In this document: positions 1 through 64,000 of the stretch, in pieces
Layout: the number at the start of each line of letters is the position of its first letter
How positions within the stretch are numbered: the stretch's first letter is position 1
Assembly: GCF_014647115.1 (NCBI RefSeq)
Contig: NZ_BMOO01000003.1
Coordinates: 62,001-126,000, forward strand
Direction of reading: 5' to 3'
DNA: 64,000 bases
Origin: Halarchaeum rubridurum
GTDB taxonomy: Archaea; Halobacteriota; Halobacteria; Halobacteriales; Halobacteriaceae
Notes under the pieces: model-generated
Database searches by the model: none
What the model saw: only the letters and a program-made list of their open reading frames with translations
Told to the model about the DNA's origin: nothing
Made by a program: the position numbers and the translations under genes

Positions 1-140
1 GGTGTGCCGTCGTCCATGTGGAGGACGTCTCCGGGTGCGACGGCGATTCCGGAGAAACGCCACGGCGGGTCAGTCTCGGTCGGGTCGTTCGTGTCCGCTT
101 GGAGATAGCGGACGGGGACTCGGAGTTCTGTAGTGGTCAT
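1..140 (-). CDS. Viral head-module protein, N-terminal 46 residues only
   Basis: A reading frame starts with ATG at 140 and runs off the left edge; the visible protein begins MTTTELRVPVRYLQ. It lies downstream of the portal and MuF-like genes, where head-tail viruses usually encode a prohead protease or scaffold. A short N-terminal tail followed by text like 'FSGIAVAPGDVLHMDDGT' suits a prohead-protease/DUF2213-type protein, but with 46 residues this is only a positional guess. It is separated by 82 bp from the MuF-like gene. Confidence 0.5.
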   Translation of the reverse strand, partial: MTTTELRVPVRYLQADTNDPTETDPPWRFSGIAVAPGDVLHMDDGT

Positions 141-222
141 CAGTAAGAGAGGGTCCGGGACCTCGAGCTCGGAGCATCACTCGACACTCGTCGACGCCGT
201 CATCGGGCCAGGGGTCGGAGGT

Positions 223-1056
223 CTATACGACAGGCGCGATACAGCACACGCAGTTTGGATGCGTGCGTCCCGGGATCAGCCCGTCCGCCTCAGAAACCGG
301 ATATGGGCCGTTGGTGGCGAGCGCCTCGCAAACCGGGCACGGGTCGGAGGTGAGGATGCGGACCTCGTCGACACCAGCGCCGTCGTATCGACGGGCGCTC
401 GCGGTATTATACGCGTTGGAGATCTCCGTTCGAGAGAGCGTTCGCGCTCGTGTGATGCCGATATCGTCGATGTCCTGAGTGAGACGGGCGGCGGCTTTCC
501 GTGGATTCCACCCTTCTGTAAGCGCGGTCGCAAGATCATCGCGAACCGTCTCTTGGATGGCGTCGGTGATGCCGGCGAGATTGTCGTACGCTCGCGTGTA
601 GATTTCTTGAACGGTGCGCTGGTGGACAGGCATGCGGAAGGTGGCACCGACACTCGCCTCGCCGGCGTGGATGCCAGCCTCCTCGAGTCGGCGCTCGGCG
701 CCGCGAAGCCCGCGCAGGTAGGCCGTCCGGAGATACGGGCCCGTATAGTGTCCGCCCTGTGCGATACGGCTGGGTGTGATCTGCTCTAGGACGTCCTCGT
801 CGAGAGCCTCTTGGAGCCACTCGGTGAACGCGTCGACAGCGTCGGCCCGCGTGTCGAACGTGAAGTGGTCGCGGGGCTGAGCGGCTGCGAGTTCGAGTGC
901 GTCGTTCTCGTAGCCGACCGTCGTCCGAAGCAGTCCCTTCAGGCGGCGGAAGCGTTTGGTCATCGCTGGCGCGAACTCGCGCTTGTGGAGCGTCGTCGTC
1001 CGCGTCAGATCTTGGGCCTCGGCGGTGAGTGTATGCCGTTGGTGGGTGTGGGCCAT
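223..1056 (-). CDS. Phage Mu protein F / SPP1 gp7-like minor head protein
   Basis: A 277-residue protein. The C-terminal third carries the MuF-type head-morphogenesis signature: the SRTEISNAYN segment near residue 205, a CPVCEAL motif near 238, and a closing HPNCVCCIAP motif. In characterised phages MuF proteins sit at the portal and take part in head assembly or DNA ejection. The start codon at 1056 shares a base with the stop of the upstream portal gene, so the two are translationally coupled. This portal-then-MuF order is standard for such viruses. Assignment to the family is firm; the exact virion role is inferred. Confidence 0.85.
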   Translation of the reverse strand: MAHTHQRHTLTAEAQDLTRTTTLHKREFAPAMTKRFRRLKGLLRTTVGYENDALELAAAQPRDHFTFDTRADAVDAFTEWLQEALDEDVLEQITPSRIAQGGHYTGPYLRTAYLRGLRGAERRLEEAGIHAGEASVGATFRMPVHQRTVQEIYTRAYDNLAGITDAIQETVRDDLATALTEGWNPRKAAARLTQDIDDIGITRARTLSRTEISNAYNTASARRYDGAGVDEVRILTSDPCPVCEALATNGPYPVSEADGLIPGRTHPNCVCCIAPVV

Positions 1057-2480
1057 CAGTCATCGGCCTCCGCCTCCGGGAACGCACTCCCGTAGTAGTC
1101 TTGGACGTTCTCGTCGGCCTCGTCGATGGGTGGGACGTCCGCGGTTGACTCAGCTCCAAGGTCCGGGAACTCGCCGGTTTCGATGAACTCAACGACATCT
1201 GCAGTCGTCATGCCGGCGAGGAGTGCCTGCACCTGCTGGAGAACCTCCGCACGAGTGGCTTGGACATCGGCTTCATCCGACTCGGACTGCTCGGCAAGCG
1301 GCGGCCACGCAACGTCATAGCCGCCACCGTTGGGCTGGGAGACTGCACCGTACTCTGTGAGTCGATCGATGAGGTCGCGGACGATGATCGGCGTGGTGGT
1401 CTGTTCGCGACGCTCGGCGATCGACCCGTACCATTCCTTCCGGTCTTCAGTTGTGGCGCGCTCCCCTGTCTCGTTGCCTTTCAGCATTGATTGGGGCATG
1501 CCGGTGTAGGCGCTGATCGCTTCGATCTCGGGATTGATGATCGGCGTTGGGTCGATATCGTTCCCACCGATCTGCTCGACGTCGGCGCCCTCCAACTGCA
1601 TCGTCTTCGAGAAGCCGTGCATGAACTCTTGGAGCTCTTGCTCCATTCGGTCGCCGCCGTCTTCGAGCTGGTAGCCGGAGTCGACGTTGACCGCGAGCCC
1701 GTAGTCGGCGCCGCGATAGGCCATTTCGGCGGCGGCACCGAGCGTCTTCTCGATGTCGAAGAGTGCGTTATAGACGGGCTCCATCCGGGGGGTGCCGCGG
1801 ATGTCGTCGTCGAGGAGGTTCTCGGCGATATGGATGACGCGCGAGTGATGCACCCATGCGGTCGTCGAGGTCTCCGGTGTGGCGTCGTCTTCGTCGCCAA
1901 GGTCAAGCCGGTAGTATTCGGGATACCCCCAGCGGTCGCTCTGGGGGTCGTCGTCGAGGCGGAGGTCCTCAACGGAGAGCTGGCTGAACGGGCGAAGCCA
2001 GCGGACGTCCGCAGGCCCGTCGATCTCTCCGCCATCGACGGGGGCGGCGAGATCACGGTTGTCGGCGAACCCGATGACGAGCACGCCATACTCGCCGATC
2101 CCGGCGAGTTTGTCGGCGCGCCTCGCGTAGTGCCAGAGGCGCTCGTCGTCCTCGAGCGTCGCGAGGTCGTCCTCGAAGGCGGTCGTCTCACCAGCTCCCA
2201 TTTCTACGCTGTCAGTGATGGTTGGCGGATCGCGCCACGTCGTCGTTGCGGGGATGTCGACGACGGCGCGCGCGTAGGGGTGGCGGAGGTACATCGCGTA
2301 GAAGTCCTCCACTCCGGGCTGCTCGTCCCAGCCGAACGCCTCGTAGAGGTCGCGGTCGCCGTCGTACTGTTTCCCGAGGTTCGCCGCGAGCATCGTCCGC
2401 ATCTGGATGCCCGCGAGCTCGTCCGCGGTCAGCTCGTACGTCTCGGCATCGTCGCTGTCAGTAGTAGTTGTGTCAGTCAT
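1056..2480 (-). CDS. Portal protein, DUF1073 family
   Basis: A 474-residue protein of typical portal length. Recognisable DUF1073 features include a central region on symmetry-related assembly (HHSRVIHIAENLL) and the segment MLKGNETGERATTEDRKEWY near residue 340, matching the family's conserved 'ml.G...G..a..ed...wy' block before the long C-terminal helix. Portals form the dodecameric ring through which DNA is packaged. The C-terminal 80 residues are acidic and low in conservation. The gene lies directly between TerL and the MuF-like protein, overlapping both by single bases. Some databases list DUF1073 proteins under an anti-CBASS (Acb1-like) name; the gene position and length support portal here. 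Confidence 0.85.
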   Translation of the reverse strand: MTDTTTTDSDDAETYELTADELAGIQMRTMLAANLGKQYDGDRDLYEAFGWDEQPGVEDFYAMYLRHPYARAVVDIPATTTWRDPPTITDSVEMGAGETTAFEDDLATLEDDERLWHYARRADKLAGIGEYGVLVIGFADNRDLAAPVDGGEIDGPADVRWLRPFSQLSVEDLRLDDDPQSDRWGYPEYYRLDLGDEDDATPETSTTAWVHHSRVIHIAENLLDDDIRGTPRMEPVYNALFDIEKTLGAAAEMAYRGADYGLAVNVDSGYQLEDGGDRMEQELQEFMHGFSKTMQLEGADVEQIGGNDIDPTPIINPEIEAISAYTGMPQSMLKGNETGERATTEDRKEWYGSIAERREQTTTPIIVRDLIDRLTEYGAVSQPNGGGYDVAWPPLAEQSESDEADVQATRAEVLQQVQALLAGMTTADVVEFIETGEFPDLGAESTADVPPIDEADENVQDYYGSAFPEAEADD

Positions 2481-4060
2481 CAGTTAGACCCCCACACGCC
2501 GGTGCCGGACGTGCCACCGCCGGCGCGTTTGCCTTCGGCCGCGAATGCCGCCATGATCGCCGCGTCGAGATAGTCCGGTGATCGGCTCCCGTCGAGCTGA
2601 TCCTTGATCGCTTGCTTCGACGTTGCGACCAAGACTTCAGCGCCGTCGTCGCCGTGGCTTGCGTAGAACTTCTCCTCGTACTCGACGACACGCGCCGCGA
2701 CGAGCGCTTGCTCGTAGAGGTCGCGATCTTGGATGCAGCCGCCTTCTTTCAGCCAGCGGCCGAAGACTGCGAGCGCCTCCGTCCAGCAGTCCTTATACTC
2801 GACGTCGTCGTCGGCCGTTTGGCCGGCGTTGAACCGGTGGAAGTCCGGGTAGGCTTGGCAGAGCCGATCGGCGATGCCAGAGCCCTCACCGACGGCGTCA
2901 AGTGCCCCTGGATGCGCTGGGTAATCGTCAAGGCCGCCGAACTCGCCATGGCCGTGGCGAATGCGGGACTCCTGCTGGGTGTGGTTCGTGCCAGATTCGG
3001 CGTAGTGGACGACGCAGCGATCCGCGTGGATGCTCGCGACGACCGTCTCGTCGCCAGCGCGCGCGAAGTCGATCCCGGTCCCATAGGGCGTGACGCGCGT
3101 CGACGATGGGGCGCGCTCCCAGGCGGCCTTGACGTCGTCGACCGTCCAGGGGCGGTTCGCGCTCGCGCCGGCTGGCGGGATGACGCCAGCGCGGCGCCGA
3201 TACCAGCGTTGGTCGAGGTTGTCGCGGAACTCGGGCGAGGTGGGGTCGGAGACCGTGCGGGCTTCCTCGACGCCCGGCCAGTCCTCTTCGTTGAACTCGC
3301 GCCAGTCCTCCTTGATCTTCCAGAGGGTGGCGAGCCCGTCGATCTGGGGGCCCTCGGCCTCGCCGAGTTCGACTTGGACGTTGTGGGAGGCGAAACTTGA
3401 GAAGGAGACGTCGTTCCAGGTCGGCTTGTCGAGGAGGTCGGCGACGATGTTCGTCTCGTCGACCGGTGGGTTCGCGATGGCGATCATCCGGTCGCGTTCG
3501 TCAGTGACGAGGGAGTCCATCGCGTCGACGGTCTCGGCGTCGACGTCGTCCTTGTCGGCCTCCTCGATGATCGAGAGGTGGTAGGCGGAGTGGACGCCCT
3601 CGAGCTCGCCGGCGTCCTGGGGGCTGGTGGCCTCGAACCAGTGCTCGGGATCGTCGGGGAAGTCGATCCGCTCGGGACGATGCTTGAACTCGCCGGGGAG
3701 GCCGGCGCCGTCGAGCGCGGAGTCGTGGAGTGCCTCGACCGGCTTGCAGAACGTCCGCTTCATCTTCTTCTCCGTCCCCGAAGTTGCGAGGACCGTTGCC
3801 GGGTAGAGGACGTACAGCCACGCGTTGGCGATCGCGGCGAGGATGTAGGACTTCCCGAGGCCGTTCGCAGTGACGACGAGCGTCTTCTGGTTCGAGGCGA
3901 CCGACCGGCAGATCTCGCGTTGCGCGTCGGAGACGCGGAGCCCGAGGACGTCCTCAATACAGTCCTCGAGCCACGTTTCGTCGCCGGCGCGCGCGCGTTC
4001 GGCGTAGTGGCTTGGCCGCTTCGGTCGCGCTGTCGACGATGCGGAGGTCGTGCTACTCAT
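2480..4060 (-). CDS. Terminase large subunit (packaging ATPase-nuclease)
   Basis: A 526-residue TerL. The N-terminal ATPase shows a Walker A variant TANGLGKSY (residues 64-72) and a Walker B LSIIEEAD (162-169). The C-terminal RNase H-like nuclease shows the first acidic residue in GIDFARAGDE (Asp331) and a late SPDYLDA block (495-500) that can supply the last metal ligand. It cuts concatemeric viral DNA and drives it into the prohead. It overlaps the TerS-like gene by 8 bp and the portal gene by 1 bp. The only Walker oddity is Asn-Gly-Leu in place of the usual Gly/Ala-rich loop, which is common in terminases. Confidence 0.93.
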   Translation of the reverse strand: MSSTTSASSTARPKRPSHYAERARAGDETWLEDCIEDVLGLRVSDAQREICRSVASNQKTLVVTANGLGKSYILAAIANAWLYVLYPATVLATSGTEKKMKRTFCKPVEALHDSALDGAGLPGEFKHRPERIDFPDDPEHWFEATSPQDAGELEGVHSAYHLSIIEEADKDDVDAETVDAMDSLVTDERDRMIAIANPPVDETNIVADLLDKPTWNDVSFSSFASHNVQVELGEAEGPQIDGLATLWKIKEDWREFNEEDWPGVEEARTVSDPTSPEFRDNLDQRWYRRRAGVIPPAGASANRPWTVDDVKAAWERAPSSTRVTPYGTGIDFARAGDETVVASIHADRCVVHYAESGTNHTQQESRIRHGHGEFGGLDDYPAHPGALDAVGEGSGIADRLCQAYPDFHRFNAGQTADDDVEYKDCWTEALAVFGRWLKEGGCIQDRDLYEQALVAARVVEYEEKFYASHGDDGAEVLVATSKQAIKDQLDGSRSPDYLDAAIMAAFAAEGKRAGGGTSGTGVWGSN

Positions 4061-4601
4061 CGTGAGCCTCGCGGAGGTCCTGCATCAGGAGGTCGTCGAC
4101 GCCGTCGACTTCGAGATGGTCCGTCGCGTCGGCGATGTTGAACTCGGAGAGGAGCTGGCGGGCCTCGCGGAGGAAGCGGTGATCTCCCGAGCGCTTGTAC
4201 TTGATCAGCGCCTCGGCAGCGAGTTCACGGACGGCGTCCTGCGCTCGATCCTGGTCGCCGAAGGCCTCGACGAGGCCGCCGAATGCCTCGCGTTCACGAT
4301 CAGAGAGATCGGACTGGAGGTGCTCGGAGAACGCTCCCGTCTGGTAGTTGCCGTTCGCGCGGCCTTTGGGGGCGTTCCCGCCGTGATGCTTGCACGCGAC
4401 GCCGGGCTCGCCCGTCCGCTTCGGGTCCGTGGTGCCGTGACCGGCGGTGAGCATGCAGAAGTCGACATCGTCGCGCTCACGACCATGCTCGGAGGGAGTT
4501 GTCGACTCACTCTTCGGCCGGCCGCAGATATAGCGGTCCGCGTCGTCCGGGTGGACGGGGTTTCCGTCGGCGTCGGTCGGCGCGTCTGGATGAATCTTCA
4601 T
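4053..4601 (-). CDS. Probable terminase small subunit-like DNA-binding protein
   Basis: A 182-residue protein upstream of and overlapping terL. It has a possible zinc site made of Cys26, Cys49, His55 and Cys70-His72/73 in the N-terminal 75 residues, a short linker PKGRANGNYQTGAF, and a helical C-terminal half that could oligomerise. In head-tail viruses the gene before terL normally encodes TerS, which recognises the packaging site. I infer TerS from position and from a 'CKHHGG..PKG..NG' pattern seen in other haloviral terminase clusters. No direct structural motif proves it. Confidence 0.6.
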   Translation of the reverse strand: MKIHPDAPTDADGNPVHPDDADRYICGRPKSESTTPSEHGRERDDVDFCMLTAGHGTTDPKRTGEPGVACKHHGGNAPKGRANGNYQTGAFSEHLQSDLSDREREAFGGLVEAFGDQDRAQDAVRELAAEALIKYKRSGDHRFLREARQLLSEFNIADATDHLEVDGVDDLLMQDLREAHDE

Positions 4602-4610
4602 CAGTTCGAG

Positions 4611-4907
4611 TCAGGGGCCGGGGCCGAGGTTCCGCGGCCGTGGCGGGCCGAGGTAGCCCGGTGAGGGTGGGGTGAGGTGGTCGTCGTCGACTTCGCGGTT
4701 ATGCTCGCCGCCGATATGGCAGCGCTTGCAGAGCGCGACGAGGTTCTCTGGGCTGTTGTTGTGGGGGTTCCCGTCGCGATGATGGACGTCGACGCGATCA
4801 ACCTCGCCGTAGGAGCGCCCGCAGCGTGGGCATCGCCAGCTCCGCCGGGAGCGCCCCTGCCAGTACTGTCGGCGTGCTTGGTCGCGGGCGTCTTGGTCGT
4901 CAGTCAT
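4611..4907 (-). CDS. HNH endonuclease
   Basis: A 98-residue HNH nuclease. The zinc ligands are Cys26/Cys29 and Cys60/Cys63; the active-site core is VDVHHRDGNPHNNSPENL (His42/His43, Asn50-51) followed by His64. Small HNH proteins next to terminases are known in phage HK97-type systems to help DNA cleavage during packaging, and its position immediately upstream of the TerS-like gene suggests that role here. The C-terminal 25 residues are Pro/Gly-rich. It overlaps the next upstream gene by 8 bp. Confidence 0.9.
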   Translation of the reverse strand: MTDDQDARDQARRQYWQGRSRRSWRCPRCGRSYGEVDRVDVHHRDGNPHNNSPENLVALCKRCHIGGEHNREVDDDHLTPPSPGYLGPPRPRNLGPGP

Positions 4908-5091
4908 CGTCGAGGAGGAACCCGGCTGTGCAGTCGGCGCAGAACGTGATCGTGTCCTGGAGCTCGTAGCCCGCTTCTTTCAGCTTGTCGCCGAGTGGAT
5001 GGGAGAGGTATTCGTCCTCGTGGAACTGTCCCATGAGGAACGCGTCGTCAACGCGCTCCCCGCACTCTTCACACTGTGCTTGGTACGTCAT
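4900..5091 (-). CDS. Small viral zinc-ribbon protein (63 aa)
   Basis: The ATG at 5091 gives a 63-residue protein starting MTYQAQCEECGE. Two CxxC pairs (CEEC near residue 7 and CADC near residue 53) make a four-cysteine zinc ribbon around a short helical centre. The gene overlaps the 36-residue gene upstream by 4 bp and the HNH gene downstream by 8 bp, so it is part of the packaging operon. Function unknown; a nucleic-acid or protein-binding adaptor is possible. Confidence 0.75.
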   Translation of the reverse strand: MTYQAQCEECGERVDDAFLMGQFHEDEYLSHPLGDKLKEAGYELQDTITFCADCTAGFLLDDD

Positions 5092-5198
5092 CCGTCCGCT
5101 TCCTCCGGATTCTCGGCGACGTCGAGAGCGCGGGGGAGACGTCCGCCGAAGTAGCACTGTGATGGCGTCGTGTTCGTGAACGGGCTGTCGTCACTCAT
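5088..5198 (-). CDS. Very small viral ORF (36 aa), unknown
   Basis: A 36-residue frame beginning MSDDSPFTNT. Support is positional: it starts 8 bp inside the end of the SNase-like gene and ends with an ATGA overlap onto the zinc-ribbon gene, exactly bridging what would otherwise be a gap in a fully overlapped operon. No motif recognised. Confidence 0.5.
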   Translation of the reverse strand: MSDDSPFTNTTPSQCYFGGRLPRALDVAENPEEADG

Positions 5199-5589
5199 CG
5201 GCTTGGATGTCGGTGAACTCTCCGCGGAGGGCGTCGGAGAGGCGTTGGCCGTCGGCCCGCCGAACAAGATCGACGAGCTCGCGGCCGAATGCCCCTTCGC
5301 CAGACTCGACGTCCGCGGCGTAGGTGACGCGGAACGGCCAGTGTCGCGGCCCCCACATCTGCTGGCCCTGGTGGATCCACTCGCGCGTGAACGCTTCCTC
5401 CTGCTGTGCTCGGTCGCGGATGGCGGGGCCGTCGGCGTCGGTTTCGTGGGTGTCGATGCCGCGGAGGCGATGTGTCGATGGGCCGACGACGGTTCGGGGT
5501 TCGGGCATTCGGTAGCCGACCCAGGTGTCGCCGTCGACGATCCGGACGACGTCGGCGAGCGCATCAAGGCCGTGATCAGGTGTGGTCAT
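5191..5589 (-). CDS. SNase-like (thermonuclease-fold) protein
   Basis: A 132-residue protein starting at the ATG at 5589. Near the N-terminus it has VVRIVDGDTW (Asp19, Asp21), then RLRGIDTHET (Arg43, Asp46, Glu49), the hallmark spacing of staphylococcal nuclease-like OB folds, whose catalytic Asp21, Asp40 and Glu43 sit in the same motifs. A clear equivalent of the third catalytic Arg is not obvious. A nuclease in the late operon could process host or viral DNA. It lies between a membrane protein gene and small packaging genes with minimal spacing. Confidence 0.65.
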   Translation of the reverse strand: MTTPDHGLDALADVVRIVDGDTWVGYRMPEPRTVVGPSTHRLRGIDTHETDADGPAIRDRAQQEEAFTREWIHQGQQMWGPRHWPFRVTYAADVESGEGAFGRELVDLVRRADGQRLSDALRGEFTDIQADE

Positions 5590-5591
5590 GG

Positions 5592-5960
5592 TCAGAGGAG
5601 CGTGCGGACGAGCGCGAGGAGTGTGGCGAGGACTGCGCCGGCGACGACGCCCCCGAGGGCGTAGTGCCACTCTTGCGTGACGTCGGCGAGGACGCGGCGT
5701 CGCGCGCCGCCGTTGACCGTTCGGGCGCGGCCGTAGACGGCGGCCGCGTAGATGATCGAGAGCAGTTGCGTCTGCCCGGTCGCGACGAAGAACCAGCCGG
5801 CCGCAAGGCCGAGCCCGAGCGCGTGTGATTCTGCGTGATAGCTGAGGAAGCCGTCGCGGGCGGAGTCTGTCTCGCTGGCTGCGCCGGCGGCCTTGATCCA
5901 CGCGACGACGCGATCAAGGACGCTCGGGGAGACGTCGGAGCTGGTCTGTTCGTTACTCAT
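5592..5960 (-). CDS. Viral membrane protein, unknown (122 aa)
   Basis: A 122-residue protein with a soluble N-terminal 45 residues and two or three hydrophobic segments (about residues 49-72 and 96-120, separated by a basic VYGRARTVNGGARRR loop). It overlaps the next upstream membrane gene by 8 bp and is 2 bp from the SNase-like gene. Adjacent pairs of small membrane proteins in viral late regions can be holin-like, but archaeal lysis is poorly known, so I assign no function. Confidence 0.65.
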   Translation of the reverse strand: MSNEQTSSDVSPSVLDRVVAWIKAAGAASETDSARDGFLSYHAESHALGLGLAAGWFFVATGQTQLLSIIYAAAVYGRARTVNGGARRRVLADVTQEWHYALGGVVAGAVLATLLALVRTLL

Positions 5961-6384
5961 CGGTGGCGTCCTCCGTGTCGTCGCCGGAGAGGTCTTGGAG
6001 TTCGAGCCAGACGGCGGCGAGTTCGCTCACCTCAACGCCGTTGAGGACGAGTAGAACGAAGAACGCGATCCAGGCGGTGAGGCCGGGGGCAGCGCCGTTC
6101 TGGATGGCGTATGTTGCGAGTGCGACGGTTGCGACAGACAGGGCGCCGGCCTTGAGGAGCTTGTACGTTTTAAGCGACATGTCGAAGTGGGCTTTGAGGA
6201 GCCGGGCAAGCCGGAGGTTATGCTCGCGGACATCGGCCGGCCAGGTATGGTGGGTGGACATGGTCAGGATGCATCGATCGGTCAGGAGTCGGAAGAGCTC
6301 ACCACGCGACTCGAACGCGTGCGTCCGCCTGGCGGAGTGAGCTGGCTGGTAGGAGGAGGAGGGCGCGACGTCGGCCACGGTCAT
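5953..6384 (-). CDS. Viral membrane protein, unknown (143 aa from ATG 6384)
   Basis: The conserved-looking core begins at an internal ATG (6261, MSTHHTWPADV) and has two hydrophobic segments (core residues about 37-55 and 60-82) and an acidic tail. I prefer the upstream ATG at 6384: 34 of the 41 codons between the two starts end in G or C, a coding-like bias well above local composition, and that ATG overlaps the stop of a short frame by ATGA. If the shorter start is right the protein has 102 residues. No family recognised; it pairs with the membrane protein downstream. Confidence 0.6.
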   Translation of the reverse strand: MTVADVAPSSSYQPAHSARRTHAFESRGELFRLLTDRCILTMSTHHTWPADVREHNLRLARLLKAHFDMSLKTYKLLKAGALSVATVALATYAIQNGAAPGLTAWIAFFVLLVLNGVEVSELAAVWLELQDLSGDDTEDATDE

Positions 6385-6509
6385 CCCCACGTTGCCCGCG
6401 GGGGTAGACGGTGGCTGCCGACGGCGCGCAACTGAGCGAGACGCGTGCGGCCTCGGCTGAGGATGTTACCTGGGCGATTCGCCGGTGATCCCTCGCCACG
6501 TTGGGTCAT
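6381..6509 (-). CDS. Possible 42-aa ORF filling an operon gap
   Basis: A short Arg-rich frame, MTQRGEGSPANRP to RATWG, begins 13 bp after the gene upstream and ends with ATGA overlapping the next start. Its third-position GC (about two thirds) is no higher than background, so coding status is doubtful. If it is not a gene, 6385-6522 is simply an untranslated gap. Confidence 0.25.
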   Translation of the reverse strand: MTQRGEGSPANRPGNILSRGRTRLAQLRAVGSHRLPPRATWG

Positions 6510-6522
6510 CGGGACACCCGGG

Positions 6523-6699
6523 TTACGCCGGCGCGACGACGTCGCCTTCGCGAACGCGATAGACACCGCGGTCGGGGACGTCGACGCGGAGGATGCGCTC
6601 GGGCGGCCGCCCGTACTCGGCGTCGAGCTCGTCGTCGACGACGTCACCCTCGAGGACGACGTCGAAAATCTCGAAGGCGACGCGATCCGGCGTGGTCAT
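6523..6699 (-). CDS. Small viral protein, unknown (58 aa)
   Basis: Starts at the ATG at 6699, which overlaps the stop of the zinc protein gene by ATGA. The 58 residues (MTTPDRVAFEIFDVV to VREGDVVAPA) are acidic and predicted beta-rich, compatible with a small adaptor. The opening MTTPD is shared with the SNase-like gene product. No family recognised. Confidence 0.55.
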   Translation of the reverse strand: MTTPDRVAFEIFDVVLEGDVVDDELDAEYGRPPERILRVDVPDRGVYRVREGDVVAPA

Positions 6700-7385
6700 C
6701 GCCGCGGATCCTCCTGGAGGGCGGCACCGATCGCGCGCCGCCACGACACCTCGCCGTCGACGCGGACGTTCCGCATCAACGCGGCCCCATCTGGTGAGCG
6801 TGGGGCTTTGTCCTCGTCGCGGAGGAACTCGAGGAGGGCGATGAGGTTGTAGGCGCGCGCAACGGTGTCCTCCCCATCGAACTCGGGCTCGTGATGCGAG
6901 TGATCGGTGTTGCCACACTGGCAGATCGGCGCCCAGGTTGCACGATCGCTTGCGTCCGGACTGGGGAGGGAGCGGAGGCCGTGATCGGCCTGATCGGTGA
7001 GATACTGAACACCGATGACGGCGTCGACGCTCGTAACGCGGTGGTGGTCGCAGTCGGTAGCGTCGAGCACCATCTGCCCACCCTCACCGGCGACGAACTC
7101 GCCGCCTTGGTCAAGCGCGGACTCAAGCGCGGATGCATGGCGTTCGCGCCAGTCGTCGTCCGGAGAGACAGTCTCCTTGATCCGCGCGAAGCACGTCGCG
7201 CAGAACCGGTGGTCGTGCACGATCGTCTTGAGGACGCCACCCTGGTCGCGCCACGCGCAGTCCCGACTGCAGTAGGAGCCCGCGACGGCCCCCCGGTGGA
7301 CGTCGAACTCGACGTCGCAGTCGTCGCGAGCGCACTCGTCAGTCTGGACGTCCGACTCTGAAAGTGGTGATTTGGCGAGAGACAT
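6696..7385 (-). CDS. Viral cysteine/histidine-rich protein (229 aa), unknown
   Basis: The N-terminal 70 residues carry several zinc-type pairs: C18-x4-C23, C39-x3-C43, and a late CATC. Further along a CQCGNTDHSHH cluster near residue 150 could form a second metal site. The protein looks like a haloviral multi-zinc protein of unknown role. It is the first gene of the leftward operon: upstream lies a 124-bp gap (7386-7509) containing CAATAA on the minus strand, a candidate weak promoter box. Confidence 0.65.
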   Translation of the reverse strand: MSLAKSPLSESDVQTDECARDDCDVEFDVHRGAVAGSYCSRDCAWRDQGGVLKTIVHDHRFCATCFARIKETVSPDDDWRERHASALESALDQGGEFVAGEGGQMVLDATDCDHHRVTSVDAVIGVQYLTDQADHGLRSLPSPDASDRATWAPICQCGNTDHSHHEPEFDGEDTVARAYNLIALLEFLRDEDKAPRSPDGAALMRNVRVDGEVSWRRAIGAALQEDPRR

Positions 7386-7509
7386 AGCTGGGAACCACCC
7401 ACGCTCTCAACGCGGGGGCATAGGAACACGCCCACAGAGGGGGCGCTCTGGTTATTGACAGATGCCGCTGGAGGGTGATGAACGAAGAGGGTCGCGTCGT
7501 CGAATGTCG

Positions 7510-7737
7510 CTACTCCACGACGTCGTAGAGCCGCATCCGGCCATCGCGAGGATTCGGACGGGCCTCAACGACGTCGACGTCACGCAGCCGGCGGAGCGCG
7601 TCGCGGATCGTCCGCCGCGGGAGCATCGTCGCCTCCGCCAGCTCACGTTGTGTTGCCGGCGCGGCGTCCTCGAGCGTCAGGTAGACGAGTTTCGACGCCG
7701 GGGGGAGATCTTCCACGGGGTTCTGTTGTGTGCTCAT
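7510..7737 (-). CDS. Winged-helix transcriptional regulator (75 aa)
   Basis: From the ATG at 7737 the protein has 75 residues; a GTG at 7779 would add 14. The helix-turn-helix is plain: ASKLVYLTLEDAAPATQRELAEATMLPRRTIRDALRRLRDVDVV, followed by a wing ARPNPRDGRMRLYDVV. This is the small MarR/TrmB-like haloarchaeal HTH type. Its location between the replication and late genes, and a perfect palindrome 34-57 bp before its ATG, suggest an autoregulated provirus switch protein. That role is inferred. Confidence 0.8.
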   Translation of the reverse strand: MSTQQNPVEDLPPASKLVYLTLEDAAPATQRELAEATMLPRRTIRDALRRLRDVDVVEARPNPRDGRMRLYDVVE

Positions 7738-7770
7738 AGACTGATTTGGGGATACCGCTGGCTGATCGAC

Positions 7771-7794
7771 CCATGACACACCGGGGTGTCATGG
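7771..7794. promoter_or_regulatory. Perfect 24-bp inverted repeat (operator or terminator)
   Basis: CCATGACAC and its exact complement GTGTCATGG flank a 6-nt spacer. The site lies between the end of the replication gene (7822) and the ATG of the winged-helix gene (7737). A dimeric wHTH binding site is the simplest reading; a terminator hairpin for the replication transcript is possible, but there is no T tract. Confidence 0.6.
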
Positions 7795-7821
7795 CCTGTT
7801 CGTGGACGCCGCGACCGAGGG

Positions 7822-10800
7822 TTAGGTCGGTGGTGCAGCCGCGTCGACGGTGTCGCTCACCGGGATCGTCGCTCGCGACGGGGGCGTCACCCCTGCATCA
7901 GGCTGGTCGCCACCTTCGAAAACGAAATTCCACGTATATTCGGTACTACTACCCGAGATTTCGTTTTCGCCGCTGCCGGTGGCGTCCTCGAGTTCGGGGA
8001 GGTCGACGTCGGCAAGGCCGGGATCGGCGTCGCCGAGCTCGTACTCGTAGGCACGGCCACGCGAGCCCTGGGTGTCGACGCGGAGGTAGCCGCCATCGCG
8101 GAGGTCTGCGAGGACGTTCTGGACCTGCCGCAGGCCGACGTCGTCGATCGCGGTCGCGATGTCGCGGGCGGTGAACGTTCGGCCACGGAGGTCGCGTGCG
8201 GCGTCGACGACGGCGAGGGTGCCACGGGAGTGTGCGGAGACGACGGCGCCTTGGTCGTCGACGGGGAGGTCGTCGCGGAGGGCGGACGTGTGGGCGAAGA
8301 CGACGCTCGCGTCGGCGTTTCGGCCGGCGCGAAGGATCGCCTGCATGGTGTGGTCTTCGCGCATGTGGTGGAGGTAGGCGTTCGCGATGTCGCTGCCGTA
8401 GTCGAGAGTGGGGCCGCGGGTGTCGCCACGGCCGGCGTCCTGTCCGGCGAGGAGCGCCCATTTCTCGGGGGCGGCGTCACCGTAGTGCTGGGAGCCGAGG
8501 ATCACGGCGACTTGGTGGTCGCCGAGTGCGTCGCTGCCCTTCATGTTCTCGTAGTTGACGGTGTCGCCGGCGTGATCGGCGAGGTCGTCCTCGAGGTGGT
8601 TGAGGACTTTGAGGGTGGAGATGACGGCAGGGCCCTTGTCGTCGAACGCCTCGGGGTGTGTGCCGGTGTACTCGTTGGCGACGGTGCGGATGAGCTCGAG
8701 GTCCTCCTGGAAGTTCTTCCCGTCTGGCTTCCCGTGGTAGGGGAGGGGGCGGTCGGTGGTCTGGACGACGGTGAGGTTCATCGTTTCGCGAAGGAAGCGT
8801 CGGCGTTCGGCGTCTGTGTCGTGGATGTCGCGGCGCTGGGTGTCGCGGCCGATGGCGAGCCGCCAGAGGTCGGTACGCCCGGTTGCGTCGAGGCCGAGGA
8901 CGGCGCACTTCGCGCCAGTGATGTCGGTGAACGCGGGTGTGTCGACGACGATGGCGCCGTGGTGGTTCTTGTCGACGGCGATGGTGGCGTCGTTCTTCGT
9001 GAGACGCTTGAAGTGTCCGCCGTCGCGTTCCTCGTCGAGGGAGAAGGTGTCGAGGGCGACGTCGGTGGCGTTGCCGTGCTCAGTGTCGGCGATGGCGCCG
9101 GCGAGGAGCGCCCACGCGGTGGGGTGAGCGTAGCCGTCGGTTGCGTGGATTGCGAGCGCGCGACAGCCGTCTCGTCCTCCATCGAGTGCAGTGAGGGCGG
9201 CCTCGAGGAGGGGTTTGGCGGCGCGTGTGCCGACGGCGTCGATGGCATTCCGGAGGAGGTGTTCGAGGTCGCCACTCGCGGGGAGGTCGTCGACGGCCGC
9301 GCTGGCCGCGGCGAGCGGGTCGCGATCGTCGAACCCGGCATGTCCCTCGGCGAGACTGCCGAGGATGTCTTCGAGTCGGTCGCGGAGCGCGTAGAGCGCG
9401 CCAGCACCCCGCCCGTTCGTGTAGCGGTGGTGGGCACGTCCTTCGACGTCGTCGAGGATGTCACGGACGCCGTCCTGGACGTCGTGGAGGACGTCGCCTC
9501 CGGGAGTCGCGTCGACGAGATCCTGAAGAAGGCCACGGAGCCGCTCGATGTCGACGTTCGTGTCGGCGTCGACGTCGGCGAGGAGCTGGCCGTCCAGGAG
9601 CGCGTGTGCTTCGGTGGTAGCGTCGGCGATCGACGCGAGTGCGGTGAACACCTCCTTGGCGTCTGCGGCGGGGGCGTAGTCGGCCCCTTCGCCGTTGAGC
9701 CAGGCGTTGATCCAGGTGTCGTCGGCGAGGTCGGCAGCGCCGAGGTCCTCGCGAGTCTGCACGCCACGGAGAGCGTCCGCGAGCCAGACGGCGTGATCCA
9801 TGAAGCGGTCGCCGTAGTCCGTCGCGAATGTCTCGCCGGGGAACTCGTCGACGACAACGGCACGTGGGCGTTCGACGCGTTCGTTCCCACGCCGCTCGAA
9901 GTAGGTTGTCGCGCTGTCGACGAACGCGTGGCCGGGCGAGCCGATCAGGACGTCCTTCGGGTTGTCCGGGTCGCGAGCGGCCTCCCATGCGGCTGTGTAC
10001 TCGCACTCGCCGATCTCGTGGCGGCAGGGGAGTTCCTCGCCGAAGAGAGCCTCCGCGTTCGTGTGGAGGTCCGCAGGTCGATGCCCGAGCGCACGCGCCA
10101 CTTGGACGGCGACACGCCACGCCAGGCTGTAGTCGCCTTCAGCGGTCGCGCACGTCGACCGGTCGAGGTCGATGTCTTCACTGTCGGCGTCGGTCTCCTC
10201 GGCGTCCTCGGCATCCTCGATGTATTCAGTGACGTGCTCGAGGAGTGCATCGCGGTCGCGGAGGAGGTCGCGGCCGTGTTCGCGAACGGCGCCGACGCCG
10301 GCCTCGATCGCGGCGTCGCCGAGTTGGTTCTCGGCGAGGATCGGGAGGTGCATACACGTCGGCTCGGCGTCCGGGTGTGTGTCGTCGTCGGCGTGGATTT
10401 CGTGGACGTAGGCCTCCATCTGGTCTTTCAGCTCGTTCCGGGAGGCGACGTAGAGGATGGGCTTCTCGTCGGCGACGACGGCCGCACTGTACGTTTTCCC
10501 ACCGCCGGGGACGACGGTGAGGAGTTGGGCGCGGTCGCGCACAGTGACGGCGTCGCGAACGAGCGCCTCCGTCTCGGCACGGGCATCGGCGAGCGATTCG
10601 GCGGGCGTGGCGCGGTGGTCGTCGTCGAGGAGGCGGACAGCGGGCGGGAGGACGGCGCGATGCTCGAGGATGGTTGCACGCCACTTCGGGAGCGGGGCGC
10701 CGTACTCCTCGCGGAGGAGGCGGTACGCTTGTTTGTAGGCCTCGCCACGCGGCCGCACAAATTCGTTCTCGACGAGGTCGTGCTCGAGGGCGACGAGTTG

Positions 10801-12705
10801 GAGGGCGTCGAACGTGCGGTTGCCTTCGGGCTGGCCGGGGCTATGCTTCGCGCACCAGAACCCGCGGCCGTAGCCGGCGATGATCCGTTCGCCGCTCTCG
10901 CTGTCTTCCCAAGTCGGGTCGAGTTTCGCGGTTGCCGTCCCGCTGGGGTCGTCGACAGTGACGGTGGACTCGCAGGTGTCGAGGATGTGTTCGGGCGTGA
11001 TGCGATCGACGGCGGCCATCGCGAGGTCTGCACGCTCCTCGAGCGTGGTGTTGTCGAGGTACTTCGGGAGGGGGGCGCCGTAGCGGTCGCGTGCGAGGTA
11101 GTACGCCTCGGTGTAGCGGCCATCCGCGGGGAACTGGTCGGGCGTCGTGATCCAGCCTTCCTGCAGGGCGACGGCGATCGCGACGTCGTCGACGTCGTCG
11201 CGTGCGAGCTCGGGAAGGGCGTCGGGGTCGGTGAGGTCCTCGGGTGTGACGGCGCTCGCGGCTGCGAGAGCGTTCGCGGGCTCCACCACGACGTCGAGGC
11301 CGAGGAGGTCGCGGGGGTCGTCTGCGTCGTCCTCGTCGTTTTCGGGCTGGTATTCGGGGATGGGGAATCCGAGGTCGCGGAGGTGGTCGACGGCTTCCCA
11401 CCACGTTCCGCCGTTAACGCGACTCGGGCAGTCACGATCGGAAACGAGCCCGGCGTCGATCGCCGCCATGCAGGCAGGACCGCCTTTCCCGCCGCGCGTT
11501 CCCGAGTCCTTCCAGACGTCAGCCGTGACAAAGTTCGCAGTTCCCTCGTATCCTGGGTTGGCCCATGTGGGGACGAACGCACGGTAGTCGGCGTGGCTCG
11601 GGTCGATCCACTCATCGACGATGGTCCGCTCGGCGACTTCTTGGGCGTTGAGGCGGTCGAGCGCGGCGTAGATGTCGCGCACGTCGTTGGCCGTCTCGTC
11701 GCTCGATGTCGCACCGGCGTCGTAGTCCTCAATGTCGAAGTCGCTGTAGTCGTCGGCGGACGCGTCGCGCGTGTTGAGTTGGTCGTTTGCCCGGAGGATC
11801 GCTTCGAGTGCGTCGTCGTCCCACTCGGTGGCGCTCTCCGGGGTGCCGGGGATGTGTTCGCCGGTGGCGACGCAAACGTGCTTGCCGTCGTAGATCTCGA
11901 TGGCGGGGAGCTCGTCGTTCGCCCCCCACGGTTCGTCGTCGATCTCCCACTTGGCCTCCTTCACGCCCTCGGGGAGTGCTCCGAGGTAGACTGCGTGCAC
12001 GCCGGCGCCGCTCACCGAGATGTCGCCGTACGTAACACCGAGGTGTTCGAGGAAGGTCTCGAAGACGGGGTGGATGCCCCCGGTCTCGGGGTCGCGGACG
12101 TCGTCGCCGTCGACGAAGGCGAGTGGGTCGTCGGCGCGCTGGATGAACGCTAGTCCGGCGAGGCGTGGGTCGCGGTCGGCCCACAGGAGGGCTTCGTCGT
12201 GGTCCGTGTAGTTCCCCTCGTACCCCCACTTGTACCGGGCGCTGTGCCCGCACTCTGCGCAGGTCGTTGGCTCCTCGTGGTGGTCGCACGAGACCGGGGC
12301 GTCGGCGTCAGCCCAGGGGGCGAACGGCTGTTTATCGCCGGCCTTGTGGCCCATCCACTGCCCGCGCTCGACGTGGTCGGTGGCCCATCGTCCGCTCTCA
12401 GGGGTCGCGAAATCAGCGTCTGCCCACGACCTGGCATCCGATTCGGTTGATGAACTCGATGATGCTATACAGACCTCGTCATCCCCCTCTGGCCCGTCTT
12501 CGCCGACGTCATCCTCGTCGGCGAAGCCAATGGTCCAGTCGTCGGTTTCGACGAGGACATCGTCGAGGGCGGCGTCGAGGACATCGCGCGCGTCGCCGTC
12601 GAAGAACTCGTCGCGCTCGCGGAGCGTCTCGAGGACCTCGCCGTACGTCTGGGGGTCGGCCTCGTCGAGGATGGTCTCCCACTGCGCGTCGGAGAGACCG
12701 CTCAT
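7822..12705 (-). CDS. Primase-polymerase / helicase fusion replication protein
   Basis: A 1627-residue protein from the ATG at 12705 (a GTG at 12714 would add three). Residues about 150-300 form an NrS-1/PrimPol-like primase domain: the acidic motif AFVDGDDVRDPETG, the SVSGAGVHAVYLG motif and IEIYDGKHVCVATGEHIPGT correspond to the three catalytic blocks of haloarchaeal primases. Residues about 725-1480 contain a helicase: Walker A VVPGGGKT (731-738) and a Walker B-like VVVDEF (950-955). Four cysteines between them (784, 852, 894, 901) recall XPD/DinG Fe-S helicases. A winged-helix unit lies near residues 1480-1540. A ~55-residue module ending YGAPLPK occurs twice (about 510-565 and 635-690). 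It probably initiates and unwinds provirus DNA. Confidence 0.8.
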   Translation of the reverse strand: MSGLSDAQWETILDEADPQTYGEVLETLRERDEFFDGDARDVLDAALDDVLVETDDWTIGFADEDDVGEDGPEGDDEVCIASSSSSTESDARSWADADFATPESGRWATDHVERGQWMGHKAGDKQPFAPWADADAPVSCDHHEEPTTCAECGHSARYKWGYEGNYTDHDEALLWADRDPRLAGLAFIQRADDPLAFVDGDDVRDPETGGIHPVFETFLEHLGVTYGDISVSGAGVHAVYLGALPEGVKEAKWEIDDEPWGANDELPAIEIYDGKHVCVATGEHIPGTPESATEWDDDALEAILRANDQLNTRDASADDYSDFDIEDYDAGATSSDETANDVRDIYAALDRLNAQEVAERTIVDEWIDPSHADYRAFVPTWANPGYEGTANFVTADVWKDSGTRGGKGGPACMAAIDAGLVSDRDCPSRVNGGTWWEAVDHLRDLGFPIPEYQPENDEDDADDPRDLLGLDVVVEPANALAAASAVTPEDLTDPDALPELARDDVDDVAIAVALQEGWITTPDQFPADGRYTEAYYLARDRYGAPLPKYLDNTTLEERADLAMAAVDRITPEHILDTCESTVTVDDPSGTATAKLDPTWEDSESGERIIAGYGRGFWCAKHSPGQPEGNRTFDALQLVALEHDLVENEFVRPRGEAYKQAYRLLREEYGAPLPKWRATILEHRAVLPPAVRLLDDDHRATPAESLADARAETEALVRDAVTVRDRAQLLTVVPGGGKTYSAAVVADEKPILYVASRNELKDQMEAYVHEIHADDDTHPDAEPTCMHLPILAENQLGDAAIEAGVGAVREHGRDLLRDRDALLEHVTEYIEDAEDAEETDADSEDIDLDRSTCATAEGDYSLAWRVAVQVARALGHRPADLHTNAEALFGEELPCRHEIGECEYTAAWEAARDPDNPKDVLIGSPGHAFVDSATTYFERRGNERVERPRAVVVDEFPGETFATDYGDRFMDHAVWLADALRGVQTREDLGAADLADDTWINAWLNGEGADYAPAADAKEVFTALASIADATTEAHALLDGQLLADVDADTNVDIERLRGLLQDLVDATPGGDVLHDVQDGVRDILDDVEGRAHHRYTNGRGAGALYALRDRLEDILGSLAEGHAGFDDRDPLAAASAAVDDLPASGDLEHLLRNAIDAVGTRAAKPLLEAALTALDGGRDGCRALAIHATDGYAHPTAWALLAGAIADTEHGNATDVALDTFSLDEERDGGHFKRLTKNDATIAVDKNHHGAIVVDTPAFTDITGAKCAVLGLDATGRTDLWRLAIGRDTQRRDIHDTDAERRRFLRETMNLTVVQTTDRPLPYHGKPDGKNFQEDLELIRTVANEYTGTHPEAFDDKGPAVISTLKVLNHLEDDLADHAGDTVNYENMKGSDALGDHQVAVILGSQHYGDAAPEKWALLAGQDAGRGDTRGPTLDYGSDIANAYLHHMREDHTMQAILRAGRNADASVVFAHTSALRDDLPVDDQGAVVSAHSRGTLAVVDAARDLRGRTFTARDIATAIDDVGLRQVQNVLADLRDGGYLRVDTQGSRGRAYEYELGDADPGLADVDLPELEDATGSGENEISGSSTEYTWNFVFEGGDQPDAGVTPPSRATIPVSDTVDAAAPPT

Positions 12706-12753
12706 GCCGAACACCCCGTTTTACCGAGAGAATCTGCTGGGGCGGAAGCGTCC

Positions 12754-12778
12754 AATCCAGCCGTTTCAGGCTTGGATT
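12754..12778. repeat. Imperfect inverted repeat beside the attachment site
   Basis: AATCCAGCC and GGCTTGGATT pair with a single bulged T around a GTTTCA loop, 18 bp from the tRNA-Thr 3' end. It could be an integrase arm site, an excisionase site or a terminator for the tRNA. The minus-strand leader of the replication gene runs through it. Confidence 0.4.
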
Positions 12779-12795
12779 CTAAACATTTGGTCGGA

Positions 12796-12869
12796 AGCCA
12801 AGGGAGGGATTTGAACCCCCGAATTCTCGATTACAAATCGAGTGCTTGAACCGCCCAAGCTCCCTTGGC
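12796..12869 (-). tRNA. tRNA-Thr (UGU)
   Basis: The minus strand reads GCCAAGG at the 5' end (12869) and CCTTGGC plus discriminator U at the 3' end (12796). The anticodon stem CTCGA/TCGAG encloses TTTGTAA, giving anticodon UGU. The T arm contains GGTTCAAATCC. Discriminator U is normal for archaeal threonine tRNAs. CCA is not encoded. It begins 5 bp after the GNAT gene, so it is probably cotranscribed with it, and its 3' end is the provirus junction. Confidence 0.95.
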
Positions 12870-12874
12870 GCGTC

Positions 12875-13393
12875 TCAGCGTTCGTCGCCCTCCTTTGTGT
12901 GCGTGTCGCTTTCCCGCGGCTTCTCCAAGACGTGTCGCTGCGGTCGATACCCGCGTTCCTCGTAGAGGGCGCGGGCGCGTTCGTTGTCGGCCATCACGGC
13001 GATGGAGAGAACGTCGACGTCGGCCTCGGAGAGGGCGTCCTCCGCCGCGTCGAGGAGGGCGCTGCCGATGCCGCGCTCGCGGTACGCGGGGTCGACGTAG
13101 ACGTTGTCGACGACGCCGCGCGTGACGTCCTCGTCGTAGAGCCCGCTCTCCGGGTGGAACATGACGAATCCGACCGGCGTCTCGGTTCCGGCGGGCCGCG
13201 CGACGAACACCCGGTCGGTCGCCACGTACTGCGAGAGGACGTCGCGGGCGGTCGTTCGGTTCTCGGCCGCGAGGAGGTGCGTGCCGTAGTCGCGCTGATC
13301 GGCGACGAGCGCGACCCAGCGGTCGACGAGGGCGTCGAGGTCGTCCATCGTCGCCGCCTCGATTCGCACGCCGTCGGGTGCGCGTCGCGCCAT
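12875..13393 (-). CDS. GNAT family N-acetyltransferase
   Basis: A 172-residue single-domain GNAT. The acetyl-CoA loop is visible as VYVDPAYRERGIGSALLDAAE (motif A, R/Q-x-x-G-x-G/A) near residue 100-120, followed by the NERARALYEERGYRP motif B typical of Rim-like acetyltransferases. The substrate cannot be read from sequence; an amine or peptide N-terminus is likely. The start ATG at 13393 is the first available. The gene precedes tRNA-Thr on the same strand with a 5-bp gap. Confidence 0.9.
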   Translation of the reverse strand: MARRAPDGVRIEAATMDDLDALVDRWVALVADQRDYGTHLLAAENRTTARDVLSQYVATDRVFVARPAGTETPVGFVMFHPESGLYDEDVTRGVVDNVYVDPAYRERGIGSALLDAAEDALSEADVDVLSIAVMADNERARALYEERGYRPQRHVLEKPRESDTHTKEGDER

Positions 13394-13435
13394 CGTGTCA
13401 ACGACGGGCGCGTCGACCTTAGGGCCGTCGCCTAC

Positions 13436-13762
13436 TCACTCGCCCGTCGGCCGGTAGTCCCAGAGGTCGCCGTCGCGCATCCCCTGACCGACCTGCTTCC
13501 AGAAGTCGACCTTATCGGAGTACTCCTCGGCCTCGACGTGCTCGAAGATGTCCGCGACGGAGACGACCTTCCGGTAGTTGATTCGGACGGGGTCGTCGCC
13601 GTACTCCGCGACGAACGCCTCCTTCTGCAGCGGGAAGTCCTCGTCCTCGTCGACCTTCTTCGAGAGGACGGCCATCCCGTACTTGCGCCCGCCCTCGCTC
13701 CCCTCCTCGCCGTCGGGGTCGTGGGGCCAGTCGCGGCCCGACTCGTCGTACATGTCCTCCAT
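13436..13762 (-). CDS. DUF5785-type conserved haloarchaeal protein
   Basis: From the ATG at 13762 the protein has 108 residues, beginning MEDMYDESGRDWPHDPDGEEGSEGGRKYGMAVL. I recognise the haloarchaeal DUF5785 pattern: the DWPHDPDGEEGSEG opening, DEDEDFPL, VRINYRKVVSV, and a WDYRPTGE end. No biochemical function is known. A GGGTACCC palindrome lies 18 bp before the start, a motif repeated before the response regulator gene upstream. Confidence 0.7.
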   Translation of the reverse strand: MEDMYDESGRDWPHDPDGEEGSEGGRKYGMAVLSKKVDEDEDFPLQKEAFVAEYGDDPVRINYRKVVSVADIFEHVEAEEYSDKVDFWKQVGQGMRDGDLWDYRPTGE

Positions 13763-13779
13763 ACACGGACGTGCGGTAG

Positions 13780-13787
13780 GGGTACCC
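13780..13787. promoter_or_regulatory. GGGTACCC palindrome before the DUF5785 gene
   Basis: An 8-bp perfect palindrome ending 18 bp upstream of the ATG at 13762. The same octamer occurs twice at 14682-14700 before the next minus-strand protein gene. Possible shared operator. Confidence 0.35.
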
Positions 13788-13856
13788 AAAACGGTTACCC
13801 TCCACGCACGCGCCGGCGTCGCTCACGCGTTCGCACGCTCGTCTCCCGTGTCGGCG

Positions 13857-14009
13857 TCCAGCACGCCGTACGCCTCGCTTCGCTCGGCAGAAACGGCGAG
13901 GCTGGGATTCGAACTGGACGAGACTCTCTCCGTTCGTCTCGTGTGCTCGCATCCAGCACGCCGTACGCCTCGCTTCGCTCGGCAGAAACGGCGAGGCTGG
14001 GATTCGAAC
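13857..14009. repeat. Direct repeat duplicating the tRNA-Ser 3' end
   Basis: A 58-bp sequence at 13857-13914 is repeated exactly at 13952-14009, 95 bp apart. The last 21 bases of each copy are the 3' end of tRNA-Ser (discriminator, acceptor strand, part of the T arm). The downstream copy belongs to the intact tRNA; the other is an isolated fragment (13894-13914). The intervening DNA is a diverged version of the flank. Such fragments are typical scars of integration at a tRNA. Confidence 0.85.
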
Positions 14010-14071
14010 CCAGGAGGCTGAATGCCACCGGTTTTCAAGACCGGCGCGATAGGCCGCTCCGCCACCTCGCC
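13989..14071 (-). tRNA. tRNA-Ser (UGA)
   Basis: Minus strand: acceptor GGCGAGG pairs with CCTCGCC, discriminator G; anticodon stem CCGGT/ACCGG with loop CTTGAAA gives anticodon UGA; a long variable arm (GGCATTCAGCCTCC) marks it as class II serine tRNA; the T arm contains GGTTCGAATCC. Length 83 nt, CCA not encoded. Confidence 0.93.
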
Positions 14072-14142
14072 GCGCAGCGTATCGTACTCACCGGTCCCGT
14101 ATGCGGCTTTCGGCCTCGGGTCGCCCGACGGTCGGCGTCGCG

Positions 14143-14667
14143 CTACGCGTCGCCGTCGTCCACGTCGGTGTCCTCGCCCGCCGGCACGACGCGTTCGAGC
14201 GTCTCGACGAACGTCTGCCGGCGGATGGGCTTCGTGAGGTACCCCGCGACGTCGTCCTCGCTCAAGAGCGTGTCCTGCTCGTACGCGCTCACGACGAGAA
14301 CCTGGCCGTCGAAGTCCGTCTCGCCGAGGCGCTCGACGACCTCCGGGCCCGTGAGGTCGGGCATCCGGCGGTCGAGGACGAGCACGTCGACGTCGTCGCC
14401 GAGGGCGTTCAGCGTCTCCTCGCCGTCCGCGGCCATCCAGCACTCCCAGCGGTCGGCGGCGAGCCAGAGCCGGAACGTCTCGCGGAGCTCGTCGTTGTCG
14501 TCGGCGAGCAGTACGGTGTCCGTCCGGTCGGCTCCAACGTCCGAGTCGGCCTCCGAGACCGGCGCGAGGAACTCCTCGCCGGCGCCGCACACGTGACAGG
14601 TCGCGTCCGAGCGCAGGATGGAGAAATTCTGCGCTGTCGAACACGCCTCACAGATCATCAACGCCAT
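14143..14667 (-). CDS. Response regulator with N-terminal zinc ribbon
   Basis: A 174-residue protein. Residues 1-30 carry two CxxC pairs (CEAC, CHVC), a small zinc ribbon. Residues about 48-165 are a receiver domain: acidic pair LLADDND, phosphoacceptor Asp in VLVLDRRMPDLTG, conserved Ser in VVSAYE, and Lys in YLTKPIRR. There is no HalX or DNA-binding output domain, so it probably signals through protein contacts. Two GGGTACCC palindromes lie 15-33 bp upstream of its ATG. The cognate kinase is not adjacent. Confidence 0.88.
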   Translation of the reverse strand: MALMICEACSTAQNFSILRSDATCHVCGAGEEFLAPVSEADSDVGADRTDTVLLADDNDELRETFRLWLAADRWECWMAADGEETLNALGDDVDVLVLDRRMPDLTGPEVVERLGETDFDGQVLVVSAYEQDTLLSEDDVAGYLTKPIRRQTFVETLERVVPAGEDTDVDDGDA

Positions 14668-14681
14668 CGGGTCGTTCCTCC

Positions 14682-14700
14682 GGGTACCCCTCGGGTACCC
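14682..14700. promoter_or_regulatory. Tandem GGGTACCC palindromes before response regulator
   Basis: Two copies of the palindrome, 14682-14689 and 14693-14700, spaced 11 bp centre to centre, one helical turn. They end 15 bp before the ATG at 14667, in the promoter-proximal region, where a bound dimer pair could block or recruit the initiation machinery. Confidence 0.45.
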
Positions 14701-14795
14701 ACGGTTCGGGACATACGCGCGTACTCACAGAGTGGTGGACGCCCCCCTAACCGTTTCGGTCACGCCGATTCGCCGGCCGGCGGACGCGGGCACGC

Positions 14796-14936
14796 CTAGA
14801 GGTCACGCGAGCGCGAGAGGCTCTGGAGCGAGCCGCCACACGACTCACAGACGCGCGTCTCCGGCGCGACGACGCGCGCACCACAGTGCACGCACTCGTA
14901 CGTTTCGCTGTCTTTCGTCTCTACCGACGGACGCAT
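14796..14936 (-). CDS. Rubrerythrin-like zinc-ribbon micro-protein (46 aa)
   Basis: The ATG at 14936 encodes a 46-residue protein with CVHC and CESC pairs spaced 13 residues apart, a rubredoxin/rubrerythrin-type knuckle, then a Ser/Arg-rich tail. Many haloarchaea carry such stand-alone proteins (DUF7129-like). Function unknown. A TTTACT-like box just upstream (rc of 14937-14965 contains TATCGAG and ATAAGCG) suggests its own promoter. Confidence 0.75.
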   Translation of the reverse strand: MRPSVETKDSETYECVHCGARVVAPETRVCESCGGSLQSLSRSRDL

Positions 14937-14981
14937 GTTTACTGATAGCACGCCACTCGATATAAGCGTTTCCCGCCCCCC

Positions 14982-15743
14982 TCACTTTCGAACGAGCGTC
15001 CGCTCGCCCGCCTCCTCGGTGACGTGCACCGGGAGGTCGGCGAGGAACGCGGCCGTATGCGCCGGGGTCGACCGACCGGCGCGCCGACGCGACGCGACGC
15101 GCGGGATGAGCGTGCGCAGGTCCGCACCCGTCCGCACCGCCGTCGACGGCGGGACGAAGTCCACGTCGAGGTCGGCGTCGCGCGCCCGCGCCGTCAGCGT
15201 CTCCACTTCGGGAACGGCGTACGCGCCCGCGAAGTCGATGGGGTCGCCGAACGCCGCGTAGTGGACGCGTCCGTCACCCGCCGGCCCGAGCACGACGTCG
15301 CGCCGCCGGAGCTTCATCGCCGCCGCGTCGAGCGCCGACCGGTCCAACAGCGGCGCGACCGGCTCCGCCACCGCGACCGACGACTCGTCCTCCGCCTCGA
15401 GGAGGTGCGTCACCGTGTTCCCCACCCGCGCCTCGTAGTTCGACCCCACCTGCACCTCGAAGCGCGTCCCGTCCAGTTCGTCGTCGTCGAGTACCTCGGC
15501 AACGAGCTCGCGCACCGCGTCCTCGCTCGAGCGCTCGCGGACGTGCGGCTCCGGCAGGAGGTCGTCCGGCCGGTAGTTCACGAGCACGTCGCCGCCGCTC
15601 TCCATCCCGGCGCGCAGGAGGTCCTTCGTCATCTCGCGGTAGAGTCCGACGGTCTCCGCGGGCGTCAACGGCGACGTGTCCGCCAACCGCGGGAGCACGA
15701 GGCCCTCGCGGGGCGGCTCGACCATAGCGACGAGAAGTGTCAT
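14982..15743 (-). CDS. DUF2064 / GT-A fold nucleotide-transferase-like protein
   Basis: A 253-residue protein from the ATG at 15743. It begins MTLLVAMVEPPREGLVLPRL, and ends with a block resembling DUF2064 glycosyltransferase-like proteins: RRDVVLGPAGDGRVHYAAFG, later DVDFVPPSTAVRTGADLRTLIPR. In the family the 'vlGPa.DGGyyl.g' loop binds the substrate. The true reaction is unknown. It is near the UDG gene but not overlapped, and no operon partner is evident. Confidence 0.7.
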   Translation of the reverse strand: MTLLVAMVEPPREGLVLPRLADTSPLTPAETVGLYREMTKDLLRAGMESGGDVLVNYRPDDLLPEPHVRERSSEDAVRELVAEVLDDDELDGTRFEVQVGSNYEARVGNTVTHLLEAEDESSVAVAEPVAPLLDRSALDAAAMKLRRRDVVLGPAGDGRVHYAAFGDPIDFAGAYAVPEVETLTARARDADLDVDFVPPSTAVRTGADLRTLIPRVASRRRAGRSTPAHTAAFLADLPVHVTEEAGERTLVRK

Positions 15744-15824
15744 AGGCCCTCGTCCGCGTGCGCCGCCCTTCAACCCCCCGCGTTCGTCGGCGGCCGCGTC
15801 GTCGCCGTCAGCGAGCGTCGTGCC

Positions 15825-16457
15825 CTACCGTCCCCGCCGCCCCTTCGTCTGCCGGTAGTCCGTGTCGAGGAGGTCGAGGAAAGCCGTCACGAACGCGTCC
15901 GCCTGCTCGTCCGTCATCGCCCCCGGGTGGACCATCGGCATCAGCTCGAAGCCCCGGCCGCGAATCCGCTCCGCGTGGTGCTCGACGACGTCGAGTTCGT
16001 CCGCCGGCGTCGTCGTGTACTCCGTGCCGATCTCCGCGAGCGCGCGCTCGCCGACGGGCACGATTATCTCCGGGTTTATCATCCGCAGGTCCGCGTTCAA
16101 GAAGGGTTCGCACGTCGCCACCTCCGCGTCAGTCGGCTCGCGCTCCGGATGGCGACACCGCGTCAGGTAGGTCAGATAGGCGTTCTCGACCTCCGGCTCC
16201 TCGCTCGACGGGAGCGAGTTGTTCAGCCCGACCTGCCCGAGCACGTCCTGGAAGCGCTCGCCGGCCGCGTCGCCCGTGAACGGCACGCCCGTCCGCTCCG
16301 CGCCCGCGCTGGGTCGCTCGCCGACGAAGACGAAGTCCGCGCCCGCGTCGCCGTAGCCGTGGACGACGCGCTCGCGGACGTCGCAGAGGCCCTCGCAATT
16401 GCGACACCCCTCGTCCATCCCGAACGGGTTGTACCGCGTCTCCTGGTGGGCGTCCAT
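15825..16457 (-). CDS. Uracil-DNA glycosylase family protein (Fe-S type)
   Basis: A 210-residue protein from the ATG at 16457. Motif A is GERPSAGAERTGVPFTGDAG-like (near residues 43-62); the motif B region is MPMVHPGAMT near 185. Cysteines at CRNCEGLC (residues 18-25) and TRC...TCEP (near 97 and 112) match the Fe-S ligands of family 4/5 UDGs. It removes uracil from DNA, the first step of base-excision repair after cytosine deamination. Confidence 0.85.
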   Translation of the reverse strand: MDAHQETRYNPFGMDEGCRNCEGLCDVRERVVHGYGDAGADFVFVGERPSAGAERTGVPFTGDAAGERFQDVLGQVGLNNSLPSSEEPEVENAYLTYLTRCRHPEREPTDAEVATCEPFLNADLRMINPEIIVPVGERALAEIGTEYTTTPADELDVVEHHAERIRGRGFELMPMVHPGAMTDEQADAFVTAFLDLLDTDYRQTKGRRGR

Positions 16458-16509
16458 GGCGCCCCCGAGGCGCGCGCCCCGCAAAGGCGTGCCGACTCTC
16501 CGTGTCCAC

Positions 16510-17688
16510 CTACTCGACGTGCGTCTCCGCGTCGTCCGGGTCGTTCTCCGGGCTGGCGGGGTGGTAGTCGGTGTCGTACTCGCCGGGCTCGTCGTCCATC
16601 CGGTCGGGGTTGATTCGACCGCCGAGCAGCATGAAGTCGAGAATCGTCAGCCGACACATCGCCTCGACGACGGGGACGCCGCGGGGCGGTAGCACGGGGT
16701 CGTGGCGGCCGATGACCTGCGCGGTCTTCTCCTTGCCCGTCTCCCAGTCCACCGTCGTCTGCTCCGAGGGGATGGACGTCGGCGCGTGCAGCGTCAGCTC
16801 GCCGTAGATCGGCTGGCCGGTCGTGATACCGCCCTGGAGGCCGCCGTGGTCGTTCCCGACGGGGACCGGGTCGCCGTTCTCGTCGAACGTCCAGTCCTCG
16901 TTGCGCTCGCTTCCGCTGTACGCGCGCGCCTCGCGTCCGAGGCCGAACTCGAACGCCGTCGTCGCCGGCACCGACATGAGCGCCTGCCCGAGACGCGCCT
17001 CGACGCTGTCGAAGCGCGGCGCGCCGAGTCCTCGCGGTGCCCCGCGAATCTCGAAGTAGATCGAGCCGCCGATGGAGTCCCCGCGCTCCTGGTACTCCTC
17101 GATGCGCTCCTGCATCGCCGCCGCTGCCTCGGGGTCCGCACACCGCACGTCGTTCTCCTCGGTGTTCTCGAGCATCTCCTCCCACGACACCTCGCCCGCC
17201 TCGATGTCGTCGATCTGGTTCACGTGCGCCTTCACGCGCACGCCGTTCTCGCGGAGGACCTTCTTCGCAATCGCGCCCGCCGCGACCCAGTTCACCGTCT
17301 CGCGCGCCGAGGAGCGCCCGCCGCCGCCCCAGTTGCGCGTGCCGAACTTCGCCGAGTACGTGAAGTCGCCGTGCGAGGGGCGCGGCGCCGTGATGAACGG
17401 CTCGTACTTGCCCGAACGCGCGTCCTTGTTCTCGATGGTCAGCCCGATGGGCGTCCCCGTCGTGTAGCCGTCCTGCACGCCGGACTGGATCGTCACCGCG
17501 TCCGGTTCGCCCCGCGACGTCGAAATCATCGACTGGCCGGGCTTGCGCCGGTCGAGTTCGTACTGGATGTCCTCCTCGTCGAGTTCGAGGCCCGCGGGGA
17601 CGCCCGAGACCGTCGCGCCCATCCCCTTCCCGTGGCTCTCGCCGTACGTCGTCACCTGAAAGAGCCGTCCGAAACGGTTCCCGTTCAT
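16510..17688 (-). CDS. aroC: Chorismate synthase
   Basis: A 392-residue protein from the ATG at 17688 (MNGNRFGRLFQVTTYGESHGKGMG). The N-terminal GESHG signature, the SRGEPDAV region, and RSSARETVNWVAAGAIAKK with its conserved Arg/Ser residues are all present. It converts 5-enolpyruvylshikimate-3-phosphate to chorismate using reduced FMN. aroA, the preceding pathway step, is 258 bp upstream on the same strand. A TTAAAG box 26 bp before the ATG supports a leaderless message, so the two genes are probably transcribed separately. Confidence 0.97.
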   Translation of the reverse strand: MNGNRFGRLFQVTTYGESHGKGMGATVSGVPAGLELDEEDIQYELDRRKPGQSMISTSRGEPDAVTIQSGVQDGYTTGTPIGLTIENKDARSGKYEPFITAPRPSHGDFTYSAKFGTRNWGGGGRSSARETVNWVAAGAIAKKVLRENGVRVKAHVNQIDDIEAGEVSWEEMLENTEENDVRCADPEAAAAMQERIEEYQERGDSIGGSIYFEIRGAPRGLGAPRFDSVEARLGQALMSVPATTAFEFGLGREARAYSGSERNEDWTFDENGDPVPVGNDHGGLQGGITTGQPIYGELTLHAPTSIPSEQTTVDWETGKEKTAQVIGRHDPVLPPRGVPVVEAMCRLTILDFMLLGGRINPDRMDDEPGEYDTDYHPASPENDPDDAETHVE

Positions 17689-17713
17689 TACTACGGGGTT
17701 CGACCGCGCGTGG

Positions 17714-17737
17714 TTAAAGGCCTTGCACAACGCGCAA
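17714..17737 (-). promoter_or_regulatory. aroC promoter box with adjacent imperfect palindrome
   Basis: CTTTAA on the minus strand (17714-17719) sits 26-31 bp before the aroC ATG, the normal TATA position for a leaderless haloarchaeal gene. Directly upstream, 17723-17737 reads TTGC-7 nt-GCAA, a 15-bp imperfect palindrome at the BRE position, a candidate repressor site. Confidence 0.5.
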
Positions 17738-17740
17738 AAT

Positions 17741-17766
17741 CGGACCCGGACCGCGGACCGGGTCCG
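17741..17766. terminator. GC-rich hairpin between aroA and aroC
   Basis: CGGACCCGG and CCGGGTCCG form a perfect 9-bp stem with an 8-nt loop. It lies downstream of aroA and just upstream of the aroC promoter; it could end the aroA transcript or pause it. There is no T tract. The remaining aroA-aroC gap (17767-17946) holds further CCCGGG-rich palindromic sequence and no gene that I can see. Confidence 0.4.
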
Positions 17767-17946
17767 AACCCGGGCTCGCCTCGAACCCGGACCCGCGGCT
17801 TCTTGTCCCGTGACGCGACCACCCCGGGTCGTGCACTAACCGAGGCGCCCGGGGTGGGTGAGCGAAACCCGCCGGCGACCCCCCGGGAGACGAACGCCGG
17901 CGTGTCAGCCCCCACTCCCGCGCGCCGTGGCCCGCGGCGCCGCTCG

Positions 17947-19233
17947 CTACTCCCGCGAGACGCTCACGCCGAGATCGTAGAGCGTGTCGAAGAACCCCGG
18001 GAAGGAGACGTCGACGTCCTCCGCGCCCGTGATCGTCGTCTCGCCCTCCGCGACGAGCGCCGCGACGGCGAGCGACATCACGACGCGGTGGTCGCCGAGC
18101 CCCTCGACGTCCGCGCCGACGAGCTCGCTCTCGCTCCCGTGGACGATCAGGGCGTCGCGCTCCTCCTCGATTTCCGCGCCCATCTTCGCCAACTCCTCCG
18201 CCATCGCGCTCACACGGTCCGTCTCCTTGTAGCGGACGTGCTCCGCGTTCACTAGCTCCGTGGTGCCGTCGGCGGCCGCGCCGAGCACCGCGAGTGTCGG
18301 CAGGAGGTCGGGCGTGTCTCCGACGTCCACGGTCGTCCCCGTCAGCTCGGAGCGCCGCACGACCGCGCGGCCGTCGTCGCGGTGCCAGTCGAGGTCCGCG
18401 CCCATCTCCTCGAGGATTCCGAGAATCGCGCTGTCGCCCTGCGCGCTCGGGTAGACGCCGCGCACCTCCACCTCGGGGTCGCCGGCGAGCGCGCCCGCCG
18501 CGAGCAGGTAGGACGAAGAGGAGAAGTCGCCCGGGACGGCGTACTCGCCCTCCGTGGGCTCGTACGTCTGCCCGCCGTCGACCCGGTAGCCCGCCTCGGT
18601 CCGCTCGGCGTGGACGCCGAAGTCGTCGAGTAGCTCGACCGTAATGTCGACGTACGGCGCCGACTTCAGCTCCGTCGAGAGCTCGATTTCGAGCCCGTCG
18701 TCGGTCACCGCGCCCGCCATCAGGAGCGCGGAGATGAACTGCGAGGAGACGTCGCCGGGAATCGTCACCGACCCGCCCCCGATGGGGCCCTCGACGACGA
18801 GCGGTGCCTGTCCGTTCCCGCGCGTCGAGCGCGCCCGTCCGCCGAGTTGTTCGACGGCGTCGAGGAGCGGCGCCTGCGGGCGCGAGCGCAGCGACACGTC
18901 GCCGGTGAGGACGGTGCCGCCGTCGACGAGCGCGGCCGCGCCGGTGGCGAGGCGCATCGTCGTCCCCGAGTTCCCGCAATCGACGACGTCCGGCGGGGCC
19001 TCGGGGTTCCCGTCGAACCCGTCGATTTCGAGGACGCCCTCCACCTCGACGACGTCGCCGCCGAAGGCCTCCACCGCGCCCATCGTCTCGCGGGTGTCGG
19101 CGGACTTCAGCGCGTGCCGGACGAGCGCGCCGTCCGCGTAGCCCGCGGCGAGGATCGCGCGGTGCGTGTAGCTCTTCGACGGCGGTACCTGCGCGTCGCC
19201 GTGGACGCGCGACTGCGGGACCGTGACCTGCAT
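17947..19233 (-). CDS. aroA: 3-Phosphoshikimate 1-carboxyvinyltransferase (EPSP synthase)
   Basis: A 428-residue enzyme starting at the ATG at 19233 ([26 protein letters not shown]). The PEP/shikimate-3-phosphate site is visible: [11 protein letters not shown] at residues 18-28, [10 protein letters not shown] near 93-102, the basic loop [10 protein letters not shown], and a C-terminal KETDR. It transfers the enolpyruvyl group from PEP to shikimate-3-phosphate. Divergent from the M24 peptidase gene with a 93-bp shared region, and upstream of aroC. Confidence 0.97.
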
Positions 19234-19326
19234 ACGCGAATCGGACGCGTGAGGCGTCCGTAAGCGTTCCGGGGCCGCCGGAGAGCGACGGCAAACCCTT
19301 TTGTCGCGGCGGGCGGACCCACGCGC

Positions 19327-20511
19327 ATGGACGACGAACGCGACTACGGCGCGCTCGACGCGTTCCTCCGCGAGGCGGGCCGCGACGGCTACCTCCTGCA
19401 CGCGAGCGCCGACCTCGCCGACCAGTACTACCTCTCGGGCTTCGACGCGCCCGGCCCCTTCGTGACGCTCTACACGCCCGAGCGGACGGCCCTCCTCGTC
19501 TCCGGCCTGGAGTACGGCCGCGCGACGAACGAGGCCCGCGCGGACGTTGTGCGCCGCTACGCGGACTACGACTACCACGCGCTCGTCGCCGAGCACGGCC
19601 GCGAGGAGGCGTCGCGGCGCGTCCTCGCCGCCTTCCTCGACGAGTTCGGTGCCACGGACGTGGCGACGAACGAGCGCTTCCCGCTCGGCGTCGCGGACGA
19701 CCTCCGCGAGCGCGGCGTGGCGGTGACGGCCGACCGCGACGACGTCGTCGGCGACGCCCGCGCGGTGAAGACCGAGACGGAGATCGAGCACGTCCGGTCC
19801 GCGCAGCAGGCCAACGAGGCGGCGATGGCGGCCGCGGAGGACCTCCTCGCGGAGGCGGACGTCGTCGACGGCGTGCTCCTCTACCGGGACGACCCGCTCA
19901 CCGCCGAGCGCGTGAAGGAGGAAATCGAGGTGACGCTCCTCCGACACGGCTGTAGCCTCGACGAGACCATCGTCGCCTGCGGCGCGGACGCCGCCGAACC
20001 GCACAACCGCGGGCGCGGCCCGCTGCGGGTGAACGAGCCGGTCGTAATCGACATCTTCCCGCGCGAGAAGGCCTCGAAGTACCACGCGGACATGACCCGG
20101 ACGTTCGTGAAGGGCGAACCCACCGAGGCGGCCCGCGAGTTCTACGACGTGACGGAACGAGCGTTCGAGGCGGCGTTCGACGCGCTCGAACCCGGCGCGA
20201 CGGGCGCGGACGTCCACGCGGCGGTCTGCGACGTCTACGAGGACGCGGGCTATCCGACGCTGCGCTCGGACCCCGACACCGAGACGGGGTTCATCCACTC
20301 GACGGGCCACGGCGTCGGCCTCGACGTCCACGAGGGGCCGCGGCTGAGCGAGGGTGCGGACGAGGCGCTGGAGCCGGGCCACGTCGTCACGATAGAGCCG
20401 GGGCTCTACGATTCGGCGGTCGGCGGCGTCCGCATCGAGGACATCGCGGTCGTCACCGAGGACGGCTACGAGGATTTGACGGATTACCCCGTGGAGTTCG
20501 TCGTCGAGTAA
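19327..20511 (+). CDS. M24 family aminopeptidase (Xaa-Pro type)
   Basis: A 394-residue protein. The creatinase-like N-terminal domain spans about residues 1-145; the pita-bread C-terminal domain has all five metal ligands: Asp in VIDIFPRE, Asp in YHADMTRTF, His in [13 protein letters not shown], Glu in TIEPGLY and Glu in RIEDIAV. It probably cleaves X-Pro dipeptides or N-termini using two divalent metals. A CCTTTTG box about 27 bp upstream of the ATG suggests a leaderless mRNA. Its 3' end overlaps the convergent gene by 28 bp. Confidence 0.92.
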
Positions 20512-21437
20512 TCCCCCTCGTTGGCGAGCGTGATGGAGTGGTTGACGAGGTCGTCCATCCGGTCGAGGGCGGCCTCCACGTCGTCGAGGTCGTCGATGTC
20601 CGGGTTCGAGGACTGGGCCGAGTCGAGGGCGGCGCGCGCGTTGTCGATGGAGTCGGCGAGGTCGTAGGAGAGGACGCTCGTGAGCTCCATCAGGTGGTCG
20701 CCGCGCGTGGACTCGCCCGCGACGGTCTGCCGGAAGTGGATGGAGAGGCCGTCCTCCGAGGGGTAGGCTCGGACCTCGAACTGTTTGTCGAGCGGGCCGA
20801 AGGATTCCTCGAAGGTCACGGGGTTTTGGGTGGCGATGGCGCGGTGGAACTCCGTGTAGAACGTCGAGCCGACGGATTCGGGGAAGACCTCCCAGACGTT
20901 CTCGCCGACGATTCGCTCGGCGGTGACTTCGAGGAGGTTCTCGGCTTCCTGGTTGATGTACGTGAAGCGCCAGTCCCGGTCGAGCGCGAAGAAGGCGTCC
21001 GTGATGCGCTCGTAGACGTTCCGCGCGAGGTCGTTCAGGAGCGCGACGTCCTGCTCTGCCTGATAGCGCCGCGCGGCGGAGACGAGCGTGTCGGCGAGCC
21101 GGTCGAGGCTCTCCTCCTCGTCGGCGCGGACGTAGTCGGTGACGCCCGCGGAAATCGCGTCGGCGGCGAGTTTCTCGTCGCCGTCGGTCGCGTAGAGGAC
21201 GAAGGGAATCGCGGGGTCGGCGTCGCGGACGAGGCGCAGCACGCCGAGCGCGTCGATGCCGGCGAGGCCGTCCTCGCAGGCGATGCAGTCGACGTCGTGC
21301 TCGGAGAGGGCGTCGACGACGGACGCACCGTCGGGTGCGGTGACGACCCCGGCTACCGCCGCGGTCGCGTCGAGGGCACGTGCGCGTTTCCCGTCGGCGT
21401 GGTCACCGACGTAGAGTACGCGGACACCGTCGTCCAT
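20484..21437 (-). CDS. Degenerate receiver-PAS-HisKA signalling protein
   Basis: A 317-residue protein with three domains: receiver-like (residues 1-105), PAS (about 135-235) and a dimerisation helix pair (about 245-310). The receiver aligns with active haloarchaeal domains at VDC..C-E-D-G-L-A-G, but the phosphoacceptor Asp is Glu55. The HisKA-like helix reads [10 protein letters not shown] where active kinases have VLSHDLRNPL, so the phospho-His is Tyr258. No HATPase domain follows. It cannot be an ordinary kinase; a sensor that dimerises with other kinases, or a dominant modulator, is plausible. Upstream of it, also on the minus strand, is a HalX response regulator. Confidence 0.8.
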
Positions 21438-21484
21438 ACACTACGGGGAGGTAGCGGGCGAACCGTCAAAAGCGCGTTGGCGGA

Positions 21485-22060
21485 TCACTCGTCGCCGTGT
21501 TCGCGCAGCGACCGGAAGACGGCGGCGACGTCCTCGTCGTCGAGGTTGCCGAGCTCCTCGTCGAGTTCGCCCTCAAGCGCCTCGATGTCGGCGAGGAGGC
21601 GCTGGTACTCCTCGTTGTCGGCGAGCTGGTCGGCGTCCTTCTGGGCTTCGAGGGCGGCGCGCTTGGCGGCGAGCGAGAAGTACTCGCGGACCTCGACCGT
21701 GTACAGCCGACGGGCGAGCAGTCGGCTGACGAGGTCGGTGAGGTCGTCACGTGCGACCGGCTTGACGAGGTACGCGTCGAACCCCATCTCGATGATGTCG
21801 AAGTCGGGGTCGACGGCGCTCACCATCGCGATTTGCACGTCGCTCCCGATACCGCGGAGTTCGGCGAGGACGTCGTCACCGGATGACTCCGGGAGTCGTC
21901 GGTCCAGTAGCACGACGTCGACCTCGTCGTCGAACCGCTCGAGGGCTTCCTCCGCCGAGTTTGCGGTGCGGACGGCGTGGTCGCCGTCGAGCCACGCGGC
22001 GTAGAGGTCCGCGAGGTCCCGGTCGTCTTCGACGACGAGTACGGTCGGCCGGTCGGTCAT
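21485..22060 (-). CDS. HalX-domain response regulator
   Basis: A 191-residue protein. Residues 1-120 form a receiver with the acidic pair VEDD, phosphoacceptor Asp in VVLLDRRLPESSG, and Lys in YLVKPVARD. Residues about 120-190 match HalX: REYFSLAAKRAALEAQK then an alpha-helical ELEGELDEELGNLD segment. HalX proteins are haloarchaeal regulators of unknown output. The neighbouring PAS protein 47 bp downstream may be a partner; a kinase is not adjacent. Confidence 0.9.
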   Translation of the reverse strand: MTDRPTVLVVEDDRDLADLYAAWLDGDHAVRTANSAEEALERFDDEVDVVLLDRRLPESSGDDVLAELRGIGSDVQIAMVSAVDPDFDIIEMGFDAYLVKPVARDDLTDLVSRLLARRLYTVEVREYFSLAAKRAALEAQKDADQLADNEEYQRLLADIEALEGELDEELGNLDDEDVAAVFRSLREHGDE

Positions 22061-22153
22061 TCGATTTTGGGTTCGTCACCGCGACGCTTAAAACCTCCCG
22101 ACGGACCGACGGGAACGAACCCCTTTTGGCCGCGCGCGGGCTATCGGGTCGGC

Positions 22154-22897
22154 ATGGACGCACTCGTCGTCGGCGCGGGCGAGATGGGCCGCTGGTTCGC
22201 GGCCGCCGTCACGCCCGACGTCGCGTTCGCGGACGCGGACCCCGCGCGCGCCGAGGCCGCGGCGGACGCGCTCGGCCCCCGTGCGCGCGCCGTCCCCCTC
22301 GACACGACGGAGTCGTTCGGCGTCGTCTGTCTCGCGGTGCCGATGCGCGTGGCGAGCGAGGCCATCGCCGAACACGCCGGGAAGGCCCAGCAGGCCGTCG
22401 TGGACGTCACGGGGTCGATGCGCGCGCCGCTCGACGCGATGGCCGCCGCGGCCCCCGCGCGCGAACGCGTGAGCTTCCACCCGCTCTTCGGCGGCGACGC
22501 CGCGCCCGGGACGGTCGCCGTCTCGACGGCCGCGAGCGGCCCCGCGACAGACGCGCTCAGACGAGACATCGAGGCCGCGGGCAACGACCTCGTCGACGTC
22601 GCCCCCGAGGAGCACGACGACGCGATGCGGACGGTGCAGGGCCGAACCCACGCCGCGATACTCGCGTTCGCGCTCGCCGCGTCGGACGCGGACGACGACG
22701 TCCCCGACGAGCTGACGACGCCGGTCTACGAGCGCCTCGCCGCGCTCGCCGAGCGCGTCCTCGACGGGACGCCGCGCGTCTACGCCGACATCCAGGCGAC
22801 CTTCGACGGCGCGGACGACGTCGCCGCGGCCGCCGCGCGCCTCGCCGACACCGACCCCGACGAGTACGACGCCCTCTACGACGATGTCCGTAAATAG
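22154..22897 (+). CDS. tyrA: Prephenate dehydrogenase
   Basis: A 247-residue protein from the ATG at 22154. The NAD(P) Rossmann loop is VVGAGEMGRWFA (residues 5-16), followed by the CLAVPMR strand and DVTGSMRAPLDA. The His in SFHPLFGG matches the catalytic region of archaeal TyrA. It decarboxylates and oxidises prephenate to 4-hydroxyphenylpyruvate for tyrosine synthesis. It overlaps the downstream methyltransferase gene by 14 bp, so the two are co-transcribed. Confidence 0.88.
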   Translation: MDALVVGAGEMGRWFAAAVTPDVAFADADPARAEAAADALGPRARAVPLDTTESFGVVCLAVPMRVASEAIAEHAGKAQQAVVDVTGSMRAPLDAMAAAAPARERVSFHPLFGGDAAPGTVAVSTAASGPATDALRRDIEAAGNDLVDVAPEEHDDAMRTVQGRTHAAILAFALAASDADDDVPDELTTPVYERLAALAERVLDGTPRVYADIQATFDGADDVAAAAARLADTDPDEYDALYDDVRK

Positions 22898-24290
22898 AGA
22901 CGAACTCCGGTCGAACGCGAAGTACCTCCGGGGAGTCCGCCCCATCGATCCCGAGGAGGTCTGTGAGTATCTCAGCACGCCGCGCCACCCCGCGGTCGTC
23001 CGGCAGGCCCTCCGCGAGGAGGCGGCGTCGCTCGGCCTCGTCGAGCGCGAGGACGGAACCTTCGTTCCCGTAGAGCCGGGGCCGGCGCGCGTCGAGCGCG
23101 AGACCGTCACGGCGTTCCCCGACGAGCACGCCCGCGTGCTGGAGGACCGCCTCGTCGAGACGTACGGCCCGGACTGGCACCGCGGCGAGAGCGGCGACGC
23201 CCTCCGCGAGGCGATCCGCCGGCTGAAGGCCGACTACTACCACGAGAACGACGTCACGTACGACGCGACGGCCGCGCTCGGCTACGCCGTCTACCACCTC
23301 CCCGACTACTACGCGGTCGGGCGGTACGTCGCCGCGGACCTCGCCGCCGACGGCCTCCTCCCGCGCGACGCGCGCGTCCTCGACCTCGGCGCGGGCGTCG
23401 GCGGCCCCTTCCTCGGCCTCGCGGACGCGCTCCCCGACGACGCGCTCCTCGACTACCACGCCGTCGAGCCGAGCCCCGCCGCCGACCTCCTCACGGCCTT
23501 CTTCGACGCCGCCGACTCGAACGTCCACGCGACGCTCCACCCCGAGACCGCCGAGGCCCTCGACACCGCCGCTCTCGCGGAGGGCGGCGACTTCGACCTC
23601 GTGACGGCCTTCAGCGTCCTCAGCGAACTCGACGACCCCGTCGCTGTCGCCGAGACCTACCTCGACGTGCTCGCGGACGACGGCACGCTCGTCCTCGTCG
23701 CGCCCGCGGACCGCAACACGAGCATCGGCCTCCGCGAGGTCGAACGCGAACTGGAGACGCGCGGCGTCACCGTCTACGCGCCGACCGTTCGGCTCTGGGA
23801 CGACGAACGCCCGACGGACCGCGGTTGGTCGTTCGTCGCGAAACCGGACGTGGCGGCCCCGGGCTTCCAGCGTCGCCTCGCCGAGGCCGCCGAGCGCCCC
23901 ACGGAGTTCCTGAACGAGACGGTGCAGTACAGCTACGCCTTCCTGCGGACGGACGGCCGGCGGAAACACGACGTCTCGCTCCCCGCCTCGCGCTACGCGA
24001 AACTCGGCGAGGCCGAACGCCACGTCTCGAACCGCGTCGACCTCGTCGCCGCCAAACTCTCCGGCGACCTCTCCGAGGCCGGCAACCCGCTGTTCAAGAT
24101 CAGCGACGGGAGCGAGGACACCGACTGTTACGCCGTCCTCGTCGACCGGAGCGCGCTCAACCGCGACCTCCTCGGCGCCGACTACGGCGACCTCCTCTCC
24201 TTCGAGTCCGTCCTCTGCCTCTGGAACAACGACGAGGGCGCGTACAACTTCGTCGTCGACGACGAGGTCGTCGTCGACCGCCTCGGCTGA
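22884..24290 (+). CDS. Rsm22-like small-subunit rRNA methyltransferase family
   Basis: A 468-residue protein. A class I methyltransferase core is centred on VLDLGAGVGGPFLGLA (residues about 166-181), with FDLVTAFSVLSEL later. A long N-terminal helical region and a C-terminal all-beta tail surround it, as in the mitochondrial/bacterial Rsm22 family. Members are linked to small ribosomal subunit assembly; the modified base is unknown. It overlaps tyrA at the 5' end and is followed by a 236-bp gap holding a nested inverted repeat. Confidence 0.75.
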   Translation: MSVNRDELRSNAKYLRGVRPIDPEEVCEYLSTPRHPAVVRQALREEAASLGLVEREDGTFVPVEPGPARVERETVTAFPDEHARVLEDRLVETYGPDWHRGESGDALREAIRRLKADYYHENDVTYDATAALGYAVYHLPDYYAVGRYVAADLAADGLLPRDARVLDLGAGVGGPFLGLADALPDDALLDYHAVEPSPAADLLTAFFDAADSNVHATLHPETAEALDTAALAEGGDFDLVTAFSVLSELDDPVAVAETYLDVLADDGTLVLVAPADRNTSIGLREVERELETRGVTVYAPTVRLWDDERPTDRGWSFVAKPDVAAPGFQRRLAEAAERPTEFLNETVQYSYAFLRTDGRRKHDVSLPASRYAKLGEAERHVSNRVDLVAAKLSGDLSEAGNPLFKISDGSEDTDCYAVLVDRSALNRDLLGADYGDLLSFESVLCLWNNDEGAYNFVVDDEVVVDRLG

Positions 24291-24338
24291 GACCGACCCT
24301 CGTTCTCCGCTCGACGCGTCATCATTCCGCTCGGTGAC

Positions 24339-24377
24339 CCACATATCCGGCTTGGCCGGCTTCACATCGATATGTGG
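24339..24377. repeat. Nested inverted repeat between Rsm22 gene and island
   Basis: Outer arms CCACATAT (24339-24346) and ATATGTGG (24370-24377) enclose an inner hairpin CCGGC-TTG-GCCGG (24347-24359). It lies 49 bp after the methyltransferase stop and 150 bp before the first island gene. It could be a terminator, a protein-binding site or a recombination scar. The rest of 24291-24526 is AT-richer than its surroundings and holds no gene I can support. Confidence 0.6.
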
Positions 24378-24497
24378 TGGAATAGATGGCGAATGAGTAA
24401 CGCGAATCAGAACTGGCGGTCCGGATATTCATGCAAAGTATGGCCGATTCGGTGCTACAGACGAGGTATAGGCTATCTGGTGCGTCATGTGCGAGGG

Positions 24498-24503
24498 TTT
24501 ATG
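24498..24503 (+). promoter_or_regulatory. TATA-like box for the 24527 gene
   Basis: TTTATG is centred about 27 bp before the ATG at 24527, the spacing expected for a leaderless transcript. This supports choosing 24527 over the in-frame ATG at 24431, which would place the box inside the coding region. Confidence 0.55.
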
Positions 24504-24526
24504 TGGGTTGGTTTCGTGTTACGCTT

Positions 24527-25288
24527 ATGGATACTGCTCTCCCACAGCGGGCGAACCCAGAGGTAGTGTATGACATCTGCCGAGCGATGAAGGGCGTCGA
24601 CCAGTTCACCCGGAACGAGGTGTACGAGGAGGTTTCGGGGAAGACGCGTGATCTCCGGCGTGGACTCACGCTCGCCCGCCGTCTCGGGTTCTTGCGCGAG
24701 GTCGATAGCGGTACGGACGACGTGTTTCGGCTCACGACGCGGGGGACCGGGCTCGGCTATCAGTCGTCCTACGACGGCAACGAGACCGTCGAAGAGCTGT
24801 TCCGTGAGGCTATCGAGGAGTTCCGGCCGTACCGAGAGGTTCTGGTTCAGGCGCACGAGGGGAACGCGACGTCCGAAGTGATGGGAGACGCTTGTGTCAC
24901 GCAGAGCGCGTTTCGAGAGGCCGCGGATTCCGTGATCGACGACGAAGTGAAGGACCGAGAGGTGAACCTCCTGATAAAAACCGCTCAGGCGGCCGGCCTC
25001 GGCGAATACCGAACAGGAAAGCGGGGATACGAGACACGCCTCATACTCTCAGACGACTACGCGCCCTTCGTGGAGTCCCTCACCCGAAAGCACCCGTCGC
25101 CGGCAGCGGCCACCGGCGGGACGACTGACGGGGAACGGGAGACAGTGGCTGAGACGGAAGATGAGGTGCCCGGAGGTTCGTCAGATTCGTCCGACGTGAC
25201 CATCACGGTCGAATTCGACGTCGGCGACCGCACGAGCGAGGAGATCGCCACGATAGTCGACGAAATCCGCCACGTGACGGACGAGTAA
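24527..25288 (+). CDS. Winged-helix protein, DUF5343-like (253 aa)
   Basis: A 253-residue protein from the ATG at 24527. Residues about 10-65 form a winged helix (VYDICRAMKGVDQFTRNEVYEEV...LTLARRLGFL), then a helical region with a second wHTH-like unit near residues 105-165 (ACVTQSAFREAAD...LLIKTAQAAGL), a Ser/Thr/Gly-rich linker, and a C-terminal VTITVEFDVGDRTSEEIATIV strand-helix that resembles the tail of DUF5343-type proteins found in defence and TA loci. It probably binds DNA. The downstream gene starts with GTG directly after its stop, so they form one transcript. Confidence 0.7.
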   Translation: MDTALPQRANPEVVYDICRAMKGVDQFTRNEVYEEVSGKTRDLRRGLTLARRLGFLREVDSGTDDVFRLTTRGTGLGYQSSYDGNETVEELFREAIEEFRPYREVLVQAHEGNATSEVMGDACVTQSAFREAADSVIDDEVKDREVNLLIKTAQAAGLGEYRTGKRGYETRLILSDDYAPFVESLTRKHPSPAAATGGTTDGERETVAETEDEVPGGSSDSSDVTITVEFDVGDRTSEEIATIVDEIRHVTDE

Positions 25289-25289
25289 C

Positions 25290-25781
25290 GTGCCGGGGAC
25301 CGACGTCAACGAGGAACTCTCGCGCCTCGTCGCGCGGCGGGTGGCCGGCCTGTCGATGGTCCGAAGCGTACGGCCGTTCCCGCCGGCGAAACCCGACAGA
25401 GTCGTCGCACGTCTGGAGTCCGACCATTACCCGTCGGTCGTCGAGGCCGTCACGGTCGACTTTCGGTTCGGACGAGCGGGCGAGTTCAACGTTGTGTACG
25501 TGGAACATTGGTCCGGCGAAACGTGGTCGTGTCGGTGGGACCGTCACGAGAACCCACATAGCGACCGCGATCATTTCCACCCGCCACCGGACCCGAACAA
25601 CACGTCGCGGGAGGCGCTCGCCGCCGTGTATCCCGCTAGCCAGAGCGCGGTCGTCGGTGTCGTCTTCGACGCACTCCGTGAACGATACACCGCCCTCTGG
25701 GAGAACCCTGACGAACCGACTTACCCATCCGAATACGGGTTCGACCCCGGCGACGGCGACTGGCCGTTTCTCCGCGACTGA
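25290..25781 (+). CDS. TumE / DUF6516-like protein (possible toxin)
   Basis: A 163-residue protein starting at a GTG one base after the upstream stop. The central block NVVYVEHWSGETWSCRWDRHENPHSDRDHFHPPPD (residues about 68-103) carries the conserved CRWDRH.NPH..R.HFHPPP signature that I associate with haloarchaeal DUF6516/TumE-like proteins, proposed toxins of toxin-antitoxin pairs. The N-terminal part is less conserved. It has no antitoxin of the usual small type immediately upstream; winged-helix genes flank it on both sides. Family placement is from memory and toxin activity is inference. Confidence 0.6.
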   Translation: MPGTDVNEELSRLVARRVAGLSMVRSVRPFPPAKPDRVVARLESDHYPSVVEAVTVDFRFGRAGEFNVVYVEHWSGETWSCRWDRHENPHSDRDHFHPPPDPNNTSREALAAVYPASQSAVVGVVFDALRERYTALWENPDEPTYPSEYGFDPGDGDWPFLRD

Positions 25782-25799
25782 CGCGACCGGCCAGGCGCA

Positions 25800-25806
25800 C
25801 ATATAT
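25800..25806 (+). promoter_or_regulatory. TATA-like box before the DUF7342-like gene
   Basis: The sequence CATATAT centred near 25803 lies about 22-25 bp upstream of the ATG at 25825, consistent with leaderless transcription from that ATG rather than from the next one at 25852. Confidence 0.5.
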
Positions 25807-25824
25807 CCGTCCATCCGCAGATTA

Positions 25825-26394
25825 ATGTACGTGTACGCCCGAGAGGGTAGCATGACCGACGGGAGTGCCCCTCCGACCGACTTCTCCTTGGCCGACGAGT
25901 GGGAGGACGTCGAGGCGAACCGGACCGTCCGCGAGCGGGTCTACGAGGTTGCCACCACGCTCACCGAACCGACCGCAGTCGGTGACGTCGCGGAGCGCGC
26001 CGACTGCGGCAAGGAGGGCGCGCGGACGCACCTCGAATGGCTCGTCGACCTCGGCGTGCTGGAAAAGGTCGCCGACAATCCCGCGCTCTTCACCCGACAC
26101 GAGCCGTACTTCGAGTTCCGACGGGTGACCGAGCTCGCCCGTGACGCCGGCTCGGCAGATGCGCTCGACGAACGGTTGGACGCCTACCGCGAGCGCGCCG
26201 ACGCCCTCTCCGAGCACTTCGACGCCGCGACCCCGGACGCGGTCGTGCTCGACGACGTTCCGGACGCGGAGTTCGAGGACGCCGCGGACAAACTCGGCGA
26301 GTGGCGGACGGTCGAGCGCCGCCTCCGCGAGGTCCGGCTGGCGAAGCTCCGCTTCGAGGGCGGTCGCGGGGCGTCGTCGAGCGTCGGCCCCTGA
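25825..26394 (+). CDS. Winged-helix protein, DUF7342-like (189 aa)
   Basis: From the ATG at 25825 the protein has 189 residues; the ATG at 25852 gives 180. A winged helix occupies about residues 35-75 (AVGDVAERADCGKEGARTHLEWLVDLGVLE), then a long helical stretch with a WRTVERRLREVRLAKLRFEGG end that matches haloarchaeal DUF7342 proteins, which are often the gene next to a TumE-like one. Here it lies downstream with its own promoter. The arrangement suggests the regulatory half of the locus. Recognition is from memory. Confidence 0.65.
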   Translation: MYVYAREGSMTDGSAPPTDFSLADEWEDVEANRTVRERVYEVATTLTEPTAVGDVAERADCGKEGARTHLEWLVDLGVLEKVADNPALFTRHEPYFEFRRVTELARDAGSADALDERLDAYRERADALSEHFDAATPDAVVLDDVPDAEFEDAADKLGEWRTVERRLREVRLAKLRFEGGRGASSSVGP

Positions 26395-26442
26395 TGCGGT
26401 CCGAATGACAACATCGAAGGGACGTCTCCCCGACCGCTCGGT

Positions 26443-27207
26443 ATGAAGATCGTTCTCACCAACGACGACGGGATCGAGAGCCCCGGCCTCGCCGCGCTCT
26501 ACGAGTCGCTCTCGGCCGTCGGGGACGTCACCGCGGTCGCGCCCGCGGTGGACATGAGCGCGACGGGCCGCGCGCTCTCCCGTGAGGTCGTCGTCGACGA
26601 GCACGAGTACGGCTACGCGGTCCGCGGGACGCCCTCCGACTGCGTGGTCGCGGCGCTGGAGTCGCTCGTCCCGGACGCGGACCTCGTCGTCTCCGGCTGT
26701 AACCGCGGGGGGAACCTCGGGATGTACGTCCTCGGCCGGTCGGGGACCGTGAGCGCCGCCGTCGAGTCCGCGTTCTTCGACGTCCCCGCGATCTCCGTGT
26801 CGCTCGCGTTGACGAGCGAGGACTTCGAGTCCGGCGAGACGCCGAAGGCGGACTACGCGGAGGCCGCGGCCGTCACGCGCTACCTCGTCGCGCACACGCT
26901 CGACTCGGGCGTCTTCGAGCGCGCGGACTACCTGAACGTGAACGCGCCCCGTCCCGGGACGGGGACGGGCGACCTCGCGGTGACGCGACCGACGCACGGC
27001 TACGAGATGCGCGTCGAGCGCGACGGCGACCACCTCCGACTCCACGACGAGATGTGGGACCGAATCGACCGGGGCATCGTCGCGGGCGAACCCGACGACA
27101 GCGACCTTCGCGCCGTCGTCGAGGGGTCGACGAGCGTCTCGCCGCTCACCGCCCCCCACACGACCGAACACCACGAGGTCCTCGACACCCTCGCCGCGGA
27201 CTACTGA
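26443..27207 (+). CDS. surE: 5'/3'-nucleotidase SurE
   Basis: A 254-residue protein with the SurE metal site at the N-terminus, VLTNDDGIESPG (Asp8, Asp9), Ser in MSATGRALS, and the later SGCNRGGNLG loop that supplies the Asn ligand. It dephosphorylates nucleoside monophosphates and similar substrates using divalent metal. The C-terminal half is intact. It starts 48 bp after the DUF7342-like gene and converges on the ars operon. Confidence 0.95.
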   Translation: MKIVLTNDDGIESPGLAALYESLSAVGDVTAVAPAVDMSATGRALSREVVVDEHEYGYAVRGTPSDCVVAALESLVPDADLVVSGCNRGGNLGMYVLGRSGTVSAAVESAFFDVPAISVSLALTSEDFESGETPKADYAEAAAVTRYLVAHTLDSGVFERADYLNVNAPRPGTGTGDLAVTRPTHGYEMRVERDGDHLRLHDEMWDRIDRGIVAGEPDDSDLRAVVEGSTSVSPLTAPHTTEHHEVLDTLAADY

Positions 27208-27234
27208 GCTACCGGCTCGCCGCCACTTCGCGGA

Positions 27235-27651
27235 TTACGCCGTCACTTCGTCGAGCACGTCGCGCACGCGCGCCTCGATCTCGTCGCGTATCGCGGCGAC
27301 GGCTGCGGGGTCCCGGCCGTCCGGGTCGTCGAGGTCCCAATCGCGGTTCTCGCCCGCCCACCCCGCGGGGCAGACGTCGTCGGCCGAACAGCCCATCGTG
27401 ACCACGTAGTCGGCGCGCTGGACCTCCTCGAACGTCACCTCGCGCGGTTCGCGCCCGGTGAGGTCGATGTCGACCGCGCGCATCGCCTCGACGACCTCCG
27501 CGTGGACGTGTTCGGCGGGGTCGGTGCCGCCCGTGACGATCTCGATCTCGTCGTCGAGGCCGCGTGCGGCGACCTCGCGCTCGGCGAACGTGGTCGCCAT
27601 CTGCGAGCGGCCCGCGTTCTGCACGCAGACGAAGGCGAGGGTGGTCGTCAT
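27235..27651 (-). CDS. arsC: Arsenate reductase, low-molecular-weight phosphatase type
   Basis: A 138-residue protein. The P-loop is VCVQNAGRSQMA (residues 7-18) with nucleophile Cys9 and Arg15 in a Cx5R motif, and a later pair of cysteines (MGCSADDVCPAG) that can form the redox relay of thioredoxin-coupled ArsC. It reduces arsenate to arsenite for export by the Acr3 gene in the same operon. Start ATG 27651 overlaps the micro-ORF stop by ATGA. Confidence 0.9.
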   Translation of the reverse strand: MTTTLAFVCVQNAGRSQMATTFAEREVAARGLDDEIEIVTGGTDPAEHVHAEVVEAMRAVDIDLTGREPREVTFEEVQRADYVVTMGCSADDVCPAGWAGENRDWDLDDPDGRDPAAVAAIRDEIEARVRDVLDEVTA

Positions 27652-27746
27652 CGGACCATCATCCCGTTCACGGTGTCGGCTGTCGTGGTGGCTGTCGCGT
27701 GCGGTGCGGTGGTTCCTGTGGTCTCGGTCGTGGCTGTGTGGGGCAT
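27648..27746 (-). CDS. Possible 32-aa Thr/His-rich micro-protein in ars operon
   Basis: A frame from the ATG at 27746 encodes MPHTATTETTG to NGMMVR, 32 residues, 13 of them threonine. It fills the only gap in the ars operon, begins 5 bp after the Acr3 stop, and its stop overlaps the arsC start by ATGA, strong signs of translational coupling. It may be a real peptide or a ribosome-delivery leader for arsC. No family recognised. Confidence 0.5.
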   Translation of the reverse strand: MPHTATTETTGTTAPHATATTTADTVNGMMVR

Positions 27747-27751
27747 GGGTG

Positions 27752-28807
27752 TCAGTCGTCGGTGGGCGTGAAGGCGGTGCCGGTCGGGGCGTCGTCGAAC
27801 AGCGAGTCCTTGGTGGCGAGCGCGACGCGGACGAGCGCGAGCATCACGGGGACCTCGATGAGCGGGCCGACGACGGTGGCGAGCGCGACGTCGCTCCCGA
27901 TGCCGAAGACGGCGACGGCGACGGCGATGGCGAGCTCGAAGTTGTTGGAGGCGGCGGTGAACGCGAGGCTGACGCCCTCCGTGTAGTCGAAGCCGACCGC
28001 GGCGCTGACGCCGTAGGCGACCACCCAGAGCGCGACGAAGAAGACGAAGAGCGGGACGGCGATGCGAACGATACGGAGGGGGTCGGCGACGATGACGTCG
28101 CCCTTCAGCGCGAACATGACGACGACGGTGAAGAGCAACCCGAGGAGGCCGAGCGGGCCGATGCGCGGGATGAAGCGGCCGTAGTAGGCCTCGCGGCCGA
28201 CGGTGCGGAAGGCGACGCGCTGGGTGAGGTAGCCGAGGACGAGCGGGAGGCCGAGGAAGACGCCGACCATCTGCGCGACGAGGGCCATCGAGACGTCGAC
28301 GGCGGTCCCGCGGAGGACGGTGAGGAAGAAGAACGCGTAGGGGACGAAGAGGGCGATCTGCAACAGGCTGTTGACGCCGACGCAGACCGCGCATAGCTCC
28401 TGGTTGCCGGCGGCGAGCTCGTTCCAGACGAGCACCATGGCGATGCAGGGCGCGATGCCGACGATGATGAGGCCGGTGACGAGGTCGGGATATCCACCGA
28501 GGAAGAGGACGGCGAGGCCGTACATGAGCGCGGGCGCGACGAGCCAGTTGAACGCGAGCGTGAGACCGATCTCGGCTCGATTGGTGCGGGTGACGCGCGG
28601 GATGCGGTCGTACTCTATCTCGGCCATGATGGGGAAGATCATCACGAAGAGCCCGACGGCGATGGGGAGGCTAGTGCCGTGCCACGTGACGGCGTTCAGG
28701 ACGTCGACGACGCCGGGCGCGAAGCGTCCGAGCGCGACGCCACAGAGCATGGCGAGGCCGATCCAGACGGTGAGGTAGCGGTCGAGGACGCCGAGGGAGT
28801 CGCTCAC
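27752..28807 (-). CDS. ACR3-family arsenite efflux transporter
   Basis: A 351-residue membrane protein from the GTG at 28807, which overlaps the arsR stop by 4 bp (GTGA). Ten hydrophobic segments are visible. The ACR3 core is APCIAMVLVWNELAAGNQELCAV (near residue 105-127), including the conserved cysteine in helix 4, and SNNFELAIAVAVAVFG near residue 275. It exports arsenite by proton antiport. A longer in-frame extension upstream is within arsR and not used. Confidence 0.93.
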   Translation of the reverse strand: MSDSLGVLDRYLTVWIGLAMLCGVALGRFAPGVVDVLNAVTWHGTSLPIAVGLFVMIFPIMAEIEYDRIPRVTRTNRAEIGLTLAFNWLVAPALMYGLAVLFLGGYPDLVTGLIIVGIAPCIAMVLVWNELAAGNQELCAVCVGVNSLLQIALFVPYAFFFLTVLRGTAVDVSMALVAQMVGVFLGLPLVLGYLTQRVAFRTVGREAYYGRFIPRIGPLGLLGLLFTVVVMFALKGDVIVADPLRIVRIAVPLFVFFVALWVVAYGVSAAVGFDYTEGVSLAFTAASNNFELAIAVAVAVFGIGSDVALATVVGPLIEVPVMLALVRVALATKDSLFDDAPTGTAFTPTDD

Positions 28808-29205
28808 TCGGCGGCCCCCGTCTCGTCCTCGCTTTCCGCGGCGGCGAACAGCCCGTTCGCGAGCGCGGTGCTCTCGTAGTAGCGCCAGTTGCCGTCCTTG
28901 CGTCGGTCGACGAGGCCGGCGTCGACGAGGTCGGCGAGCGCGTGGCTGACGGCGCTCTCGCTGACGTCGACGAGGGCTTCGAGCTCGCAGACGCAGCGCT
29001 CGGTCCCGTCGACGGCGAGCGCGCGGGCGAGCCGATACCGCGTCTCGTTCCCGAGGACGGCGAACGGCGCGCGGGTGTCGTCGTCCGCGAACGCCTCGTC
29101 CGCGAGCGCGTCGAGTTCGGCCCGTCGCGCCGTCACGTCGGCGTCGCAGCAGTCGCCGAGCTCGTCCGCGAGGAGTCGCTCCAGTCGTGTCGCTGACTCT
29201 GCCAT
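28804..29205 (-). CDS. arsR: ArsR-family metalloregulator
   Basis: A 133-residue protein from the ATG at 29205 (a GTG sits just before). A winged helix spans about residues 45-115, with the metal-sensing CVCEL (ERCVCELEALV) at the start of helix alpha-3, a form of the ELCVCDL arsenic motif. A CC pair near residue 20 (DCCDADV) could be a third ligand. It should repress its own operon and release on arsenite. Palindromes upstream at 29212-29235 and 29245-29262 are its likely operators. Confidence 0.92.
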   Translation of the reverse strand: MAESATRLERLLADELGDCCDADVTARRAELDALADEAFADDDTRAPFAVLGNETRYRLARALAVDGTERCVCELEALVDVSESAVSHALADLVDAGLVDRRKDGNWRYYESTALANGLFAAAESEDETGAAE

Positions 29206-29211
29206 CACCAG

Positions 29212-29235
29212 CTATCTGCACGACGCTGCAGATAG
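29212..29235. promoter_or_regulatory. Perfect inverted repeat before arsR (probable ArsR operator)
   Basis: CTATCTGCA and TGCAGATAG flank a 6-nt spacer; it ends 7 bp from the arsR ATG. ArsR dimers bind such 9-bp palindromes, and the placement would block a leaderless transcript. Confidence 0.65.
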
Positions 29236-29244
29236 GGGTTGCGG

Positions 29245-29262
29245 TCTGAATGCGAGTTCAGA
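29245..29262. promoter_or_regulatory. Second inverted repeat upstream of arsR
   Basis: TCTGAA and TTCAGA with a 6-nt spacer. The spacer length and the ATCTG-like half-site match the first palindrome, 32 bp away centre to centre, so the two are likely paired operators. Confidence 0.5.
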
Positions 29263-29295
29263 TAACTCGGGTACGGACCGCCGGCCGTCGCGGGG

Positions 29296-29347
29296 CGTGC
29301 GTCGTCGGTCGTCGCCGGTCGTGCGTCGTCGCCGGTCGTGCGTCGTC
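29296..29347. repeat. Degenerate direct repeats between arsR and lrp-like gene
   Basis: The 11-mer CGTGCGTCGTC occurs at 29296, 29320 and 29337, in a 17-bp unit repeated almost exactly once. The 218-bp arsR-lrp gap otherwise holds the operators and the promoter of the lrp-like gene. Confidence 0.6.
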
Positions 29348-29423
29348 GGTGGGTGCGCTGACGCGCGAGCGTGGGGTCCGCGGAGGCGAAGTCCCTTTCC
29401 CCGTGTCGGGGTAACGACCCGGT

Positions 29424-29888
29424 ATGCCTGCCGAAGACGTCGACGCGGTCGACCGGGAGATTCTGTACGCGCTCCAGGAGGACGCGCGGAACCTCTCGTC
29501 GAGCGACATCGCCGAACGAACCGGGACGTCGGGGAGCACGGTCAGAAAGCGCATCCGGCGCTTGGAGGAGGCGGGCGTCGTCAAGGGGTACAGCGCCGAG
29601 GTGGACTACGAGCGTTCGGGCTACCCGATACGGATGCTCCTCTTCTGTACGGCGTCCATCCACGAGCGCGGCGACCTCATCCCCGACGTGTTGGCCCTCG
29701 ACGGCGTCGTCTCCGTCCAGGAGCTCATCACGGGCGAGGAGAACCTGCTCGTGACCGCCGTCGGGCGCTCGGACAGCGACATCACGCCCGTCGCGGAGGA
29801 ACTCCTCGACATGGGCATCACCGTCTCCGACGAGGTACTCGTCAAGAGCCACGTCACGACGCCGTTTGGTCGCTTCGAGGAGGAGTGA
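29424..29888 (+). CDS. Lrp/AsnC-family transcriptional regulator
   Basis: A 154-residue protein. An N-terminal HTH (VDREILYALQEDARNLSSSDIAERTGTSGSTVRKRIRRLEEAGVV, residues 7-51) is followed by a RAM-type ligand/oligomerisation domain (about residues 65-145) in an Lrp-like arrangement. It is immediately upstream of dabB, on the same strand, with three CGAACA-type sites in the gap. It is therefore a candidate local regulator of inorganic carbon uptake; the ligand is unknown. Confidence 0.88.
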   Translation: MPAEDVDAVDREILYALQEDARNLSSSDIAERTGTSGSTVRKRIRRLEEAGVVKGYSAEVDYERSGYPIRMLLFCTASIHERGDLIPDVLALDGVVSVQELITGEENLLVTAVGRSDSDITPVAEELLDMGITVSDEVLVKSHVTTPFGRFEEE

Positions 29889-29904
29889 CCGACGAGTCGT
29901 TCAC

Positions 29905-29969
29905 GAACAATAACACAGTCTATCGAACAATCTGGGAACAGACGAAGGTTTTATTGCCCAATCTGTTCG
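29905..29969. promoter_or_regulatory. CGAACA repeats before dabB
   Basis: Direct copies CGAACAATAAC (29905-29915) and CGAACAATCTG (29925-29935), 20 bp apart, plus an inverted copy CCAATCTGTTCG (29958-29969). A TTTTATTG box at 29949-29956 sits between copies two and three. The spacing fits an Lrp-type oligomer on two helical turns. Confidence 0.5.
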
Positions 29970-29984
29970 TACTGTGGGGTAGGT

Positions 29985-30011
29985 GTGACCGGGGACGTTC
30001 CCCCGCGTCAC
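29985..30011 (+). promoter_or_regulatory. Hairpin in the dabB leader
   Basis: GTGAC with CGGGGA pairs with TCCCCCG and GTCAC around a 3-nt loop, a 27-nt stem-loop with minor bulges, ending 12 bp before the dabB ATG. If the box at 29949 drives transcription, about 40 nt of leader contain this hairpin, which could control translation. Confidence 0.4.
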
Positions 30012-30023
30012 GATACGCACACG

Positions 30024-31514
30024 ATGTCGGACACACACCCCACCCGGACGGTCGGCGCACTCCCCGACGCGACGTCGGAAACGCCCCGCGCTCCCGTGTG
30101 GCTCACCCGACTCGTCTGGACGCTGTGGGCCGCGAGCGTCGGTCTCCTCGGCGCGCACGCGTTCACCGGCGCGACGTGGGGCGTCCCCGGTGTCGTCGCG
30201 TTCGACGGCCTGAGCGCCGTCATGTGGGTCGCCGTCACGTTCTTCAGCGGCATCGTGCACAGCTACTCGCGGCGCTACATGGCCGGCAGCGAGCGCATCA
30301 CCGCGTTCTTCGTGCGCATCTTCGCCTTCACGCTCGTCGTGCTGGCGCTCGTCGCCGCCGCGAACACCGCGCTCTTCACTCTCGCGTGGCTCGCCATGGG
30401 CCTCCTCATGGCCGACCTCGTCGGCTACGCCGAGGGGTGGCCCCAGGCGCAGACCGCCGCCTCCCTCTCCCGCAAGTACTTCCTCGCCAGTAGCGCGCTC
30501 GTCGGCGTCGCCGCCGCGACCCTCTGGGCGACCACGGGCGCGTCCACCTTCGCGGGCGTCGCCGCCGTCGCCGACACCCTCTCCCCGACCGTCTGGCTCG
30601 TCGTCGCCGCGAGCCTGCTCCTCGCCGCGATGATCCAGTCCGCCCTCGTCCCCTTCCAGGGCTGGCTCCTCTCCTCGATGACCGCGCCGACGCCCGCCTC
30701 CGCGCTCATGCACGCCGGCTTCGTCAACGCCGGCGGCATCCTCCTCGTCCGCTTCGCCCCCGTCGTCACCGCCGAGGCGGGCTTCATGCTCCTCATCGTC
30801 GCCGTCGGTGCCGCGAGCGCGCTCCTCGGCAAACTCCTCCGCACCGTGCAGACGGACGTCAAGGGCCGCCTCGGCTGCTCGACGACCGGCCAGATGAGCT
30901 TCATGCTCATGCAGGCCGGCCTCGGCTTCTTCGCCGCCGCCATCACCCACCTCATCCTCCACGGCTTCTACAAGGCCTACGAGTTCCTCTCGAACGGCAG
31001 CGGTGTCTCGCGCACGGCGCCCGGCGAGGGGCACGGCGCGACGCCGTCGCTCACCGCCGTGGGCGCGCTCGCCACCGGCGTCACCGCCGTCGCGGGCGGC
31101 GTCCTCTTCGCCGTCCTCACCGGCGAGGGCCTCCACGCCGACAGCGGCCTCCTCCTCGCCGGCCTCGTCGTGCTGACGACGCTCCACGCCGCCCGGCAGG
31201 CCATCGGGCGCGCCGGCGTCTCGCCCGCCGTCCGCTACGGCGCGGTCGCGCTCGTCTTCCTCCCCGCCATCGCCGTCTACGGGCTCGTCTACGGCGCCAT
31301 CGAGGGGCTGCTGGCCGGGTCGGTGATCGCCGCCGCCCCCACCGACCTCACCGCCGTTCACGTCGCCGTCGCGGCCGCGTTCGCCGCCGTCTACCTCGCC
31401 ATCGAGACCGGCGTCTATCGCCGCAGCACGCGGCTCTACGTCGCGCTTCGCACCGCCGGCCGGCCGGACGGTCGCACCGTCCTGACGAACACGGAGGCCT
31501 ACGATGAGTACTGA
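30024..31514 (+). CDS. dabB: DabB: inorganic carbon transporter membrane subunit
   Basis: A 496-residue protein from the ATG at 30024, with about twelve hydrophobic segments and a proton-translocating NuoL/MrpA fold. The ALMHAGFVNAGGIL helix (near residue 230) and the Lys/Glu-bearing helices (LLGKLLRTVQTDVKGRLGCST) are conserved. DabB pairs with DabA to concentrate inorganic carbon, probably bicarbonate, driven by the cation gradient. It overlaps dabA by 11 bp. The Lrp-like gene upstream is probably part of the regulation. Confidence 0.88.
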   Translation: MSDTHPTRTVGALPDATSETPRAPVWLTRLVWTLWAASVGLLGAHAFTGATWGVPGVVAFDGLSAVMWVAVTFFSGIVHSYSRRYMAGSERITAFFVRIFAFTLVVLALVAAANTALFTLAWLAMGLLMADLVGYAEGWPQAQTAASLSRKYFLASSALVGVAAATLWATTGASTFAGVAAVADTLSPTVWLVVAASLLLAAMIQSALVPFQGWLLSSMTAPTPASALMHAGFVNAGGILLVRFAPVVTAEAGFMLLIVAVGAASALLGKLLRTVQTDVKGRLGCSTTGQMSFMLMQAGLGFFAAAITHLILHGFYKAYEFLSNGSGVSRTAPGEGHGATPSLTAVGALATGVTAVAGGVLFAVLTGEGLHADSGLLLAGLVVLTTLHAARQAIGRAGVSPAVRYGAVALVFLPAIAVYGLVYGAIEGLLAGSVIAAAPTDLTAVHVAVAAAFAAVYLAIETGVYRRSTRLYVALRTAGRPDGRTVLTNTEAYDEY

Positions 31515-34014
31515 GACACACACCGACACCGACATCGACGACAGCTCCGACGTCCGCGAGCGCATCGCCGCCGCCGCCGAGACGGTCGGCACGAACTGGC
31601 CGGTCCACTCCTTCGTGACCGCGAACCCCCTCTCGGGCTACGAGGACCGGCCCTTCCACGAGGCCGTCGAGCGCGCGAGCATCCTGCGGGGCGGCCGGGC
31701 CTACCCCGACCCCGAGACGTTCCGCGCCGCGTGGGAGCGCGGCGACGTCGACCCCGACCGCCTCCGCGCCGAACTTGACGCCCACGGCTACGAGTGCGAC
31801 CCCGAGGCGGCCCTCGAACTGCTCGCCGAGGCCGGCGACGATACCCGCGCCGTCCGCGACGACGCGACGGCGCGCGTCGATCGCGTCCTCGCGTCGTGGC
31901 TCGCGGCCTTCTGCGACGAGGGCGAGGCGTCGTGGCCGATGCCGAACCGCGAGGCGGGCTTCTACGACGCCTTCCGTGCCGTCGCGCGCCACGACTCGGC
32001 GATCCCCGATGCGGCCTCGCTCGCCGACGCGCCCGACGACCCCGCGGCCGCCGTCCGCGACGCCCTCGCCGACCGCCCGCGCGAGCGCTGGACCGCGATT
32101 TTCGAGGCGCACCTGAACGCCCTCCCCGGCTGGACCGGCCTCCTCACGTACCGCGCCGAGCGGGGCGACGAGTGGCAGGACGCCTATCCGGTCACGCTCG
32201 TCGGCTACCTCGCCGCGCGCCTCCTCCTCGTCGAGCGCTTCGACGCACCGCTCGACCCGCTTGCGGACGCGGACGGCGAGGAGACTGACACCGCGGGCGA
32301 CGCGTCCGGTGCCGACGACGCCGACGTCCCCATCGAGGAACCGTGGCTCCGCGCGTGGGAGGCGTCCTACCGCGGCGAAGTCGTGGACGCCGTCGCGGAC
32401 GCGAGCGCGGCGCGCCACGCGAGCGACGCGGACGACGACGGGCGCGCGGACGCCCAGCTCGTCTTCTGCATCGACACGCGCTCGGAGGTCTTCCGCCGCC
32501 ACCTCGAAGCCACGGGCGACTACGAGACGCACGGCTACGCAGGCTTCTTCGGCGTCCCGATGCGCTATCAGGGCTACGACGACGAGGCGAGCGCGGCCGC
32601 CTGCCCGCCCATCGTCGACGCCGAACACCACGTCCGCGAGCGCCCGGACGACGAGCGCGCCGACGAGCGCGCTGCCTACGACCGCTGGACGGGCCGCCTC
32701 CACGCGGGCGAGAAGGTCCTGAAGGCCGTGAAGTCGAACGCCGCGACCGCGTTCAGCTTCGTCGAGAGCGCCGGGAGCGCCTACGGCGCGGCGCTCGCCG
32801 CGCGCACGCTCGTCCCCGAGCGCGTCCACGACCTCGCCGACGCCTTCGACGCGCGCTTCCCGAGCGTCCCGGACTTCTGCGCGCCGAGCGTCGAACACGA
32901 CGGCGCGCACGAACACGGCCTCCCCGTCGGCATGACCCACGAGGAGCGCGTCGCGTACGCCGGCGCGGCCTTCGAGACGATGGGGTGGGACGACTTCGCG
33001 CGCCTCGTCGTCTTCACGGGTCACGCGAGCGAGACGGCGAACAACCCCTTCGAGGCGAGCCTCGATTGTGGCGCGTGCGCCGGCAACCCCGGCGGCCCGA
33101 ACGCGCGCGTGCTCGCCGCGATCTGCAACGACGACGCCGTCCGCGACGCGCTCCGCGAGCGTGGCCACGAGATTCCCGACGACACCGTCTTCCTCGCCGC
33201 CGAGCACAACACGACGACGGACGAGGTGACGCTCTACGACGGCGACGTCCCCGAGAGCCACGAACGCGACGTCGAGCGCCTCCGCGCGGACCTCGACCGC
33301 GCGCGCTCCGGCGCGGCCGCCGAACGCGCCGAGTCCATGGGCGGCGACCCCGACCCCGCGGACGCCGTCCGCGACGCCGAGCGCCGCGCCGCCGACTGGG
33401 CCGAGACCCGCCCCGAGTGGGGGCTCGCCGGCAACGCCTCGTTCGTCGTCGGTCCGCGCGACCTCACCGCCGATCTCGACCTCGACGGGCGCGCGTTCCT
33501 CCACTCCTACGACTGGCAGCGCGACGACGAGGGCGACGCGCTCGACGCGATATTCGCCGGTCCCGTCATCGTCACCCAGTGGATCAACGCCCAGTACTAC
33601 TGCGCGACCGTCGACAACGCCGCCTACGGCAGCGGCTCGAAGGTCACGCACAACCCCGTCGGGAACGTCGGCGTCTACCAGGGCAACGGCGGCGACCTCG
33701 CGGCCGGCCTCCCCCTCCAGTCGCTCATGGCCGCCGACGACGACCCCCACCACCAGCCCCTGCGCCTCTCCGTCGTCGTCCACGCCCCCGTCGAACGCGT
33801 CCGTGACGTCCTCGCCGACCACGAGGGCGTCCGCACGCTCTGCGAGAACGGCTGGCTCTCGCTCACCGTCGTCGACCCGACGCGCGGCCACGACGCCTAC
33901 GCCTACGAGGGCGGCTTCGCAATCGGCGACGCGGCGGAACGCGAGACAGCGTCCGAGACGGAAGCCGAAGCCGAGACGGAACCCGAGGCGACCGTCGCCG
34001 TCGCCGACGACTAA
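31504..34014 (+). CDS. dabA: DabA: inorganic carbon transporter soluble subunit (DUF2309)
   Basis: An 836-residue protein. The zinc site seen in bacterial DabA is conserved: FCIDTRSEV with Cys322 and Asp324, and FTGHASETANNPFEASLDCGAC with His507 and Cys522, the same H-x14-C spacing reported for DabA. Zinc and Asp form a beta-carbonic-anhydrase-like site. Two acidic insertions (residues about 255-280 and 300-315) and an acidic tail fit a halophile. It overlaps dabB by 11 bp and its stop (TAA) overlaps the stop of the convergent gene. Confidence 0.92.
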   Translation: MSTETHTDTDIDDSSDVRERIAAAAETVGTNWPVHSFVTANPLSGYEDRPFHEAVERASILRGGRAYPDPETFRAAWERGDVDPDRLRAELDAHGYECDPEAALELLAEAGDDTRAVRDDATARVDRVLASWLAAFCDEGEASWPMPNREAGFYDAFRAVARHDSAIPDAASLADAPDDPAAAVRDALADRPRERWTAIFEAHLNALPGWTGLLTYRAERGDEWQDAYPVTLVGYLAARLLLVERFDAPLDPLADADGEETDTAGDASGADDADVPIEEPWLRAWEASYRGEVVDAVADASAARHASDADDDGRADAQLVFCIDTRSEVFRRHLEATGDYETHGYAGFFGVPMRYQGYDDEASAAACPPIVDAEHHVRERPDDERADERAAYDRWTGRLHAGEKVLKAVKSNAATAFSFVESAGSAYGAALAARTLVPERVHDLADAFDARFPSVPDFCAPSVEHDGAHEHGLPVGMTHEERVAYAGAAFETMGWDDFARLVVFTGHASETANNPFEASLDCGACAGNPGGPNARVLAAICNDDAVRDALRERGHEIPDDTVFLAAEHNTTTDEVTLYDGDVPESHERDVERLRADLDRARSGAAAERAESMGGDPDPADAVRDAERRAADWAETRPEWGLAGNASFVVGPRDLTADLDLDGRAFLHSYDWQRDDEGDALDAIFAGPVIVTQWINAQYYCATVDNAAYGSGSKVTHNPVGNVGVYQGNGGDLAAGLPLQSLMAADDDPHHQPLRLSVVVHAPVERVRDVLADHEGVRTLCENGWLSLTVVDPTRGHDAYAYEGGFAIGDAAERETASETEAEAETEPEATVAVADD

Positions 34015-37000
34015 TCCCCCAGGAGCCCCGCGAGCGACGCGAACCACGACCCGACCGGCCCGTCCGGCGGCGTCGCCCGCCGCACCGTCGGGTCGACGCC
34101 GAGGCGCGTCACCGTCGCCGACACCGACCCCCCCACCTGTCGTTCGAGCAGCCACGCGTACGTCGCCGCCTGCAGGTCGTAGCGCCGCCGCGTCTCCCCG
34201 TCAGAGGGCGCGAGTGCGACCTTCAGGTCGTCGACGCGCCACGTCCCGTCCGGGGCGCGCGAGACGACGTCCGCGACGTTCTGCATCTCGACGGCCACCG
34301 CGCGCTCGCTGACGCGGACGACCGCGTCCACCGACTCCTCGACGAACACCGACTCGCTCTCGCGCAGGCGCGCCCACGTCTCGCTCGCCGCGAACTGCGG
34401 ACACACCCGCTCGGCGACGAACGCCCGGACGGCCGCGCGCTCCGCGTCGCCCGCGCCGCGACCGGCGAGCGCCTCGTCGAGCCGTCTGCGTAGCGGGCCC
34501 GCGCACTCCGCCAAGACCGTCGTCTCGACGCCGAGCGAGACGGCGCGCGTGAGCACCGCGTGTGCAACGGTGCCGACCGCGTCCGGGCCGAGCGCGTCGA
34601 ACGGGAGGCCGAGTTCGTCGGGCGGCGCCGCCCGCGCCGTGTGGAGGGCGGTCCGCTGGAGGTGCGCGAGCACGTGCTTCTCGGGGTCGCTCACGAGCGG
34701 GTAGAGCGTGCTCGCGTTGACGTGCCGCGGGGTCCACCCGGTCTTCGCGCGCGGGGTGGGCGTCGCCGCGGCCGGCGTCGGTGGCGGCGCCCGCGACGGG
34801 ACGCGGTCGACGAGCGGGACGTCGTTGACGCCGACCGCGAACGTCCGCTCCGGGTCGTCGGGACGCGGCGACGCCACGGTGTGCGTCCCGCCGCGCGTCG
34901 CGCGCTCCACCTCGAACGCGTCGGCGAGCGCGTCCGCCCAGTTCTCCCGCGGTCGGCGGCGCGCGGGGTCGCGGTCGCCGGGGAGCGGGACGACGAGGTG
35001 GTCGCGGGCGCGCGTCATGGCGACGTAGAGGACCCGCCAGCGCTCCGCGCGCTGCGCGCCCGCGGCGGCGGCCAGCGGCGGCGGCCCGGCGAGTCGGGCC
35101 TCCCCGGGGACCCACCGCTCGCTCGCCCACCGCAGGCCCGCGTCGCGGCGCGTGTCGTCCGGGTCGTCCCCCGCGGGATCGCGCGACGGGTGCGCGTAGA
35201 CGCCGGCGTCGAAGCCGGCGAGCGGCGGGGCGTCGTCGCCCGCGTCCGCCGGCGGCGCGAGCGCGAGGTGCTCGCCGCGCGCGACGAACGCGTCGCCGTG
35301 TGGCCCGTGGAAGCCCAGCCACGCCCCGAGGTCCGCGAGCGCGACGACGTCGGCCTCGTCGCCCTTCATGCCGTGGACGGTGCGGAAGACGACGTCGTGG
35401 GATTCGGTATCGGGGACGGGGACCTCCGGGCCGCCGCCGGGGGACGCGAGGAAGCGCCCGAGCGCGGCCGCGAGGTCGTCGAGGGTGCCGTCCTCGCCCG
35501 CCCACTCCGCCGCGCCGTCGCGGAGCGCGTCGAGCGCCGCCACGCGCCGCGACGGGTCGTCCCCCGCGAGGTCGAGGGGGTCGGCCGCGAGGTCGAGCGT
35601 ATCGAGCACGTCGTCGACGGTGGCGACGGGTGCACCGACGTGGCGCGCGCGCCGCCCCGCGAGCGCCGCGAGCGCGTCGAGGACGCGCTCCAGAGGGTCG
35701 TCGAGCCCCGATTCGTCCCCTGACGCGGCCGCGCGGACCGACCAGTCGGCGTCGGCGACGGCGTCGCGGAGCGCCGTCGGGAGCGTCGTGCCGTCGCCGT
35801 CGAGGTCGGCGTCGAGGAGCGCGCGCGTCCGCGCCGTATCCGACGGGTCGACGAGCCACCGGGCGACCGCCGCGGCGAGACGAACGAGCAGCCGGGCGAA
35901 GAGTCGCTCGCTCGCGTCCGCGACCGCGAACCCCCGCGCCGTCAGCGCCTCGGCGAACGTCCCCATCCGCGTCCGCCGCGGGAAGAGGACGGTCACGCTC
36001 GGGCGCTCGTCGCCGTCGTCGCCGTCGTTTTCGTCGTCGAACGTCCCACCCGCGAACGCGCCCGCCAGGTAGCTGGCGAGCGCGCGCGCCTCCTTCGCCG
36101 CCCAGTCGCGCGACCCCGGGGACGCGCTCGCGCCGTGCGCGGCGACGTGGACGCTCGGCTCGGCCGTCGCCTCGCGGTCCGCGACGAGGTGCGGGTAGTC
36201 GACGCCGACGGCGCCCCCGCCGGCGCGCGCGGGGTCGGCGAAGGCGTCGGCGAACACGGCGTCCACGGCCGCCGCGACGTCCGGCCGCGAGCGGTAGGTG
36301 CGCGCGGCACGCTCGCGGACGTGCACGTCCCAATCGACGCCGAAGTAGTCGCCGTCGGCGGCGGCGCGCGCGAAGCGCTCCGGGCTGGCGTTCCGCCACG
36401 TGTAGATGCACTGCTTGCGGTCGCCGACGAGCAGGACGCGCGTGTCGCTATCCACGAACGGCGCGAGCGCGTCGTGCTGGACGACGGAGACGTCCTGCGC
36501 CTCGTCCACGATCACCGTGTCGAGGCGGGCCGTGTACCGCTCGCGGACGTGCGCGCGGTAATCGCTCGCGTACCGCTCCGCCTCGAAGTACGCCGCAGTC
36601 CAGTGAGCGACGTCGAGGTGCGTGAGGAGCCCGCGCTCGCGCGTCAGCGCGTCGTACGCCTCTTCGTAGGCCGCGAGGAACGTCTGAAGGTCGTCGACGG
36701 CGTCGCGCCACGACTCGTGACACGCCCGGTCCGCCGCGACGAACGCCGCGCGCGCGTCGGCGTCGAAGCCCGCCGCCGTCTCGTCGGCCGTCCGCCGGTC
36801 CACGAAGCGTTCGACGTCGCGCAGGACGTCCGCGAAGTCCTCGGGCGCCCCCTCGGGATACGCGCCGTCGACGGCGTCGCGGAGGCGGTCCGCGAAGGCG
36901 TCGACGGAGAGGCGGCGCTGGCGGGCGGCCCGGAGCATCGCCGGGAGGAGGTCGTCGAGCCCCGCGGTGTGCTCCCCGCCCGGATAGGCGGCCTCGAGGC

Positions 37001-37517
37001 GCTCGACGCGCGCCGCGTGCTCGGGGTCGTCGCGGAGGGCGTCGAGGCAGTCCGATTCGAGCGCCGCGAGCCGCGTCGCGTCGCCGACCGTCGGCACGCC
37101 GTCGAACCCAACTTCGTGGGCGACGTCCGCGAAGACCGTGTGCAACACGCTGTCGACCGTGCCGAGCGTGTCGCTCCGCCGGAGGCGACGGGCGAGGTCG
37201 CTCGCGTCCTCGGCGTCGATGCCGACGTCCTCGCGCGCGGCGAGCGAGTCGAGCGCGGCCGCGACGCCGGGCCCGACCGCCGCGGCGTCGTCGCGCGCGA
37301 ACGAGGTGACGCAGAGGCCGCGCTCGGGCGCGCGCTCCCCCGCCGCGCGGCCCCGGGCGAGTACCGCGGCGGCGAGCCGGTCCGCGACCGTCGACTTCCC
37401 CGCCCCGGGGTTGCAGTCGAGGACGAACAGCCCGGCGTCGTGCGCGAGGAAGGCGTCGCGGAGGCGACGCTGTGCGCCCCGGAGCTCGGGGACCTCGTCC
37501 ACCCCTGACGCGGTCAT
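34011..37517 (-). CDS. UvrD-like helicase with C-terminal nuclease (AddA-like)
   Basis: A 1168-residue protein from the ATG at 37517. The SF1 helicase core begins with Walker A CNPGAGKST (residues 35-43), continues with the VIVDEAQDVS Walker B near 335, then motif III/IV RKQCIYTWRNA, and helicase domain 2 to about residue 790 (motif VI VLYVAMTRARDHL). A C-terminal PD-(D/E)XK-like nuclease reads MQNVADVV...VDDLKV...YDLQAATYAWLLE near 1100-1140. It resembles bacterial AddA. The partner gene upstream overlaps by ATGA, so they form a two-protein complex for double-strand break resection, by analogy. Confidence 0.85.
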   Translation of the reverse strand: MTASGVDEVPELRGAQRRLRDAFLAHDAGLFVLDCNPGAGKSTVADRLAAAVLARGRAAGERAPERGLCVTSFARDDAAAVGPGVAAALDSLAAREDVGIDAEDASDLARRLRRSDTLGTVDSVLHTVFADVAHEVGFDGVPTVGDATRLAALESDCLDALRDDPEHAARVERLEAAYPGGEHTAGLDDLLPAMLRAARQRRLSVDAFADRLRDAVDGAYPEGAPEDFADVLRDVERFVDRRTADETAAGFDADARAAFVAADRACHESWRDAVDDLQTFLAAYEEAYDALTRERGLLTHLDVAHWTAAYFEAERYASDYRAHVRERYTARLDTVIVDEAQDVSVVQHDALAPFVDSDTRVLLVGDRKQCIYTWRNASPERFARAAADGDYFGVDWDVHVRERAARTYRSRPDVAAAVDAVFADAFADPARAGGGAVGVDYPHLVADREATAEPSVHVAAHGASASPGSRDWAAKEARALASYLAGAFAGGTFDDENDGDDGDERPSVTVLFPRRTRMGTFAEALTARGFAVADASERLFARLLVRLAAAVARWLVDPSDTARTRALLDADLDGDGTTLPTALRDAVADADWSVRAAASGDESGLDDPLERVLDALAALAGRRARHVGAPVATVDDVLDTLDLAADPLDLAGDDPSRRVAALDALRDGAAEWAGEDGTLDDLAAALGRFLASPGGGPEVPVPDTESHDVVFRTVHGMKGDEADVVALADLGAWLGFHGPHGDAFVARGEHLALAPPADAGDDAPPLAGFDAGVYAHPSRDPAGDDPDDTRRDAGLRWASERWVPGEARLAGPPPLAAAAGAQRAERWRVLYVAMTRARDHLVVPLPGDRDPARRRPRENWADALADAFEVERATRGGTHTVASPRPDDPERTFAVGVNDVPLVDRVPSRAPPPTPAAATPTPRAKTGWTPRHVNASTLYPLVSDPEKHVLAHLQRTALHTARAAPPDELGLPFDALGPDAVGTVAHAVLTRAVSLGVETTVLAECAGPLRRRLDEALAGRGAGDAERAAVRAFVAERVCPQFAASETWARLRESESVFVEESVDAVVRVSERAVAVEMQNVADVVSRAPDGTWRVDDLKVALAPSDGETRRRYDLQAATYAWLLERQVGGSVSATVTRLGVDPTVRRATPPDGPVGSWFASLAGLLGD

Positions 37518-39643
37518 CGCTCGCCCTCCGCACTCCCGCCGAGCACGTCCGCGAGCGCGTCCGGCACGCGACGGTCGGCCGCGAGCAGCGCCGCGAGGTC
37601 GTCCCCCTCGATAGTCGGCGCGTCGGGCGCGACCGCGTCGAGGAACGGCGACCGGTGTGCGGTGACCCCGCCCGCGTCCGTCGTGAAGCGCGTGCAGACG
37701 AGCCCCGCGCTCGCCGCGCCGACGGCGTCCGCGAGGTGGTCGCGCTCCCGGGCCTCCGTCCACGCTCCCCGAACCCCGAGCGCCGCGCCGCCGCGGGGGC
37801 CGCCGTCGCCCGCCACGACCGCGTCGCGGAACGCCGGCGGGAACGCGCCCCGCGGTCGCTCGGGCCACTCGCCGTCGACGAACCCCACCGCGACGACGTA
37901 CGGCATCGAGCGCAGCCACGCGTCCGTCGCGTCCAAGACGTCGATCCGCTCCGCGTTGTCGTGCTCGCGTCGCCCCGGTCGGGTCGTCACGACCGCGTCG
38001 AGGACGTCCGCCACGGCCTCCCACGACGCCTCGACGTGCCCGCGCTCGCGCCAGTCGCCGTACTTCGCGGGGGCCTCGTCGAGCAGTTTGCGCGAGCGCG
38101 AGAGCGCCCGCGCGTTCCGCGACGTCGCACCCAGACCGGGGCCGTCGGCGTCGAGCACGGCCGGGAGGACGACGCGCTCGTGCGCGTCGAGCAACGGTCG
38201 GAGCGTCGCCTCGACGTCCGCGGGCCGCGGCGTACTCGCGTGCGTCTCGACCCACGCGAGCAGCCGCCTGACGCCGGCGCGCGCCACCGCCTCGCCGTCG
38301 CCGCCCGGCTCGAACGCGTCGAGTCGCCGCCGCCACGCCTCGACGGTGCCCGCCTCGTCCGCGAGCGCGCGGCGCACCGCCGCGACGTCGCCGTGGTCCA
38401 GCGGCCAGACGCCGCCCGGGTCGGCGTCCGGCGGCACCCACTCGGCGTCGAACGGCGCGAACAGCGCCGCCGGCGCGATGTCGCCAGCCGTTCCGCGCTC
38501 GCCATCATCCCCGTTCTCGGCGGCGGCGAGGAGCGTCGCGCACGCATCGAGCACCCGGTACGGCCGCGTCTCCCCGACCGCGAGCTGCGTCCAGACGGAG
38601 AGGTGACGACCGTACTCCCCCGCCGCCCGCGTCAGGGCGCGCTCGTAGCGGTCCACGTCCCGGGCGACGACCGCGACGTCGGCGAGCGCGACGCCGCGTT
38701 CGAGGAGCGCGTCCACGGCCGCCATCGCCGCGCGCGCCTCCTCGCGGCGCGTTGGCGCGACGATCTCGGCGACGGGAACGTCCGGCTCCAGTCTACCAGT
38801 GGTCGTCTCCGCGACGGTCACGTCCGCGGCGTCGACGGCCGGCCCCGCCGTGAGCCGGGACGCGAGCCGCTCCGCGACCCGCGGGCCCGTCCCCGCGCGC
38901 AAGAAGAGTCGAACGTCGGTGTCGGTGTGCGCCGCGACGGCGCCGAGGAGGTCGAGGAGCGGGCTCCCGACCGTGCTCACGCCCGCGAGCGAGACGCGCT
39001 CGATGCCGGAATACGCGTCCGTCCACGCCGCCCCGTCGCTCCGCGTGACCGCCTCACGCGCCGCGTGCAGCGCCGCCGCCGTCGAGACGGCCCGACTCGC
39101 CCGTTCGGCGAGCGCCGCGTCGATTCCGTCGAGTCCGTCCAGCAACGCCCGCGTCTCGCGCGCCGCCGTCGGCGGGAGCGCGTCGGCGACGGCCTCCAGC
39201 GCGTCGCGTCGCGCGCTCGTCCCGCCCGCCACGGTCGTCAGCTCCTCGCGCGCGGCCTCGACCCGCTCGACGTGGGCGGCGAGCTCCCCGCCGAAGATCG
39301 TCCGGAGCGGGTCGCTCGCCACGCTCTCGTCGTCGAGAACCCGTTCGAGGAGTCGGAGGCGGTCCGCGCGGTCGAGCGCGCCCCGGTCGGCCGCGCGCGG
39401 CGCGACGGCGCCCGCCACGTCGCCCGGCGAGACGAGGCGGAGCGAACTCCGCGGTCGCGACCGCTCGGCGAGCGCGCGCTTCAGGTTGCGTCGGTGGAGG
39501 CGTTCGGGCGTGAGAACGAGGTCCGTCGCGCCCGCGCGTCGCGTCGCCCGGTCGAGGAGTTCTTCGGGCTCCCCGACGTGGACGGTCAGCGACGCCGTGC
39601 GGTCGTCGCGGGACCCCGGAAACCCCGAGTCGGCGTCCGTCAT
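37514..39643 (-). CDS. AddB/RecC-like partner protein (709 aa)
   Basis: A 709-residue protein. The overall pattern is a helicase-like fold without clear Walker motifs: a beta-rich N-terminus (VGEPEELLDRATRR), motif-like VAEIVAPTRREEARAAMAAVDALL near 280, and the RecC/AddB-type VAVGFVDGEWPERPRG near 610. It overlaps the AddA-like gene by ATGA. It probably scaffolds the helicase-nuclease; a nuclease domain is not obvious. Identity is supported mainly by its gene pairing. Confidence 0.65.
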   Translation of the reverse strand: MTDADSGFPGSRDDRTASLTVHVGEPEELLDRATRRAGATDLVLTPERLHRRNLKRALAERSRPRSSLRLVSPGDVAGAVAPRAADRGALDRADRLRLLERVLDDESVASDPLRTIFGGELAAHVERVEAAREELTTVAGGTSARRDALEAVADALPPTAARETRALLDGLDGIDAALAERASRAVSTAAALHAAREAVTRSDGAAWTDAYSGIERVSLAGVSTVGSPLLDLLGAVAAHTDTDVRLFLRAGTGPRVAERLASRLTAGPAVDAADVTVAETTTGRLEPDVPVAEIVAPTRREEARAAMAAVDALLERGVALADVAVVARDVDRYERALTRAAGEYGRHLSVWTQLAVGETRPYRVLDACATLLAAAENGDDGERGTAGDIAPAALFAPFDAEWVPPDADPGGVWPLDHGDVAAVRRALADEAGTVEAWRRRLDAFEPGGDGEAVARAGVRRLLAWVETHASTPRPADVEATLRPLLDAHERVVLPAVLDADGPGLGATSRNARALSRSRKLLDEAPAKYGDWRERGHVEASWEAVADVLDAVVTTRPGRREHDNAERIDVLDATDAWLRSMPYVVAVGFVDGEWPERPRGAFPPAFRDAVVAGDGGPRGGAALGVRGAWTEARERDHLADAVGAASAGLVCTRFTTDAGGVTAHRSPFLDAVAPDAPTIEGDDLAALLAADRRVPDALADVLGGSAEGER

Positions 39644-39795
39644 CGAACGCCCCGCCGGTTCGCCGCGGGCGACCTAAACGACGGCGGTTCGACGGCGAGG
39701 CGGCGGGACCGGCGAGCGGGCGACGCGTGGTGACTCCGTTTTTCCCGTCGAGAGCCGATATCCGGTGGGAAATCCCCTTCGAGGGACGGCTATGC

Positions 39796-39800
39796 TTATC
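39796..39800 (+). promoter_or_regulatory. TATA-like box for the lipoprotein gene
   Basis: TTATC centred about 28 bp before the ATG at 39826 fits a leaderless transcript for the lipoprotein gene. Confidence 0.45.
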
Positions 39801-39825
39801 GTCGTCTCGACCGTCAGTATTTAAC

Positions 39826-41268
39826 ATGGACGTACGAACACCTGCCGGTACTCCGCGCGCTGTGGCACCCGGGACCGTCAGTCGCCGTCGCTTCCTGGCG
39901 CTCGGCGGCGCCGTCGCAGTCGGGTCGCTCGCGGGGTGTCTGAATCGCGCCGCGTCGTCGGTGACGAACACGGGCGCGTCGCCCGCGGCGGTGTTCGCGG
40001 GCACGAACCGGGACGACGGGACGGACGCCCCGTTCGAGATGGCTCGCGGCGGGCCGCACGTGAGTCGGTTGACGCCGACGGTGTCCGCTGGATCGGGGGC
40101 GCTGTCCGGTGCCGTCGAGTTGGAGGGGTGGGTCACGTCGTCCGCGGTGACGGCGACCGACTACAACTCGTCGCGGAGCAACCGGCCGCGGACGCGGGCG
40201 GTCGATGCGGACGCCGACGGGGACGCCGATGGGGACGGGGTGGACGACGCGACCGAGGACACCGCAGCGGTTCTCGCGTATCTGGACGGTGACGCGGTCG
40301 TCGCCGAGCGGTTCGCGGTCTGTCTGCCCGACGCGGCGGTTCCGGGCGGGAACGGGAGCATCCGGGAGGCGGTGACGCCCCAGCGACTCGTCGACTACAT
40401 GACGGGCCGTCTCGACGGCGAGGGGCGGGTGTACTCGTGGGGGACGCCGGAGGGCGGCCCGGGAGACCCCGATACGTCGGGCGACTGTGACGATGGCGAC
40501 CCGAGCGTGTACCCGGGTGCGGTATGCGGGACGTCGCCGCACCTCGTGGCCGACGTCACGGGACCGACGGCGACGGATACGGGCTTGGAGGTCGTGCGGG
40601 TGGCGGACGGGTCGGTGCTGGTCGTGAGCTCGGCCTCGACGACGGACGGCGGCTCCGAGGCGGTCTGTGCGACCGTCGACGACGACCCGTGTGGCCCGGG
40701 GGTGTGGGCGCGGACGACGGGGTCGAGCCCGTCGACCGGCGTGTCGGTCTATCAGGTGCTGGTCCAGCCGCCCGCGTGTCCACGTCCGTTCCCGGCGCTG
40801 CTGTACGTCCAGCGCTGTGAGAGCGACGGCCAGCTCATCTACACGGGCGGGTGGGTGATCGACGACGCCGCGCTCTACGGGGATTCGGTTACGGTGCTGT
40901 CGATGGCGGGGGCGTCGCGCGTGGTCGGCGTCGGTCTCGACGATTTAGACGTGAATGCGGACGGCGATGGACTCGGTGACGGGGTGGCACGGTCGCTCTC
41001 CGGCGGGCGTGCCGGCCGGGGCGCGCGGCTCGACGTCGGGGATGCCGAGACACTGGTGGCGCGCGGCGTGCTGTCGAAAGCGGGGAACGACGTCCTCGTC
41101 CGGAAGAAACCGGGCAGGCGGTCGGCCGACGGTGGCGATAGCGGGAGTGGGTTCTCCGTCCTGCATCTGGCGGTGGACGCGCCGGTGCTCCACCTGGTGA
41201 ACGCCGGGGCCGCCTCGGCGTCGGTGAAGTTCAAAGCCGGGGCCGAGCTGTCGAAGGCCGTGAACTGA
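39826..41268 (+). CDS. Tat-exported lipoprotein with MopE-like metal-binding motif
   Basis: A 480-residue protein. It opens with a twin-arginine signal SRRRFLALGG (residues 19-28) and a lipobox LAGC (Cys38), so it is exported folded and anchored by lipid. An Asp-rich tract DADADGDADGDGVDD (127-141) looks like a calcium-binding repeat, and residues 218-234 (SGDCDDGDPSVYPGAVC) match the MopE-type 'GDCDD.DP.vyPGA' metal site. A second NADGDGLGD occurs near 388. The rest is beta-rich with cysteines that could form disulfides. Role unknown; extracellular metal or calcium binding is inferred. Confidence 0.75.
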   Translation: MDVRTPAGTPRAVAPGTVSRRRFLALGGAVAVGSLAGCLNRAASSVTNTGASPAAVFAGTNRDDGTDAPFEMARGGPHVSRLTPTVSAGSGALSGAVELEGWVTSSAVTATDYNSSRSNRPRTRAVDADADGDADGDGVDDATEDTAAVLAYLDGDAVVAERFAVCLPDAAVPGGNGSIREAVTPQRLVDYMTGRLDGEGRVYSWGTPEGGPGDPDTSGDCDDGDPSVYPGAVCGTSPHLVADVTGPTATDTGLEVVRVADGSVLVVSSASTTDGGSEAVCATVDDDPCGPGVWARTTGSSPSTGVSVYQVLVQPPACPRPFPALLYVQRCESDGQLIYTGGWVIDDAALYGDSVTVLSMAGASRVVGVGLDDLDVNADGDGLGDGVARSLSGGRAGRGARLDVGDAETLVARGVLSKAGNDVLVRKKPGRRSADGGDSGSGFSVLHLAVDAPVLHLVNAGAASASVKFKAGAELSKAVN

Positions 41269-41416
41269 CGCGCTCGGTGACCCCCGTCGCTCGACCACGA
41301 GCACCGCGTCGTTCCGTGGTCGGACACGACGCTGACGACGACGCTGACGACGATGCCGACGCAGACGTCGACGTCGCCCGCCCGCTCGAACCGGCCGAAC
41401 GACCGACGGCGAGGCG

Positions 41417-41692
41417 TCAGTTCTCCTCGCGCTCGGTGCGCTGTTGAATCTTGTTCAACTCGATGAGGAGCCGGAAGACGGCCTTGACGAGGTTCGAGTC
41501 GAGGTCGAAGGCCTCGGCGTTCGCGCCGGCGCGCTTCATCACGGCCTCCTCCTGGGCCTCGTCGGTGGTCGAGAGGCCCTGCTGTGCTTTGACGTCGGCG
41601 ACGGCGTCCGCGACGTAGGTGCGTCGCGCGATGAGCTCCACGATGTCGCGGTCGATCCCTTCGATCTCCGCGCGGAGCTCGTCGAGGCTCAT
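41417..41692 (-). CDS. aroQ: Chorismate mutase (AroQ class)
   Basis: A 91-residue protein from the ATG at 41692 (MSLDELRAEIEGIDRDIVELIARR), which overlaps the shikimate kinase stop by ATGA. This start is favoured over the ATG at 41755, which would create a 67-bp overlap. The all-helical AroQ pattern is clear: the IDRDIVELIARRTYVADAVADVKAQ helix with the catalytic Arg/Lys and the long C-terminal helix. It converts chorismate to prephenate, feeding tyrA. Paired with aroK as a two-gene operon. Confidence 0.93.
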   Translation of the reverse strand: MSLDELRAEIEGIDRDIVELIARRTYVADAVADVKAQQGLSTTDEAQEEAVMKRAGANAEAFDLDSNLVKAVFRLLIELNKIQQRTEREEN

Positions 41693-42543
41693 CTCGTCCG
41701 TGCGCCGTCGTGCTGCGTCGTCGTGCGGAACGTCGTTCCCGGTTTCGTCTCCCATGTGTCCTGTAAATCCTCCAGATTGTCCGCCTCGCCGACGGCGACG
41801 TAGCTCGGGCCGGTCCCGGAGAGCGAGACGCCGTCGACGGCGGGCATGGCCTCGACGAGCGGGGTGATCGGAAAGTCGAGCGCCCCGCAGAACGCGAAGC
41901 CGTTGATGGTCATCGCGAGGCCGTAGCGCCCCGCGAACGTCAGTTCTTCGACGTGCTCCGCGAGCGGCGCGATCCGCGCGCAGCGCTCTGCGTCCGCGTC
42001 CGCGCTGAACGCCTTCTCGTCGGGCGTCCAGACGAGGACGTCCCAGTCCGGGTCGTCCCGGGCGAGCAGGACGTCGCGGTCGTTGTCCGTGACGGTGAGG
42101 CCGCCGAGCATGCTCGCGCTCGCGTCGTCGTACGCGCCGGTGACGGTGACGCCGACGTCGCGGGCCGCGCGCACCCCGAGGAGCGCCGCGTCCTCGCGCG
42201 GGACGTCGTCCGCGACGCCGAGCGCGTCGAGCGTGGCGAGCACGGTCGCGTTCGCGGCCGCGCTCGACGACTTGAGGCCCGCGGCCATCGACACCTCCGA
42301 GTCGGTCTCGACGTGCCCGCCCGTCACGCCGTCGCCGTAGGCCTCGCAGGCGAGTTCGACGCAGCGCTCGACGAGGCGGGTGTCCGCGTCCGGCTCGCCG
42401 GCGACGGCACCCGTGACCGGCCCGCCGCCGCCGACTTCGACGTCGGCGCGGGTGTAGCGGTCGATGGCGAAGGCCGCGCCGTGGCCGGTCGCGAGCGCGT
42501 TCAACACGGTGCCGGCCGCGGGGGCCTCGGCGCTGCCGTCCAT
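41689..42543 (-). CDS. aroK: Archaeal GHMP-type shikimate kinase
   Basis: A 284-residue GHMP kinase from the ATG at 42543. The ATP-binding motif is MAAGLKSSSAAANA (near residue 87-100), with the N-terminal block VLNALATGHGAAFAIDRYT, and a C-terminal VSLSGTGPSYVAVG motif 3. Archaea use this unrelated kinase in place of the bacterial AroK P-loop enzyme to phosphorylate shikimate. It is directly coupled to aroQ. Confidence 0.95.
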   Translation of the reverse strand: MDGSAEAPAAGTVLNALATGHGAAFAIDRYTRADVEVGGGGPVTGAVAGEPDADTRLVERCVELACEAYGDGVTGGHVETDSEVSMAAGLKSSSAAANATVLATLDALGVADDVPREDAALLGVRAARDVGVTVTGAYDDASASMLGGLTVTDNDRDVLLARDDPDWDVLVWTPDEKAFSADADAERCARIAPLAEHVEELTFAGRYGLAMTINGFAFCGALDFPITPLVEAMPAVDGVSLSGTGPSYVAVGEADNLEDLQDTWETKPGTTFRTTTQHDGARTR

Positions 42544-42665
42544 GCCTGAGGGTTGCCGACGCACCACTTAGCGGTGGCGGTCCGCGCGAGCGGACGAGCG
42601 CGAGCGCGGGCGAGCCCGAGCGCGTCGAACGCGGCGCTTTTGCGCGCGGAGACGTAGGGTGGGAC

Positions 42666-43124
42666 ATGAGCTACCGGAACGACGTCGCCCCGGAAACCCT
42701 CCCCGTCGAACTCACGTCGGACGGCGTCGTGCTCACGTACGCTGACGGCCGCGAGACGTTCTACAACGGCGTCCCGGAGCGCCACGAGGGGACGCTGCGG
42801 ACGAACCCCGGGATGCACGTGCAGGTGCTCGTCCTCGCGCCGACGGAGACGGAGGGCGTGATGTGCTACGTGAACGACCGGGACACGCACGACGAGGTGC
42901 TGGAGACGACCGGCGTCGGGCGCGTCATGCTCGATCCCGGCGAGACGGCGGAGATATTCCCGGGCGTCACCGTCGAGATGGACGGCTACGCCGCGGAGGT
43001 CACCGCCGACCCCGAGGTCGCGCGCGGTCGCGTCTTCGTCTTCGAGGAGGACGAGACCAGGGAGTACAGTTTCGAGCTGTTCGCCGGCGACGACGATGGC
43101 GACGGTGGCGACGCCGCCGAGTGA
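42666..43124 (+). CDS. DUF5796-type conserved haloarchaeal protein
   Basis: A 152-residue acidic protein matching the haloarchaeal DUF5796 pattern as I recall it: VAPETLPVELTSDGVVLTY, FYNGVPERHEGTLRTNPGMHVQVLV, TETEGVMCYVNDRDTHDEVLETTGVGRVML, and FPGVTVEMDGYAAEV. It is predicted all-beta. Function unknown. A TTTTGC box about 26 bp before the ATG fits a leaderless transcript. Confidence 0.75.
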   Translation: MSYRNDVAPETLPVELTSDGVVLTYADGRETFYNGVPERHEGTLRTNPGMHVQVLVLAPTETEGVMCYVNDRDTHDEVLETTGVGRVMLDPGETAEIFPGVTVEMDGYAAEVTADPEVARGRVFVFEEDETREYSFELFAGDDDGDGGDAAE

Positions 43125-43130
43125 GCGCGG

Positions 43131-43265
43131 TTACTGCAAGTAGGAGGGGTCTTCTGCGTCGCAGGTCTCCTCGTGTTGGGTCGCGTCGTCCTTCGAGTCG
43201 AACATCAGTCCGCACTTCTCACAGCGGTACCACGTCATGTCGTCCCGCTGGGTTTCCTCGACCAT
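43131..43265 (-). CDS. Small C2H2-like zinc protein (DUF7128-type)
   Basis: A 44-residue protein from the ATG at 43265. It carries CEKC (residues 14-17) and a later H-x3-C (HEETC) to form a zinc finger, and ends in the conserved DPSYLQ. I recognise the haloarchaeal DUF7128 family. It converges on the DUF5796 gene with a 6-bp gap and is divergent from the Cdc48 gene. Function unknown. Confidence 0.75.
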   Translation of the reverse strand: MVEETQRDDMTWYRCEKCGLMFDSKDDATQHEETCDAEDPSYLQ

Positions 43266-43314
43266 ACACGCACTCTCGACGCCCGCCCTGTTAGGCGTTT
43301 TCCCCACCGTAGCC

Positions 43315-43320
43315 ATTTAT
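43315..43320 (+). promoter_or_regulatory. TATA box of the Cdc48-type ATPase gene
   Basis: ATTTAT ends 24 bp upstream of the ATG at 43344, consistent with a strong leaderless promoter. Confidence 0.6.
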
Positions 43321-43343
43321 CCCCCGCTCGCCAACACGGGGAC

Positions 43344-45431
43344 ATGAGCGAGGACAGCGCCCCCCGACTCGTCGTCCGCGAGGCCGCCGCGCGCGACGCC
43401 GGCCGCGGAATCGTCCGCCTCCCCGACGCCGCCCGCCGCGAGCTCGGCGTCCTCAGCGGCGACACCGTCCGTCTCGTCGGCGAGCGCGCGACCGTCGCCA
43501 AGGTGTGGCCGGACGCCGCGCTCGCCCCCGACGAACTCCGGATCGACGGCGCGACGCGCTCGAACGCCGGCGTCCGCGTCGGCGACACCGTCCGCGTCGA
43601 GCGCGCGTCCGTCAGCGACGCCGAGCGCGTCGTCGTCACCCCGAGCGTCCCCCCCGAGCGCGAGCGCGACGCGGTCGTCGACGCCGTCCGCACCGCGCTC
43701 TTCGACCGGCCCGTGCGTGCCGGCGAGACCGTCCGCGTCGAGGCCCTCGGCGACCTCGGCGAGTTCGAGGTGGGCGACACGACGCCCGACGGCGACGTCG
43801 TCGTGACCGACGCGACGACCATCGACGTGCGCGACCCCGCACCCGGCGAGGAGGGACGCGAGTCGGCGAGCGACGAGCGCGTCGGCGTCACCTACGAGGA
43901 CGTCGGCGGCCTCGGCGAGGAGCTCGCGGCCGTCCGAGAACTCGTCGAACTCCCCCTCACCGACCCCGGGCGCTTCCGGCGCTTCGGCGTCGACCCCCCG
44001 AAGGGCGTCCTCCTCTACGGCCCGCCCGGCACCGGCAAGACCCTCATCGCGCGCGCCGTCGCGAACGAGGTGGACGCGCACTTCGTCAGCGTCTCCGGGC
44101 CCGAAATCACCTCGAAGTACAAGGGCGAATCTGAAGAACAGCTCCGCGAGGTGTTCGCCGAAGCGCGCGAGCACGCCCCGAGCGTCGTCTTCTTCGACGA
44201 GTTCGACGCCATCGCCGGCGAGCGCGAGGACGCCGGCGACATGGAGAACCGAATCGTCGGTCAGCTGTTGAGCCTCATGGACGGCCTCGAGGGCAGGGGG
44301 GAGGTCGTCGTCATCGGCGCGACGAACCGCGTGAACGCCATCGACCCCGCGCTGCGGCGGCCGGGGCGCTTCGACCGCGAAATCGAGATCGGCGTCCCCT
44401 CCCGTGGCGGGCGCGCGGAGATACTCGACGTCCTCACGCGCGGGATGCCGCTGGCCGACGACGTCGACCTCGGGACGTTCGCGGACCGAACGCATGGATA
44501 CGTCGGCGCGGACCTCCGCGCGCTCGTCACCGAGGCCGCGATGGCGGCGATACGCGACGACCGCGACACCGTGACGCGCGCGGACCTCGAGACGGCGTTC
44601 GCCGCCACCGACCCCTCCGCGATGCGCGAGGTCGTCGCCGAATCACCCGACGTCTCCTTCGCCGACGTCGGCGGTCTCGACGAGGCGAAGGCCACCCTCC
44701 GCGAGGCCGTCGAGTGGCCGCTCCGGTACGGCCCGCTCTTCGAGGCCGCGAACACCGACCCGCCGACCGGCATCCTCCTCCACGGCCCGCCCGGCACCGG
44801 GAAGACGATGCTCGCGCGCGCCGCCGGCCACGAGGCGGGCGTGAACGTCGTCCGCGTCGCCGGCCCCGAGCTCGTCGATAAGTACGTCGGGGAGTCCGAG
44901 AAGGCGGTCCGGGAGGTCTTCGAGCGCGCGCGCCGCACCGCGCCCTGCGTCGTCTTCTTCGACGAGATCGACGCCGTCGGGAGCGCGCGCGGCCCCGAGA
45001 CGAGCGAGGCGACGGAGCGCGTCGTCAGCCAACTCCTCACCGAACTCGACGCCGCCGCGGAGAACCCGAACCTCGTCGTCGTCGGCGCGACGAACCGCCG
45101 CGACGCCCTCGACCCCGCCCTGCTGCGTCCGGGGCGCTTCGAGACGCACGTCCACGTCCCCCGGCCCGACGCGGCCGCGCGCCGCGCCATCCTCGCCGTC
45201 CACACGGCCGAGAAACCCCTCGCCGACGACGTCGACCTCGACGCCGTCGCCGAACGCACCGAGGGGTACACGGGCGCGGACCTCGCCGCGCTCGTCCGCG
45301 CGGCCGCCCTCGACGCCATCCGCGACACCGTCGACGCCCACCCCGACGACGCCGCCTCGCACCCCGACGACGTGCGCCTGCGCCGCGCGCACTTCACCGC
45401 CGCGCGCGAACGCTACGACGCCTCGCGCTGA
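43344..45431 (+). CDS. Cdc48/VAT-type AAA+ ATPase
   Basis: A 695-residue protein with an N-terminal double-psi barrel (residues 5-95), a linking beta domain, and two AAA modules. D1: Walker A GPPGTGKT (226-233), Walker B VVFFDEFDAI (281-290), arginine finger RRPGRFDRE. D2: Walker A GPPGTGKT (481-488), Walker B VVFFDEIDAV. Both have the Cdc48 arrangement with VGG...L. It unfolds or extracts proteins, possibly feeding the proteasome. It is shorter than typical archaeal Cdc48 (about 740), mainly in the N-domain and linkers. Confidence 0.95.
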   Translation: MSEDSAPRLVVREAAARDAGRGIVRLPDAARRELGVLSGDTVRLVGERATVAKVWPDAALAPDELRIDGATRSNAGVRVGDTVRVERASVSDAERVVVTPSVPPERERDAVVDAVRTALFDRPVRAGETVRVEALGDLGEFEVGDTTPDGDVVVTDATTIDVRDPAPGEEGRESASDERVGVTYEDVGGLGEELAAVRELVELPLTDPGRFRRFGVDPPKGVLLYGPPGTGKTLIARAVANEVDAHFVSVSGPEITSKYKGESEEQLREVFAEAREHAPSVVFFDEFDAIAGEREDAGDMENRIVGQLLSLMDGLEGRGEVVVIGATNRVNAIDPALRRPGRFDREIEIGVPSRGGRAEILDVLTRGMPLADDVDLGTFADRTHGYVGADLRALVTEAAMAAIRDDRDTVTRADLETAFAATDPSAMREVVAESPDVSFADVGGLDEAKATLREAVEWPLRYGPLFEAANTDPPTGILLHGPPGTGKTMLARAAGHEAGVNVVRVAGPELVDKYVGESEKAVREVFERARRTAPCVVFFDEIDAVGSARGPETSEATERVVSQLLTELDAAAENPNLVVVGATNRRDALDPALLRPGRFETHVHVPRPDAAARRAILAVHTAEKPLADDVDLDAVAERTEGYTGADLAALVRAAALDAIRDTVDAHPDDAASHPDDVRLRRAHFTAARERYDASR

Positions 45432-45524
45432 CGCCGGCCCCCGCGCGTCGCCGGCCCACGGGCTGCGAGTCCCCATCCGACGCCGTCCCGACAGCTACAC
45501 ACGTCCCGACGTCGAAGCCCGCCC

Positions 45525-46175
45525 ATGGCAATCGAAGCCGTCGTCTTCGACATGGACGGCGTCGTCGTCGACTCCGAGCGCTACTGGGTCGAGGAGCTCT
45601 CCGACATCCTCGCCACCGCCGTCCCGGACGCCGACGTCGAACCCGAATCCGTCGTTGGCATCAACGTCTACGACCAGTACGACCTGCTCGCCGACGAACA
45701 CGACGTCGCCGTGACGCGCGAGGAGTACTTCGACCTCTTCGACCAGCACGCCGCGACCGTCTACACGGAGCGCGCGGCGCTCACGGACGGCTTCCACGAC
45801 CTCCTCGCGGAGCTCCGCGCCCGCGACCTCCCGGTCGCGCTCGTCACCTCCTCCTTCCCGAACTGGGTCGACATGGTCTTCGAGCGCTTCGACCTCCGCG
45901 ACGCCTTCGACGTCGTCGTCACCGCCGCCGAGGAGGACGTCCCCGGAAAACCCGAACCCGACCTCTACGAGCTCGCCGCGGCGCGCCTCGGCGTCGCCCC
46001 GGGCGACCTGCTCGTCGTCGAGGACTCCGAACACGGCGTCGCCGCCGCGGACGCCGCCGGCGCGTACGTCGTCGGCTACCAGCACGGCGCGAGCGCGGGC
46101 ATGGCGCACGACGGGGCGGACGTCGTCGCCACCGACCCGGGGGCGTTTCGCGCGCGTATCCTCGACGCGCTGTGA
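45525..46175 (+). CDS. HAD-superfamily hydrolase (phosphoglycolate/beta-PGM type)
   Basis: A 216-residue HAD. Motif I is VVFDMDGVVVDSE (Asp10, Asp12), motif II the TSS in VALVTSSF, motif III GKPEPDLY (Lys), and motif IV VVEDSEHGVAAA. The cap domain is helical, class I, as in beta-phosphoglucomutase and phosphoglycolate phosphatases. The substrate is unresolved. An Asn/Asp/Glu/Ser-coding repeat follows the stop codon directly. Confidence 0.9.
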   Translation: MAIEAVVFDMDGVVVDSERYWVEELSDILATAVPDADVEPESVVGINVYDQYDLLADEHDVAVTREEYFDLFDQHAATVYTERAALTDGFHDLLAELRARDLPVALVTSSFPNWVDMVFERFDLRDAFDVVVTAAEEDVPGKPEPDLYELAAARLGVAPGDLLVVEDSEHGVAAADAAGAYVVGYQHGASAGMAHDGADVVATDPGAFRARILDAL

Positions 46176-46236
46176 ACGGCGAGAACGACGAGAACAACGA
46201 GAGCAACGAGAACGACGAGAGCGACGAGAACGACGG
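46174..46236. repeat. Tandem GAACGACGAGA-type repeat after the HAD gene
   Basis: About 60 bp of imperfect hexamer-to-nonamer repeat (GAA/GAG with AACGAC). It starts at the HAD stop codon. In one frame it would read N-G-E-N-D-E-N-N-E-S-N, a typical halophile acidic linker, so it may be a fossil tail of the HAD protein lost by a frame change. The rest of 46176-46280 is non-coding. Confidence 0.7.
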
Positions 46237-46280
46237 AGCTGGCCGTACGACCTGCGACGAACCGAGAGCCCGGTTCGGGA

Positions 46281-47291
46281 CTACGCTCGCGGGAGCGAGA
46301 GCGTGACGGCCGCGCCGCCGAGGTCGGACTCGCCGAACTCGACCTCCCCGCCGTACTCCTCGATGATCCAGCGGACGAGCCAGAGGCCGAGGCCGCTCCC
46401 GTGTTCGAGTTGCGTTATCTCCCGGTCGCCCGCGACGAGTTCGCGCTCGGACTCGGGGATACCCGGCCCGTCGTCCGCGACGGTGAGTTCGACCGTCCGG
46501 CCCTCGCGCGTCACGTCGATTTCGACCGCCGGGTCGTCCCCGGCGTGCTCCGCGGCGTTCTCGACGAGTTCGCCGACGGCGTTGCGCAGGTACTCGCTCG
46601 CGCGGACGCTCGCCGATTCGGGCGCGTCGAGCGATACCTCGACGCCGTACTCCTCGCGGGCGTCCGCGACGACCCCGCGACAGGTCTCGGCGACGTCGAC
46701 CTCCGTCGGTTCCGTGTCGAAGGCCTCCTCGACCGCGTGGACGTTCTCGTTCATCTCGGAGAGGTCGTCCGCGACGGCCTCGACCGCCGCCGCGGTCTCC
46801 GGGTCGGTCTCACGGACCCGCTCGACCGCGAAGAGGAGGCGCTGGGCCTCGTGGCGGAGGTTGTGCCGGACGAGCGTGTTGAGGACGGCGAGGCGCTCGC
46901 GTTCGGTGGCGAGTTCCTCCGCGCGGATGCGTCGGACGTCGTAGACGCCGATGATGACGTGCGCGACGGCGCCAGCGGAGAGCGCGACCGCGAAGAGGAA
47001 GCCGGCGTCCTCGACCGGCCGGTAGGTAAACAACAGGGTGAAGACGGCGCCGAGGACGACGATACCGAGGAAGTTCCAGCCCGCGATCCGGACGGCGTTC
47101 GTCTGCGAGACGTCCAGACGGTAGACGACCGCGCCCACGGCCACGAGGCCGAGCGAGACGAGCACACCCGCGACGCCGAGGACGATGCCGAGCGCCGGCG
47201 GCCCGGTGAGCAGGTGGTCGAGGATCGGGACGAGGAGGACGACGCCCGTGAGGGAGAGCGACGCCGTCGCCGCGAACCGGAGGGGTTTCAT
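46281..47291 (-). CDS. Membrane sensor histidine kinase
   Basis: A 336-residue protein from the ATG at 47291. Four transmembrane helices (about residues 8-26, 34-57, 70-90, 96-117) have little extra sensor domain. A short coiled stretch leads to the phospho-His in TLVRHNLRHEAQ (His143). The HATPase domain shows NAVGELVENAAEHAG (N box), ADDGPGIP (G1) and GSGLGLWLV (G2). The ligand is not evident; the sensor is probably the membrane itself. No receiver gene is adjacent. Confidence 0.9.
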   Translation of the reverse strand: MKPLRFAATASLSLTGVVLLVPILDHLLTGPPALGIVLGVAGVLVSLGLVAVGAVVYRLDVSQTNAVRIAGWNFLGIVVLGAVFTLLFTYRPVEDAGFLFAVALSAGAVAHVIIGVYDVRRIRAEELATERERLAVLNTLVRHNLRHEAQRLLFAVERVRETDPETAAAVEAVADDLSEMNENVHAVEEAFDTEPTEVDVAETCRGVVADAREEYGVEVSLDAPESASVRASEYLRNAVGELVENAAEHAGDDPAVEIDVTREGRTVELTVADDGPGIPESERELVAGDREITQLEHGSGLGLWLVRWIIEEYGGEVEFGESDLGGAAVTLSLPRA

Positions 47292-47440
47292 GGTGTTCGT
47301 CGGCCCATCGGCGCGCTGGCTGATAAAGAATTGCTCATCTACGCCCGGTATCACCGGGGTGTGGCGTCGCTCGGCTCGGGGACCCGGACGCGGCGGGGCG
47401 TCGCGCGCGACGAACGGACGCGGTGCGTGGCGGCGCGGTG

Positions 47441-47550
47441 CGGGGTGTAGGGTGCGGAGTGGGGTGTGGGGGAGCGCCGCGGTGGCGGGTGCGTCGCGGA
47501 GGTGTGGCGCGTGTCGGTGGGTGCGTCGCGGTGGCGGGTGTAGGGTGCGG
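47441..47550. repeat. G-rich degenerate repeats in the kinase-lhr gap
   Basis: The 368-bp gap 47292-47659 has no supported gene. GGGTGTAGGGTGCGGA occurs at about 47443 and again at about 47536, and GGTGGCGGGTGCGTCGCGG has one full copy (47481-47499) and a rearranged copy at 47519-47540. The tract is strongly G-rich on the plus strand and could form unusual structure. It is followed by two hairpins. Confidence 0.65.
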
Positions 47551-47571
47551 ACCGACCCCGCGGGCCGCACC

Positions 47572-47602
47572 GCGAGCGCCGGCGGCGCTCGCGGGAGTTT
47601 TT
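47572..47602 (+). terminator. GC hairpin plus T tract
   Basis: GCGAGCGCC pairs with GGCGCTCGC around GGC, then GGGAG and TTTTT (47598-47602). The form is that of an intrinsic terminator on the plus strand, though no plus-strand gene is immediately upstream. Confidence 0.5.
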
Positions 47603-47610
47603 AGTGAAGG

Positions 47611-47657
47611 TTTTTGCCGCGAGGGGTCGCGTTCTGCGCGACCCGAGCGGCAAAAAA
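47611..47657 (-). terminator. Bidirectional hairpin terminator of lhr
   Basis: TTTTTGCCGC pairs with GCGGCAAAAA and GGGTCGCG with CGCGACCC around TTCTG, an almost perfect 47-bp inverted repeat with T/A runs at both ends. It begins 3 bp after the lhr stop (47660). On the minus strand it reads hairpin then TTTTT, the best terminator in the window. Confidence 0.75.
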
Positions 47658-47659
47658 GT

Positions 47660-50503
47660 TCACCAGAAGGCCTTGGTCCGGGCGTACTCGCGTTCGCGTT
47701 CGAGGATGTCGCGGTAGAAGTCGGCGTCGTCCTCGCGGTGGTTGTTGATGACGCGGGCGGCGTTCTGGGGGCCGACGCCGCGGGCGGCGAGCGCGACGAC
47801 GGCCTTCTTCCCGTGGCTCTGGACGATGCTCGCGTTCCGGTAGGCGCGCCGGACCATCTTCTCCTGCTCGTCGTCGCGGTCGTCGGGGGCGGCGTTCAGG
47901 GCCGCGACGACGTCGTCCGCCCACGGGGAGAGCGCGGCGACTCGCGTGGAGCCACAGCGCGGACACTCAGGTTGCTCGCGGACGCGTCGGACCTTCGTCT
48001 CCTGCTCCCAGTCGTCGCAGTGGAGACAGACGAGGTTCACGCGGTCGTCCATGAGCCGCTCCTTTACGGCCTTCACGACGCTCGCGTCGGCGTTCTCGGG
48101 CGTGAGGAGCTCCTGTCCGGAGGAGCGCCCGCCGACGCCGATGGGGGTGCGTTCGCCGTGGCGGACGACGGCGAGGTCGTCGGACTGGATGCGTTCGAGG
48201 ACGTCGCTCGCGCCCTCGACGTCGAGGTCGGTGTGGAACACCTCGCGGAGCGCCTCGTCGTAGACCGGGGTGTCCTCCAGGGCGCTCAGGATGCGCGAGA
48301 AGCCGACGCCGCGGCCCTTCGAGCGGTCGAGCGCGCCGAACTTCGCGGCGACCTGCGCGAGCGTGAACTTCAGCGTGTCCGAGCCCTTCAGGGAGAGCTC
48401 GAGGAGCGCGGCGACGTGCGCGGGGTCGGTCTCGCGGAGCACGGCCTCGACCTCGCTCGCGCGGACGCCCTGCGGGACTTCGAGCTCGATCCGGTACGGG
48501 CCGGCGTCGAGGCCGACCGACGAGCCGGTGCGCTGACCGACGAGCGCGGAGAGCAGTCGGCCGAGCGTCTCGTTTATCTCGTGGCCGAACGCGGCGTTCA
48601 GCGTGATGGCGCGGCCCTGCGCCTCGATGAGGATTCGGTCGTCGGTCGGGAGCGGGGCCTCGGCCTCGACCTGTCGCGCGAGGGGGTCGAGCGCCGCGGC
48701 GACGGTGTCGGCGTCCGCGGGGTAGCGCCCGGCGACGTCGCGCGCGACGCTCTCGGTGTCGGCGCCGCGCTCGAACTGCGCGCCCGCGGCCGCGCGGAGT
48801 TCGCCGACCTCCTGGGCGACGCCGGACGGCACCGGAATCTCCGAGCCAGTCCACGACGGCACCTCGCCGCTCGGGTCGGCGATGGGGGAGACGTTCACCC
48901 GCGACTCCTCCTCGTCGATCTCCGCGATGCGCCACATCTCGCCGCGCTGGACGAACGTCTCGCCGGGCTCCGCGAAGTTCACGACGAAGCGCTCGTCGAG
49001 CGTCCCGACCTGCCGGCCCGCCGCCATGTCGTACACCTCGTAGGTCTCCTCGTCGGGGATCATCGAGAGGTTCGCGTAGACGTACTGCCACGTCCCCGAG
49101 GAGGAGAGTTCGTCCGCCTCTTCGTTCAAGTAGAGCACCCGGTTCGTGTGGAGTTCGCGCACCACCTCGCGGAACGTCGCCTCGTCGAGGTCGCAAAAGG
49201 GGTAGGCGCGCGTGACGACCCGATACGCGCGGCGCGCGGCGACGTCGCCGAAGCCCATGGCTATCCCCGCAATCTGGTTCGCCACCGTGTCGAGGCTCCC
49301 GTGGTGGATGTCGACGGTCTCGACGTGCCCCGCGCTCGCGCGGCGCGCGATGGCGAGCGCTTCCGCGACCTCATCGGGATGCGTGGCGACTATCGTCCCC
49401 GTCGAGACCGCGTCGCGGCGGTGGCCGGCGCGCCCGACGCGCTGGAGGAGGCGCGCGACCTCCCGCGGGCTGTTGTACTGGACGACGTGGTCGATGTGCC
49501 CGACGTCGATGCCGAGCTCCATCGAGGACGTACAGAGCATCGCGTCCAGCTCCCCGGCCTTGAACGCGTCCTCGACCTCGATGCGCGCCTCCTTCGCCAG
49601 GCTCCCGTGGTGGACGCCGATATCGATGCCGTCGTCGAGCTCCTTGAAGCGCGAGCCGAGCGCTTCCGCCGTCTGGCGCGTGTTCACGAAGACGAGCGTC
49701 GAGTCGTGGCGCTCGACGAGCTCGCGTATCGCGCGCACGTGACTCGCCATCTCCGCGCTCGTCACGAGCTCGTTCCCGAGGCGCTCGTCCGACTCCCGGA
49801 TTTCGGGCGCGACGACGTCGAACTCGACCAGCGAGGTGACGTCCACCTCGATAACGTCGCAGTCGCGCCCGCCCGTGAGGAACTTTCCGACCTCCTCGGG
49901 GTCGCCGACCGTCGCCGACAGGCCGACGCGCTGGAACGCCCCCGAGAGCTCGCGCAGTCGTTCGAGGCCGATTGTCAGTTGCGCGCCGCGCTTCGCGCCC
50001 GCGAGCTCGTGCACCTCGTCGATCACGACGTGCTCGACGTCGCTCAGCGCGGTCCGCAGTTTCTCGCCCGTCAACATCGCCTGCAGGGTCTCGGGCGTCG
50101 TCACGAGCACGTCCGGCGGGTCGTCCGCCTGCTGCGAGCGCCGGTAGTCCGAGGTGTCGCCGTGTCGGACGTCCACCTCGATATCGAGGGCCTCCCCCCA
50201 CCAGTCGAGGCGCTCGCGCATGTCGCGGTTCAGCGCCCGCAAGGGCGTGACGTAGAGCGCGCTGATACCGTGGACGTGCCCCTCGGCCTTGCGCTGGACG
50301 ATGGCGTCGAGCACGGGTAGCATCGCCGTCTCCGTCTTCCCGGTGCCCGTCGGCGCGACGACGAGCGCGTTGTGGCCGGCGACGAGCGGCGGAATCGCGC
50401 GGCGCTGTGGCTCCGTCGGCGTGTCGAAGCCGCGTTCTGAGAGCGCCGCGCGCACGTCGTCGCCGAGGCGGGCGAACGCGTCCACGACGCCGGTCTCGCT
50501 CAT
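47660..50503 (-). CDS. lhr: Lhr-type ATP-dependent DNA helicase
   Basis: A 947-residue SF2 helicase from the ATG at 50503 (GTG at 50506 adds one residue). Walker A APTGTGKTE (50-58), DEVH box VVIDEVHEL, motif III SATVG, and motif VI QRVGRAGHR are intact. The C-terminal Lhr-specific region ends with CLHC...CPRC zinc ligands and a short helix-hairpin-like AARGVGPQNAARVI segment. Archaeal Lhr unwinds stalled-fork-like DNA. It is on the minus strand downstream of the rpa-rpaP-rpe set and ends in a strong terminator. Confidence 0.92.
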   Translation of the reverse strand: MSETGVVDAFARLGDDVRAALSERGFDTPTEPQRRAIPPLVAGHNALVVAPTGTGKTETAMLPVLDAIVQRKAEGHVHGISALYVTPLRALNRDMRERLDWWGEALDIEVDVRHGDTSDYRRSQQADDPPDVLVTTPETLQAMLTGEKLRTALSDVEHVVIDEVHELAGAKRGAQLTIGLERLRELSGAFQRVGLSATVGDPEEVGKFLTGGRDCDVIEVDVTSLVEFDVVAPEIRESDERLGNELVTSAEMASHVRAIRELVERHDSTLVFVNTRQTAEALGSRFKELDDGIDIGVHHGSLAKEARIEVEDAFKAGELDAMLCTSSMELGIDVGHIDHVVQYNSPREVARLLQRVGRAGHRRDAVSTGTIVATHPDEVAEALAIARRASAGHVETVDIHHGSLDTVANQIAGIAMGFGDVAARRAYRVVTRAYPFCDLDEATFREVVRELHTNRVLYLNEEADELSSSGTWQYVYANLSMIPDEETYEVYDMAAGRQVGTLDERFVVNFAEPGETFVQRGEMWRIAEIDEEESRVNVSPIADPSGEVPSWTGSEIPVPSGVAQEVGELRAAAGAQFERGADTESVARDVAGRYPADADTVAAALDPLARQVEAEAPLPTDDRILIEAQGRAITLNAAFGHEINETLGRLLSALVGQRTGSSVGLDAGPYRIELEVPQGVRASEVEAVLRETDPAHVAALLELSLKGSDTLKFTLAQVAAKFGALDRSKGRGVGFSRILSALEDTPVYDEALREVFHTDLDVEGASDVLERIQSDDLAVVRHGERTPIGVGGRSSGQELLTPENADASVVKAVKERLMDDRVNLVCLHCDDWEQETKVRRVREQPECPRCGSTRVAALSPWADDVVAALNAAPDDRDDEQEKMVRRAYRNASIVQSHGKKAVVALAARGVGPQNAARVINNHREDDADFYRDILEREREYARTKAFW

Positions 50504-50578
50504 CACCGGACGAAGGGCCGCGGGCGAGTTAAGCCACTCGGCGGCCGCGAGCGTCGCCCGAAGCGCGCGGGAGAACTA

Positions 50579-50734
50579 TCAGTACCGGCGCTCGCGTCCG
50601 CGTCGCCACAGGAGGACGACCCCCGCGATTAGGAGCGCGAGCCCCCACCAGAGCGAATCGCCGGGCAGGACGAGCAACAGGAGCGTGACGACACCGGACG
50701 AGAGGAGCGACCAGCCGAGCGTCGAGCGAGCCAT
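50579..50734 (-). CDS. Small membrane protein (51 aa)
   Basis: From the ATG at 50734: 51 residues with two hydrophobic helices (about 6-24 and 27-43) linked by GDSLWW and a basic tail WRRGRERRY, so the C-terminus faces the cytoplasm. It lies between the phosphoesterase and lhr genes on the same strand, 38 bp after the former. Unrecognised. Confidence 0.6.
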   Translation of the reverse strand: MARSTLGWSLLSSGVVTLLLLVLPGDSLWWGLALLIAGVVLLWRRGRERRY

Positions 50735-50772
50735 ACGCACGGGACGGCCCGCGAACGGATAGTCCCCGGCAC

Positions 50773-51513
50773 TCAGAGGCCGCGGTACGGCCCGAGACGC
50801 GTGCCGTCCAGCAAGTAGGCCTGCGCGTCCGGGCACGCCTCCGGGAGGAACGGCGCGAGGAACCCCTGGCCCTCGACGTTCACCCACGTCCCGCCGCTGT
50901 AGTCGTTGAACGCCGGGCAGACGACGAGCTCGCCCGAGAGGTCGCCGTTCGTCTCGACCTCCCGCGCGACGAACGGGTCGGCGACGAGCGGCCCGCGGAG
51001 CCAGACGCGCTCGACGCGGCCGCCGCCCACCTCGTCCGACAGCTTCACCGCGGGGTGCTCGTGGCCCACGCAGACCACGCCGGCGTCGAGGACCGCCCGA
51101 CTCGGCCACGTGTGGCCGTGGCAGAACCCCACGTCGCCGAGCCGGACGCCCTCGGCGGGCGTCACCTCGACGTCGAGGACGTCGGCGAGCCCGCCGTCGT
51201 GGTTCCCGCGGACGAGCGTGACCGGCACCGGGAGCTCGGCGACGAGCGTTTCGAGCTCGTCCAGCTCCGCGCCCCGCGGCGCGCCGATACGGTGGCCGAG
51301 GTCGCCGAGGAAGACGACGCGCTCCGCGCCGGTCTCGACGACGAGCGACAGCACGCGCTCGCGGCGCTCGTCGGCCCGCGAGGGGGCTTCGAGACCCTCG
51401 CGGCGCAGCGACGCCTCGATGCCCGCGTGGTAGTCCGCGACCACGAGTGCCGACTCGTCGCCGCAGTCCGCGACCGCCGCGGGCCGCCCCGGGACGGGCT
51501 CGACCCGCGCCAT
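50773..51513 (-). CDS. Calcineurin-like metallophosphoesterase (Rpe)
   Basis: A 246-residue protein. Two-metal ligands are visible: VVADYHAG (Asp, His), FLGDLGHR (Asp), RGNHDGG (Asn-His), CHGHTW and GHEHP (His). It is the third gene of a replication-protein-A operon, directly after rpaP, like the rpa-associated phosphoesterase gene of other haloarchaea (rpe). It is also close to lhr. Nuclease or phosphatase activity is likely but the substrate is unknown. Confidence 0.85.
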   Translation of the reverse strand: MARVEPVPGRPAAVADCGDESALVVADYHAGIEASLRREGLEAPSRADERRERVLSLVVETGAERVVFLGDLGHRIGAPRGAELDELETLVAELPVPVTLVRGNHDGGLADVLDVEVTPAEGVRLGDVGFCHGHTWPSRAVLDAGVVCVGHEHPAVKLSDEVGGGRVERVWLRGPLVADPFVAREVETNGDLSGELVVCPAFNDYSGGTWVNVEGQGFLAPFLPEACPDAQAYLLDGTRLGPYRGL

Positions 51514-53316
51514 CTAGATGGCCTTCAGGTGGTCGTCGCCGGACTCGTAACACCGCCCGCTCATCAGCGCCGACTGTATCGCCTCGGCGATGGCGTCCTC
51601 GTCGGCCTCCGTCTCCTCCAGCACGGTGCGCACGAGCTCGTCGCGCTCCGCGCCGTCGCCGTCGTCGAGGACGTCCATGTAGTCCACCACGAGGTCCTCG
51701 AGGTCGACGTCCGGCGGCGCGGACTCGGCGTCCTCGGCGTCGCTCTCCGGCTCGTCGTACTCGGCCTCGGTGAAGTCGTCGAGGTCATCCGCGTCCGCGT
51801 TCGTGTCCGGCTCGTCGGCCTCGTCGCCGAAGCCGCCGCCGGACTCGAAGTCGCCGAGGTCGCCGTCGCTGCCCGACTCCGACCCCGCGCTCTCGGGTTC
51901 GGGCTCGGACGCCGACTCCGCCCCGGTCGCGGCCGCGGGCTCCTCGTCCGCCGCGAGGTCGGATTCGCCGCCCTCGGGGATGTCGCCGCCGGTCGAGAAG
52001 CCGACGTCGAACTCCTCTTCGACCTCCGCGCGGGTCTCCTCGTCCATCTCCCACTGTTCGTCCTCGCCCTCGGCCGCGTCGTCGCTCGCCGCGGCGTCGG
52101 CCCCGCTCGACACGTCGCCGGACTCCATACCGGTGTCGAGGCCCGCCTCCGCGTCGGACTCGGCCTCCGGTTCCGCGTCGTCGGGCGAGCCGTCGAAGTC
52201 GTCCGGCGAGGGCTCGGCCTCGGTCGTGGCCGTCTCACCTTCCGGCGTCGCCTCGGTGCGCGCGGCCGCGACATCGGCCGTCGCGTCGCTCTCGTCCGTG
52301 GGCTCGGCCTCCCCCGACCCCGTTTCGACGGGTTCCGACTCGGTCGTCGCTTCGACAGGCTCCGCGTCGGGGGATTCCGACTCGGTCGCCTCGGCCTCCG
52401 CCGACTCATCCGACGGCTCGGGCTCCGCGCCTGCCTCGACCGCGACGTCGTCCGGCGAGGGCTCGGTGTCGTCCGTGACCGTCTCGCCCTCCGGCGTCGC
52501 CTCGACGCGCTCGCCGGGCGTCGCGTCGGCCTCGTCCGCCGCGCTCTCCGCGCTCGCCTCGACGTCCGCGAGCGCCGCGTCGGCGTAGGAGAGGTCGACG
52601 TCCGTCCCGTCGCCCTCGCTCGGCGCGAGCGCGAGGTCCTCGACTTCGTCCAGGTCCCCCGCGACGACGCGCGTCGCGTCGAGCGCGAGCTCGCGGACCG
52701 CCGCGAGGTACGCCGGCGTCGTCCCGTAGTGGTCGACGGCGTGCGAAATCCCGGAGGCGAGGCCGTACGGCGCGCCGCGGTCGACGAGCGCGTCCGTCAG
52801 GTCGTCGCCGCGCTCCGGCATGTCGAGGGCGTCCGCGAACGTGCTGATTCGTGCGAGCGTCCGCTCGGCCGTCGAGACGACCCAGCGGTCGCGCGTCTCG
52901 GGCGTGACGGCGTTCACGCTCTCCGGGCGGATCGAGGTGTACACCTGCTCGGAGTCCTCCGGGGAGAACGTCCGTGCCTTCCCCGTCACCGCGACGAACG
53001 ACGGCACGTCCGCGTTCTCCAGCGACGCGAGCGCGTCCGGCTGGTACTGGCCGGCGTAGACGACGAACGCGCCCGTCGGGTCGACGACGCGCGCCCGCAC
53101 GACGTCCTCGTTCACCTGCTCGACCGAGGTGAGGACGCCGACCGCGAACAGCCGGTTGACGCGCGCGCCCGTCGGCGTCACGACGTAGTTCGGGGCGCGC
53201 TCCTCGTCGCTCTCCGCGTACTGGTAGTCCGCGTCGTCGAACTCCGCGGCGAACAGCCGCCACGCGACCTCGCGGCTCGGGCGCTCCTCGCCGTCGTCCC
53301 CGTCGGACTGACTCAC
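51514..53316 (-). CDS. RPA-associated protein (RpaP) with long acidic insert
   Basis: A 600-residue protein from the GTG at 53316, which overlaps the rpa1 stop by GTGA. The N-terminal 210 residues form the RpaP (COG3390) fold, with an OB-like segment (RLFAVGVLTSVEQVNEDVVRARVVDPTGAFVVYAG). Residues about 235-510 are low-complexity acidic sequence with a 20-residue repeat (EATPEGET...EPSPDD, twice). The C-terminal 90 residues fold again (VDLEDLVVDYMDVLDDGDGAERDEL...LMSGRCYESGDDHLKAI), a wHTH like the end of RPA32. It is much longer than most haloarchaeal RpaPs because of the insert. Confidence 0.85.
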   Translation of the reverse strand: MSQSDGDDGEERPSREVAWRLFAAEFDDADYQYAESDEERAPNYVVTPTGARVNRLFAVGVLTSVEQVNEDVVRARVVDPTGAFVVYAGQYQPDALASLENADVPSFVAVTGKARTFSPEDSEQVYTSIRPESVNAVTPETRDRWVVSTAERTLARISTFADALDMPERGDDLTDALVDRGAPYGLASGISHAVDHYGTTPAYLAAVRELALDATRVVAGDLDEVEDLALAPSEGDGTDVDLSYADAALADVEASAESAADEADATPGERVEATPEGETVTDDTEPSPDDVAVEAGAEPEPSDESAEAEATESESPDAEPVEATTESEPVETGSGEAEPTDESDATADVAAARTEATPEGETATTEAEPSPDDFDGSPDDAEPEAESDAEAGLDTGMESGDVSSGADAAASDDAAEGEDEQWEMDEETRAEVEEEFDVGFSTGGDIPEGGESDLAADEEPAAATGAESASEPEPESAGSESGSDGDLGDFESGGGFGDEADEPDTNADADDLDDFTEAEYDEPESDAEDAESAPPDVDLEDLVVDYMDVLDDGDGAERDELVRTVLEETEADEDAIAEAIQSALMSGRCYESGDDHLKAI

Positions 53317-54581
53317 GCGCCCACCTCCGCGAGCAGCTCGTGCGCCCGCTCGGCCGGCTCGTCCGCGCTCTCGCGGAACCGAATCGTTTCGAGGTTCGCG
53401 CCGTACTCGTCCACGGAGAGGTGTCCGCGCACCGCGTACTCCTTCCCGACGACGGACTCGCGGATGTCGTCCGCGACGACCTCGCGGTCCATCGCGTCCC
53501 GCGCGGCGTCGAGGGCGTCTTCGAGGGTGCCGCCGTAGACGTCCTCGGTCAGCTCGCGGTCGAGAATCGCGGTCGCGGTCCCCGTCCCGTCGTCGAGGAT
53601 CGCCTTCACGCGCAGGTCGTCCTCGCCCTCGACCTCGCCGTGGGTGCGACATTGGCCCTTCTGGATGACGCGCCCGCACTCCGGGCAGCGCTCGATCAGC
53701 CCGGAGCCGTCCCGGACCTCGATGACGTTCCCGACGAGTTCGACGTCGTACGCGCCGCCGCCGGAGACGGCCTCGCGTATCGACAGTCGCGTTGGCCCGC
53801 CGACCTCGACGGGTTCGCGCTCCGTCACGACGGAGAACTCGGAGACGTTCACCGAGGGGACGCCGCGGAACTCCCGGACGTACGCGTTCTCGACGTGCAC
53901 GCTCGCGCCCTCCTCGGTGAGGGCGGGGACGACCTCCCACGCCGTGAAGGGGAGGCGCGCCGTCTCGTCACCGAGGACGCCGGAGAGGATTTCCGTCTCG
54001 CCGTCGCGCCCGTCGATGGTCTTGCGCTCGACTTCGACGACGCGGACGTCCAGCGTCACGCCGCGGTCGCCGGCTTCGAGGTCTGTGAGGTCGGCCTCGC
54101 CGCCGACCTCGTAGGGGACGTCGAGCGGTTCGTCGACGACGCTCACCGTCGCGGACTCCCCGAAGTTCACCTCGGGGTGCCCCTCGTACTCCCGGACGCT
54201 CGCGTTCCCGATGCGGACGACGTCGCCGGCCTCGAGGCCGAAGTCCTCCCACGCGGTGTAGGAGAGCTTCCCGCTCTCGTCGGCGAGTTCGCCCTCGAAG
54301 ATGACGTGGTCGTCGCCGTTGTACCGGATCGAGCGCTTGCCGACGGTCAGGACCACCGCGGTCACGGTGACGTTGCCCGAGTCGGGCGTCACGTCCGCGA
54401 GGTCCGCGGACGTCGGCGCGGACGAGGACCCGGTGTCGCCGCCGTACTTCCGGCGGAGGCTCTGCTTGGCCTCCTCCATCGGTACGCTGTACTCCACGAG
54501 ATTGCGGAGTCCCTCTGCGACCTCCTCTTTGTCGACACCGAGGTCGGAGGCGAGCTCCTCGGCGTGTCGGTCGATTTCCAT
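53313..54581 (-). CDS. Replication protein A, single-stranded DNA-binding
   Basis: A 422-residue protein from the ATG at 54581. Three OB folds are visible at about 65-150, 170-255 and 275-400; the third carries a zinc finger CPECGRVIQKGQCRTHG (Cys299, Cys302, Cys311, His314). This is the RPA1-type of haloarchaea, coating ssDNA in replication and repair. It heads an operon with rpaP, the phosphoesterase and probably lhr. The GTGA overlap couples it to rpaP. Confidence 0.92.
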   Translation of the reverse strand: MEIDRHAEELASDLGVDKEEVAEGLRNLVEYSVPMEEAKQSLRRKYGGDTGSSSAPTSADLADVTPDSGNVTVTAVVLTVGKRSIRYNGDDHVIFEGELADESGKLSYTAWEDFGLEAGDVVRIGNASVREYEGHPEVNFGESATVSVVDEPLDVPYEVGGEADLTDLEAGDRGVTLDVRVVEVERKTIDGRDGETEILSGVLGDETARLPFTAWEVVPALTEEGASVHVENAYVREFRGVPSVNVSEFSVVTEREPVEVGGPTRLSIREAVSGGGAYDVELVGNVIEVRDGSGLIERCPECGRVIQKGQCRTHGEVEGEDDLRVKAILDDGTGTATAILDRELTEDVYGGTLEDALDAARDAMDREVVADDIRESVVGKEYAVRGHLSVDEYGANLETIRFRESADEPAERAHELLAEVGA

Positions 54582-54681
54582 CACGTGTCCGTTGGACCGG
54601 CCGCCGTAAAAGCGTTCCTCGCGCGGGCGCGCGTGTAGCGGGAAGCGAACGTTCAAGGGGGCGTCCACCCTCGGTGCCGGC

Positions 54682-54897
54682 GTGACGCTCATTGCCCTCC
54701 CGCTCGCCGCCGTCGGCGCGGGCTCGCTCCTCCCGCTTCTCCTTCTGGTCGTCCAGCTCGCAATCGCGTACCTCGTCTACCGGGACGCGAAGCGCCGGCA
54801 CAGCCGTCACGCCCTCGCGTGGGCGCTCGGCGCGTTCTTCGGAAACCTCGTCGTCTGGGTCCTCTACTACGTCGTCCGCGACGAGGTCGGACGCTGA
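54682..54897 (+). CDS. Small membrane protein (71 aa)
   Basis: Starts at a GTG at 54682 and encodes 71 residues with two transmembrane helices (about 5-30 and 44-64), the central loop VYRDAKRRHSRHA being basic. It resembles the haloarchaeal two-helix family that ends in DEVGR-like sequence. Function unknown. It is divergent from rpa1, with no shared promoter visible beyond a TAAAAG at 54606. Confidence 0.65.
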   Translation: MTLIALPLAAVGAGSLLPLLLLVVQLAIAYLVYRDAKRRHSRHALAWALGAFFGNLVVWVLYYVVRDEVGR

Positions 54898-54992
54898 AGG
54901 CGGGACCGACGCCGCTCGGACGTGAACGGGACCCGGTCGCCCGCCGACGCCGCGGCCCGAACGCCCTTGTGAGCGCCGCCGCAGGCACCGAT

Positions 54993-55508
54993 ATGCGACT
55001 CTACCAGACGTGGCGCAACTACGTCGCGCAGCTCGCCCTCGACGTCCCCGTCGTCCGGGGGTTCGTCCGCGACTGGCTCGTCGACCTCCACACGGACTTC
55101 TTCACCGACGCGAGCGAGCGTGACGCCGACGCCCGCGAGGCGCACTTTCGGGCGCTCTTCGACGCCTCCGTCGACGTCTACGAGTGCGCGCTCGCCGAGG
55201 GCTACCCGGAGAGTCACGCCCGCGAAATCACGCACATCCAGGGCGCACTCGACTTCTACGCGCACGGCTGGGGCGAACTGCTGGAGTTCCCGCCGGAGGA
55301 ACGAGAGGCCTACTACGAGAAGTACCGCGACTTCTTCGAGCGCCACGGCTGCACGCCCGAGCGCCCGTTCGGCGAGTTCGCGCCGCCGGGCGGGCTCCCG
55401 GCCGCGCCGGAGACGCCCGAGCGGCTGAACGGCGACTACCCGATCGCCGAACCCGGTCACGTCGACGGCATCTACCGCCACACGGAGCGCGCGTGGCTCC
55501 GGGAGTGA
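54993..55508 (+). CDS. DUF6149-type conserved haloarchaeal protein
   Basis: A 171-residue protein from the ATG at 54993 (MRLYQTWRNYVAQLALDVPVVRG). It is largely helical with the block YPESHAREITHIQGALDFYAHGWGELLEFPPEER and an FGEFAPPGGLP tail, which I associate with the haloarchaeal DUF6149 family. No function is known. The family name is from memory. Confidence 0.65.
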   Translation: MRLYQTWRNYVAQLALDVPVVRGFVRDWLVDLHTDFFTDASERDADAREAHFRALFDASVDVYECALAEGYPESHAREITHIQGALDFYAHGWGELLEFPPEEREAYYEKYRDFFERHGCTPERPFGEFAPPGGLPAAPETPERLNGDYPIAEPGHVDGIYRHTERAWLRE

Positions 55509-55603
55509 CCGAATCGCGGTGCGGACGACGCGGGACGGCCGCGTCGCTCCACGGGGGTGAAAACGAAGGGACGGCTGCGCCGTCCGAGAAAGCGAAGCGC
55601 GTC

Positions 55604-55870
55604 TTACAGGCGGCCGGTTTCCTGGACCTGGACGGACTCGACGCCCTCGACGTTCGTGAAGGCGTCCTCGACGGCCTCGGTGCCGCCGGCGTCGTCGGGG
55701 ACGACGACCGTGGAGAGGAGCGCGACGAGACCGAAGGCGACCTCCTCCTGCTCGAACCCGCGGAGCTTCGCGCCCTCGGGGAGCGAGTCTTCGAGGTCCT
55801 CCTTCAGCTCGTCGAGGTCGATGTCGGGGCTCTGCGGCATGACCTTGAGGACGGCGGCGACCTTCCCCAT
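55604..55870 (-). CDS. Translation elongation factor 1 beta
   Basis: An 88-residue protein, [26 protein letters not shown] through VQVQETGRL, the archaeal EF-1 beta (aEF1B) GDP exchange factor for EF-1 alpha. The small ferredoxin-like fold has the [15 protein letters not shown] strand and a conserved C-terminal strand. It starts 2 bp after the zinc micro-protein, with which it forms a bicistronic operon seen in other haloarchaea. Confidence 0.95.
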
Positions 55871-55872
55871 CG

Positions 55873-56046
55873 TTACGGCCCCCGGAACCCGCAGTCGGGA
55901 CACTCGTAGAGGTTGCTCTGCTTGCGGCACTTCGCGCAGCGGTATATCTGCTGGCCGCAGTCCGGGCACTTGAACGACGCGGCGTTCGTGCCGGAGATGT
56001 TGATCCCACAGGAGACGCACTTGCGCGCCTGTCGTGCTTCGCTCAT
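55873..56046 (-). CDS. HVO_2753-type zinc micro-protein (57 aa)
   Basis: From the ATG at 56046, 57 residues with four CxxC pairs (CVSC, CPDC, CAKC, CPDC), two interleaved zinc fingers. It matches the H. volcanii HVO_2753 protein, whose deletion affects swarming and biofilm. It precedes EF-1 beta by 2 bp. A TTTTAA box (56072-56077) about 27 bp upstream supports a leaderless start. Confidence 0.9.
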
Positions 56047-56071
56047 ACGAACAGGGTAGCCGCGCGAGCGG

Positions 56072-56077
56072 TTTTAA
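56072..56077 (-). promoter_or_regulatory. TATA box of the zinc protein/EF-1 beta operon
   Basis: TTAAAA on the minus strand, about 27 bp before the ATG at 56046, the cleanest leaderless promoter in this region. Confidence 0.65.
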
Positions 56078-56151
56078 CTCTTCCTTCTCGCTCCGTCGGC
56101 GCGTCCGGGGCTTCGGCAGGCTTTTGCGTCACACCCGCGAAGCGCGAACCC

Positions 56152-56445
56152 ATGACCGATGCAGTCGAGAACGTGACGTTCAGCGTCGACGGTCCGGACG
56201 GTAGCGACGAGGTCGAGATTCCCGCGGGACTCGTCGATCTACTCAGCGAGGAGGACGACGAGTCGATGGCGCAGGTCGTCGCCGACATCGCCCTGATGGG
56301 CTTCGCCAACCGCGCGCACACGCTCGCCCACCACGGCGAGGGCGACGCCAGCGACGAACTCGAAGCTATCGAGGGCGCGACGCTCGACGCCTTCGAGGAG
56401 CGCTTCGGCGTCACGTACGGCGAGGCGACCGGCCACTCGCACTAA
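56152..56445 (+). CDS. DUF7545-type haloarchaeal protein (97 aa)
   Basis: A 97-residue acidic protein. MTDAVENVTFSVDGPDGSDEVEIPAGLVDLLSEEDDESMAQVVADIAL matches a haloarchaeal DUF7545 pattern as I recall it, with a His-rich end GEATGHSH that could bind metal. Function unknown. It is divergent from the zinc/EF-1 beta operon. Confidence 0.65.
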   Translation: MTDAVENVTFSVDGPDGSDEVEIPAGLVDLLSEEDDESMAQVVADIALMGFANRAHTLAHHGEGDASDELEAIEGATLDAFEERFGVTYGEATGHSH

Positions 56446-56472
56446 CGCGAACTCCCCTTCTCCCACCGCGGC

Positions 56473-57132
56473 TCAGCAGTCGTAGCGCAACAGCACGCCG
56501 TCGTCGATCCGCTCGACGCCGACGAGGTCGAGGTCCGGGTAGTCCGCGACGAACCCCTCGCCGTCGGCGAGCGTCGGCGCGTCCCGGCCGCCGATGAGTG
56601 TGCTCCCGACGTAGACGCTGAGCTCGTCGACGAGGCTCGCCTCGAACAGCGAGAAGATGAGCTCGCCGCCGCCCTCGACCATCACGTCGACGAGGCCGCG
56701 CGCCGCCAGCTCGTCGACGGCCGCGGGGAGGTCGACGCGCTCCGCGCCCGCGCTCACGACCGTCGCACCCGCGTCCTCGATGGCGGCGACGCGCTCCGCG
56801 GGGGCGCTCGACGCGACGAGCACGACCGTCGGGGCCGACCCGTCGAGGACGCGGGCGTCCGGGGGCGTCCGGGCGGTCGAGTCCGCGACGACCCGGGTCG
56901 GCTGCGGGGGCGCGCCGCGCTCCTCGCGCTCCGCGACGAGCTCCGCGTCGTCGACCGTGAGCGAGGGGTCGTCGGCGAGCACGGTGCCGACGCCGACCAT
57001 CACGGCGTCGTTCGCGGCTCGAACGCGCTCGACGCGCGCGAAGTCCGCGGGGCCGCTGATCGCCAGTTGCTCGCGTCGCCGCGAGGCGAGTTTGCCGTCG
57101 ACGCTCGTCGCGGCGTTGACGTGGACGACCAC
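56473..57132 (-). CDS. arfC: Archaeal riboflavin pathway pyrimidine reductase
   Basis: A 219-residue RibD-C fold protein starting at the GTG at 57132. MVVHVNAATSVDGKLA and ARVERVRAANDAVMVGVGTVLADDPSLTV contain the NADPH and substrate contacts of the 2,5-diamino-6-ribosylamino-pyrimidinone reductases. It reduces the ribosyl chain in archaeal riboflavin synthesis. It follows the MBL gene by 1 bp. Confidence 0.88.
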   Translation of the reverse strand: MVVHVNAATSVDGKLASRRREQLAISGPADFARVERVRAANDAVMVGVGTVLADDPSLTVDDAELVAEREERGAPPQPTRVVADSTARTPPDARVLDGSAPTVVLVASSAPAERVAAIEDAGATVVSAGAERVDLPAAVDELAARGLVDVMVEGGGELIFSLFEASLVDELSVYVGSTLIGGRDAPTLADGEGFVADYPDLDLVGVERIDDGVLLRYDC

Positions 57133-57133
57133 C

Positions 57134-57802
57134 CTACTCGGCCAGCGCCGCGACGTCCTCCGGGCCGGCCTCCGCGTGCCCCCCGTGGAAGCAGAGGACG
57201 TCCGTGAACGCGAGGTCCGCGAGCGTATCGAGGGAGTCGAGGGCGCGCTCCATATCTGGCGTGAAGCGCTCGTTCGGCCCGAGGAGCTCGCCGTCCTCCG
57301 CGACGGAGGCGTCCGCGGCGAGCAGGACGCCGGCGTCCGGCAGGTAACAGGAGATGTGCCCGGGCGTGTGTCCGGGCGTGGCGACGACCTGGAGGGGGCC
57401 GGCGGCCGTCCGTATCTCGACGCCGTCGACGACCTGCACGTCGACCGGGACGGGGTCGTAGCGGTCGCTCGGGTCGCCCTTTATGGGGTCCGCGGCGCCC
57501 TCGATGGCGGGCGCGTCGTCGCGGTGCGCGAAGACGGGAGCGTCGGCGCGCTCGGCGACCTCGACCGCACCGCCCGCGTGGTCGCCGTCCTGGTGAGTGA
57601 GCAGGAGATACTCGACGTCGTCGTAGTCGAAGCCCTCCTCTGCGAGTGCGTCCTCGAGGAGGTCGACGGTGTCGGGGAAGCCCGCGTCGAGGAGGACGAG
57701 ACCGCCGTCGGGCGTCTCGACGCCCGCGGGGTTGATGGTGAGCGTGCGATTCGGATACGAGACGGTGACGGGGAAACTGTAGACGCCGGGCGCGAGTTCC
57801 AT
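57134..57802 (-). CDS. MBL-fold metallohydrolase
   Basis: A 222-residue MBL protein. The metal motif is [13 protein letters not shown] (residues about 67-79), followed by [13 protein letters not shown] (His near 138), a bridging Asp in LLAADASV, and a terminal His in FHGGH. The class resembles glyoxalase II-like hydrolases, but the substrate cannot be read. It precedes arfC by 1 bp on the same strand. Confidence 0.9.
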
Positions 57803-57866
57803 ACGAGTCGGTGGCCGCGGCGCGCGGAAAACAGTTGAGGTGGCGGCGGTCGAGACGGGAACGTGC

Positions 57867-57874
57867 GTTTTATA
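57867..57874 (+). promoter_or_regulatory. TATA box of the L21e operon
   Basis: GTTTTATAACC, the nearest thing to a consensus TATA in the window, centred about 36 bp before the L21e ATG; transcripts would have a leader near 10 nt. Confidence 0.7.
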
Positions 57875-57906
57875 ACCGCGACGCCAGTACGAGTCGGCAT
57901 ACGACT

Positions 57907-58197
57907 ATGCCGAGCTCCAACGGTCCTCTCAACAGCACGCGGAACAAGCTCGCCAACAAGCCCCGAGAGCGCGGTACCTCCCCGCCCCAGCGCGCCGTCG
58001 CCGAGTTCGACGAGGGACAGAAGGTCCACCTGAAGATCGACCCCTCGGTGAACGAGGGTCGCTTCCACCCGCGCTTCTCCGGTCACACCGGGACCGTCGT
58101 TGGCAAACAGGGCCGCGCGTTCAAGGTCCAGATCACCGACGGCGGCAAGGAGAAGACGATCATCGCCAAGCCCGCGCACCTCCGCGCGCAGGAGTAA
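57907..58197 (+). CDS. Ribosomal protein L21e
   Basis: A 96-residue protein, [31 protein letters not shown], an archaeal L21e with the [29 protein letters not shown]-like core. It is in the large subunit. It starts the string L21e-rpb4-DUF655-ksgA, the standard haloarchaeal order, with rpb4 beginning 2 bp after its stop. Confidence 0.97.
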
Positions 58198-58199
58198 GC

Positions 58200-58559
58200 G
58201 TGACCATCTTCAAGGAGACCGTCGACGAGGAGTTCCTCACCGTCTCGGAGGCGCGTGAGCTCCTCGCCGACGTCGAGGCCGAGCGCGCCGCCGACGAGGA
58301 GCGCGAACTGCGCTACGAGCTCGCGCGCGCCGTCGAACACGTCAACCGGTTCGCCGTCCTCGAAGGCGAGGAGTCCCGCGAGCTCGTCGAGGAGCTCCTC
58401 GAACTGGAGGGCATCGAGGAGACCGCGACCGCCGTGAAGATAGCGGACCTCCTCCCGCGCAACCGCGACGAGCTCCGTGCCGTCTTCGCCCAGGAGCGCT
58501 ACGCGCTCTCCGGCGACGAACTCGACGACGTGCTGGACGTCGTCGTCAAATACGCCTGA
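58200..58559 (+). CDS. rpoF: DNA-directed RNA polymerase subunit F (Rpb4)
   Basis: A 119-residue protein from the GTG at 58200. The all-helical Rpb4 fold is recognisable: FLTVSEARELLADVEAER, LRYELARAVEHVNRFAVL and the HRDC-like LLPRNRDELRAVFAQERYALSGDELDDVLDVVVKY. With Rpb7 it forms the polymerase stalk. Two bases separate it from L21e. Confidence 0.93.
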   Translation: MTIFKETVDEEFLTVSEARELLADVEAERAADEERELRYELARAVEHVNRFAVLEGEESRELVEELLELEGIEETATAVKIADLLPRNRDELRAVFAQERYALSGDELDDVLDVVVKYA

Positions 58560-58592
58560 CGGCGCGGCGACCCGCGTTCCGTCGGCCGACCC

Positions 58593-58598
58593 TTTAAG
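58593..58598 (+). promoter_or_regulatory. TATA-like box before the DUF655 gene
   Basis: TTTAAG about 27 bp before the ATG at 58623, suggesting a promoter inside the cluster in addition to read-through from L21e-rpoF. Confidence 0.5.
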
Positions 58599-58622
58599 AC
58601 GCCCCTCGTCCTACTGCTGCGC

Positions 58623-59204
58623 ATGAGCGACGATTCAGCCGACGGCACCGAGACGGAGGCCGTCGTCCTCGACGTGCTCCGGCACGGCCGTTCGGGCGAC
58701 GACCGCGCGGCGTTCCGGCGCGAACAGGTCGGACTCGCCGTCGGAACCGAGGACTTCGCGCTCTACGAGTTCCTGATGGCCGACGACTCGGACGTCTCCA
58801 TCGGCGACCGGGTGCGCCTCGCCCCCGACCCCGAGGCAGACATCAGCCGGGTGAACGCGGTCGACTACGACGACCTCTCCCCGGGCGCCCAATCCGAACT
58901 GGAGTACGTCGTCGAGGAGCTGATCGAGGCCGACCCGGAGCCCTTCCTCGACTTCTACAACGAGGCCGGCGCGGTCTCGCTGCGCCTCCACCAGCTCAAC
59001 CTCCTCCCCGGAATCGGCGACACCCTCCGCGACAAGATTCTCGACGAACGCAAGCGCGGGCCCTTCGAGAGCTTCGAGGACCTCGCCGAGCGCGTCGACG
59101 GGCTCCACGACCCGAAGGAGATCGTCGTCGAGCGCGTCCTCCAGGAACTCGAGGGCGAGGACGTGAAGTACCACGCGTTCACGCCGAGCGGTCGCGGAGA
59201 GTAG
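58623..59204 (+). CDS. DUF655 OB/helix-hairpin-helix protein
   Basis: A 193-residue protein. An OB-like N-terminus (residues 10-80: VVLDVLRHGRSGDDRAAFRR...VGDRVRL-type) is followed by a helix-hairpin-helix pair (LLPGIGDTLRDKILDERKRGPFESFEDLAERVDGL). DUF655 proteins sit beside ksgA in most Euryarchaeota and probably bind RNA or DNA during ribosome assembly. The role is not known. Confidence 0.88.
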   Translation: MSDDSADGTETEAVVLDVLRHGRSGDDRAAFRREQVGLAVGTEDFALYEFLMADDSDVSIGDRVRLAPDPEADISRVNAVDYDDLSPGAQSELEYVVEELIEADPEPFLDFYNEAGAVSLRLHQLNLLPGIGDTLRDKILDERKRGPFESFEDLAERVDGLHDPKEIVVERVLQELEGEDVKYHAFTPSGRGE

Positions 59205-59236
59205 GGTTTACACGACCCGGGCGTCTATCCCCGCCA

Positions 59237-60070
59237 ATGACCGAGCGACGGGACCCCGACGCGCTCATTCGGCGCGCGGGCCGCGGGAACCCGGATTTCG
59301 ACCAGCACTTCCTCGTCGACGACCGCGTCCTCGACCGTATCCCGACGTACGCGGAGTCGTTCGACCGCTCGCACGTCCTGGAGATCGGCCCCGGGCCCGG
59401 CGCGCTCACCGAGCGCCTCCTCGACGTCGCGGACCGCGTGACGGCCGTCGAGCGCGACCCGGCCCTCGCCGCGCACCTCCGCGAGGAGTTCGCGGACGCC
59501 GTCGCCGACGGGACGCTCACCGTCGTCGAGGGGGACGCCCTCGACGTCGAGTTCCCCGACTACACCTGCTGTATCTCGAACCTCCCATACTCGGCGTCGA
59601 GCGAACTGGCCTTCCGCCTCCTCCCCGACGCGAAGCCGACCGTCCTGATGTTCCAGCGGGAGTTCGCCGAGCGGATGGCGGCGTCCGTCGACGACGACGC
59701 GTACGGTCGGCTGAGCGTGAGCGCCCAGCACTACGCGGACGTCGAGGTCGTCGAGGAGATTCCGAAGGAGGCCTTCGACCCCCAGCCCCGCGTCCGCTCG
59801 GCGGTCGTCCGGACGACGCCGCGCGACCCCGACTACGAGGTCGACGACGAGGCGTTCTTCCTCGACTTCGTGAAGGCGCTGTTCACGCAGCGACGCAAGA
59901 CGGTGCGGAACGCGATCCGGAACACCGCGCACATCTCGGGGCTCGACGACCCCGAGGCGGTCGTCGCGGCGGCCGACGAGGACCTCCTCCGGAAGCGCCC
60001 GGGGAACCTCGCGCCCGCGACGTTCGCCGAGCTGGCGGCGCTCGCCGCCGAACACGGTGACCCCGCCTGA
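59237..60070 (+). CDS. ksgA: 16S rRNA dimethyladenosine transferase KsgA
   Basis: A 277-residue class I methyltransferase. SAM motif VLEIGPGPGALTERLL, catalytic NLPYSASSELA, and the C-terminal helical domain TQRRKTVRNAIRNT are all intact. It dimethylates two adjacent adenines near the 3' end of 16S rRNA. It overlaps mscS by 1 bp. Confidence 0.97.
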   Translation: MTERRDPDALIRRAGRGNPDFDQHFLVDDRVLDRIPTYAESFDRSHVLEIGPGPGALTERLLDVADRVTAVERDPALAAHLREEFADAVADGTLTVVEGDALDVEFPDYTCCISNLPYSASSELAFRLLPDAKPTVLMFQREFAERMAASVDDDAYGRLSVSAQHYADVEVVEEIPKEAFDPQPRVRSAVVRTTPRDPDYEVDDEAFFLDFVKALFTQRRKTVRNAIRNTAHISGLDDPEAVVAAADEDLLRKRPGNLAPATFAELAALAAEHGDPA

Positions 60071-61362
60071 TGGCGCTCCCGCTCGTCGCCGGGGTGTCGC
60101 TCGCCGCGCACGCGGACCAGCTCGCGCTCTCCGTCGGCTCGCTCGTCGCGTTCGTCGCGCTCTGGTGGGCCATCGGCCGCGTCGGCGAGTCGCTGCGCGA
60201 CGAGTTCGACCTGCGCCTCATCGACCTCCTCCTCGGGCTGTTGTTGCTCTGTCTCGCCGTCACCGAGCTCGGGACGCTCATCTACGTCTGGGAACTCCAG
60301 TCGATGCTCGTCACCGTCATCGAGCGCTTCGGCGACCCGCTGACGCTCGGCGCGAAGGCGTTCGTCTCGCTCGCGGTCGTCGTGCTCGGCTACGTCGGGA
60401 CGGGTGTCGTGAAGCGCGCCGTCGAGAACGCGGCGAAGCGCCGCGACGGCGTGAGCGACCACGAGGCCGAGATCGCCTTCCGGATCGCCCAGTTGGGCAT
60501 CTACCTCGCGGGGCTGCTCGCGCTTCTCGGGCTCTGGGAGATCGACCTCTCCGGGCTGCTCATCGGTGCGGGGTTCCTCGGTATCGTGCTCGGGATGGCC
60601 GCCAGACAGACCCTCGGTGCCGTCCTTGCGGGGTTCGTCCTGATGTTCGCGCGCCCCTTCGAGATCGGCGACTGGGTGCAGGTCGGGGACAACGAGGGAA
60701 TCGTCACCGAAATCAGCATCGTGAACACCCGCATCCAGACGTTCGACGGCGAATACGTGATGCTCCCGAACGACTACGTCGGCTCCGAGGAGGTCGTCAA
60801 TCGCTCGCGAAAGGGCCGCCTGCGTCTGCACGTCGCGGTCGGCGTCGACTACGACGCGGACGTCGAGCGCGCCGTCGAAATCGCGGAGGAGACGATGGGC
60901 GACCTCGAGGAGGTGCTCTCCGTCCCGCGCCCGCAGGCCGTCCTCACCGAGTTCGGCGACTCCGCCGTCACCATCGACCTCCGGTTCTGGATCGACAAGC
61001 CGAGCGCGCGCCGGAAGTGGCGCGCACACACCGCGGTCATCTCGGCCGTCCACGAGGCGTTCGCCGAGCACGGTGTCAAGATTCCCTACCCGCAGCGCGA
61101 GCTCTCCGCGCGCCCCGAGACGGACGGCTTCCGGGTGCGCGACGGTACTGACGAAGCGACCGCCGGGACGGAGAGCGACGACGCCGAGAGGCGAGCCGAC
61201 GACGACGGAGCGGAACGGGCCGACGGCGAGGCCGAGAGCGACGGAGACGGGAGTGATGAAGCCGACGCTGGAAGCGATGGAGCCGAGAGCGGCGGGGGCG
61301 AACCCGACGGAGGCGACGGAACCGACCCGAACGGCGACGCCGAGACGGGGGCCGAGCGATGA
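60070..61362 (+). CDS. MscS-family mechanosensitive channel
   Basis: A 430-residue protein with four or five membrane helices (about residues 20-40, 49-70, 85-110, 145-165, 165-190) and the MscS pore helix GAGFLGIVLGMAARQTLGAVLAGFVLMFARPFEIGDWVQV. The soluble beta domain (to about 340) is followed by about 80 very acidic low-complexity residues. It releases osmolytes under hypo-osmotic shock. It overlaps ksgA and hemK by 1-4 bp. Confidence 0.92.
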   Translation: MALPLVAGVSLAAHADQLALSVGSLVAFVALWWAIGRVGESLRDEFDLRLIDLLLGLLLLCLAVTELGTLIYVWELQSMLVTVIERFGDPLTLGAKAFVSLAVVVLGYVGTGVVKRAVENAAKRRDGVSDHEAEIAFRIAQLGIYLAGLLALLGLWEIDLSGLLIGAGFLGIVLGMAARQTLGAVLAGFVLMFARPFEIGDWVQVGDNEGIVTEISIVNTRIQTFDGEYVMLPNDYVGSEEVVNRSRKGRLRLHVAVGVDYDADVERAVEIAEETMGDLEEVLSVPRPQAVLTEFGDSAVTIDLRFWIDKPSARRKWRAHTAVISAVHEAFAEHGVKIPYPQRELSARPETDGFRVRDGTDEATAGTESDDAERRADDDGAERADGEAESDGDGSDEADAGSDGAESGGGEPDGGDGTDPNGDAETGAER

Positions 61363-61946
61363 CGGGCACCGGTGAGGACCTCGCGTCGCGCCGCGGCGTC
61401 GAGACGGACGTCTACGACCCCGCGGAGGACTCCCGCCTGCTCGCCGACGTCGCGTGCGACGAAGTGAGCGCGGACGACCTGGTACTCGACGTCGGGACGG
61501 GTTCGGGATACGTCGCGGCGACCGTCGCGGACGGGACCGACGCGCGCGTCCTCGGCGCGGACCTGAACCCGCACGCGTGTCGGCGCGCCCGCGACGCCGG
61601 CGTCGAGGCGGTGCGCGCGGACCTCGTCGCGCCCTTCTGCGACGGCGCGTTCGACGTCGTGACGTTCAACCCGCCCTATCTCCCGGCGGACGCCGCGGCG
61701 GCGCGCGACGACTGGATGGAGGTGGCGCTCACGGGCGGCGAGACGGGCCGCGAGGTCGTGGAGGCGTTCCTCGACGACGTCGCGCGCGTCCTCGCGCCGG
61801 ACGGCTCCGTCCTCCTGCTCGTGAGCACGCTCACCGGCGTCGAGGAGGTGACGGCGTACGCGGGCGAACGCGGTTTCTCCGCGGCCGCGCTCGCCGACCA
61901 CTCCTTCCCCTTCGAGACGCTCACCGTCCTCAAGCTCGTCCGGTAG
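61359..61946 (+). CDS. HemK/Mtq2-like methyltransferase
   Basis: A 195-residue protein. The SAM motif is LVLDVGTGSGYVAATV and the catalytic NPPY (residue ~105) is present in DVVTFNPPYLP. The small size without the PrmC N-terminal domain points to the eukaryotic/archaeal Mtq2 type that methylates the Gln of the aRF1 GGQ loop. It starts within the mscS stop (ATGA). Confidence 0.88.
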   Translation: MTGTGEDLASRRGVETDVYDPAEDSRLLADVACDEVSADDLVLDVGTGSGYVAATVADGTDARVLGADLNPHACRRARDAGVEAVRADLVAPFCDGAFDVVTFNPPYLPADAAAARDDWMEVALTGGETGREVVEAFLDDVARVLAPDGSVLLLVSTLTGVEEVTAYAGERGFSAAALADHSFPFETLTVLKLVR

Positions 61947-62045
61947 CCCACGCGCGCTCGGCCGCTCCTCCCCGGTCCTCGCTCGTTCGCCCTTCCTCCG
62001 CGCTCGTCCGGTAGGTGTTTGTCCGGGCGCGCCCCACCTCGGCGT

Positions 62046-62417
62046 ATGAGCGATGCGTCGGTGGACTCGCGCTGGTGGTTGCTCGTCCTGGCGATGCCCG
62101 TCGTGACGCTCGCCGAGGCCTGCCTCGCCTTCCTCCTCGTCGGCTTCGTCTCGGCCTCGACGGGCGCGAACGGGTTCGTGGCGCTGCTCGTCCCCGCCGC
62201 GCCCTTCCTCGCCATCGCGCTTCTCGTGCGCGCCCTCCTCCCCCTCGCGCTCTACAAGGACGCGACGGCGGTTCGCGACGCCGACGTCGCGTGGGAGCCC
62301 GACCCGGCGAACTGGGGGTTCCTCGGGCTCGGCCTGATATTCGTCCCCGTCCTCGACTCCCTGCTCGCCGTCGTCTACCTGACGCTGCGCTCGCGCGCCC
62401 TCGACGACCAGGGCTGA
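62046..62417 (+). CDS. Small membrane protein, unknown (123 aa)
   Basis: A 123-residue protein from the ATG at 62046 with three hydrophobic segments (about residues 12-35, 41-65, 90-111) and an acidic end. No family recognised. It precedes metE-like genes by 63 bp, which hold the metE promoter. Confidence 0.6.
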   Translation: MSDASVDSRWWLLVLAMPVVTLAEACLAFLLVGFVSASTGANGFVALLVPAAPFLAIALLVRALLPLALYKDATAVRDADVAWEPDPANWGFLGLGLIFVPVLDSLLAVVYLTLRSRALDDQG

Positions 62418-62453
62418 TTACCGGCGTTCATCCGGCGGTAAAGAAAATATTAA

Positions 62454-62460
62454 CCGCGAC
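62454..62460 (+). promoter_or_regulatory. TATA box of the methionine synthase genes
   Basis: AAATATT within AAAGAAAATATTAACC, about 24 bp before the ATG at 62481, the AT-richest spot of the region and consistent with leaderless transcription. Confidence 0.6.
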
Positions 62461-62480
62461 GATACCGTAGCGCCGCGTCG

Positions 62481-63482
62481 ATGGAACACGCCGCGACGAC
62501 GGCCGGGCTCTACCCGCTGCCGGACGCCCAGCGCGAGCGTCTCGCCGACCTCAAGGGCCGCGGGAAGGGCGGCCTCGTCGACGGGGACGAGTCCGCCGAC
62601 GTGACCGCGGCCTACGACGCCGCCCGCGAGCGCCTCGTCGCCGTCCAGCGCGAGGCCGGCCTCGACCGCGTCGTCGAGGGCCAGGCCCGCTGGGACGACA
62701 TGCTCGCCCACCCGCTCTGCGTCCACGAGAACGTCCGCACGGGCGACGTCGTACGCTACTACGACAACAACAACTTCTACCGCGAACCCGTCGTCACCGG
62801 CCCGCTCACCGAGGACGGCGACCTCGCCGCCGACCTCTCGGCGGCCGCCCGCCTCACCGACCCCCTCCAGGCGGTCGTCCCCGGCCCCTACACGCTGTGC
62901 GACCTCGCGCGCGACGACCACTACGGCTCGTTCGAGTCCTTCCTCGACGGCGTCGCCGACTTCCTCGCGGGCGAGGTCGCCGCCTTCCCCGACGCCGTCG
63001 AGACCGTCTTCGTCCTCGACCCGAGCCTCGTCACGGACCCGCCGGACGACGACGTCCACGAGCGCGTCCGGGACGCCGTCGACGCCGTGAACGACGCCGT
63101 CGACGCCGACGTCGTCCTCCACACCTACTGGGGCGCGCTCGGCGAGCGACTCCACGCCTACCTCCTCGACACGGGTGTCGACGCGCTCGGCTACGACCTC
63201 GTGAACGCCCACGAGGAGTGCGTCTACCTCGTCCAGGAGTACGGCACCGCCGACTCGGTCGCCCTCGGCGTCGTCGACGGCCAGAACACACGCATCGAGA
63301 GCCCCGGGACCGTCGCCGACCGACTCTCGTGGTTCCGCGAGAACGTCCCCGTCAGCGACTTCGAGACCGTCTACGCGACCCCGAACACCGAACTCTTCTA
63401 CCTGCCCGTGAACGCCTTCGGGGACAAACTCGACGCGCTCGCCGCGGGCGTCGAGGCGGCGCGCGCGGAGGTGGCCGAATGA
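62481..63482 (+). CDS. MetE-like methionine synthase, first gene of a split pair
   Basis: A 333-residue protein with a (beta/alpha)8 barrel related to MetE. The conserved QARWDDMLAHPLC and PVVTGPLTEDG blocks, VVPGPYTLCDLARDDHY and an HTYWG motif are visible, although zinc ligands of the second half are not clear. Haloarchaea carry two consecutive genes of this family, thought to make methionine by methyl transfer to homocysteine. It overlaps the second gene by ATGA. Confidence 0.82.
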   Translation: MEHAATTAGLYPLPDAQRERLADLKGRGKGGLVDGDESADVTAAYDAARERLVAVQREAGLDRVVEGQARWDDMLAHPLCVHENVRTGDVVRYYDNNNFYREPVVTGPLTEDGDLAADLSAAARLTDPLQAVVPGPYTLCDLARDDHYGSFESFLDGVADFLAGEVAAFPDAVETVFVLDPSLVTDPPDDDVHERVRDAVDAVNDAVDADVVLHTYWGALGERLHAYLLDTGVDALGYDLVNAHEECVYLVQEYGTADSVALGVVDGQNTRIESPGTVADRLSWFRENVPVSDFETVYATPNTELFYLPVNAFGDKLDALAAGVEAARAEVAE

Positions 63483-64000
63483 GCGACGGCGTCGCCGGCC
63501 GCGAGCGCTTCCGGCCGGCCGACCACCCGCACGACCACTTCCTCCTCACGACGGTCGTCGGCTCCTACCCGAAGCCCGCGTGGCTGACGGACGTCCGCGA
63601 GCGCCACGAGGCGGACGGCGACGCCGTCGGCGACGACGAGTGGCAAGAGGCCATCGACGACGCGAGCCGGCTCATCACGGACGAACACGAGCGCGCGGGC
63701 CTCGACGCGGTCTGCGACGGCGAGATGCGCCGCGAGGAGATGGTCGAGTTCTTCGCCCGACGCATCGGCGGCTACGAGTTCAAGGGCCCCGTGAAGGTGT
63801 GGGGGCACAACTACTTCGACAAACCCAGCGTCGTCTCCGAGGTCACGTACGAGGAACCGTGGCTCCGCGAGGAGTACGAGTTCACCGCCGGCGTCGCCGA
63901 CCGGCCGGTCAAGGTGCCGATAACCGGCCCCTACACCCTCGCCACGTGGAGTTTCGACGAGGTCTACGACGACGACGCCGCGCTCACGTACGCCCTCGCG
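63479..64000 (+). CDS. metE: MetE-like methionine synthase, second gene (partial)
   Basis: Begins MSDGVAGRERFRP at the ATG at 63479, overlapping the first gene by 4 bp, and continues off the right edge after 174 residues. LLTTVVGSYPKPAWL is the standard MetE C-terminal-domain opening, and CDGEMRREEMVEFFARRIGGY and VPITGPYTLATWSF are family motifs. The zinc-binding His/Cys region lies beyond the window. Together the two genes form the methionine synthase. Confidence 0.9.
   Translation, partial: MSDGVAGRERFRPADHPHDHFLLTTVVGSYPKPAWLTDVRERHEADGDAVGDDEWQEAIDDASRLITDEHERAGLDAVCDGEMRREEMVEFFARRIGGYEFKGPVKVWGHNYFDKPSVVSEVTYEEPWLREEYEFTAGVADRPVKVPITGPYTLATWSFDEVYDDDAALTYALA

Follow-up and report, generated by a model that had tools for sequence, protein, structure and literature searches.

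A likely replication protein of a haloarchaeal tailed provirus joins a PrimPol domain to a predicted XPD/DinG-type helicase

Helicases of the XPD/DinG type are known for their roles in repair, transcription and CRISPR type IV systems. DinG-like subgroups with N-terminal additions are also known, and the word "primase" is absent from the main text of a 2025 review of bacterial DinG-like proteins. The primase-polymerase of phage NrS-1 is described as assembling into a ring and as having a helicase domain of its own (PMC7102993). In the PrimPol-PV1 supergroup, AEPs of mobile elements are fused to varied helicases, some of them remotely SF2-like; this SF2-like group was likened to the UL9 type, with XPD unmentioned and no Fe-S helicase included (Kazlauskas 2018). 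Among tailed haloviruses, HRTV-DL1 encodes ORF48 (OP630574-6), which its authors called a primase-helicase (PMC10544981). For a primase fused to a DinG or XPD helicase, we found no report in the open-licence papers searched, though such reports may exist elsewhere.

We analysed a gene in a 64,000-nucleotide stretch of Halarchaeum rubridurum DNA (all of which we call the window) whose product probably serves a tailed haloarchaeal provirus as its replication protein, combining in one chain an AEP PrimPol, an XPD/DinG-type SF2 motor and a DNA-binding winged helix. The open reading frame reported in an initial annotation is real, and can be read either from that annotation's ATG at 12705 (1627 amino acids) or from a GTG at 12714 (1630 codons). 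Residues are counted here from the GTG, so that each number equals the annotated position plus 3. The motifs named previously, GGGKT (737-741), VVVDEF (953-958) and VLIGSPG (at 922), are all present in the translation.

7822-12714, minus strand: whole gene, encoding the primase-polymerase, XPD/DinG-like helicase and winged helix (open frame, homologues)
11776-12429, minus strand: NrS-1-like AEP (PrimPol) catalytic domain, residues about 96-313 (matches to PDB 6a9w, 6k9a and 7rr3; PHROG primase families)
12100-12111, minus strand: AEP motif I, D202-x-D204 (35/35 homologues)
11995-12018, minus strand: AEP motif II, S233-x-SGxGxH240 (S233, S235, G238 and H240 in 35/35)
11890-11898, minus strand: AEP motif III, E273-x-Y275 (35/35 homologues)
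11335-11769, minus strand: C-terminal part of the PrimPol region, residues 316-460
10678-11022, minus strand: middle domain, residues 565-679, in which the C-terminal part of the PrimPol is repeated

The N-terminal domain had been likened to the NrS-1 enzyme, and homology searches agree. A phmmer search with the window protein against the PDB matched NrS-1 primase-polymerase structures (6a9w, E 5e-4; 7rr3, E 2e-4), and a profile built from 28 homologous domains retrieved the same structures with an E-value of 6e-13; no Pfam model matches the PrimPol domain of the window protein. The motif set of NrS-1-like AEPs (DxD, SxGxH, E/D-x-Y) is complete within this one domain, and both the AEP catalytic domain and its motifs are common to the window protein and the NrS-1 enzyme (6a9w, 6k9a). 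Since the predicted structure of the PrimPol and middle region (residues 88-700) is poor, with a pLDDT of 54.6, the PrimPol assignment is drawn from sequence. The middle domain was recognized as a repeat because positions 242-352 of the AEP profile match a second time at residues 565-679. Near this domain several relatives carry the cysteines of a CPxCG Zn-ribbon, which have been lost from the window protein.

The PrimPol domain is also like that of HRTV-DL1 ORF48, with 50.7% identity over 358 amino acids. The initial annotation had called a single-polypeptide arrangement unusual in described haloviruses, which ORF48 contradicts as far as a single-chain primase-helicase goes. However, the C-terminal half of ORF48 is a P4/SF3-like ATPase (GGGQNGKS; one record is annotated 'P4 family'), and the claim is partly right, as far as the kind of helicase in this described case goes. 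The motor of the window protein likewise differs from the NrS-1 type of helicase, being predicted to be an XPD/DinG-like SF2 motor.

10492-10512, minus strand: Walker A, VPGGGKT (G739 and K740 in 38/39 homologues)
9997-10152, minus strand: Fe-S-like domain between Walker A and the DE box (ligand conservation; XPD profile alignment)
9841-9858, minus strand: motif II, VVVDEF (D956 and E957 in 39/39)
9130-9813, minus strand: all-helical insert after motif II, residues about 968-1195, in the place of the Arch domain (secondary structure of the model, fold matches)
8320-8343, minus strand: motif VI, QAILRAGR, residues 1458-1465 (Q1458, R1462 and R1465 in 39/39)
8020-8217, minus strand: C-terminal winged helix-turn-helix, residues about 1500-1565 (PHROG regulator match; Foldseek matches to wHTH proteins)

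The helicase half is matched by no helicase model of Pfam (DEAD_2, PF06733, included) or of NCBIfam. Conservation and predicted fold nevertheless place in it the two RecA-like domains of an SF2 helicase, with its Walker A, DExx and motif VI. An AlphaFold2 model of residues 690-1600, built on an alignment of 13 sequences, has a pLDDT of 81.9 and a pTM of 0.81. When this model was compared with the PDB using VIA-align, ranks 1-19 were exclusively DinG, CasDinG, XPD and Rad3, and other SF2 helicases (WRN, RecQ type) started at rank 20 with a Z of 13.9. The best match was E. coli DinG (6fws; Z 18.0, 437 residues aligned, with an rmsd of 13.1 A that reflects differently placed domains), and human XPD (6nmi) aligned over 358 residues with a Z of 15.8 and an rmsd of 3.9 A; as rows within one Z unit tie, the comparison does not tell whether DinG or XPD is nearer in fold. 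Foldseek returned chain 0 of 7o4i at rank 1 (E 7e-6), followed by DdmD at rank 2 and XPD 2vl7 at rank 3; the 7o4i chain, listed under a yeast pre-initiation complex, we take to be Rad3.

Profile-profile alignment of the helicase half with haloarchaeal XPDs gave a probability of 91.6; in it, C855 is aligned to a cysteine of XPD (STC), C904 to the fourth and last Fe-S cysteine (LCGY), and H929 to the NYHHLL (NYHxLL) histidine. A second haloarchaeal DinG/XPD paralogue gave partial matches alone, at moderate probability. The order of domains, namely Walker A, cysteine domain, DE box, helical insert and motor 2, is that of XPD/DinG, and the helical insert, as judged from position and secondary structure, appears to sit at the Arch place in the model and is matched along with DinG/XPD. 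The window protein has in common with XPD/Rad3 and DinG (6fws, 2vl7, 7o4i) its predicted fold, its domain order with a helical insert that may correspond to the Arch, as well as the CxY, the H-containing strand before the DE box and the QxxxRxxR of motif VI. It differs from them in a DE box that reads DEFP rather than DEAH, in its fused primase and winged helix, and in having no Pfam match. Structure prediction gives the helicase half an XPD/DinG fold, and a likeness to XPD/DinG first noticed by eye is borne out by the fold search, the profile-profile alignment (C904, H929) and the domain order. The PrimPol and motor motifs, the conserved Cys/His positions and the order of domains can all be read directly from the aligned sequences.

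The candidate ligands in the Fe-S-like domain are as follows.

10150-10152, minus strand: C855
10063-10065, minus strand: H884
10024-10026, minus strand: C897
10003-10005, minus strand: C904

The initial annotation had pointed to four cysteines between the helicase boxes, numbered there 784, 852, 894 and 901, as a layout reminiscent of Fe-S helicases, and had asked for their conservation to be checked. All four are present in the window protein (787, 855, 897 and 904), which would favour a canonical four-Cys Fe-S site made of exactly these residues. Among 39 homologues, however, C787 is found in one, whereas C855, C897 and C904 occur in 39/39, and so does a histidine that had gone unmentioned, H884. 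As C787 is not conserved, the site comprises three cysteines and one histidine instead of four cysteines, and the four-cysteine set is ruled out by conservation; it would survive, at a probability we regard as negligible, only if the window protein differed from its relatives. The domain at the position of the XPD/DinG Fe-S domain has C-H-C-C instead of CCCC. Absence from homologues, which the annotation had named as refuting, counts against its first cysteine and for the other three. These four positions are among 25 invariant columns of 911, and in this alignment their conservation is beyond chance. Another cysteine, 17 residues before C855, occurs in several short forms (e.g. L053, L062, L064) and was considered as a ligand, but it is not invariant, being absent in L052 and L066, and was rejected.

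C855, H884, C897 and C904 would bind one metal centre, most likely a [4Fe-4S] cluster held by three Cys and one His. The main alternative is the same protein with a structural Zn2+ at the C-H-C-C site and no Fe-S cluster. Three Cys and one His are a common Zn set, and a review of DinG-like proteins notes that CCHC and similar variants exist, some of which may bind Zn (PMC11981726). The same review states that such one-residue variants may still bind Fe-S, and the site sits at the position of the XPD/DinG Fe-S domain according to both the profile alignment and the fold search. Also speaking against Zn, four Cys are retained in a sister group that shares this PrimPol and whose motor is related to the present one by profile-profile alignment (probability 100, E 1e-43): its members have Cys, Cys, His, Cys and Cys at the matching places in 8/8; a profile alignment of this four-Cys sister group directly with XPD was not significant. 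We thus regard Zn as rather unlikely, though a serious contender, and Fe-S as more likely, giving it about twice the weight. A metal-free, vestigial Fe-S domain could also be imagined, as in CasDinG, which shares the fold predicted for the window helicase and is among its best fold matches. In a decaying site one would not expect all four ligands to persist in each of 39/39 homologues, some of them as little as about 27-30% identical, and we consider a metal-free domain very improbable.

The primase module is variable: across 38 helicase rows it is an AEP, a DnaG-type TOPRIM, a third, unassigned type, or absent. DnaG-type TOPRIM primases, whose fold is unrelated to that of AEPs, occupy the primase slot not in the window protein but in L042-L047, L067, L069, L077 and L084, as indicated by DNAG_N matches above cut-off in L045 and L069, by matches to DnaG structures and by PHROG DNA primases. 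Between L046 (TOPRIM) and L086 (AEP), identity is 91% across 1185 C-terminal residues and 47% across the first 110, so the catalytic domain has been replaced between conserved flanks. The part at residues 316-460 is kept where the catalytic domain is swapped, in L042, L035, L087 and L073. On the helicase tree of 38 rows, 13 changes are required to explain the AEP label, and at least 10 of them follow from well-supported branches; the label changes no less often than shuffled labels do. The primase domain of this family is a replaceable cassette that has been exchanged repeatedly.

The third N-terminal domain (L035:742-1791, L087:3439-4512, L073:9567-10589(-)) has no PDB or Pfam match; its invariant DxDL (GDIDL), SxGG and KAPL (KAPLSxH) motifs look AEP-like by eye. 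In L049 and L056, PrimPol homologues are fused to a further, differently cysteine-rich ATPase, which aligns poorly with both helicase groups. The homologue at L082:3833-8730 lies in two frames, one with the AEP part and the other with the helicase part, probably owing to a frameshift.

The gene is the last in a contractile-tailed provirus of about 44.2 kb (G000:C3:30577-74817), delimited by a 22-bp repeat that corresponds to the 3' end of the tRNA-Thr. Together with this att repeat in a tRNA, integrases and genes for tail sheath, baseplate, head, portal and terminase identify a tailed provirus.

1-12817, minus strand: the portion of the provirus that falls within the window (encoding Mu-F-like head, portal, terminase, HNH and wHTH proteins)
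12796-12869, minus strand: tRNA-Thr, provirus attachment site (22-bp att core at 12796-12817, repeated at G000:C3:30577-30598)

The window gene starts 85 bp from the tRNA-Thr att site. The probable replication gene, and not an integrase, lies directly downstream of the att site on the strand of the tRNA (12714-12796), and at 15 other loci a homologous gene lies behind a tRNA, on the same strand and within 1 kb. Two tyrosine-recombinase-like integrase genes with PHROG integrase matches are found at the far end of the provirus (L004:8639-9853(+) and L004:10359-11054(-)). A single-sequence search found no close relatives of the window protein in viral contigs, and among the 295 genomes of the phylum that were searched, the helicase family is confined to the haloarchaeal order, with winged-helix matches only elsewhere.

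Instead of being the replicative enzyme, the protein might be carried by the provirus for repair, repriming or as an anti-plasmid helicase. Nearest to it in fold are repair helicases together with DdmD, which acts in plasmid defence, and some helicase relatives stand alone, lacking a primase (L070, L074). On the other hand, a primase is fused in nearly all relatives, where it is swapped yet hardly ever lost, no other replication gene is seen among the ORFs searched in the annotated part of the provirus, and a PADLOC search of the window protein for a defence role returned no match. We therefore consider a non-replicative role improbable.

If the protein is replicative, as we favour, the following sequence of events can be proposed. 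After excision, the winged helix or the PrimPol would bring the protein to the origin. The presence of a C-terminal winged helix, already proposed from sequence, is confirmed by the PHROG and Foldseek matches listed above; it would bind DNA, perhaps at the origin. The PrimPol would make the first primers and short DNA, and the motor, for which we infer 5'-3' polarity, would separate the strands by pulling one of them past the metal domain and Arch-like insert, which, by analogy with DinG/XPD, may form a strand pore. Extension would fall to a host or viral polymerase, or to the PrimPol itself.

More broadly, we tentatively propose, with slightly less than even confidence, a set of halovirus-specific replicative helicases that descend from XPD/DinG, have a 3-Cys/1-His Fe-S centre and carry cassette-swapped AEP or TOPRIM primases in the same polypeptide. 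It would, if true, be a new role for an XPD/DinG helicase to drive unwinding in a viral replication protein, and the C-H-C-C centre could show what the metal does in XPD/DinG motors. With AEP and TOPRIM primases exchanged next to helicases that are 91% identical, the family offers a clean natural experiment, which suggests that the helicase is independent of a particular primase fold and allows primase-helicase coupling to be tested with natural proteins.

Finally, most relatives have a conserved C-terminal tail with Y/W-T-W after the winged helix (residues about 1590-1600, 7915-7947), which reads EYTWNFVF in the window protein and YYTWNVRVF in L085, and which might serve as a peptide that docks a partner, for example a clamp or SSB.

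Follow-up and report, generated by a model that had tools for sequence, protein, structure and literature searches.

A dab-linked Lrp/AsnC-family regulator and a conserved, phased operator at the dabB promoter of Halobacteria

Introduction

Archaeal Lrp dimers bind 13–17-bp imperfect inverted repeats placed two or three helical turns apart, and the proteins often bind as higher oligomers, according to excerpts of PMC2995911. The members named in the same excerpts, Ss-LrpB, Ptr2, LysM and FL11, share with the Lrp/AsnC protein studied here an N-terminal helix-turn-helix (HTH), a RAM-type order of the C-terminal elements and a helically phased array of sites, each a 15-bp imperfect inverted repeat. 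Unlike these, the present protein would have a CO2/bicarbonate transporter as its target, with up to four sites straddling the TATA box and, by a strict sequence pattern, one operon per genome. The haloarchaeal Lrp and LrpA1 proteins (NF041396 and NF041395) belong to the same family, the dab-linked Lrp falling far below their cut-offs, and PDB 8q90, titled halophilic Lrp, is among its sequence and structure matches. In Hfx. mediterranei, an Lrp/AsnC protein was pulled down with the nasABC promoter (excerpts of PMC8143581); that protein is connected with nitrogen genes, whereas the dab-linked Lrp adjoins dab genes.

The DAB/DAC systems (DabAB, MpsAB) resemble the genes of this locus in their DabA and DabB families, in their active-site residues and in being encoded by adjoining, overlapping genes. 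The haloarchaeal version differs in standing next to a dedicated Lrp, a link that we surveyed in haloarchaea. By family membership, haloarchaeal DabAB is a putative system for energy-coupled CO2 hydration or bicarbonate transport. It is not new in itself, because dabAB had already been assigned in Haloferax volcanii (HVO_2410/2411, in the excerpted part of PMC8305020). The portions of the open-access literature covered here contained no Lrp–DAB link and no archaeal DAB regulator; the kinds of gene are known, and the Lrp control circuit of haloarchaeal dab appears undescribed.

Results

The lrp–dabB–dabA locus

The window, the whole 64-kb stretch of Halarchaeum rubridurum DNA that was analysed (contig NZ_BMOO01000003.1, 62001–126000), contains three relevant genes, all in the same direction:

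29424..29888, + strand: lrp, Lrp/AsnC-family regulator of 154 aa (HTH_24/HTH_AsnC), with an orthologue in 124/125 dabA genomes
30024..31514, + strand: dabB, inorganic-carbon transporter membrane subunit, PF00361 and PF00662 (Proton_antipo_M/N)
31504..34014, + strand: dabA, cytoplasmic subunit resembling beta-carbonic anhydrase (beta-CA), PF10070 at 868.6 bits, with C322, D324, R326, H507 and C522

Coordinates and Pfam matches agree with the gene assignments of an earlier note made from the sequence, including the 11-bp overlap of dabB and dabA (31504–31514). The start of dabB is the ATG at 30024, an alternative GTG at 29985 falling within the leader. DabB (PF00361, 9e-30) belongs to the NADH:quinone oxidoreductase/Mrp antiporter family and is paired with the adjoining DabA, in which PF10070 is accompanied by the zinc ligands C, H and C and by the Asp–Arg dyad. 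DabA matched DabA2 (PDB 9rd0) with an E-value of 2.7e-104. Its five residues listed above align with C351, D353, R355, H524 and C539 of DabA2, whose roles are taken from excerpts of PMC13144422, and the H-to-C spacing is 15 in both proteins, which bears out the zinc site proposed previously. Across 127 dabA loci, the window included, the first C, the D and the R are conserved in 127 and the H and the second C in 126 (one unreadable). The window genome (a 2.8-Mb assembly) has a single dabA. Elsewhere in the phylum, DabA was found in 18/196 genomes, all 18 from the window's order.

At its N-terminus, the lrp product carries an AsnC-type winged HTH (PF13412, 8.3e-16; PF13404, 4.4e-13). No RAM family was among its Pfam matches at 1e-3; profile matches to solved Lrp/AsnC proteins extend into its C-terminal half (8q90, 6–137; 7fby, 3–115), and its predicted structure, of moderate confidence (pLDDT 63), consists of the HTH and a beta-alpha-beta-beta-alpha-beta arrangement in RAM-type order. 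Foldseek matched the model to Lrp/AsnC structures including 8q90, with E-values down to 8.2e-09, TM of about 0.4–0.5 and rmsd >10. Profile matches and model together point to a C-terminal RAM domain. Compared with the haloarchaeal equivalogs of NCBIfam, the protein scored below cut-off for both Lrp (NF041396, 45.9 bits against 190) and LrpA1 (NF041395, 50.2 against 250). Among the best 80 of 181 relatives, its nearest named orthologues are those of Halarchaeum nitratireducens (93%) and H. acidiphilum (88%).

Linkage and co-inheritance of lrp and dab

dabA is present in 125 of 194 Halobacteria genomes, from which 127 dabA loci were retrieved, one per genome and two each for G049 and G179; in G025, where dabA is split across contigs, the promoter-bearing half alone was used. 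By tblastn, 123/127 loci have an lrp orthologue upstream, in the same orientation. Upstream lrp was missing from the tblastn results in four loci: L108 (G037), where lrp is >50 kb from dab; L142, which ends at a contig edge, its lrp, its operator and the first part of dabB sitting on another contig (L160); L156 (G021), located at a contig start; and L153, the second dabA of G179, which has dabB after dabA and is without lrp. The gap between lrp and dabB is <700 bp in 86 of the 123 linked loci and wider in 37. In 32 of these 37 wide-gap loci, a gene of ~338 aa occupies the gap.

Relatives were also collected by lrp similarity alone. Of the 181 found, the best 80 were retained, and dabB lies downstream of lrp in the same direction in all 80 of these named loci (42 and 38), which share species with the 127-locus set. 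Conservation of the gene neighbour, a check proposed in the earlier note, was thus observed in both sets.

In a search of whole genomes with the Lrp protein, orthologues of lrp were those with ~66% identity or more and at least 209.5 bits, the best match below them in the E-value list having 52% identity and 158.8 bits. So defined, the orthologue occurs in 124/125 genomes with dabA and in 1/69 without (Fisher 2e-50, relatedness ignored; the genomes are related, and the counts are therefore non-independent events). The exception among the dabA genomes is G021, in which the contig carrying dab begins shortly upstream. Fourteen genera include dab+ as well as dab- genomes, and in tables read by hand lrp tracks dabA in every one of them.

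A phased operator upstream of dabB

The operator profile was ungapped and was begun from 115 seed sites; because their pattern demanded GAAC, a TATA-like box and TTC, conservation of these columns is partly built in. A promoter block scoring >15 was found in 122/126 scanned loci (L142 was too short), and the repeats whose conservation had been put forward for checking are part of it. The four loci below 15 are L154 (11.0), the window (-0.1), L140 (-20.2) and L153 (-41.3), the lrp-less second dab locus of G179, in which the profile scan found no clear operator site. When whole loci were scanned, the top site fell 20–400 bp upstream of dabB in 122/122, and no profile score above -46.8 was obtained from 22 shuffled loci. 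The operator is kept upstream of dabB in G037 (68.0) though lrp is >50 kb away.

Within the 122 aligned promoters, GAAC stands at +1 in 118 (site M) and GTTC at +40 in 117 (site D, about as invariant as M). M and D have opposite orientations, each reading GAAC and then G six bases on. By comparison, columns -40 to -32 hold at most 0.14 bits. The M profile was correlated with every 15-bp window of the block, 212 counting both strands (mean 0.079, s.d. 0.174). After M itself, the top matches were +30(-) (0.749), 0(-) (0.743), +30(+) (0.536) and -30(-) (0.535), followed by -31(-) (0.469) and +61(+) (0.466); the seventh, +18(+) (0.403), is off-phase, and after it came +60(+), -30(+), +61(-) and -31(+). 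Matches at these offsets indicate that the sites repeat every 30–31 bp, about three helical turns. M ends ~10 bp before the TATA box, which lies between the second and third sites; the upstream site U is variable among loci, and the fourth site, E, is weak.

The window's own promoter

The 135-bp intergenic region between lrp and dabB has CGAACAAT at 29904 and at 29924, a sequence absent elsewhere in the window on both strands, and TGTTCG at 29964–29969. Three or more copies of CGAACA/TGTTCG arose there in 1 of 20,000 single-base shuffles. Its features are as follows:

29904..29918, + strand: upstream half-site, first CGAACAAT; local variant of the U site, a direct repeat 20 bp before M
29924..29938, + strand: operator site M, CGAACAATCTGGGAA; consensus CGAAC-N5-G, a CGAAC-N5-GTTCG palindrome in some loci
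29949..29955, + strand: likely TATA box, TTTTATT; consensus TTTAATA/TATAATA, alignment columns 25–31
29955..29969, - strand: operator site D, the M motif reversed (GTTCG end); GTTC at +40 in 117/122 promoters
29985..30000, + strand: weaker fourth site E, in the leader, 60–61 bp from M; profile correlation 0.466 at +61
29985..30011, + strand: possible leader hairpin GTGAC...GTCAC before dabB, with weak to moderate support

The role of site E is uncertain, because it overlaps the possible leader hairpin. This promoter carries an additional base in the spacer from M to the TATA box, scores -0.1 in the ungapped profile and is without a match to the strict pattern described below. With one spacer base dropped, the scores became 41.6 for the window, 30.6 for H. 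nitratireducens, 45.2 for H. acidiphilum and 56.9 for L154, the maximum over ten shuffles of each being -44.5. At the position of the 29904 repeat, 92/122 promoters have GTTC at -20 or -21, and by eye just CGAA of this repeat is common to H. nitratireducens and H. acidiphilum. The 29924 copy is the only one of the two direct repeats that is part of the widely conserved operator, the 29904 copy being local, and the functional core is probably the inverted pair that flanks the TATA box. The CGAACA repeats noticed earlier are real and do flank the TATA box; conservation applies to the inverted pair, and the direct repeat at 29904 is a local feature.

Specificity of the operator

A strict composite pattern, allowing at most two mismatches, gave 114 sites in 113/194 genomes, and the reversed pattern gave no match in the same 194. 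All but two of the sites (112/114) lie <450 bp upstream of dabB, 111 in retrieved loci and one in L160. The two matches off dab, in G141 and G166, have two mismatches each and occur in genomes without dabA; with full-profile scores of -11.2 and -39.7, they were rejected as further targets and taken for chance. The pattern is missing in 14 dabA genomes, the window's included, and present in 73/80 named loci (best 80 of 181). It marks one operon per genome, G049 having two dab loci and two sites, and would miss diverged copies such as those of the beta-CA type.

Autoregulation is common in the Lrp/AsnC family according to excerpts of PMC2995911. As a general property of lrp it was rejected: over 122 loci, the best score within 200 bp before lrp has a mean of 1.8, against 0.6 for shuffles and 16.6 for true sites. 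Scores of 12–14 were reached upstream of lrp in six loci of one genus (g23) and in L062 and L050.

Beta-carbonic anhydrase genes

A beta-CA gene lies within the retrieved flanks of 44/127 dab loci. Seven of these genes are flanked by lrp and dabB, with which they share a strand, and each has a diverged operator-like copy 179–275 bp upstream of the matched beta-CA coding start. The seven sites score 12.0, -7.1, -9.9, -21.4, -27.2, -35.6 and -40.1, and the best-of-20-shuffle values, in the same order, are -35.9, -51.4, -36.8, -45.6, -51.0, -45.7 and -50.0. As judged from these scores, five copies are clear and two (L051, L145) weak, the latter standing ~10 bits above their shuffles, no more than L035, a beta-CA outside the seven. 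The 37 beta-CA genes placed elsewhere score -49.9 or lower, near background; three of them exceed their own shuffles, L110 by 2.9, L035 by 10.0 and L056 by 3.6 bits. Inspection of L051 and L145 by eye showed a CGAAC-N5-GTTCG box and a pair of GAAC boxes with a 30-bp spacing.

A class-wide search with a beta-CA operator pattern found nine sites in 9/194 genomes, eight within lrp–dab loci and one elsewhere (G033); the pattern recovers 4/7 genomes (G021, G049, G063, G125) and misses G028, G066 and G172. beta-CA is present in 174/194 genomes, and of the remaining 20 genomes 18 carry dabA (Fisher p 0.012), counts that cover the beta class of carbonic anhydrases alone. The two genomes with neither beta-CA nor dabA are G184 (93% complete) and G129. 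No beta-CA match was found in the window genome. Both genes are carried by 107/125 dabA genomes of Halobacteria, unlike the situation stated for bacteria, in which DAB and beta-CA are said to coexist rarely and to be interchangeable (excerpts of PMC8552792). An earlier reading of the locus in terms of carbon supply gains support from the beta-CA genes in 44/127 flanks, from the seven with an operator copy (two weak) and from the 18/20 beta-CA-less genomes that have dabA.

A genome with the regulator but without dabA

G129, the one genome among the 69 without dabA that has an lrp orthologue (66%), also gave no beta-CA match. Upstream of its lrp are genes for an MFS transporter, NarK-like but below cut-off, and for a Usp protein, and a CO-dehydrogenase gene lies on the opposite side of the cluster. 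An operator-like site scoring 29.8 stands 123 bp before the MFS gene, the next best on the same strand scoring -30.2. That this MFS protein is a bicarbonate carrier is a guess. As a general dab partner it was rejected: relatives at 1e-60 occur in 22/194 genomes including G129, 14 with dabA and eight without.

Discussion

We consider it probable that lrp codes for an Lrp/AsnC regulator with inorganic-carbon supply as its single purpose, acting through a phased operator round the promoter and most likely repressing. lrp and the dab genes are linked and co-inherited, and the operator, with its regular spacing, is restricted to dabB and sometimes beta-CA. Comparative evidence (lrp upstream in 123/127 loci, operator in 122/126) strongly supports control of dabBA by the adjacent Lrp, as the earlier note had suggested, Lrp itself being the presumptive bound protein. 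The site spacing is consistent with the predicted dimers or octamers and with sequence-specific DNA binding.

In the mechanism that we propose, Lrp dimers would occupy sites of 15 bp (GAAC-N5-G, with a palindrome at the best of them) every 30–31 bp on one face of the DNA, with U upstream, M just ahead of the TATA box, D in the interval from this box to the expected start site, and E in the leader. Four dimers, forming an octamer, would wrap ~105 bp of promoter DNA, and the promoter would most likely be shut in cells with abundant CO2/bicarbonate or an abundant carboxylation product. An effector altering this assembly would open the promoter, dimers possibly being left on U and M to aid transcription start, and DabB with DabA would hydrate CO2 and keep bicarbonate inside the cell. 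We infer that this Lrp is what binds the operator, and likewise the octamer wrapping, the preference for repression and the kind of signal.

Since operator sites flank the TATA box, they fit repression by wrapping; since M stands before the box, the same regulator and operator could also serve mainly in activation, with dimers on U and M recruiting TBP/TFB and D and E tuning the response. Ptr2 and LysM activate in this manner, through dimers just before the TATA box that recruit TBP/TFB, and M ends ~10 bp before the box with its GAAC kept in 118/122 promoters. D, however, is about as invariant (117/122) and lies between the TATA box and the expected start, where binding should block initiation, and a mainly activating role is in our view possible but doubtful.

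The conserved block might instead be the promoter for another factor, such as a particular TFB/TBP pair or a regulator encoded elsewhere, with lrp a passive neighbour. Binding by Lrp is a deduction from comparison, the block includes the TATA box, and lrp lies >50 kb away in G037, all of which would suit this explanation; but lrp tracks dabA over 194 genomes, the spacing and palindrome match Lrp-family sites, and G129 retains lrp and an operator-like site without dabA, and we regard it as unlikely. Even less can be said for a leader RNA, hairpin or riboswitch-like, as the main control, with the repeats secondary. An arm at +58 to +70 pairs downstream in 115/124 leaders against 73.5 expected, and the Halorubrum group has a folding z of -5.1. 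The mean folding z is nevertheless -0.77, the other three genus groups lie between -0.3 and -1.6, pairs with double-sided changes number 1, 4, 4 and 0 in the four groups, and the majority of conserved columns are upstream of the expected start site. Control mainly by the leader was not convincing and seems highly improbable.

Beyond dabBA, the Lrp that we favour as a repressor of inorganic-carbon supply may govern a wider set of genes. It is plausible, though short of probable, that Halobacteria have an inorganic-carbon regulon under one carbon-sensing Lrp, comprising dabBA in nearly all cases and beta-CA genes in some, in which case the NarK-like MFS protein of G129 would be a new importer of bicarbonate or another one-carbon anion.

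To our knowledge, CO2/bicarbonate sensing and supply in non-autotrophs are poorly understood. With one small class-wide regulator, apparently a single target and a crisp operator, the question can be put to a direct test in Haloferax volcanii, where dabAB is present (excerpts of PMC8305020). The locus also provides a clean example of an Lrp-type operator phased around a TATA box, and G129 offers a pointer to a candidate new carbon transporter.

Genes flanking and within the lrp–dab locus

The Lrp-type regulator gene lrp and the carbon-transporter genes dabB and dabA have the following neighbours in the window:
27235–27651, minus strand: low-molecular-weight phosphatase-like gene, upstream of lrp
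28804–29208, minus strand: ArsR-type HTH gene, upstream of lrp
29985–30011: possible leader hairpin, ahead of dabB
34011–38441, opposite strand to dabA: long ORF

The occurrence together of the ArsR-type and phosphatase-like genes suggests an arsenic operon at 27235–29208 on the minus strand. At the other end, the dabA stop and the end of the opposite-strand ORF overlap by 4 bp (34011–34014).

Pairing similar to that of the possible hairpin was predicted in 115 of 124 dabB leaders versus 73.5 expected; the folding z of these leaders was weak. Where lrp and dabB lie more than 700 bp apart (37 'far' loci, for example L067, L125 and L155), a conserved opposite-strand gene of ∼338 aa separates them in 32. 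In four genomes (G106, G036, G069 and G122), additional arrays resembling the diverged operator of beta-carbonic-anhydrase genes (2–3 mismatches) were found between lrp and dabB, upstream of the main dabB operator.

Divergent dab and dab-less loci

Genome G179 carries a second, divergent dabA (locus L153, 50% identity) in the order dabA then dabB; a search of the surrounding DNA turned up no lrp, and a profile scan showed no clear operator. This pair is possibly a different DAB type.

In G129, an lrp orthologue is present and dab absent (L159:3513–9061), CO-dehydrogenase and ParA-like genes adjoin the MFS (NarK-like)–Usp–lrp cluster, and a genome search gave zero beta-carbonic-anhydrase matches. 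An operator-like site precedes this cluster, whose MFS protein is a candidate new carbon transporter.
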